A stretch of DNA of 21,537 nt, taken from IMG/VR virus record IMGVR_UViG_3300025674_000478, positions 1-21,537 of that record. One strand, 5' to 3'. This document shows positions 1-21,537 of this stretch, piece by piece. Source of the stretch: a virus. The translations under genes and the position numbers were made by a program. The first letter of the stretch is position 1; every line of letters starts with the position of its first letter. The notes under the pieces are model-generated. The model ran no database searches, was not told the DNA's origin, and saw nothing but the letters and a program-made list of their open reading frames with translations.

Positions 1-1140
1 GCGAAAGCAGACAATCTTGAAAAGGAGTTCGATCAAGCTGTTGAACTAGAAAAGATCAAGGCTGAGATCCTCGCCAAGCGAGAGGCTGAAGCGAAAGCAG
101 CAGTCCAGCCACCTGTTTTCGAGGCCCAGCAACCCAAACTTGAGGAAGTTAAAGAAGTGATCCCAGCAACCGCTAAGTCCCAAAAGTCGAAAGTCTTTGC
201 TTCGAGCGAAGATGCTTACACAGCAGGTATGTACCTTGCAGCCCTCGGTGGCGACCACAAGGCAAAAGAGTTCATGGCGGCTCAGTCCGGCGGAACTGAC
301 AACAAGGGCGGTTTTGCCGTACCTTCACCTTTGAGCAACCAGCTTATCCACTTGCTCGAATCATACGGTGTTGCTCGTCAATACTGTCAGCGAATCGTGA
401 TGGGAAGCGACAACTGGGCCGTCCCTAAAGTGACTGCACAGGCATCCGTATATTATCCAGCCGAAAGTGCATCTTTAACGGAATCAGACGTTACTTTTAG
501 TTCTGTTTCGCTCGTTGCCAAGAAGATGGCTGCCTTGGTTAAGATGTCCACTGAGATTAGCGAAGATGCAGTCATTAGCATGACTGATACGCTTGTGACC
601 AGCATCGCTTACCAAATGGCTCTTGCAGAGGATGACAACCTGTTCAACGGTGTTGCTTCCGCAATCAATGCCAATGGTATCGCTGGAAATGCAAGTGTTG
701 ATGACACCAATGTTGCTTCGCTTGCTGCTCTTGCTCTTACCGACCTAACCGCTTGTGTTGGTGGTATCGGCAATCCGATTCGTGGTGCAAGCAATGCTTG
801 GTTCATCAACCCAGCAGTCTACCATTCGGCTGTACGCGATCTTGCCAATGCTGCCGGTGGTAACACCATCCAAAGCATCGAAGGTGGTCAGCAGCAATCG
901 CTTCTCGGATATCCAGTCGTTTTGACTAGCATCATCCCTGTTGCTCCTGCTTCCGGCGAACTGGTTGCAGTCTTTGGTGACTTGCGACTTGGGTGCTACT
1001 TCGGTGATCGTCGCTCGCTCAACTTCAAGACCTTGAATGAGCTTTACGCAGCAAACGATCAGATTGGGATTCAAGCTACTCAGCGAATTGACATCGCTGT
1101 AGCTAACCCAGAAGTTCTCGCCAAGATCACCATTACCTAA
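1..1140 (+). CDS. HK97-fold major capsid protein (5' partial)
   Basis: Forms the icosahedral shell of the virion. The frame is open from base 1 with no stop, so the GTG at 157 is internal and the real start lies upstream of the window. The first ~50 visible residues are charged and helical (KADNLEKEFDQAVELEKIKA), as in the N-terminal delta/scaffold region that HK97-type capsid proteins lose on maturation. After the low-complexity linker comes the core: GGTDNKGGFAVPSPLSNQL, then SYGVARQYCQRI, STEISEDAV (typical E-loop to spine-helix region), FINPAVYHSAVRDL, LLGYPVVLTS and a C-terminal RIDIAVANPEVLAKITIT strand, all in the order usual for the family. It is followed two bases later by a small gene and then by head-completion genes, which fits. 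The cleavage site cannot be placed by eye. Family call is strong; the missing N-terminus is certain. Confidence 0.9.
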   Translation, partial: AKADNLEKEFDQAVELEKIKAEILAKREAEAKAAVQPPVFEAQQPKLEEVKEVIPATAKSQKSKVFASSEDAYTAGMYLAALGGDHKAKEFMAAQSGGTDNKGGFAVPSPLSNQLIHLLESYGVARQYCQRIVMGSDNWAVPKVTAQASVYYPAESASLTESDVTFSSVSLVAKKMAALVKMSTEISEDAVISMTDTLVTSIAYQMALAEDDNLFNGVASAINANGIAGNASVDDTNVASLAALALTDLTACVGGIGNPIRGASNAWFINPAVYHSAVRDLANAAGGNTIQSIEGGQQQSLLGYPVVLTSIIPVAPASGELVAVFGDLRLGCYFGDRRSLNFKTLNELYAANDQIGIQATQRIDIAVANPEVLAKITIT

Positions 1141-1142
1141 TC

Positions 1143-1364
1143 ATGGCGAAAGTTAAGTTTAAAGTGGCCCGCATGGGATTCCCTGCGGGTCACATTGTGG
1201 ATGAATCATCCATAAAAGAAGGTGTGCTAAAAACCTTGTGGCAGTTTGGCGTATTGGAAAGCGTAGAAGATGACAACAAATTGGACGATTCAACGCCTGA
1301 CAAGCCCAAGTACGCTTCCAGTAAGCGTAGCCCAAGTAAAAAGTCATCTAAACCTAAATCCTGA
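1143..1364 (+). CDS. Small basic-tailed head-region protein, function unknown
   Basis: A 73-aa protein beginning two bases after the capsid stop codon, so it is probably translated by coupling. The first ~45 residues could fold (VKFKVARMGFPAGHIVDESS, then an LWQFGVLE segment); the last ~30 are hydrophilic and end in a Ser/Lys-rich tail (KRSPSKKSSKPKS). Small proteins of this shape, with a short strand-rich start and a disordered tail, often sit between capsid and connector genes in siphophages, but I do not recognise a family. Oddly, its last 95 bases are also read in another frame as the conserved N-terminus of the connector gene at 1270. The tail is therefore under double coding constraint and may be free in sequence. 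Confidence 0.6.
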   Translation: MAKVKFKVARMGFPAGHIVDESSIKEGVLKTLWQFGVLESVEDDNKLDDSTPDKPKYASSKRSPSKKSSKPKS

Positions 1365-1872
1365 TGACAGCACACATAACGATAAGTTGCAGGATCTTAT
1401 TATCGCTGCAACTGAACGGTTAGAGCAGGATATCGACCGCCAGATCATCACCGCTACTTACGAACAAACTCAGTTCGAGTGGAACGAAGATGATGAACAA
1501 CGTGGCGAACTAAAACTATACAAGAAGGCTGTTACGGTCATTCAGTCGGTTAAGTATTACGATTCGGATGGAACTCTCGTAACGATGCCTGAAGCAGACT
1601 ACATCTTCGACCCAGGAAGATGCTCTCTGTTTGTTTCACCCGGCGAGGACTGGCCGAGTGTTCAAGACTACAATCCAAATGCTATCGCAGTAAGGTTCAC
1701 AGCAGGCTACGGATCAGATGCTTCCTGTATACCTCGACTGATGAAAACTGCGATCCTTCTTTGCGTAGGCAAGTGGTTCTACGATCCTGCTCAGGAAGGA
1801 AGTGCATTACACTCTCAGGAAGTCGCCTACGAGCGTATTGTTTCTAACCTCTCTCGGAGTTCTTATCCGTGA
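1270..1872 (+). CDS. Head-tail connector (gp6-like / phiE125 gp8-like family)
   Basis: A 200-aa protein expected to form the ring under the portal at the head-tail junction. The N-terminus fits the family pattern closely: 'P.S.PVSVAQVKSHLNL' followed by 'DKLQDLIIAATERLEQDIDRQI' and 'TYEQTQFEW'. Next come a strand-rich middle (VIQSVKYYDSDGTLVTMPEADY), the 'AIAVRFTAGYG' strand and the 'IPRLMKTAILLCVGKWFYDP' helix. These features, the ~200-aa length and the position two genes after the capsid agree. The ATG at 1270 is chosen because the conserved N-terminus starts there, although it lies 95 bases inside the upstream gene. The 3' end overlaps the next gene through a GTGA junction, which suggests translational coupling. 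Confidence 0.85.
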   Translation: MTTNWTIQRLTSPSTLPVSVAQVKSHLNLNPDDSTHNDKLQDLIIAATERLEQDIDRQIITATYEQTQFEWNEDDEQRGELKLYKKAVTVIQSVKYYDSDGTLVTMPEADYIFDPGRCSLFVSPGEDWPSVQDYNPNAIAVRFTAGYGSDASCIPRLMKTAILLCVGKWFYDPAQEGSALHSQEVAYERIVSNLSRSSYP

Positions 1873-2216
1873 GTAGAAAACGAATCGGTATGCGAAGGTG
1901 GACCGCTACCTTTACTCGGCATGACGGTACAACCGACAGCTATGGTCAGCCTACCTACAAGACAGATGCAGATTGGGATGTCGTTACTCAGACATGGCCC
2001 TGCGAACTGATTACTACTGTAGGTGGTGAGATCGTCAGAGGTCGTATGACGCATGAAAAGACGACACACGTTGCATACGGCGAGTTCTTCGGAACAGGCG
2101 ATCTGACGGTCAGAGATCGTTGTACGATCAACGGAAAAGACTACGGGATTAGTGCGATCATCGACCCTGATGGATTGCAAATGGAAAGACGCATCGAGCT
2201 ACGAGGTGAGTTCTGA
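1869..2216 (+). CDS. Head-tail joining / head closure protein (SPP1 gp16-like)
   Basis: A 115-aa protein that would close the head after DNA packaging and dock the tail. The pattern fits the phage head-tail joining family (the SPP1 gp16 / HK97 gp9 type). It has an early beta strand with 'TRHDGTTDSYGQPTY', a tryptophan-containing strand 'DWDVVTQTWPCELITTVGGEI', the 'EKTTHVAYGEFFGTGDLTVRDRC' region, where the family has its conserved 'th.v...y...l...DR', then 'INGKDYGISAIIDPD' and a final 'RRIELRGEF'. The start is GTG at 1869 inside a GTGA overlap with the connector stop. The stop overlaps the next ATG by one base (TGATG). Length is normal for the family. Confidence 0.85.
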   Translation: MSRKRIGMRRWTATFTRHDGTTDSYGQPTYKTDADWDVVTQTWPCELITTVGGEIVRGRMTHEKTTHVAYGEFFGTGDLTVRDRCTINGKDYGISAIIDPDGLQMERRIELRGEF

Positions 2217-2635
2217 TGGGCAGTATCCTTCCGACTTTGATTGCCGTTGCGAAAAACGATGCTACAGTATTAAGCGTCAGTGGTGGTCGTGTTTTTGCTG
2301 ACTACATACCTGAAGGCTCTGATAAACCATCTGCCATCCTCTACACAACATACGAGGATGCTTACGATTGTTTGACTGAGTTCTTTCCTATCGCTACAGC
2401 AACCGTAAGGTTTGAAAGCTATGGCGAGTCGAGAGAACAAGCAAATGATCTTGCAGATGCTATTGAAGATTCTTTGAACGGATACCGTGGTAGAATCTCA
2501 GGCGATGACATATTTATCAACGGTGTGAAAAGACAGACTGGTAAGATCCATCTTGTCGATATACCGAATGATGGAACAGATAACTGGCAATTCAGGACCG
2601 TTCAAAGTTTCGACGTTTCCTATACAAAAGTTTAA
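2216..2635 (+). CDS. Tail terminator / tail completion protein (DUF3168-like)
   Basis: A 139-aa protein likely to cap the head-proximal end of the tail tube. The pattern matches DUF3168-type tail completion proteins: 'LPTLIAVAKNDATVLSV' helix and turn, 'GGRVFADYIPEGSDKPSAILY' (family: 'ri.....P.....Pyi'), a beta strand 'ATATVRFESYGESREQANDLA', an 'IEDSLNGYRG' helix end, and a final beta hairpin 'WQFRTVQSFDVSYTKV'. It begins on the last base of the upstream stop codon and is followed, after 13 bases, by the tail tube gene, the usual order in siphophages. No cysteine or membrane segment is visible. Assignment rests on pattern plus position, so it is good but not certain. Confidence 0.72.
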   Translation: MGSILPTLIAVAKNDATVLSVSGGRVFADYIPEGSDKPSAILYTTYEDAYDCLTEFFPIATATVRFESYGESREQANDLADAIEDSLNGYRGRISGDDIFINGVKRQTGKIHLVDIPNDGTDNWQFRTVQSFDVSYTKV

Positions 2636-2648
2636 CAAGGATTAAAAA

Positions 2649-3065
2649 ATGCCATCAGCATACTACACAGGTGAGGGTGCGACCGCGACTTTCCCCGGCA
2701 TCTCGTCGGCTTGCGCGCGAAGTATCTCTGTATCCGGTTTCTCAGTTGATAAGATCGACGCTACATGCCTCGACAGCAGCAACTTCAAAGAGTACATCCC
2801 ATCGTTCCTTAAAGAACCCGGTGAAGTCTCTGCGACTTTCCGTTTCAGCGGAACTTTGCCAGTGGCGAGCGTTGGTGACGTTGGTACTGCAACGATCTCC
2901 TTTGGATTGCTCGACGGTGAAACGACAGCAGCATCTTTGACAGGAAGTGGATTCCTAACGGATGTGTCGACTTCCGAGATCAATGGGACATCGCTCGTTG
3001 AGATGACCGTTACGTTTGCTTTTGATGGTATCGGTACTGAACCATCGTTTACAGCAGGTAGCTAA
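2649..3065 (+). CDS. Major tail tube protein
   Basis: A 138-aa, strongly beta-rich protein rich in Ser, Thr and Gly. The stretch 'KIDATCLDSSNFKEYIPSF', followed by 'EPGEVSATFRF', is the recognisable part of the major tail tube family ('id.T...s....f.pg..d.Ge.t.....'). It ends in a 'SLVEMTVTFAFDGIGTEPSF' strand typical of the tube subunit's C-terminal sheet. An AAGGA Shine-Dalgarno site sits about 8 bases before the ATG. The protein lies between the tail terminator and tail assembly chaperone genes, exactly where a tail tube gene is expected. It is a little shorter than many tail tube proteins and has no added Ig-like domain. Confidence 0.78.
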   Translation: MPSAYYTGEGATATFPGISSACARSISVSGFSVDKIDATCLDSSNFKEYIPSFLKEPGEVSATFRFSGTLPVASVGDVGTATISFGLLDGETTAASLTGSGFLTDVSTSEINGTSLVEMTVTFAFDGIGTEPSFTAGS

Positions 3066-3078
3066 TAGAGGGTAAGCT

Positions 3079-3381
3079 ATGAGTCGAGTTGAACTACGAA
3101 AGCACATGGGGATTGGTTTAGGATCTGGGAAAGAGCATTTCCTGAATCAGTACATCGTGTTGCTCGACGGAAGGCAGGTTGGTTACAAGGGTTGCAAACA
3201 TGGCGACCCTATCAACCTTACTTCACGCATACCAACGGATCTTGTGAAGATCGTTGAAAGTGAAATCGATCTCCTTCTTGGGGACGAGAGTAAAGCGAAC
3301 GAGTTAATCGGAACTTGGTCGCATGAGGACACTACAGAAGTTGAACAGGGAGATACTGAAGATGACATCTTTGACTCGTGA
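3079..3381 (+). CDS. Conserved-looking small tail-region protein, unknown function
   Basis: A 100-aa protein in the tail assembly block. It has a short basic N-terminus, a beta-strand section 'QYIVLLDGRQVGYKGCKHGD', a helical segment 'PTDLVKIVESEIDLLL', and an acidic tail (SHEDTTEVEQGDTEDDIFDS). The 'vLLDG..VGY.g' pattern suggests a small compact fold, but I do not recognise a named family. GAGGG before the ATG gives a reasonable ribosome site. Its 3' end overlaps the chaperone gene by 20 bases, and the chaperone's ribosome site lies inside this gene, so the two are likely translationally coupled. A tail chaperone partner or a minor tail component is possible, but this is inference only. Confidence 0.55.
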   Translation: MSRVELRKHMGIGLGSGKEHFLNQYIVLLDGRQVGYKGCKHGDPINLTSRIPTDLVKIVESEIDLLLGDESKANELIGTWSHEDTTEVEQGDTEDDIFDS

Positions 3382-3715
3382 GAAACTGCTTTCACTAAAA
3401 CCAACACCAAAGGAGGTCGAAGTGGAAGGTTTCGGTATTGTGTTCTTAAAGCCTTTGACTGAGTTGCTTCGTTCACGAAGATTGTCAGAGCTATTTGACG
3501 AAAAGGGGAAGTCTGACAAGACGACCCAAGAGAAGCGTCGAGCGAACATGATTATCGATCAAGTGTGCGATAAAGATGGCAACCCGATGTTTACTCAGGC
3601 GGATCTCAAGGACATCCTAGAACTGGATGGTGCGAAGCTCGATGAGCTTGTTCATGCGATCTTAGATTTCAATACGGATGATGAAAAAAAAGATCAGGGC
3701 GAGTCGAAAAGCTAA
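3362..3715 (+). CDS. Tail assembly chaperone, zero-frame product (lambda gpG-like)
   Basis: A 117-aa protein expected to coat or guide the tape measure protein during tail assembly. The pattern is that of siphophage tail chaperones: 'PKEVEVEGFGIVFLKPLTE' (a strand pair leading into a helix), 'EKRRANMIIDQVCDKDGNPMFTQADLKDILELDGAKLDELVHAILDFN' read as separate blocks, where the family has 'A..i...v.De.G.plFt..d...L......l..l...i...n'. I chose ATG 3362 over the upstream ATG 3323 because AGGGAG ends 9 bases before it. The 3' end holds an A-run and stem for -1 frameshifting, which extends this protein into a second domain. Position directly before the tape measure region supports the call. Confidence 0.82.
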   Translation: MTSLTREKLLSLKPTPKEVEVEGFGIVFLKPLTELLRSRRLSELFDEKGKSDKTTQEKRRANMIIDQVCDKDGNPMFTQADLKDILELDGAKLDELVHAILDFNTDDEKKDQGESKS

Positions 3716-3748
3716 TTAAGCATTTCAAAAGAAACCATCGACTACGCT
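3685..3748 (+). promoter_or_regulatory. Programmed -1 ribosomal frameshift signal (A AAA AAA plus stem)
   Basis: The slippery heptamer A_AAA_AAA is at 3685-3691, in phase with the chaperone codons (gaA AAA AAA G). Six bases further on, GGCGAGTCGA (3698-3707) can pair with TCGACTACGCT (3738-3748). This gives ten pairs, one of them G-U, with a bulged A at 3744. The zero-frame stop at 3713-3715 lies in the loop. Heptamer, 5-9 base spacer and stem are the standard elements of bacterial and phage -1 frameshift sites. The efficiency and any pseudoknot cannot be read by eye. Confidence 0.78.
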
Positions 3749-3939
3749 GGGCATTTATCGTCTGCCAGAAACTAAAGATAGATGACCCAGTTCATTGGAT
3801 GGATACTGTAAGTCCCACATTGCTCGACCAGTGGATTGCCTTCGAGATTGTTCAGCGGGATACCGGGGAGTCGTCATCGGGAGATCCTGAGGATGCTAGA
3901 GAACAACTCAATTCGATGGTGAAGCAATGGCAAAAATGA
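3691..3939 (+). CDS. -1 frame extension of tail assembly chaperone (gpT-like part of a gpGT fusion)
   Basis: This is an open frame one base behind the chaperone. It has no ATG near its start: the frame is closed by TGA at 3682-3684, immediately before the A-run. Entry is therefore only sensible by a -1 slip at 3685-3691. The extension reads RSGRVEKLIKHFKRNHRLRW and then 'AFIVCQKLKIDDPVHW', 'LLDQWIAFEIVQRDTGE', ending '...MVKQWQK' at TGA 3937-3939. The 'l...l......w......ll..W.afe' pattern is that of the T-part of siphophage chaperones. The fusion would be 110 + 82 = 192 residues. The end overlaps the next gene by 13 bases. The gap between the 117-aa gene and the gene at 3927 is explained entirely by this extension. 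Confidence 0.8.
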   Translation, partial: RSGRVEKLIKHFKRNHRLRWAFIVCQKLKIDDPVHWMDTVSPTLLDQWIAFEIVQRDTGESSSGDPEDAREQLNSMVKQWQK

Positions 3940-4463
3940 GAGCAGGCGTAGACATTGCTGGTCTAATGCAACAAGCATTAAAGAATGTTCAAAATGACAT
4001 TCAGTTAGCAATGCACAGGGAAGTCGCTGAGAAGCTAGGGATGGTAACTGCCATCACCATCCAAATGCAAATGCGTGCTAAGGGGATACGCAGAGCAAAA
4101 GCTACTGGTACGCATTTAAAGCGATCCGCAAAGGAGCAGGCAGCAGCAAACAGATATGGTTCCATGCTTGATACATACTACAAGGTATGGCGACAGCAGG
4201 ATATGAACAGAGACATGGTTTTTAGTGGGCAAACTCTTGCTTCTTATAAGGCTCGATTCAGGAATGATGGATGGAAGAACCATCATTACTGGGAAAAGAA
4301 AGGTCCGGGTAGCGGATCTGGCAATGATTATCCCGGTGAGCATTACATCGAAGCATCACAAAAGATTCTTCGCCGCGAAGCACCTAAATTGATTGCTGCC
4401 GTTGCAAGGCGAGTGCTTACACATCCAAAGTATTTCAAAGTCAAACACAAAGTCGGAGTTTAG
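3927..4463 (+). CDS. Unknown protein between tail chaperone and tape measure
   Basis: A 178-aa basic protein. It has an N-terminal helical stretch (GLMQQALKNVQNDIQLAMHREVAEKLG), a basic middle, 'YGSMLDTYYKVWRQQ', a glycine/aromatic stretch 'HHYWEKKGPGSGSGNDYPG', and a C-terminal helix 'ASQKILRREAPKLIAAVARR' followed by 'HPKYFK'. The final 'EHYI.AS.......p.l...va' has some feel of HK97 gp10-like neck proteins, whose genes normally lie further upstream, next to the tail terminator. Here the position is after the chaperone. I cannot settle whether it is a relocated neck protein or a separate tail-assembly factor. The ATG overlaps the frameshift extension by 13 bases. No enzyme motif or membrane segment is visible. 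Confidence 0.5.
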   Translation: MAKMRAGVDIAGLMQQALKNVQNDIQLAMHREVAEKLGMVTAITIQMQMRAKGIRRAKATGTHLKRSAKEQAAANRYGSMLDTYYKVWRQQDMNRDMVFSGQTLASYKARFRNDGWKNHHYWEKKGPGSGSGNDYPGEHYIEASQKILRREAPKLIAAVARRVLTHPKYFKVKHKVGV

Positions 4464-4472
4464 GAATCAAGG

Positions 4473-6545
4473 ATGGCAAAGACAACGAAACTAATCGGCT
4501 ACGGCATTAGCTTTGACATGAAGTTAGTTGGTGGAGTAAAGACCGCCGATGACTTTGCGAGGGCTGCTAAATCAGTACAAAAAAGCATCAACAAAAGCAC
4601 CGATGCGACAAAGCAACACAAGTTGCAGCTTGAGGTTTTGGATCAAGCTCTCAAGAAAAGCATTGTTACGCAAAAGCAGCATGACGAAGCTAGGTTCAGT
4701 GTTGAAGCAAAAGAAATAAAGAGACAGCAAAGGCTTGAAAAGGAACGTCGATTAGTACTTGGCTTAGATCAGCAGGAATCTCTACTTGCGAAGAACAGGC
4801 AGCAACGCGCACGCATGGCAGGAATGGCTGCTTCTGGTGTAAGTGGTCTAGGCATGGGAGGTGCTGCTGCTGGTGCTGCTAGGTTTTTGGGTGGTACGGT
4901 TGGGTTAGGTCTTGGTGCTGCTGGAATGGGTTTGGGATTTGTTGGTGCTGCTACTGTAAAAGCATCGATATCCGCTTTTGCAAAGCTAGAGTCTCAAGTT
5001 ACCGCGATGAAGTCGCTTTTCGGAGAGGATATAGCTGGTAATCTAAATACTCAATTTAGAGCATTAGCAAAGACAACTATTCTTACAAATAGTCAACTGA
5101 TTGAAAACGCTAAGACATGGGCTTCTTACGGCCTTACAACCGAAGGGCTGACGGACAGACTAAAAAGACTTGGTACTGTTGCTGGTGGTAACTCAGAAAA
5201 GTTCAGGGCATTGACGATTGCGTTCGCACAGGTCAATGCTCAGGGCAAGCTGATGGGTCAGGAAAAGAACCAGCTTATCAATGCTGGTATGTCTTTGTCT
5301 GCTGTTGCCGATGCTGCTGGAATTTCAATGGATCAGTTTGCTGATGCCATGAAGAATGGAGAAATTACAGCAGAACATCTAAATCAAGCTCTTGTGAATG
5401 TAACAAGCGAAGGTGGTCTGTTTGCAGGATACCTTGAAAAGCAGGCTGAGACTATCACTGGAAAGATGACTATTCTTTCTGCATCTTGGGAGGAGTTTTT
5501 AGTTGCACTAGGAGAATCAGAGCAAGGTCCGGCTTCTGTCATATTGGACAAGATGATCGACGCTGCTGTTGAATTGAAGGCAGCCGCAGAATGGTGGTCA
5601 GGGAAAGGTTCTCCACCTACTCCCGGAGTTGCAGGAGCGCAGGCAAGTCGATTTGCCGGAGGAATAGTAGACACAGGCGGTGCGCAGGCTACCTATGGAG
5701 CAAGAGGTGGCTTCATGGGAGGAATGGGAGGAGGACTTCAGCCGTCTGTTAATTCTGAATCTGAGCGAGAGCGTACTGCAAGAGAAGAAAGATTAAGGGC
5801 TTTGGCAGAAGAAGCGGAAGCTATTAAAAAGAGAGAGGCTGCCGAAAAGCAAGTTAATGATCTTTTGAAAAAACAATTCGAGCAGTACATGGATAACTTG
5901 CGTGCTGCTGAAGGCTTTATAGACAGAACTGGAAAGTCTTTTTCCATACCCGGACAGCCAACAAGATTAGAAAGGACTGGAACTAGCGTTATTTCTGACT
6001 TTGAACAGCAAGGTCTATTTGAAGAAGCAGAAAGAATTGGTGAAGTCTTTGGCGAATCTGCAATGAATCAGTTTAAGCAGTTCTTTCCAGAGGTGTTCAG
6101 CGAAACATTCAAGGATACATTTGTTGGACCGATGCCCAAAAGCCAATACGACTTGGCAAAAGAACGAGGGCTTGAGCAAAAAGAGCTTATGCTGAAGGAA
6201 GAAGCATTGCTTCTTGCAAAGATAGAAAACGAAAATCAAAAGTTCGACAAAGAAATGGAACTTCTGGATCAGCAAGAGAAGGAAGCTAAAGAAGAACTCG
6301 ATAAAGAAAGGAGGTTAGCCAAGGCTCCATCTCCTGTATCATTCAAGGCAGCGTCAGTTGAGGAGTTCATGTTCTTGCGTCAAATGACTCAGCGTAATGA
6401 AACCGCTGCTGCAATAAGGGAAGCTCAAGCAAAAAACGATGCAGTAATGAGGGAAATAGACGGAAACAGAAAGATTGCAGAACAAAGGCGTGAAGAGCAA
6501 ATTGAAAACCTTAGCTTGCGTATATCAGAGCTAGAGACAAAATAA
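4473..6545 (+). CDS. Tail tape measure protein
   Basis: A 690-aa protein that sets tail length and occupies the tail lumen. Residues ~25-110 are charged and helical. Residues ~115-165 are a hydrophobic Gly/Ala-rich stretch (GLGMGGAAAGAARFLGGTVG), as tape measures often carry. Residues ~170-350 match the tape measure N-terminal domain: 'LESQVTAMKSLFGEDIAGN', 'TQFRALAKTTILTNSQLIENA', 'FAQVNAQGKLMGQEKNQLIN', 'GMSLSAVADAAGI' and 'GEITAEHLNQALVNVTSEGG'. The rest is linker and long coiled coil (ESERERTAREERLRALAEEA and similar repeats near 540-690). No lytic transglycosylase or peptidase motif is visible. At the usual ~0.15 nm per residue a tail near 100 nm is inferred. It directly follows the chaperone region, as expected. 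Confidence 0.9.
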   Translation: MAKTTKLIGYGISFDMKLVGGVKTADDFARAAKSVQKSINKSTDATKQHKLQLEVLDQALKKSIVTQKQHDEARFSVEAKEIKRQQRLEKERRLVLGLDQQESLLAKNRQQRARMAGMAASGVSGLGMGGAAAGAARFLGGTVGLGLGAAGMGLGFVGAATVKASISAFAKLESQVTAMKSLFGEDIAGNLNTQFRALAKTTILTNSQLIENAKTWASYGLTTEGLTDRLKRLGTVAGGNSEKFRALTIAFAQVNAQGKLMGQEKNQLINAGMSLSAVADAAGISMDQFADAMKNGEITAEHLNQALVNVTSEGGLFAGYLEKQAETITGKMTILSASWEEFLVALGESEQGPASVILDKMIDAAVELKAAAEWWSGKGSPPTPGVAGAQASRFAGGIVDTGGAQATYGARGGFMGGMGGGLQPSVNSESERERTAREERLRALAEEAEAIKKREAAEKQVNDLLKKQFEQYMDNLRAAEGFIDRTGKSFSIPGQPTRLERTGTSVISDFEQQGLFEEAERIGEVFGESAMNQFKQFFPEVFSETFKDTFVGPMPKSQYDLAKERGLEQKELMLKEEALLLAKIENENQKFDKEMELLDQQEKEAKEELDKERRLAKAPSPVSFKAASVEEFMFLRQMTQRNETAAAIREAQAKNDAVMREIDGNRKIAEQRREEQIENLSLRISELETK

Positions 6546-6575
6546 TTAGTTGCAATAAAAACAAAGGAGAAATAA

Positions 6576-7091
6576 ATGTCTACTATTACCTCGGCAGTAT
6601 TTCAGGCAACGGCAAAAGTTACAGCGTCAAATGCTGCCGGTGCTGGAATTAGTGTTACAAAAGTTTTCAGCGAAGATAATAAGAACGCCAGTTCCGTTAT
6701 TGTTCCAAACAGAATGTTGTTTTTAGATAAAGAAACAATTACTTCTGGGACATCACTAACTATTGACCTGTATGACCTTGGCACTTTGGATGTTGGTGCA
6801 GGAGCAGGAGATGACAACCTCGGTGAGACACACGCCAATAGTTTTATCAACAGCATACTTATACAAAGTGACTCGACTTCAACAGGTACTCTAAGGATCA
6901 ACCAGACAGTGACTAATGGATGGACGGGTCTTACTGGGGGAAGCACATCTGTTGATCTTCCTGCTAATGGTTTCTTTGCGATATCTTATGGATCAGATGG
7001 CGAAGCGGTTGCTGACGCAAGCAACAATATCGTTCAGATAGATGCTGTTGGCGGAAATGTCGTTGCAACTGTTTTGTTTGTTTCTAACTAG
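6576..7091 (+). CDS. Putative virion/distal tail structural protein, unknown family
   Basis: A 171-aa protein rich in Ser, Thr, Gly, Ala and Val with few charged helices, so beta-rich. It contains strand-like pieces 'SSVIVPNRMLFLDKETI', 'SLTIDLYDLGTLDVG', 'NSFINSILIQSDSTSTGTLR', 'NGFFAISYGSDGEA' and a C-terminal 'NVVATVLFVSN'. There is no cysteine. It has one of the strongest ribosome sites in the window (AAAGGAG at 6563-6569, six bases before the ATG), which suggests high expression. Its place after the tape measure, where distal tail genes lie, and its composition suggest a virion protein such as a decoration or tail-tip subunit. No family is recognised. Confidence 0.55.
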   Translation: MSTITSAVFQATAKVTASNAAGAGISVTKVFSEDNKNASSVIVPNRMLFLDKETITSGTSLTIDLYDLGTLDVGAGAGDDNLGETHANSFINSILIQSDSTSTGTLRINQTVTNGWTGLTGGSTSVDLPANGFFAISYGSDGEAVADASNNIVQIDAVGGNVVATVLFVSN

Positions 7092-7100
7092 AGATCAACA

Positions 7101-8153
7101 ATGAGCTTTACATTTGAAGTCTGCAAGACTGGCGATGAAGGATATCAAGTATCCGGGACGACAGGCAAAGGAAGCAGCAGGAACACTACACAGTCTTTTA
7201 GTCAAACGTACTTAGTTAAGGCTATAGGCAGCGATGGACAACTCTTGAAGGATAATCTTTCTCAAGTTGCTGCTGCGCAGGCAGGGCTTGCAGAGGGGCT
7301 TCCTATCGTGCAGAGAACTGTCTACAGAAATGATGACGCTGGTGTTTTCCATCCTTACGCTATTTGCATGAGCAAGGATGTAAAAAGAAGAAAGGATCAA
7401 CCAGCACTATTTGACGTAACATGCACTTTCAAAACCACATCAATGGAGACTGAATTTGCAGGTACGCAACAAGTACAAAGTCCAGAGGATCTCAGTCCTG
7501 AAGTGGTTGTTTCCACGGGAGAAGATGAGGTAGTTCTTTATAGTGATACTCTTGGCCACCAATGTTATAGGTTTGGGGCAACGAAAGAGTGGTTCCAACG
7601 TCCTGTTACTGCAAAGTATCCAGTATTGACGCTCACTGTTACTCAATATGAAAAATACATTAGTTACGCAGAGATTCAAAACAGATCATATCGAACAAAC
7701 GAAAAGAAGTTCAAAGGCTTTGAGCCTGATTTTTGGCTTATTGTGGTAAAGAATGTTTCAGAAGTTGTTATACCAACAGCGTCAGGCGACCAAGAGTGGG
7801 CAAAGGTAACTTACGAGATAAAGCTAAGTGGTCAAAAATACTATGAAATGGCGTATGACCCTGAAGAAATAGCTATCGTAGCCGGAGAGTTGACACCTGT
7901 TGGATGGATTGATCTTGTCCCCGGAATTGCATCTAAATATGTTCACGAAGGGAAAATAAAAAGATTTGCTGATGAAGAAACGTCTGAAAGGTTTTTGGGG
8001 AGGATATTCGTAAGAAGCCCCGGTTCCCCTTTTGATGGAGTGCCGATTGATGGTCCTGATGCAGATACGAATGTCAGCGATAATTTCGTGGATTATTACC
8101 GTTTCTATCCATACGAACAAATAGACTTTAGTGACTTCTTACGGGACTTCTAA
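7101..8153 (+). CDS. Putative distal tail/baseplate protein, unknown family
   Basis: A 350-aa mixed protein of uncertain family. The N-terminal part is strand-like (SFTFEVCKTGDEGYQVSGTT, then 'YLVKAIGSDGQLLKDNL'); the middle has 'FDVTCTFKTTSMETEF'. Later come 'YPVLTLTVTQYEKYISYAEI' and 'AKVTYEIKLSGQKYYEMAYD', and the C-terminus is aromatic and acidic (VDYYRFYPYEQIDFSDFLRD). Two-domain beta proteins of this length after the tape measure are commonly distal tail or hub proteins, but I see no diagnostic motif. It shares a one-base stop/start overlap (TAATG) with the next gene, and the run from here to 11096 appears to be one transcription unit. Confidence 0.55.
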   Translation: MSFTFEVCKTGDEGYQVSGTTGKGSSRNTTQSFSQTYLVKAIGSDGQLLKDNLSQVAAAQAGLAEGLPIVQRTVYRNDDAGVFHPYAICMSKDVKRRKDQPALFDVTCTFKTTSMETEFAGTQQVQSPEDLSPEVVVSTGEDEVVLYSDTLGHQCYRFGATKEWFQRPVTAKYPVLTLTVTQYEKYISYAEIQNRSYRTNEKKFKGFEPDFWLIVVKNVSEVVIPTASGDQEWAKVTYEIKLSGQKYYEMAYDPEEIAIVAGELTPVGWIDLVPGIASKYVHEGKIKRFADEETSERFLGRIFVRSPGSPFDGVPIDGPDADTNVSDNFVDYYRFYPYEQIDFSDFLRDF

Positions 8154-8446
8154 TGGCACGAAAACCGCCTCCTGCGATGCACGACTGGGATTTCGTTGAA
8201 GATACCGGAGTCGAAAACTGCATTGCCTACACATCAAGCACAGGGATTCCTGCAAGGGCTGGCTCAGTCGCAGGAAAAGCAACTGATGTAAACCTTTACT
8301 ACATCGGAACCGATGGAACTCTGCTCGACGCAGGAACAAACCTGACGGTTTACAATCTATTTGGTACAGCAGTTGGCGGAGACACTTACATAACTTGCAA
8401 AAAAGTTGAGAGCGTATGGATCGTTGATGCGGAGGACTGCGGTTAA
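8153..8446 (+). CDS. Small beta-rich tail-region protein, unknown
   Basis: A 97-aa protein starting on the last base of the upstream stop codon and ending with the same kind of one-base overlap into the next gene. It contains 'MHDWDFVEDTGVENCIAYTS', 'KATDVNLYYIGTDGTLLDAG', 'LTVYNLFGTAVGGDTYITC' and 'VESVWIVDAEDCG', a regular alternation suggesting a small beta sandwich. Three cysteines (one in each of the first, third and last pieces). The tight coupling on both sides suggests it works with its neighbours, perhaps as a small fibre or adhesin-associated subunit. The family is not recognised. Confidence 0.55.
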   Translation: MARKPPPAMHDWDFVEDTGVENCIAYTSSTGIPARAGSVAGKATDVNLYYIGTDGTLLDAGTNLTVYNLFGTAVGGDTYITCKKVESVWIVDAEDCG

Positions 8447-10653
8447 TGGCTATTAAACACAGTCCGGGGTGTGGCTGCTGCGGTGGTGTAACAACCTGCT
8501 GCGAGACTATTGAGGTTAAACCGCTTCCGACTAGGACGGTGGTTGGTGGTGTTGCCAGCTACAGCGACACCACTTGGAATAGCAGTTACGTCACAGGCAT
8601 CAGCGGGACTGATAACACGGTTCCGGCTAATACGACGGTGACGATTGAGGTTCCAATCGGCTGTACCGATTATGTAGTTGATGTTGAGGTACTGGACGAT
8701 AATGGCGAGCTAACGACGAGCAGCGATCCGGGTCTTTTCATCAAGGTTGGCGACTGCTTGCAGGCAAGCAACGAACTGCCGCCAGTGACTCCAAGCTCGT
8801 TTTGGGATGGCAGCACTGTCTCGGATGACATTCAGTGGCCGCTGATCTACTCTCAGCACGATTGCAGGACTCTGGAGCGTGATAGTTTCAATCTTACTAA
8901 GACAACTATCACCAGACCGTTCTACGGTGACTTTTATGCTGCATACCGCTTCGCGGAGGTGTTCAACTCGGCTGCAATGGAGTCGAGAGTTGTGGCATAT
9001 CGTGCGCCACCTTGGAGGTCTGATACGAGTACGGACAAAGCAGACCAAGCAAGCACTATGAGACTTCCACATGATGCGGGGGGTCTTACTGTTCAGATCA
9101 CGATTCAAACCGGCGGAAGTCCAGTGGAGATCGGAGTAATTAAAGTTTACTCCGGCCATCGAGCATGTACGGCGATTAGCTCTCTTGATGATGTTCCGAT
9201 CACCGAGGACTGCAATTTAGACTTGGATGATTATTCGACCGCTCAGAACCCGTGGTATACCGTTACGAACCCAGCATCCTATATCGTAAACAATGGAGCA
9301 ACATCTCAAACAGCAAACAAAACTGGGCCAATTCTAAGTAGCGGAGGATGCAGCGACCCAGCTTGCGACTATGACTATTCAGCATCGCTGGATATGAGTT
9401 TCTGGACAGGTAATATTTCTTGGGTTTTGCGCAAAGCTGCGGGCCATGCTTATTATGAATATGACAGTAGTGATCCAATAGTCGGTGGATACGGTATAGG
9501 TGTTCCAGCAGCAGCTTATGCGGATGCTACAACAGCGGATGCAACTGCACTCGATGGGTACATCGCAAAGGTCGGAAACCACTCGTGGACGCACTCAGAC
9601 AGGCTAGTTGATTGGCGGGCGTATGCGTATGCCGAGCCAGATCTGGATGGCGATAACTACACCATAAGTCATTCGCTATCGGTGACGGGAACCTGTGATG
9701 TTGTGGCTTCATCGCAGGCAACCATAGACGCCATTCTTGACGTTTATAGAGAGGACAGGATTTACCCGAGTGGCGGGCCGTTGCTTTTGGGCATGCCATT
9801 AGGATCTTTCCCATGCGTATATCCTCCGAGGTTCTGCCCCGGTGATGCGCAGGTAAGTTATGACAGCATTTCATTAGGGCCGAATACACTTGCAGGAAGG
9901 CGGCATTGCCGTCCATTGATGCCACGAGGCGAGTTCTCAAGTAGCTATGGCGTCGAGAACTTTTGGAATCTGTCAGGGTCATTCGTTTATCCAGCAGCAA
10001 GTAACAGTGCAGCGGTTTCCAAAGAAATTAGCTTTATTCATTCCGCCGTGAGCGATACAACTGGAAACGCCTGCTACGACACTTACTCACGCAGCGCAAT
10101 AGATGTTGACGTCAGCGAAGATGCGACAATTACAAAGATTCCAACATACGATGCGAGCGACTCATCCGGTGCTACTGAATATCAACGCATCGGCGGGATA
10201 GGCTATGAGTTCATTCCGACGCGAGATCTGCATTTGCAGAACTTATCGCTGTATATCAACGACGAGTCTGCAACATTCACAGCGACCAACGGACTCGTGA
10301 TGCTGTATACGGCGATTAATTCGAGTTCGTACAGACCAGACTATGCTACTTGCGGATGCCCATGTACTGCGAGCGAGCTTTACTATGACGATCTGTTTAC
10401 TCTTGGAACCAGTTGCGTAAGCTATCATCGCTGGATGGAGTTCTCCGATGGCACAGACACTTGGTACGTTAAATGGGAGTCGGTATACGGTTTTCCGCTT
10501 TATACTTGGACTTTTCTTTTTAGAAGAAAAAGTGACTGCAAAGAAATAGAGTTCACAGGCGTCAGCAGTTCGCTACCAAGCACAACGAACCGAGTCAATA
10601 AAACAGCAACCAATGGTAACTCCGATACACTATCCATAGACGTTCTGACATGA
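8446..10653 (+). CDS. Large Cys-rich virion protein, putative tail fibre/adhesin
   Basis: A 735-aa protein, the largest in the window. It opens with a cysteine cluster (HSPGCGCCGGVTTCCETIEV), then a long beta-rich body with many Ser, Thr, Tyr and Asp and scattered cysteine pairs: 'DCRTLERD', 'SSGGCSDPACDYDYSASLDM', 'GTCDVVAS', 'FPCVYPPRFCPGDAQ', 'CGCPCTASELYYDD'. Near residue ~580, 'ATEYQRIGGIGYEFIPTRDL' and 'HLQNLSLYINDE' look like a jelly-roll or carbohydrate-binding segment. No transmembrane helix or lipobox is evident. Its size, composition and place after the tape measure suggest a host-contact fibre or tail-tip protein. From memory, CC-rich N-termini of this kind occur in planctomycete phage-like genes. 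Cysteines may bind metal or form disulfides. It overlaps the next start by four bases (ATGA). Confidence 0.58.
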   Translation: MAIKHSPGCGCCGGVTTCCETIEVKPLPTRTVVGGVASYSDTTWNSSYVTGISGTDNTVPANTTVTIEVPIGCTDYVVDVEVLDDNGELTTSSDPGLFIKVGDCLQASNELPPVTPSSFWDGSTVSDDIQWPLIYSQHDCRTLERDSFNLTKTTITRPFYGDFYAAYRFAEVFNSAAMESRVVAYRAPPWRSDTSTDKADQASTMRLPHDAGGLTVQITIQTGGSPVEIGVIKVYSGHRACTAISSLDDVPITEDCNLDLDDYSTAQNPWYTVTNPASYIVNNGATSQTANKTGPILSSGGCSDPACDYDYSASLDMSFWTGNISWVLRKAAGHAYYEYDSSDPIVGGYGIGVPAAAYADATTADATALDGYIAKVGNHSWTHSDRLVDWRAYAYAEPDLDGDNYTISHSLSVTGTCDVVASSQATIDAILDVYREDRIYPSGGPLLLGMPLGSFPCVYPPRFCPGDAQVSYDSISLGPNTLAGRRHCRPLMPRGEFSSSYGVENFWNLSGSFVYPAASNSAAVSKEISFIHSAVSDTTGNACYDTYSRSAIDVDVSEDATITKIPTYDASDSSGATEYQRIGGIGYEFIPTRDLHLQNLSLYINDESATFTATNGLVMLYTAINSSSYRPDYATCGCPCTASELYYDDLFTLGTSCVSYHRWMEFSDGTDTWYVKWESVYGFPLYTWTFLFRRKSDCKEIEFTGVSSSLPSTTNRVNKTATNGNSDTLSIDVLT

Positions 10654-11096
10654 TCTGCCGATGTGGTGCATCGTTCCGCAGGCTGCACCCAGAGATGAAT
10701 AAATGCCGATGCGGTGATGTTTATGATGGAAAAGGCAATCTCATGGATGCCGAGCAGAAATCATTGTCAAGTAGGACTAAGCTAATTCAAATCAGTCAAC
10801 AACAACAAGATGTAGAAGCTGATGGCTTTTACAACAAGCCCGGATCAGCACTAGAGTCTTTGATACCTGATTGGGTTGTTCAGTTTAAGGACGGATGTGG
10901 ATGCAAGGATTACTCTAAGAAGATGGACAAATGGGGAACGGAAGGTTGTATTGCTAGAGAAAACGAGATCATTGGACATCTAATGCAACAAAGTGATAAA
11001 CTAATCCCTGTCTTTCGAGGACTTCCTCAGTCGTTCAGGAAGGCAGCAGCGAAGAAGTTGCTGGCAAAGGCGATAGAGATGTCTAAGAAAACGTAG
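10650..11096 (+). CDS. CxC zinc-ribbon-like protein with GCGC..MDxWGxxGC motif
   Basis: A 148-aa protein with two cysteine features. The N-terminus has CRC at residues 3-5 and CRC at 19-21, a possible zinc-binding pair. The second half holds 'PGSALESLIPDW', then 'GCGCKDYSKKMDKWGTEGC' (Cys83, Cys85, Cys100) followed by 'ENEIIGHLMQQS' and a basic helical C-terminus. I recall the pattern 'PGtEL..ll ... C.C..ra..Mn.wG...C.....I...l..ea' as recurring in small genes of aquatic and planctomycete phages, usually near tail genes. No function is known to me. It closes the structural block; only ~80 bases separate it from the DNA-metabolism genes. Confidence 0.65.
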   Translation: MICRCGASFRRLHPEMNKCRCGDVYDGKGNLMDAEQKSLSSRTKLIQISQQQQDVEADGFYNKPGSALESLIPDWVVQFKDGCGCKDYSKKMDKWGTEGCIARENEIIGHLMQQSDKLIPVFRGLPQSFRKAAAKKLLAKAIEMSKKT

Positions 11097-11171
11097 GGAG
11101 TTTTGGAAATTCCCCGGCTCTCCGTTAGAATTATGTCGTTCCCCTCCCTAGCGACTAATTTTGGCGGAGAG
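11094..11171 (+). promoter_or_regulatory. Interlocked inverted repeats before the resolvase start
   Basis: Two perfect 7-base inverted repeats are interleaved: TAGGGAG (11094-11100) with CTCCCTA (11144-11150), and CTCTCCG (11118-11124) with CGGAGAG (11165-11171). The order A-B-A'-B' means both can form only as a pseudoknot; otherwise they compete. The last arm is the ribosome site of the next gene and is followed by a run of seven T, so it could act as a ribosome-site lock or an attenuator. Seen by eye only. Confidence 0.4.
11103..11131 (+). promoter_or_regulatory. Candidate sigma-70-like promoter (TTGGAA-17-TAGAAT)
   Basis: TTGGAA at 11103-11108 and TAGAAT at 11126-11131 are separated by 17 bases. 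They match the -35 and -10 consensus in 4/6 and 5/6 positions. The site lies in the only gap between the virion genes and the resolvase, so it would start the metabolism block. The match is moderate and could be chance. Confidence 0.35.
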
Positions 11172-11178
11172 TTTTTTT

Positions 11179-11607
11179 ATGTTTGATCTGTTCGGAATGA
11201 CGAGTAATTACAAGATCGTCATTGATAAAGAAATTAAAAACGGAAACAACGGCCAGACAAAACATTGGGGGACTTCCCACCGAGAGCGTCAGCAATGGAT
11301 GAACGCTCTACGTCAGTCTTACATCGTCGAGTCAAACGGCGCGGAGATTCCAACGACTGACTATCTTGAATGTGCCTCCCCCTGCTACAAGCAGGGACTT
11401 CTGATTACAAGGCATCTGGGGAAGAACCAACGGTTCTTCGATCCATGTAGTGTGCTAAGGGGTAATGCCAAGCAACTCGTAGATGGGTTGATTGAGATGG
11501 GTGTAGCTAAAGATGACTCACTTAAATATCTGCTGTTTGTCATTGGGCTGCAAAGTGATGCCGATAGGGAGATCGGTCCTTATACGACAGTGGAAGTTTT
11601 CTCATGA
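11179..11607 (+). CDS. RusA-like Holliday junction resolvase (divergent)
   Basis: A 142-aa protein likely to cut Holliday or branched DNA during phage recombination and packaging. The N-terminal strand 'YKIVIDKEIKNGNNGQTKHW' fits the RusA-like start. The C-terminal half has 'RFFDPCSVLRGNAKQLVDGL' and 'GVAKDDSLKYL', matching the RusA pattern 'D.DN..gg.K.liDgL...g.i.DDs' with Asp88, Lys98, Asp102, Asp112 and Asp113. The usual DDN triplet after the first Asp reads PCS here, so one metal ligand may be lost. I chose ATG 11179 with CGGAGAG eight bases upstream rather than TTG 11161. It overlaps the next gene by ATGA. Family call is good; activity is uncertain. Confidence 0.62.
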   Translation: MFDLFGMTSNYKIVIDKEIKNGNNGQTKHWGTSHRERQQWMNALRQSYIVESNGAEIPTTDYLECASPCYKQGLLITRHLGKNQRFFDPCSVLRGNAKQLVDGLIEMGVAKDDSLKYLLFVIGLQSDADREIGPYTTVEVFS

Positions 11608-12281
11608 GCGGATACCTGATAATAGGCGATACTCATTGCCCTACGATGCTTACTAATTACGTCGATTTCCTCAAGGAGATCCAGCGTAAGTACAAGATCA
11701 AACAAGATCATGTAATACACATAGGCGACTTGGTAGACCTACACTGTCTGTCTTTCCACAAAAAGACTCCAGAGCATGTTGCTGCTGACTTTGAATACAA
11801 GCGTGCATTGGTTCAGATCAGAACGCTTACCAAAGCGTTTCCAAAAGCAAAGATGCTCATGGGGAACCACGATGCTTTGCCGATGCGTCTTGCCGTCGAG
11901 ATAGGGCTTCCTACGAACTATCTAAAGAACTTCAACAATGTATTTGAGCTACCAAAAGGATGGCAGGTCTTTCCAAGGTATCATCAACTCATCATTGATA
12001 ATGTTCTTTACCAACATGGAGATCGAGGCAGGAACTCGGCTATCCTCAACGCCAAAAGTGAGTTCCGGCCAGTATGCCAAGGACATCATCACAGCAAGGC
12101 TGGCGTTGAGTTCTTTGCAAACTCAAAAGAACGAATATGGGCGATGCAAGTTGCATGTGGAGTTGACCACAGTACCGCCGCGATGTCCTATGGGTTGAAG
12201 TATTCTCAAAAGCCAATCATCGGTTGTGGTGTAGTTATGAATAATGGGGAGACACCCATCTTCGAGCCGATGCTCCTATGA
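11604..12281 (+). CDS. Calcineurin-like metallophosphoesterase
   Basis: A 225-aa binuclear metal phosphoesterase. All family motifs are present in order: Asp9-x-His11 in 'IIGDTHC', Gly41-Asp42-Leu-Val-Asp45, Gly87-Asn-His-Asp90, His138 in 'YQHGD', and Gly160-His-His-His163 ('CQGHHHS'). There is no signal peptide or membrane segment, so it acts in the cytoplasm. Substrate cannot be told from sequence; phage relatives include DNA end-processing nucleases and nucleotide or protein phosphatases. Overlap by ATGA with the resolvase-like gene and with the Band 7 gene suggests joint expression, and a DNA-processing role is inferred from that. An intact catalytic set makes an active enzyme likely. Confidence 0.85.
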   Translation: MSGYLIIGDTHCPTMLTNYVDFLKEIQRKYKIKQDHVIHIGDLVDLHCLSFHKKTPEHVAADFEYKRALVQIRTLTKAFPKAKMLMGNHDALPMRLAVEIGLPTNYLKNFNNVFELPKGWQVFPRYHQLIIDNVLYQHGDRGRNSAILNAKSEFRPVCQGHHHSKAGVEFFANSKERIWAMQVACGVDHSTAAMSYGLKYSQKPIIGCGVVMNNGETPIFEPMLL

Positions 12282-12793
12282 ACCTACTAGATCTGCTAAG
12301 TGCTTTCTTAGAACCTCTGCTCGACCTTATACCTCGTATTGCTCGTAGACCAGCGAGTAATGAATGGATGGTTGTGGATAGGCTCTTTAGAAGCGTTGTC
12401 ATCAAGAAAGTGCCGGTCATTCACTTTCCTTTTATCACACACATCGAGTATCTACCTAAGCACGAAATTCCTATCGACTGCGGACTGCAAAGAGTAACGA
12501 GTGCAGATCAACACTCAGTCGCGGTAAACGCTACTGCACTCATACAGATCATTGACCCTGTTGTTTGCAGAGACAAAGCCGCGCAGGATTACGAAGAAAC
12601 GGTATCGCTTATCATTCGATCAGTCGTTTGCGATATCGTGAGTAATCACAACTGGTCGCATGTCCAAGACCTAATGAACGACGGCCATGGGTTCGATGAG
12701 ATTTCCGAGTCAATCGAACGGTTCGGTATCGAACTAATCTCATTCAGGATCGAGGATTTGCAGCAGGTTTTGCCTATTTCTATGCTTCAATAA
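12278..12793 (+). CDS. SPFH/Band 7 domain protein
   Basis: A 171-aa protein with the SPFH (stomatin/prohibitin/HflKC) fold pattern. It has 'VPVIHFPFITHIEYLPKHEI', 'IDCGLQRVTSADQHSVAVNA' and 'ALIQIIDPV', where the family has 'D...lTsaD...v.v......ri.Dp', followed by helices 'ETVSLIIRSVVCDIVS' and 'IERFGIELISFRIEDLQQ'. The first ~20 residues are hydrophobic and amphipathic (LLDLLSAFLEPLLDLIPRIA) and could act as a peripheral membrane anchor; there is no full transmembrane helix. SPFH proteins form rings on membranes and often control proteases or membrane stability. The role in a phage is open: host membrane takeover, protease control or superinfection effects are possibilities. It ends the small metabolism operon. 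Confidence 0.72.
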   Translation: MNLLDLLSAFLEPLLDLIPRIARRPASNEWMVVDRLFRSVVIKKVPVIHFPFITHIEYLPKHEIPIDCGLQRVTSADQHSVAVNATALIQIIDPVVCRDKAAQDYEETVSLIIRSVVCDIVSNHNWSHVQDLMNDGHGFDEISESIERFGIELISFRIEDLQQVLPISMLQ

Positions 12794-12812
12794 AATATTT
12801 ATAGAAATGGTG

Positions 12813-12841
12813 TTGACTCAGCAATTATCTATTCATATAAA
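12813..12841 (+). promoter_or_regulatory. Strong sigma-70-like promoter (TTGACT-17-TATAAA)
   Basis: TTGACT at 12813-12818 and TATAAA at 12836-12841 have an exact 17-base spacer; each hexamer matches consensus in five of six positions. It lies in an 89-base gap before a gene with a good ribosome site (GGGAG at 12871-12875, seven bases before ATG 12883). It is the best promoter candidate in the window and probably drives the early or middle genes 12883-15390. Confidence 0.72.
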
Positions 12842-12844
12842 TAG
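12829..12844 (+). promoter_or_regulatory. Palindrome over the -10: candidate operator
   Basis: CTATTCATATAAATAG pairs with its own reverse complement in seven of eight positions; only the 12834/12839 pair fails. It covers the -10 hexamer of the promoter at 12813. A dimeric repressor bound here would block RNA polymerase. AT-rich sequence gives chance palindromes more easily, so confidence is limited. Confidence 0.4.
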
Positions 12845-12882
12845 GGGCGTGACGACTATTACTTAACCAAGGGAGCAATGAA

Positions 12883-13452
12883 ATGAAAGAAATATGTTAC
12901 GATCTTGAATCACTAAACGCTTGGTATATTAAACTCTGCGAAGTTCACAATACATCTGTCATCCTCGCTGAACTACCAGACGAGTATCTTTCGAAAAACG
13001 AAGTCAATGTTGAGCTTATCGACTCAAGAATAGCAGAGTGTGAGACACTTATTCATCACACGATGGATTTTTATACAACTTGGAACAAGTTTAGATTCAA
13101 TCGTGATTTGCTAATTCTGTCGCACGTTGAGTTAAGAAAAAAAGAACCTATCGTGCTGCACAAATTAGGAATCGAAGGAACTCTGCCAGCAAACCTTCTC
13201 CATTTTTGTGCAGCAAAGCTAATAAGATGGGTCGAGGGAGTAATTGTCGAAATCCAATGTGCAGCAGAAGGAGATGGCGATGTGGCATCACTTCACAACG
13301 AGGAGGTCCAGAGGCTCAAGGAACAGTGTCCAGTTAGCGAGAACGAGTTGTCCTTAATTGCTTCAAGGTTGCGAGAAGAACATTCCTTGATTGCAATGAA
13401 TTTGTTTAACTCAAATGAAGGAGCAAACGATGGCGAAGAGTCACAAGCGTAA
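12883..13452 (+). CDS. Hypothetical protein, first gene after strong promoter
   Basis: A 189-aa, mostly helical, acidic protein with no recognised family. The blocks include 'ICYDLESLNAWYIKLCEVHN', 'DSRIAECETLIHHTMDFYTT', 'RFNRDLLILSHVELRKKE' and a C-terminal helix ending in an acidic tail 'NSNEGANDGEESQA'. Scattered Cys and His do not form a clear metal site. It is the first gene after the promoter at 12813 and has an SD of GGGAG seven bases before the ATG. A minimal ATG-AAA-TGA at 12878 overlaps its start, but its spacing to the ribosome site is too short to be used. First-in-operon position suggests an early regulatory or takeover role, which is inference. Confidence 0.5.
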   Translation: MKEICYDLESLNAWYIKLCEVHNTSVILAELPDEYLSKNEVNVELIDSRIAECETLIHHTMDFYTTWNKFRFNRDLLILSHVELRKKEPIVLHKLGIEGTLPANLLHFCAAKLIRWVEGVIVEIQCAAEGDGDVASLHNEEVQRLKEQCPVSENELSLIASRLREEHSLIAMNLFNSNEGANDGEESQA

Positions 13453-13636
13453 CGGAGCAAAAGCAATCGAAGTGGAGATCGAAGGTCGAGAGTGTGATTA
13501 CATTCTTCAGATCAATGGTAAGGAATACTACTGCGAGCGAGATGGAAGCAGTACATTCAAGTGCAACGGTAGAACTGGAACACTAACCTTTATCTCGAAG
13601 ATGGCGAAGAGTGGGATCTTTGATAGGGAGAATTAG
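13430..13636 (+). CDS. Small basic protein, unknown
   Basis: A 68-aa protein. I start it at ATG 13430 because AAGGAG (13418-13423) is six bases upstream; a longer version would begin at 13415. A basic N-terminus (AKSHKRNGAKAIEVEIEGRE) leads to strand-like 'CDYILQINGKEYYCERDGSS', 'FKCNGRTGTLTFIS'. Three cysteines could form a small metal site, but spacing is not diagnostic. It overlaps the upstream gene by 23 bases and is followed directly by the next. No family recognised. Confidence 0.5.
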   Translation: MAKSHKRNGAKAIEVEIEGRECDYILQINGKEYYCERDGSSTFKCNGRTGTLTFISKMAKSGIFDREN

Positions 13637-13637
13637 A

Positions 13638-13832
13638 ATGAAAGATGAGAAGGATTCACTGATGGCGATGGGAGAGATCAAGGCTTTGAATAAAGTTATT
13701 GATGCACTTGATTCAGTTATCTCGTCCATTCGTTCTGGACCGTCAAGAGACTTTTCGGTTATGTATCAGGTATCAACGCCGCTATATGATCTTCTTCATA
13801 AAGAGAAGCTAAAAGCATTTGAAAGAATCTAA
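13638..13832 (+). CDS. Small helical protein, unknown
   Basis: A 64-aa protein starting at ATG 13638 with AGGGAG (13625-13630) seven bases upstream; a GTG at 13611 in the same frame lacks as good a site. The sequence is mainly helical: 'EKDSLMAMGEIKALNKVIDA' and 'SVMYQVSTPLYDLLHKEKLK'. No cysteine, no membrane segment, no recognised family. It lies one base after the upstream stop codon. Small size and position in the early block suggest an accessory factor, but no function can be inferred. Confidence 0.48.
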   Translation: MKDEKDSLMAMGEIKALNKVIDALDSVISSIRSGPSRDFSVMYQVSTPLYDLLHKEKLKAFERI

Positions 13833-13854
13833 CCAAGACGCAAGGAAGCGTAAC

Positions 13855-14274
13855 ATGATGGTCAATGGAGCAGAAATTAGTGAGCGTAACTTAGAAGAGT
13901 TTGCAAAGCTCTGTGGTGATGCAATCTCCCGTGTAGGAAGAGAGTCAAACATCGCCTACGAACTAAGCTATGCGATGAAGAAGCTGAAAAAGTTTTTCGA
14001 TCAACCGCTAGATACTTTCAGCGACAGTGGATTACGAAAGTTAAAACGAAGAATCGAAGGGAGGAAAGCATTTATGTGGTGGGAGCGTAGGCGTGTGTTC
14101 TGCGATCTCCTATTGTTTGATGAGGAAGGGTACTGCTATACCGTTGAAGAAGCAGCATCACCGGACATCATCTTTGATGAAGATGAAATTTACGACTACT
14201 GTAGAATGATTAAGGAGCAGCGTGATGACAATTTTGTCGAGAGCGACTTCTGGGAAGAAGAAGAAGCCGCTTAA
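13855..14274 (+). CDS. Hypothetical acidic protein, unknown
   Basis: A 139-aa protein. I prefer ATG 13855 (AAGGA eight bases upstream) over TTG 13819. It begins MMVNGAEISERNLEEFAKLC, continues as helices with a basic-aromatic core 'LRKLKRRIEGRKAFMWWERR', and ends in an acidic tail 'VESDFWEEEEAA'. The acidic C-terminus resembles DNA-mimic or SSB-tail ends but is not diagnostic. The last 50 bases overlap the next gene, whose ribosome site AAGGAG (14212-14217) lies inside this one, so translation is likely coupled. No family recognised. Confidence 0.5.
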   Translation: MMVNGAEISERNLEEFAKLCGDAISRVGRESNIAYELSYAMKKLKKFFDQPLDTFSDSGLRKLKRRIEGRKAFMWWERRRVFCDLLLFDEEGYCYTVEEAASPDIIFDEDEIYDYCRMIKEQRDDNFVESDFWEEEEAA

Positions 14275-14932
14275 AATATGTATCTATGGAGCAGAGGGTG
14301 TAGGCAAGTCTACTTGTGCCTCACTTTGTCCTGATACGATCTTTCTTGCGACCGAGGATGGCACAAATAACATCGACTGCACTAGAGTCGAGCTAAATTC
14401 GGCCATCGAAACCTTGCAGGCAGCAAAGGAGTGTTCTGAGTCTGACTTCAAGACGGTCGTGCTGGATTCAGCAGACTGGTTTGAAAAGCAGATCGAGGAA
14501 GCACTTAGAGAAGAAAACTTCAAGACTGATTACGGCAAGGGAGCAATCGAGGTAGACCGCCGGTTTGGGAAACTGCTCGATCAGTTTGATGCTTGCGTCA
14601 ATGCTGGCAAAACGGTCATCCTGATTGCTCATCAGGAGATCCGCAAAGCAGAGGATGTCGGTGGCAATACTTGGGATCAGATCAAACCAAAACTTTCCAA
14701 GCGTGCTTGCGAAAGAATGGTAGAATGGTGCGATCTCGTTCTACATCTCAAACGCGAAGATTTCGTGAGAACAGAAGAAGGGGAGTTTGGGAGGACCAAG
14801 GGAGTTGCTACCACAACTGGCCGCCGGATTCTCTGCTCATCCAGTCATCCCAGTTATGTTGCTAAAACTAGGATTGAAATTGAACCAACCATTGACGCTA
14901 ACGACTTTTTAACCATTTTTGAAGGAAGATAA
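14225..14932 (+). CDS. Sak4-like RecA-fold ATPase (phage nucleotide-binding protein)
   Basis: A 235-aa AAA_24-type/Sak4-like ATPase, expected to pair or anneal DNA strands in phage recombination. Walker A is Gly22-Thr30 (GAEGVGKST). Other matches are 'DTIFLATEDGTNNIDC', Walker B-like 'KTVVLDSADWFEK', the 'GKTVILIAHQEIRKAED' strand (sensor-like histidine and Gln), and 'WDQIKPKLSKRACERMVEWC' with 'CDLVLHLKRE', all in the usual order. Length fits the family. ATG 14225 is chosen over GTG 14222 because AAGGAG (14212-14217) sits seven bases upstream. It is followed two bases later by a DUF669/SSB-like gene, the classic Sak4 partner. The order strongly supports a recombination role. Confidence 0.83.
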   Translation: MTILSRATSGKKKKPLKICIYGAEGVGKSTCASLCPDTIFLATEDGTNNIDCTRVELNSAIETLQAAKECSESDFKTVVLDSADWFEKQIEEALREENFKTDYGKGAIEVDRRFGKLLDQFDACVNAGKTVILIAHQEIRKAEDVGGNTWDQIKPKLSKRACERMVEWCDLVLHLKREDFVRTEEGEFGRTKGVATTTGRRILCSSSHPSYVAKTRIEIEPTIDANDFLTIFEGR

Positions 14933-14934
14933 CG

Positions 14935-15390
14935 ATGGGAAATCTAACAACCTTTTCGCTTGGAAACGACGATATCCAGCAAGACCTCGGAGGCGTTGCT
15001 GCACCCGGCGACTATCACCTAAGCGTAGTATCTGCTGAAGTCAAAACCTCTAAGAGTGGAAATCAATATGTAAGTGTCCAGTTTCGTATCGAGGACGATC
15101 AGCCTTTTGCTAACCTTCGTATCTTTGAGATTTATTCGCTCGAAGGAAATGAGAAAGCGGTAAAAATTGGTAGATCCGCTATGGCGAAACTTGGTAAACT
15201 CAATGGCGTTGATAACGTGACGGATACACAGCAACTGATCGGCGCACACGTTTACGGCACAGTTGTAATCGAGAAAAACGAAGGATATAGTGACCGTAAC
15301 AGGCTACGAAAGTTTGAGGATCTCCGAGGTAGAAAAAATCTTCTCTCAAAAGGTTCGAGCGATCAAGCACTCGACGCTACCTTCGGATAA
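14935..15390 (+). CDS. DUF669 family single-stranded DNA-binding-like protein
   Basis: A 151-aa protein with the DUF669 pattern, an OB-fold SSB-like family. It has 'GDYHLSVVSAEVKTSKSGNQ', 'YVSVQFRIEDDQPFANLRIF', 'SAMAKLGKLNGVDNV', 'LIGAHVYGTVVIEKNEGYSD' and 'NRLRKFEDLRG'. The C-terminus 'SSDQALDATFG' ends short of a typical acidic SSB tip. It follows the Sak4-like gene by two bases, and the pair is known from phages in which the recombinase works on SSB-coated strands. It would protect single strands and stimulate annealing. It is the last gene before a hairpin terminator at 15409, which closes the operon. Confidence 0.78.
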   Translation: MGNLTTFSLGNDDIQQDLGGVAAPGDYHLSVVSAEVKTSKSGNQYVSVQFRIEDDQPFANLRIFEIYSLEGNEKAVKIGRSAMAKLGKLNGVDNVTDTQQLIGAHVYGTVVIEKNEGYSDRNRLRKFEDLRGRKNLLSKGSSDQALDATFG

Positions 15391-15408
15391 CTTATAGTCG
15401 TTAGGCAG

Positions 15409-15450
15409 GCGGGTAGTTCGTTTTCATGCTCCAACGAGCTACCCGCGCCT
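15409..15450 (+). terminator. Hairpin terminator
   Basis: GCGGGTAGTTCG (15409-15420) pairs with CGAGCTACCCGC (15435-15446) in 12 positions, one a G-U pair, with a 14-base loop. Only a short T-run (CTTTCTC) follows, so it is a good GC-rich stem with a weak U-tract. It sits 19 bases after the SSB-like gene stop and ends the block started at the promoter near 12813. Confidence 0.6.
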
Positions 15451-15507
15451 TTCTCATTCATGCTCGTCATTATCTTGGCGGGCTTTTCTTTTGTACGGAG
15501 ACTCCCA

Positions 15508-15702
15508 GTGGTAAAGAAACCTCAAACGCTGCGCATGTGGATGGACATGCAAGGTGGTGACGCACCCGTCATTCTTTGGTGGGAACCCATCGACCCAAAC
15601 GAAACAATCTTCCGAGTATCGACGAGCTTTGGTGTTTACATCATCCGTAACTTCAAGGGCGAGATCATCGCAGAAAAGGATTCATCGTGGTGTACGAGCT
15701 AA
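15508..15702 (+). CDS. Small protein, unknown (GTG start)
   Basis: A 64-aa protein. A GTG at 15508 has ACGGAG (15495-15500) seven bases upstream. The alternative ATG at 15460 has no ribosome site and would start right behind the terminator, adding a hydrophobic 16-residue lead. The body shows 'RMWMDMQGGDAPVILWWEPI', then 'NETIFRVSTSFGVYIIRNFK' and 'GEIIAEKDSSWCTS', an alternating strand pattern. The 3' end overlaps the next gene by 16 bases. If the longer start were used the lead could be a membrane segment; I consider this less likely. No family recognised. Confidence 0.45.
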   Translation: MVKKPQTLRMWMDMQGGDAPVILWWEPIDPNETIFRVSTSFGVYIIRNFKGEIIAEKDSSWCTS

Positions 15703-15893
15703 TACAGAAAGCATCGAGCAAATGCAATGTGTGTCTCTACTATGTAACGCACGCTGGCGACTGCGTGATATGCACCGATAGTGCAGGTAACAAACGATAT
15801 CTAGTTGGAAGGTTAGACAACGGAGAAATCTTCGTCGAGAAGATCCCGAAAGAAAATCTACAAGATGTTTACGATGAAGAGGAACGACTATGA
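15687..15893 (+). CDS. Small CxxC protein, unknown
   Basis: A 68-aa protein starting at GTG 15687 (AAGGA six bases upstream; a second GTG follows directly). It contains 'SSKCNVCLYYVTHAGDCVIC' with Cys13, Cys16, Cys27 and Cys30, two CxxC pairs typical of a small zinc ribbon. It ends in a charged helix 'PKENLQDVYDEEERL'. ATGA overlap with the helicase gene downstream suggests the two are made together, and a DNA-binding adaptor for the helicase is plausible, though inferred. No specific family recognised. Confidence 0.5.
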   Translation: MVYELIQKASSKCNVCLYYVTHAGDCVICTDSAGNKRYLVGRLDNGEIFVEKIPKENLQDVYDEEERL

Positions 15894-17752
15894 AAATAAC
15901 GCCGAGGGAATACCAAAAGGAGGCAATCGAGGCGATCTTCGATTGGTGCAAGACACATGACGCAGATGAGTCTTGTTATGTAGAGATGCCAACAGGCTCA
16001 GGGAAGTCGGTTGTCATTGCGATGTTCTGCGAAACACTTGCACAGCTTAATAAGCGTGTAATCGTGCTTTGCAGACAAGCAGAGTTAGTACAGCAAAACG
16101 CTGATCGATTCCAGCAACTTGCAGGTGGGAAGATTAGTGTAGGAATCTACTGTGCTGGGTTAGACCGAAAGGACATCGACTGTGATGTCACTTTTGCAAC
16201 GATACAGTCCATCAGCGGAAAAGCCGGTGAGCTAGGTAGAATCAACGCTGTACTGATCGATGAGGCTCATCAGATACCTGCACGAAGTGACAGTCAGTAT
16301 GGAGAGTTCATCAATGAGATACGCAGATACAACCCGATGTGTCGGCTTGTGGGTCTGACTGCGACACCCTACAGGCTATACGGATCATCCAAGAGCATGT
16401 TGATCGATGGCGAAGGTCAAATGTTTGCCGGTTGTGCTTACGCAGTTTCGATCAAAAGGATGCTTTCCGAAGGAAGCATAACCGACTGGGTTGTGCCGGG
16501 TGTGACCGAGGTTGATGTCAGCAATGTGAGAATTAAAGGCAACGACTACGATCTCACAGAGATGTCCTTCGAGTTCTCGGAGAAGTGCGAACAGAATGTT
16601 GCGGAGATTGCAGAGCTTTGCAAGGATCGAAACAAAGTGCTTGTCTTTGCGACAACCATACTTCATGCAGAGATCCTGACATCGACTATCGCAGAATACA
16701 CCTGCGATCATTGTATGCTTCTCACAGGCGATACTCCTAGCTACGAGCGTAAGCGTATCCTGCGATCATTCAATCAAGGAAGACTCAAGTACCTTGTCAA
16801 CGTGCAAGTGCTAACCACTGGCTTTGATGCTCCATGTGTGGATGCAATAGCGATATGCCGAGCAACGCAGTCACCGGGGTTGTTCTATCAGATCGTGGGT
16901 CGTGGGATGCGGAGGTGTGATGGCAAAGACGATTTCCTTGTACTCGACTTTGGTGGAAACTTCGAGCGTCTAGGAGATCCGAAGGAAGCTAACTTCGGTC
17001 GGCCAGAGAGATCGGTCAAGCGAGACACCTGCCCATCCTGCAATGACTTTGTATTGCAAGAAGATATACGCTGTCCTAGTTGCAAGCATCTTCTCAAGAC
17101 TCGTGTCTGCCCCAACTGCAAGAAGGATGTCGCAGTCGATACAAAGGTTTGCAAAGAGAGAATGGACGAAGCCAATCTATTCTCTGACATCTGTAACTTC
17201 GACTTCACCAAGCGAAGGTGCTGGTCGATGATGCCAACAGGTGAGCAATGCACAACGATCATCGAAGATCATGAAGATATGTGTCCGACCTGTACGGCAA
17301 TCAAGGAAAGAAAGATGTTTGGTGAGTTCGAGGCTACCTGCGCCAAGGTCGTCAAAGAACCACCCAAAGAGTTTTCGGTGACTGCTGTGGATTATCGATA
17401 CCATACGACTAAAGATGAAAGCAAACCTCCATCCATGCGTGTAACCTACACCATCGAGCCTCTCGATGACGATGAGAAAGGTGACTTGTCGAGGCGTAAA
17501 GTTTCCGAGTGGATTTGCCTAGAGCATCAAGGGTACGCCAGAGAAAAGGCGTATAAGTGGTGGCAAGAAAGGTCGGTCCAATCTGTCCCTGACGATATCC
17601 ATGAAGCTGTTTACATCGCTACAGAGGGAGGCCTTAGTCAGCCGAGCAGGATTACCGTCCAAAAAGACGGTAAATACGACAGGATCATCTCGTATCGAGG
17701 CTTCGATGGATACAAAGATCCTGTTTTCCTCGACGATGAAGCACCTTTCTAA
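15890..17752 (+). CDS. SF2 helicase with zinc-ribbon cluster and extra C-terminal domain
   Basis: A 620-aa DNA helicase, probably for replication, recombination or repair. Helicase core: REYQKEAI Q-motif at ~6-13, Walker A 'MPTGSGKS' at 33-40, DEAH at 124-127, motif III 'TATP' at 157-160, and motif VI 'QIVGRGMRR' at 334-342. After residue ~375 a cysteine-rich region has CxxC pairs at 381/384, 395/398, 407/410 and 465/468, with additional cysteines between. Residues ~490-620 form a further domain with 'PPSMRVTYTIEPL', 'SEWICLEHQGYAREKAYKWW' and 'QPSRITVQ'. I recall similar C-terminal pieces on phage DEAD/DEAH proteins, but no name. The gene ends cleanly before the structured gap at 17753. Core assignment is strong; the substrate is unknown. 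Confidence 0.88.
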   Translation: MKITPREYQKEAIEAIFDWCKTHDADESCYVEMPTGSGKSVVIAMFCETLAQLNKRVIVLCRQAELVQQNADRFQQLAGGKISVGIYCAGLDRKDIDCDVTFATIQSISGKAGELGRINAVLIDEAHQIPARSDSQYGEFINEIRRYNPMCRLVGLTATPYRLYGSSKSMLIDGEGQMFAGCAYAVSIKRMLSEGSITDWVVPGVTEVDVSNVRIKGNDYDLTEMSFEFSEKCEQNVAEIAELCKDRNKVLVFATTILHAEILTSTIAEYTCDHCMLLTGDTPSYERKRILRSFNQGRLKYLVNVQVLTTGFDAPCVDAIAICRATQSPGLFYQIVGRGMRRCDGKDDFLVLDFGGNFERLGDPKEANFGRPERSVKRDTCPSCNDFVLQEDIRCPSCKHLLKTRVCPNCKKDVAVDTKVCKERMDEANLFSDICNFDFTKRRCWSMMPTGEQCTTIIEDHEDMCPTCTAIKERKMFGEFEATCAKVVKEPPKEFSVTAVDYRYHTTKDESKPPSMRVTYTIEPLDDDEKGDLSRRKVSEWICLEHQGYAREKAYKWWQERSVQSVPDDIHEAVYIATEGGLSQPSRITVQKDGKYDRIISYRGFDGYKDPVFLDDEAPF

Positions 17753-17755
17753 GAT

Positions 17756-17784
17756 TTGCTAAATCAGGAGAACTACCATAGAAT
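17756..17784 (+). promoter_or_regulatory. Candidate promoter (TTGCTA-17-TAGAAT)
   Basis: TTGCTA at 17756-17761 and TAGAAT at 17779-17784 have a 17-base spacer and match consensus in 4/6 and 5/6 positions. The same -10 hexamer occurs in the candidate at 11103. It would start transcription just inside the first inverted repeat and lead into the lysis genes. The match is moderate. Confidence 0.35.
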
Positions 17785-17930
17785 CGACGACTATAGCGAT
17801 ATCTCACGGTCGCTTATCGGTCGTCGATTTGCGTTGTTACACACAAGAGCGAGTGTGCCGACCGAGCTTAGGCTTGTGGTGTTTTACAACGCAAAGGGAG
17901 TTCTATGAGATCCGAGAGTTTTCTAACTAA
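17778..17930 (+). CDS. Candidate 50-codon ORF with non-standard ATA start (uncertain)
   Basis: A perfect AGGAG (17766-17770) is followed, after seven bases, by ATA (17778) instead of ATG, and the frame then stays open for 50 codons to TAA at 17928-17930. The reading has no ATG and no recognised family; it begins ESTTIAISHGRLSVVDLRCY after the ATA. It overlaps the first 26 bases of the next gene in a different frame. The same DNA carries two perfect inverted repeats, which argues for a noncoding role. It may be a dead gene whose ATG became ATA, an unusual AUA start, or chance. I list it at low confidence. Confidence 0.15.
   Translation: MESTTIAISHGRLSVVDLRCYTQERVCRPSLGLWCFTTQREFYEIREFSN
17782..17895 (+). 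promoter_or_regulatory. Two abutting inverted repeats; structured noncoding region
   Basis: The 152-base gap holds two large inverted repeats, end to end. Repeat 1: AATCGACGAC (17782-17791) with GTCGTCGATT (17820-17829), a perfect 10-base match, with inner AGCGA/TCGCT (17795-17799/17810-17814). Repeat 2: TTTGCGTTGT (17828-17837) with ACAACGCAAA (17886-17895), also perfect, with inner CACACAAG pairing to CTTGTGGTG with one bulge. A small GATTT-GCT-AAATC hairpin lies at 17753-17765. Repeat 2 ends at the ribosome site (AGGGAG, 17895-17900) of the next gene. It could be an RNA element, a protein-binding operator, or a replication or packaging site. Which one cannot be told from sequence. Confidence 0.6.
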
Positions 17931-18219
17931 GCAGCAGCGTGACTCGACGCGAAAGATTGCTGCACGCAACTGGAACCGTATCAACGATCAGTTGCCTGAG
18001 TTTGGCGACGAATTTAAGCGTCGAGAAGTCAAACGTCTTATTAAGATCGACATAGAGCAAGATGTCAAAAAGAAGAAGAAGTTTGGAAGCCTCTTCACTT
18101 CTATTCTTGTCTCGATCATGCTTCGACTTGCGATGAAGTGGATCGAGCAATGGATCTCTCAAAAACTGTTCTCAGTCTCAGAATCAGGAGAGGGCGAAAA
18201 TGACCAAATTACGCGATAA
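17905..18219 (+). CDS. Small membrane protein, possible holin-like
   Basis: A 104-aa protein with a charged N-terminal domain (RDSTRKIAARNWNRINDQLP), a lysine cluster 'VKKKKK' at ~55-59 and one likely transmembrane helix at ~61-82 (GSLFTSILVSIMLRLAMKWI). The tail is acidic. One positive charge cluster before a single helix is a common inner-membrane topology. Together with the next two genes this looks like a lysis cassette, though the single helix with internal Arg and Lys is not a textbook holin. AGGGAG is five bases before the ATG. It overlaps the next gene by 20 bases. Membrane placement is likely; the role is inferred from position. Confidence 0.5.
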   Translation: MRSESFLTKQQRDSTRKIAARNWNRINDQLPEFGDEFKRREVKRLIKIDIEQDVKKKKKFGSLFTSILVSIMLRLAMKWIEQWISQKLFSVSESGEGENDQITR

Positions 18220-18940
18220 CAAAGCCTTCCAAACAGTCGTGGGAGGTGCGGTTCTCTACCTGACCTTCCGGCTATGGCAAGAGGGGTGGTTTGACAGACT
18301 GCTTAACAAAAATGAGTCCGAAGGGTTCGAGGGTCCAGAGGTATGGATTGCAGTCGGGCAGGCTTTGCTTTCCTTCGTTCAACTCGTTGGGATTATCACC
18401 ATCGGGATAGTCTCAGGCATCCTTCCGCACTTGGAGTCGATGCTAGAGTTCCTCGGAAAGCAACTTCGAGGCTTGTTTGACAAAGGCAAGGAGTTCGTCG
18501 CCAAGAACAAGGATGCACAACCGGGTGAACAATGGAACTGGAAGCCACTTGCGGCAATCGTTCTAAGTTGGTTCCTCTATGCGAATGGGATCCTTGGTGA
18601 AGCATGGGAAGTCATCAAAGACAACATTACCAATGAGGAGATACTTCCTGAGGGAAAGCCGGAGGCGGTGGCGTTCTTGATAGATCCGACCACCGCGACG
18701 AGCAATCAGATGGACGTTGTTTACAGTCAAAAGTTGGATCAATTCTTCGAGCAAAAGAAGATCGAACGGAGAACGATCTCCACGGATCAGAGCGTCGAGA
18801 TGGCGGAACCTTGGCTCAGGGAAATCGTGGATCGAAAGACCGGCGAGGGATCTTTACTGGCAATCTACTTCGAAAAAGATGATGTCAAATACATATCGAT
18901 CCCTGACACAATTCAAGACACCCAAAAGCTGTTTGACTAA
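18200..18940 (+). CDS. Membrane protein with three TM segments and a soluble C-terminus
   Basis: A 246-aa protein. Likely membrane helices are at ~11-27 (QTVVGGAVLYLTFRLW), ~48-75 (VWIAVGQALLSFVQLVGIIT and on) and ~116-134 (PLAAIVLSWFLYANGILG). An amphipathic segment lies between the second and third, and a ~100-aa charged domain follows (EAVAFLIDPT, 'DQFFEQKKIERRTISTDQSV', 'LLAIYFEKDDVKYISIPD'). The ribosome site AGGAGAGGG is well placed. It ends one base into the protease gene start (TAATG). It could be a lysis protein (holin, antiholin or spanin-like) or a phage membrane-exclusion protein; the family is not recognised. Confidence 0.5.
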   Translation: MTKLRDNKAFQTVVGGAVLYLTFRLWQEGWFDRLLNKNESEGFEGPEVWIAVGQALLSFVQLVGIITIGIVSGILPHLESMLEFLGKQLRGLFDKGKEFVAKNKDAQPGEQWNWKPLAAIVLSWFLYANGILGEAWEVIKDNITNEEILPEGKPEAVAFLIDPTTATSNQMDVVYSQKLDQFFEQKKIERRTISTDQSVEMAEPWLREIVDRKTGEGSLLAIYFEKDDVKYISIPDTIQDTQKLFD

Positions 18941-19677
18941 TGCGAAACCGATTCGGTCGTGGATACGTCGATAGAGATTACCAGTCGTTCCCTGAGTTCT
19001 CAGCGTATAAGGAGTATTCAGGAGGTCGCATACCGAGTTCCCAGTGGGCTGAACGGATCGATCATCTAAACAGCATTGGAGGTCAGCCATACCACTGGCA
19101 TCAGTCAGTTGGGCGTAAAGCTGTCTACAACCAGAAGTCCACTCCCTACTGCTGGATGTACGGAGTCTGCGGAGCGATCAACAATAGTCTAATCCGACAG
19201 GGTGTAGGTCATGTTGACCTCAATCCGTTTGCTACTGCTTACCTCGGCAAGAAAGGTCGGTTCCGAGGTGGATTCGGAATCGAGGCTTGCAGGTATATTC
19301 AGCAATGGGGAGTCCCTGAGAAAGACGATATTCCTGAGTTTCAGCGTAGTTTCAGGTGGCCGGAAGCAGCAAAACAAAGTGCTAGAAAACACCGGCTCGT
19401 CAGTTTTGAAGAATTACCAAAAAACTCGATGGAATCTGTGATAGATGCTATACTCGTCGAGCGATGTCCTGTGAGCGTAGCATTTAGCTGGTGGAAGCAC
19501 CTCGTATGCTGCTTAGGGGTTGCAAAAAGAGGTGATGAGTTCGGCTTGATCTGCCTTAATTCATGGGGTCCAAACTGGGGAGACAATGGATACACAACGC
19601 TCTGGGGAAACAAAGCAATCCCGTTTGAAGCGGTCGCAGTCAGACATGTTAGAAGCAGAGATGAATCAGACGACTAA
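18940..19677 (+). CDS. Papain-like (C1-type) cysteine protease, candidate lysis enzyme
   Basis: A 245-aa protein with a full papain-type catalytic set. 'NQKSTPYCWMYGVCGAI' carries Gln65 (oxyanion hole) and Cys71, six residues apart as in papain (Gln19, Cys25). 'WWKHLVCCLGVAKRGDEFG' carries His187 in place of papain's His159. 'LNSWGPNWGDNGY' carries Asn207 (papain Asn175) and the characteristic NSWG..WG..GY block. There is no signal peptide; the first ~60 residues could be a short propeptide or substrate-binding arm. Papain-like proteases are unusual in phages. Its place between membrane protein genes, where an endolysin normally lies, suggests host-wall or envelope protein cleavage. The alternative is processing of virion proteins. 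Family call is strong; role is inference. Confidence 0.88.
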   Translation: MRNRFGRGYVDRDYQSFPEFSAYKEYSGGRIPSSQWAERIDHLNSIGGQPYHWHQSVGRKAVYNQKSTPYCWMYGVCGAINNSLIRQGVGHVDLNPFATAYLGKKGRFRGGFGIEACRYIQQWGVPEKDDIPEFQRSFRWPEAAKQSARKHRLVSFEELPKNSMESVIDAILVERCPVSVAFSWWKHLVCCLGVAKRGDEFGLICLNSWGPNWGDNGYTTLWGNKAIPFEAVAVRHVRSRDESDD

Positions 19678-19807
19678 GAAGGATATCGCAAATAGCCTTT
19701 CTGAGTTGTCAGACAAGCTCAAAGCTAATAAAAGCCAAGCTGCGGATCGAATTTACAACGCCATTTTAATGTTTAACAAACAATACGATGACACAAATCC
19801 TAGCTAA
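19661..19807 (+). CDS. Small helical protein, unknown
   Basis: A 48-aa reading from ATG 19661 (NQTTKKDIANSLSELSDKLK and a helix 'QAADRIYNAILMFNKQ'). Longer starts exist at 19646 and 19586 in the same frame but lie deep inside the protease gene, and no candidate has a clear ribosome site. The sequence is a single amphipathic helical unit. It sits between the protease and the membrane gene at 19788, overlapping both. It may be a small lysis-block factor, but this is position only, and the gene itself is not certain. Confidence 0.4.
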   Translation: MNQTTKKDIANSLSELSDKLKANKSQAADRIYNAILMFNKQYDDTNPS

Positions 19808-20024
19808 CTTAGACCCCATGACCGTAACGACAGCACTTGTCGGAGGCATGGGTGCTTTATCGACAGCCGTTGTTCACCTGTACCGCAGTCAGTTTTCGCT
19901 GCAAAAAGACGTAAACGACAAGATCAGTCGTGAGCTTGCTGAGTGCAAGGATGACCGCCGGAGCTTGTGGCAAGCTGTATTGAAGATCGACCCATCAGCA
20001 GAAGAATTAAGGAATATTAAATGA
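19788..20024 (+). CDS. Small single-TM, coiled-coil protein (spanin- or holin-like)
   Basis: A 78-aa protein with a short N-terminus, one transmembrane helix at ~11-32 (MTVTTALVGGMGALSTAVVH) and a charged coiled-coil-like tail with one cysteine (DVNDKISRELAECKDDRRSL, Cys53). This TM-plus-coil shape is that of i-spanins and of many small phage lysis accessory proteins. No outer-membrane lipoprotein partner is visible nearby, so a spanin role is unproven. It overlaps the upstream gene by 20 bases and the next by ATGA. Start at ATG 19788 lacks a strong ribosome site, so coupling is probable. Confidence 0.55.
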   Translation: MTQILANLDPMTVTTALVGGMGALSTAVVHLYRSQFSLQKDVNDKISRELAECKDDRRSLWQAVLKIDPSAEELRNIK

Positions 20025-20599
20025 GCATCGACTACCTGAGACAAGTTGAGCCGCTGGAAGCTCAAGGACTTACAGATGCAGAGATTGCCTATAGCATCGC
20101 ACACCAGACGCTGCGACCGATGCCATGCTACGACTCTAAGCTAGTGCTGGAAGAACAGCAGTTGGTGCGTGAAGATCCAGTAAGCGGACAGCGTGAAGGA
20201 TCTCTGATTGCTCACTATCAAGCGATGACTGATCCAGTTCTAAAGTCTTTGACTGGCTGGTACATCAGTCACGTTTTCGGACGTGGCGAGAATGTGAACT
20301 CGCACGAGTATCCAAGAAGCTCTCAAGTGGCGATGGTCATGGCAGATCTTCCGGCTGAAATGCAGCCTGCTTGCGATCAGTTAATTGCTCTCGGTGGTGG
20401 CAAGCCGTTTGCAGGAACAGTGGAAGCGGACATCGTTGCGAGTCGCAATCAGCACGCTGCGGATCTAGCGGAGCAACAGCGACAAAGTGAGATCATCGCA
20501 TTGCAAGCAGAGATCGAGAACACTTGGGTTAATCCGGCAATCAGCGATGGCATTTCTACTGCGGATCAAGTGCGCGCGAGCATTAAGGCGGGACTGTAG
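20021..20599 (+). CDS. Hypothetical protein between lysis and tail-spike genes
   Basis: A 192-aa, mostly helical protein of no recognised family. It begins with 'YLRQVEPLEAQGLTDAEIAY', continues with 'MTDPVLKSLTGWYISHVFGR', and has a charged helical stretch 'HAADLAEQQRQSEIIALQAE' near the end. No membrane segment, cysteine cluster or catalytic motif is evident. It is joined to the upstream gene by ATGA and its stop codon is directly followed by the ATG of the beta-helix gene, so the three appear co-expressed. A chaperone or adaptor for the downstream spike is possible; this is inference from position only. Confidence 0.5.
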   Translation: MSIDYLRQVEPLEAQGLTDAEIAYSIAHQTLRPMPCYDSKLVLEEQQLVREDPVSGQREGSLIAHYQAMTDPVLKSLTGWYISHVFGRGENVNSHEYPRSSQVAMVMADLPAEMQPACDQLIALGGGKPFAGTVEADIVASRNQHAADLAEQQRQSEIIALQAEIENTWVNPAISDGISTADQVRASIKAGL

Positions 20600-21537
20600 A
20601 TGGCGTTCAACGAAAAGTACGTTACCGTCACCGGCGGTGGTCTGCACGATGGATCATCTGAGGCTAATGCTTGGACGTTGGCGGAGGGTGTAGCAAATTA
20701 TGCGGCGGGTGACAGAGTAAACGTAAAGGCTGGGACGTACACGGCATCGAGTGCAATAACTTGGTCAACAAGCGGCGGACAGTTTACGCCAATTCACTGG
20801 CGAGGATATAAAACTTCGATAGGAGATTTGGACGACTTGCCTACGGTTCAGAGAGTCGAGGCAACAGACATGCCTTTCTTCGACAATACGGATCGTTTCT
20901 ATATTCCTGCTGCAAATGTAGCGTTTTCAAACATCAGTTTTGAATCTGATTTTTCGGCAGCGGGCGTTCAGACCGGAGGAAAAAGCGTTCATTTTTTTAG
21001 ATGCAGGATGGTAACAAAATCCACCTCATCGACAGCTAGAGCATTTCTTGGTGCCGGAACCTACAATGTTTTAACCGCATGTTATTTTGAGGCTCCATCT
21101 ACGGCGGATGTGACTGTATGGATCTACCAAGGAGGCGCGGCAGCGAGGATTTTGGACTGCTTTATAACTGGCGGAACTATAGGATTAAAAATCTATCCTT
21201 ACACCTATGCTGTTGTTTGTAATACGATAATCACAAACTCAGCAACAAATGCAGTTTCTTTTATTGGGACAGTTCCAGCATTTTTCAGGAGTTGTGTTTT
21301 TCATAACTCTGGCGGGGATTTAGTGTCCGCAGGAAACGCAGACGGTAACGCTCCTTGCAGCATATCTAGTTGCGTTTTTTCCGATGCCGGTGGATACGCG
21401 ATCAATCAAACCACTGGATCAGAAACGCCATTCGTCATGCTTTCAGACAATTTGTATTACGATTCAAGTTTCACAAGCGGTAGAACCAACAACATTGTTT
21501 ACGATTTTTACCCGACCGTTGATACAGCATCGCCATT
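20600..21537 (+). CDS. Right-handed beta-helix protein, probable tail spike (3' partial)
   Basis: A reading frame starting immediately after the upstream TAG and still open at the end of the window (312 complete codons, 3' end missing). The start 'KYVTVTGGGLHDGSSEANAW', then 'AEGVANYAAGDRVNVKAGTY', is the usual opening of parallel beta-helix proteins of the pectate-lyase-like fold. Repeated rungs follow, with 'ANVAFSNISFES', 'TYNVLTACYFEAP', 'ARILDCFITGG', 'YAVVCNTIITNSATNAVSFI' and 'PAFFRSCVFHNSGGDLV', spaced at about one turn. Such folds serve as receptor-binding or polysaccharide-cleaving spikes in phages. No catalytic triad can be named here. It follows the lysis genes, away from the other tail genes. 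Confidence 0.75.
   Translation, partial: MAFNEKYVTVTGGGLHDGSSEANAWTLAEGVANYAAGDRVNVKAGTYTASSAITWSTSGGQFTPIHWRGYKTSIGDLDDLPTVQRVEATDMPFFDNTDRFYIPAANVAFSNISFESDFSAAGVQTGGKSVHFFRCRMVTKSTSSTARAFLGAGTYNVLTACYFEAPSTADVTVWIYQGGAAARILDCFITGGTIGLKIYPYTYAVVCNTIITNSATNAVSFIGTVPAFFRSCVFHNSGGDLVSAGNADGNAPCSISSCVFSDAGGYAINQTTGSETPFVMLSDNLYYDSSFTSGRTNNIVYDFYPTVDTASP

What the first reader, a model, noticed from the sequence alone, without database searches (positions are those of the whole stretch)
18940..19677. Papain-like cysteine protease where an endolysin would be expected
The protein has the full C1 set (Gln65, Cys71, His187, Asn207 with NSWG..WG..GY) and is flanked by small membrane proteins at 17905, 18200 and 19788, as in a lysis cassette. 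No peptidoglycan hydrolase is visible in the window. If the host is a planctomycete, whose envelope is rich in protein, a protease used for lysis would be a notable idea. The family assignment is seen directly; the lysis role and host are inference.
Basis: partly seen in the sequence, partly recalled or inferred. Interest (0 to 1): 0.78.

Follow-up and report, generated by a model that had tools for sequence, protein, structure and literature searches.

The report
Phage papain protease in lysis-like cassette
A group of uncultured bacterial viruses carries a papain-like protease in a conserved cluster of membrane-protein genes where a cell-wall-dissolving enzyme would normally sit, and no such enzyme was recognised in five large relatives, so the viruses may escape their host by cutting proteins of its envelope.

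Summary
ORF 18940-19677 is a C1 (papain) peptidase: Pfam E=2e-8, AlphaFold2 pLDDT 92 with cathepsin fold, Gln65/Cys71/His187/Asn207 invariant in 21 relatives. It has no signal peptide.

The gene belongs to a conserved cassette in over 20 IMG/VR contigs: A (~100 aa, one TM helix), B (~246 aa, TM helices plus a thioredoxin-like domain without CxxC, split in two in some phages), C1, D (small secreted protein, often present), E (TM plus coil), then F and fibre genes. It occurs in otherwise unrelated siphovirus-like and podovirus-like genomes, so it has moved as a unit. Two cassettes add a secreted trypsin-like protease; two replace D with a secreted thioredoxin-like protein. Pfam found no peptidoglycan hydrolase among 230 ORFs of five large relatives nor in the window. 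ClpP is the prohead protease, so C1 is not.

Known phages give precedents: C1 beside the holin (Gordonia), beside GH25 (Thermoanaerobacterium), fused to a muralytic domain (Alicyclobacillus), always with a peptidoglycan hydrolase.

Most likely this is a lysis cassette whose effector is a protease. Role and substrate are inferred. The planctomycete host could not be tested: no match in GTDB scans, cultured phages or plasmids.

The parts
17905..18219 (+). Gene A: 104-aa protein, charged N-terminal part and one C-terminal hydrophobic helix; candidate holin-like or anchor component
   Evidence: KD maximum 1.52 at residues 62-80; homologues directly upstream of B in 20 of 22 cassettes, alignment
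18200..18940 (+). Gene B: 246-aa membrane protein, 2-3 hydrophobic helices, then a soluble thioredoxin-like domain (about 151-246) without CxxC; split into two genes in several relatives
   Evidence: AF2 domain b-a-b-a-b-b-a with block pLDDT 74-89, weak Foldseek matches to thioredoxins; present in 22 of 22 cassettes; alignments; stop overlaps the C1 start
18940..19677 (+). Papain-like C1 cysteine peptidase, no signal peptide, no classical propeptide
   Evidence: Pfam PF00112 E=2.2e-8; AF2 pLDDT 92.1 and PDB matches; catalytic Q65 C71 H187 N207 invariant in 21
19788..20024 (+). Gene E: 78-aa protein, one hydrophobic helix followed by a coiled-coil-like part; candidate Rz-like or holin-like component
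   Evidence: KD 1.52 at residues 11-29; present in 20 of 21 cassettes; the L064 member matches holin-like and Rz-like PHROGs weakly, E 5e-4 and 3.5e-3
20021..20599 (+). Gene F: 192-aa protein between the cassette and the fibre genes, unknown role
   Evidence: homologues in the same place in L041, L055, L057, G010
20600..21535 (+). Start of a right-handed beta-helix protein, probable tail fibre/spike (cut by the window end)
   Evidence: Pfam Beta_helix E=2.9e-5; fibre-like genes follow the cassette in the relatives
12278..12793 (+). SPFH/Band_7 domain protein also found in four siphovirus-like cassette records; link to the cassette uncertain
   Evidence: Pfam PF01145 E=1.6e-8; homologues in G010, G002, L064, L065

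Best explanation
The gene is the catalytic component of the phage's lysis (envelope-breaching) cassette. A papain-like endopeptidase is made in the cytoplasm without a signal peptide and accumulates there. Its gene overlaps that of B, a membrane protein with a thioredoxin-like domain, and sits among further small membrane proteins (A, E) that would act as holin- or spanin-like parts. When the membrane proteins open or reorganise the inner membrane, the peptidase reaches the periplasm and cleaves a peptide-containing load-bearing layer. That layer could be envelope protein, S-layer protein or the peptide part of peptidoglycan. In some relatives a secreted trypsin-like protease and a secreted thioredoxin-like protein would help by cutting and reducing envelope proteins. 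Shown: C1 fold and intact catalytic residues, conserved cassette, transfer between unrelated phages, no recognised peptidoglycan hydrolase, a separate ClpP prohead protease. Inferred: lysis role, export route, substrate.
For: C1 identity and active site. The B-C1 pair is present in every cassette whose upstream side is visible (22/22), A in 20/22, E in 20/21. A scan with gene B returned only contigs already known to carry C1, plus one that ends 192 bases after B. The C1 tree forces at least two switches between siphovirus-like and podovirus-like genomes, as for an exchangeable module. No peptidoglycan hydrolase family among 230 ORFs of G010, G002, G022, G026 and G019, in two large proteins tested or in the window. 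Secreted Trypsin_2 protease directly upstream of A in L064 and L065. Secreted thioredoxin-like proteins at position D in G002 (Pfam) and L064 (CxxC by sequence). Independent phages place C1 enzymes in lysis modules: Gordonia phage Aleemily between lysin A and holin, THSA-485A next to GH25, MMB025 fused to a glycoside-hydrolase-like and a peptidoglycan-binding domain.
Against: No experiment. None of A, B, D, E is a recognised holin or spanin (only weak hits). In every annotated lysis precedent the C1 enzyme accompanies a peptidoglycan hydrolase and does not replace it. None of the records could be shown to be complete; G002 lacks a visible large terminase and several large ORFs were not scanned, so an endolysin in a missing end, or one too divergent for Pfam, remains possible. 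The cassette also adjoins fibre genes, which would fit a virion role. Other phage C1 genes (T4-like contigs, L002) lie beside fibre genes.
Confidence: 0.55

Rival explanations
1. The peptidase is a virion- or tail-associated enzyme: it processes fibre or tail proteins, or clears envelope proteins at entry. The membrane genes beside it would be a separate unit.
For: The cassette is followed by gene F and fibre-like genes in most contigs that extend far enough. In T4-like marine contigs and in L002, C1 genes adjoin long tail-fibre genes. Papain-like amidases occur among Bacillus phage tail genes (PMC9703825).
Against: The invariant partner is membrane protein B, overlapping the C1 start, not a fibre gene. 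E and F are nearly identical to L055/L041 while C1 is only about 50% identical, so C1 and the fibre module do not co-evolve closely. The head-maturation role belongs to a ClpP-type protease.
Confidence: 0.17
2. The A-B-C1(-D-E) genes form a membrane complex for host takeover, superinfection exclusion or counter-defence, in which the protease degrades host membrane or defence proteins during infection.
For: C1 has no signal peptide, so it starts in the cytoplasm. Many membrane proteins and an SPFH protein are present. In siphovirus-like genomes the cassette follows replication genes.
Against: In podovirus-like genomes it lies among structural genes between portal and fibres, which suggests late expression. 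It is kept although the rest of the genome is exchanged, unusual for accessory genes. The records would then lack any visible lysis enzyme.
Confidence: 0.2
3. The C1 enzyme is an endolysin in the strict sense: it cleaves the stem or cross-link peptides of peptidoglycan, so the lysis system is conventional apart from the enzyme family. (This is a narrower form of the best explanation, so the confidences overlap.)
For: C1 domains occur with, and fused to, muralytic and peptidoglycan-binding domains. The wider papain-like superfamily contains peptidoglycan amidases and endopeptidases (PMC10318531).
Against: The closest folds are protein endopeptidases (cathepsins) and not CHAP/NlpC enzymes. There is no cell-wall-binding domain. 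Helper trypsin-like and thioredoxin-like proteins in some cassettes point to protein substrates.
Confidence: 0.2

Closest known systems
Gordonia phages Aleemily, ObLaDi, Cafasso: cysteine protease in the lysis cassette (ON970578)
   Same: C1-type protease of similar size encoded directly before a holin and a membrane protein (Aleemily)
   Different: Also has two lysin A genes (C39 and amidase) and lysin B; host is a mycolic-acid actinobacterium; the match came from another phage C1 (L009), and P0001 itself finds no phage record
Thermoanaerobacterium phage THSA-485A C1A papain (AFK87691)
   Same: C1 peptidase encoded next to a lysis enzyme
   Different: Partner is a GH25 lysozyme with a peptidoglycan-binding domain; no B-type membrane gene recognised there
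Alicyclobacillus phage MMB025 endolysin CDS0095 (PMC13141910)
   Same: C1 domain used in a predicted endolysin
   Different: Fused to a glycoside-hydrolase-like and a PG_binding_1 domain in one 753-aa protein; ours is a lone C1 domain
Cathepsin K and papain (Peptidase C1A)
   Same: Fold, catalytic Gln/Cys/His/Asn, NSWG motif
   Different: No signal peptide, no classical inhibitory propeptide, about 20% identity, phage-encoded
Pseudomurein endoisopeptidases PeiW/PeiP of archaeal viruses
   Same: Named in a 2025 review as viral lytic enzymes that cleave peptide bonds (PMC12596118)
   Different: Substrate pseudomurein, archaeal hosts; no homology was tested here

Membership tests
Peptidase C1 (papain) | Profile match above Pfam cut-off | tested here: met
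   34.9 bits vs cut-off 20.7, E=2.2e-8; some relatives score below the cut-off
Peptidase C1 (papain) | Catalytic Gln, Cys, His, Asn in order | tested here: met
   Q65 C71 H187 N207 invariant in 21 homologues
Peptidase C1 (papain) | Papain fold | tested here: met
   AF2 pLDDT 92.1; top PDB hits are C1 enzymes, TM about 0.6-0.7 by target length for mature chains
Peptidase C1 (papain) | Signal peptide and inhibitory propeptide of the secreted zymogens | tested here: not met
   245 aa, no hydrophobic N-terminus; only about 50 residues before the catalytic region. Not required for the family, but typical of cathepsins
Peptidase C1 (papain) | Proteolytic activity | not testable with these tools
   Needs purified protein
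Phage endolysin (peptidoglycan hydrolase) | Known muralytic catalytic domain | tested here: not met
   Only Peptidase_C1 matches
Phage endolysin (peptidoglycan hydrolase) | Cell-wall-binding domain | tested here: not met
   None in the 245 aa; many Gram-negative phage endolysins also lack one
Phage lysis cassette | Holin and spanin genes next to the lytic enzyme | tested here: inconclusive
   A, B, D, E are membrane or secreted proteins in a conserved order, but none is a recognised holin or spanin
Phage lysis cassette | No other lytic enzyme in the genome | tested here: inconclusive
   No peptidoglycan hydrolase in five large relatives, but the records may be incomplete and not every large ORF was scanned
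Prohead (maturation) protease | The protease encoded next to the capsid gene | tested here: not met
   ClpP-type gene precedes the capsid gene in G010 and in L017, which is 100% identical to the window over 12.7 kb
Planctomycete phage | Match to a planctomycete genome or phage | tested here: inconclusive
   Two scans of GTDB genomes found no relative; no cultured phage or plasmid match

The most novel reading that the evidence does not exclude
A distinct phage lysis strategy that replaces peptidoglycan hydrolysis by proteolysis, with disulfide reduction in some members: a papain-like protease, sometimes with a trypsin-like protease or a secreted thioredoxin, breaks a protein-stabilised envelope, possibly in planctomycetes or another group with a cystine-rich protein wall.
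Probability: 0.28. Interest if true: 0.87.

Novelty: new variant of a known kind. Interest (0 to 1): 0.66.

Why it matters
Double-stranded DNA phages are described as lysing cells with an endolysin, holin and spanin; a keyword search of a 2025 review of prokaryotic viral lytic proteins found no mention of cysteine proteases as lytic proteins (PMC12596118). A mobile cassette with a protease and no recognisable peptidoglycan hydrolase would be a new lysis solution and a clue to hosts whose envelope depends on protein. It gives a defined small gene unit that can be cloned and tested. It would also supply a marker for a large set of uncultured phages without cultured relatives.

Tried and rejected
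Prohead-protease role: rejected, because a ClpP-type gene sits before the capsid gene. Host by genome search: two GTDB scans with C1 alignments found nothing; the taxon search in the genome search needs a genome handle that could not be obtained; two accessions tried as planctomycete records were absent from the collections. INPHARED and PLSDB searches with C1, B, D and the podovirus portal gave no match. Link of B to the proteins beside C1 in L007/L005/L044: similar layout, but hhalign not significant (probability 2.5%), so not claimed as homology. B against secreted thioredoxin D: no sequence relation. Replacement test (cassette with C1 swapped for a classical endolysin): no such locus found.

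Full report
What is there. The window is a 21,537-base IMG/VR record of a tailed phage: HK97-type capsid, connectors, tail tube, TMP_3 tape measure, then phosphoesterase, SPFH, AAA_24, DUF669 and SF2 helicase genes. A second contig, L017, is identical over 12,663 bases and extends the left end with a portal fragment and a ClpP-type prohead protease gene (families assigned through the G010 orthologues).

Is it a real, active-type enzyme? The AlphaFold2 model has pLDDT 92.1 and pTM 0.90 and matches procathepsin K and other C1 structures, and other phage C1 proteins in BFVD. In 21 homologues only ten columns are invariant, and four of these are the catalytic Gln, Cys, His and Asn. dN/dS between the window and its closest relative is about 0.11 (dS near saturation). 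There is no signal peptide and too little sequence for a classical propeptide.

The cassette. Searching IMG/VR with growing alignments gave over 20 contigs with the same subfamily. Profile searches show the same order: A, B, C1, often D, then E. B is present in 22 of 22 loci whose upstream side is visible, A in 20 of 22, E in 20 of 21; some of these loci are near-copies. B stop and C1 start overlap (TAATG in the window). In several phages B is two genes, one membrane and one thioredoxin-like. AlphaFold2 of B is poor in the membrane part and fair in residues 151-246, which form a thioredoxin-like b-a-b-a-b-b-a domain without CxxC (Foldseek E only 1e-2). D is a small secreted or anchored protein; in G002 it is a Pfam thioredoxin with a signal peptide, and in L064 a secreted CxxC protein. 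L064 and L065 carry a signal-peptide Trypsin_2 protease just upstream of A.

Mobility. The cassette sits behind the helicase gene in siphovirus-like genomes such as the window and G010, and between portal and fibre genes in podovirus-like genomes. The C1 tree needs at least two changes of genome type on well-supported branches. A scan with B returned only contigs with C1, apart from one that ends just after B. In L055 and L041, E and F are 92-95% identical in DNA to the window, while C1 is only about 46-50% identical in protein, so a recombination boundary lies between them.

Is an endolysin missing? Pfam scans of 38, 45, 40, 52 and 55 ORFs of G010, G002, G022, G026 and G019 found no peptidoglycan hydrolase family, nor did scans of a 3628-aa protein and a tape measure or of the window. 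The records cannot be shown to be complete, G002 shows no large terminase, and some large ORFs were left out, so this is strong but not final.

Precedents. Known phages with C1 genes were found through a different C1 subfamily (L009), since P0001 itself has no match among 50,697 phage records. In Gordonia phage Aleemily the C1 gene lies between lysin A and holin. In THSA-485A it is next to a GH25 lysozyme. In MMB025 it is fused to a glycoside-hydrolase-like and a peptidoglycan-binding domain in a predicted endolysin. C1 in a lysis setting is therefore a recurring theme, but in those cases it adds to a peptidoglycan hydrolase. In T4-like marine contigs C1 genes adjoin fibre genes, and one such contig (L047) carries what looks by sequence like a cell-wall hydrolase (not profile-tested), and in Streptomyces phage Sycamore the C1 gene lies among tRNA genes, so C1 is not lysis-linked everywhere.

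Mechanism. The best reading is a protease-based lysis cassette (confidence 0.55). The cytoplasmic peptidase would be released by the membrane proteins and attack a peptide-containing layer. Secreted trypsin-like and thioredoxin-like proteins in some members fit a protein substrate held by disulfides. Such envelopes were reported for planctomycetes: SDS-resistant, rich in proline and cysteine, stabilised by disulfide bonds (PMC3035269, citing Liesack et al. 1986). Planctomycetes also have peptidoglycan (PMC5394234), and the host of these phages is unknown, so this link is a hypothesis only.

Verdict. Observation confirmed; interpretation partly supported. Phage C1 peptidases and their presence in lysis modules are known, but a conserved, mobile B-C1 cassette without a recognisable peptidoglycan hydrolase was not found in the papers searched. 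It is rated a new variant of a known kind.

Noticed in passing
window 19788-20599 vs L055 6001-6812 and L041 636-1447: E and F are 92-95% identical in DNA while C1 just upstream is about 46-50% identical in protein: a sharp recombination boundary next to the cassette.
   Followed up: partly
window 12278-12793: SPFH/Band_7 domain protein, conserved in siphovirus-like relatives (G010, G002, L064, L065) and directly upstream of the cassette in G002; role unknown.
   Followed up: partly
L064 8208-8963; L065 8175-8969: Secreted trypsin-like (Trypsin_2) proteases encoded directly upstream of the C1 cassette.
   Followed up: partly
L007 9030-10848; L005 1-1526; L044 2939-4569: More distant C1 genes preceded by a proline-rich protein (signal peptide visible in L007), near a large-terminase-like gene in L005 and L044 and followed by a coil/TM protein in L007; layout resembles the cassette but homology of the partner was not shown.
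   Followed up: partly
L079 1570-5754 and L082 3694-5739 (record G025): The 63 kb record holds two different portal genes, one with a terminase-like gene; chimeric assembly or two related phages.
   Followed up: no
L047 3439-4077: By eye a SleB-like cell-wall hydrolase near a C1 gene in a T4-like contig, so C1 and a hydrolase may coexist there; not profile-tested.
   Followed up: no
window 8446-10653: 735-aa tail-region protein starting with a cysteine cluster (MAIKHSPGCGCC); no PHROG match and no convincing Pfam match.
   Followed up: no
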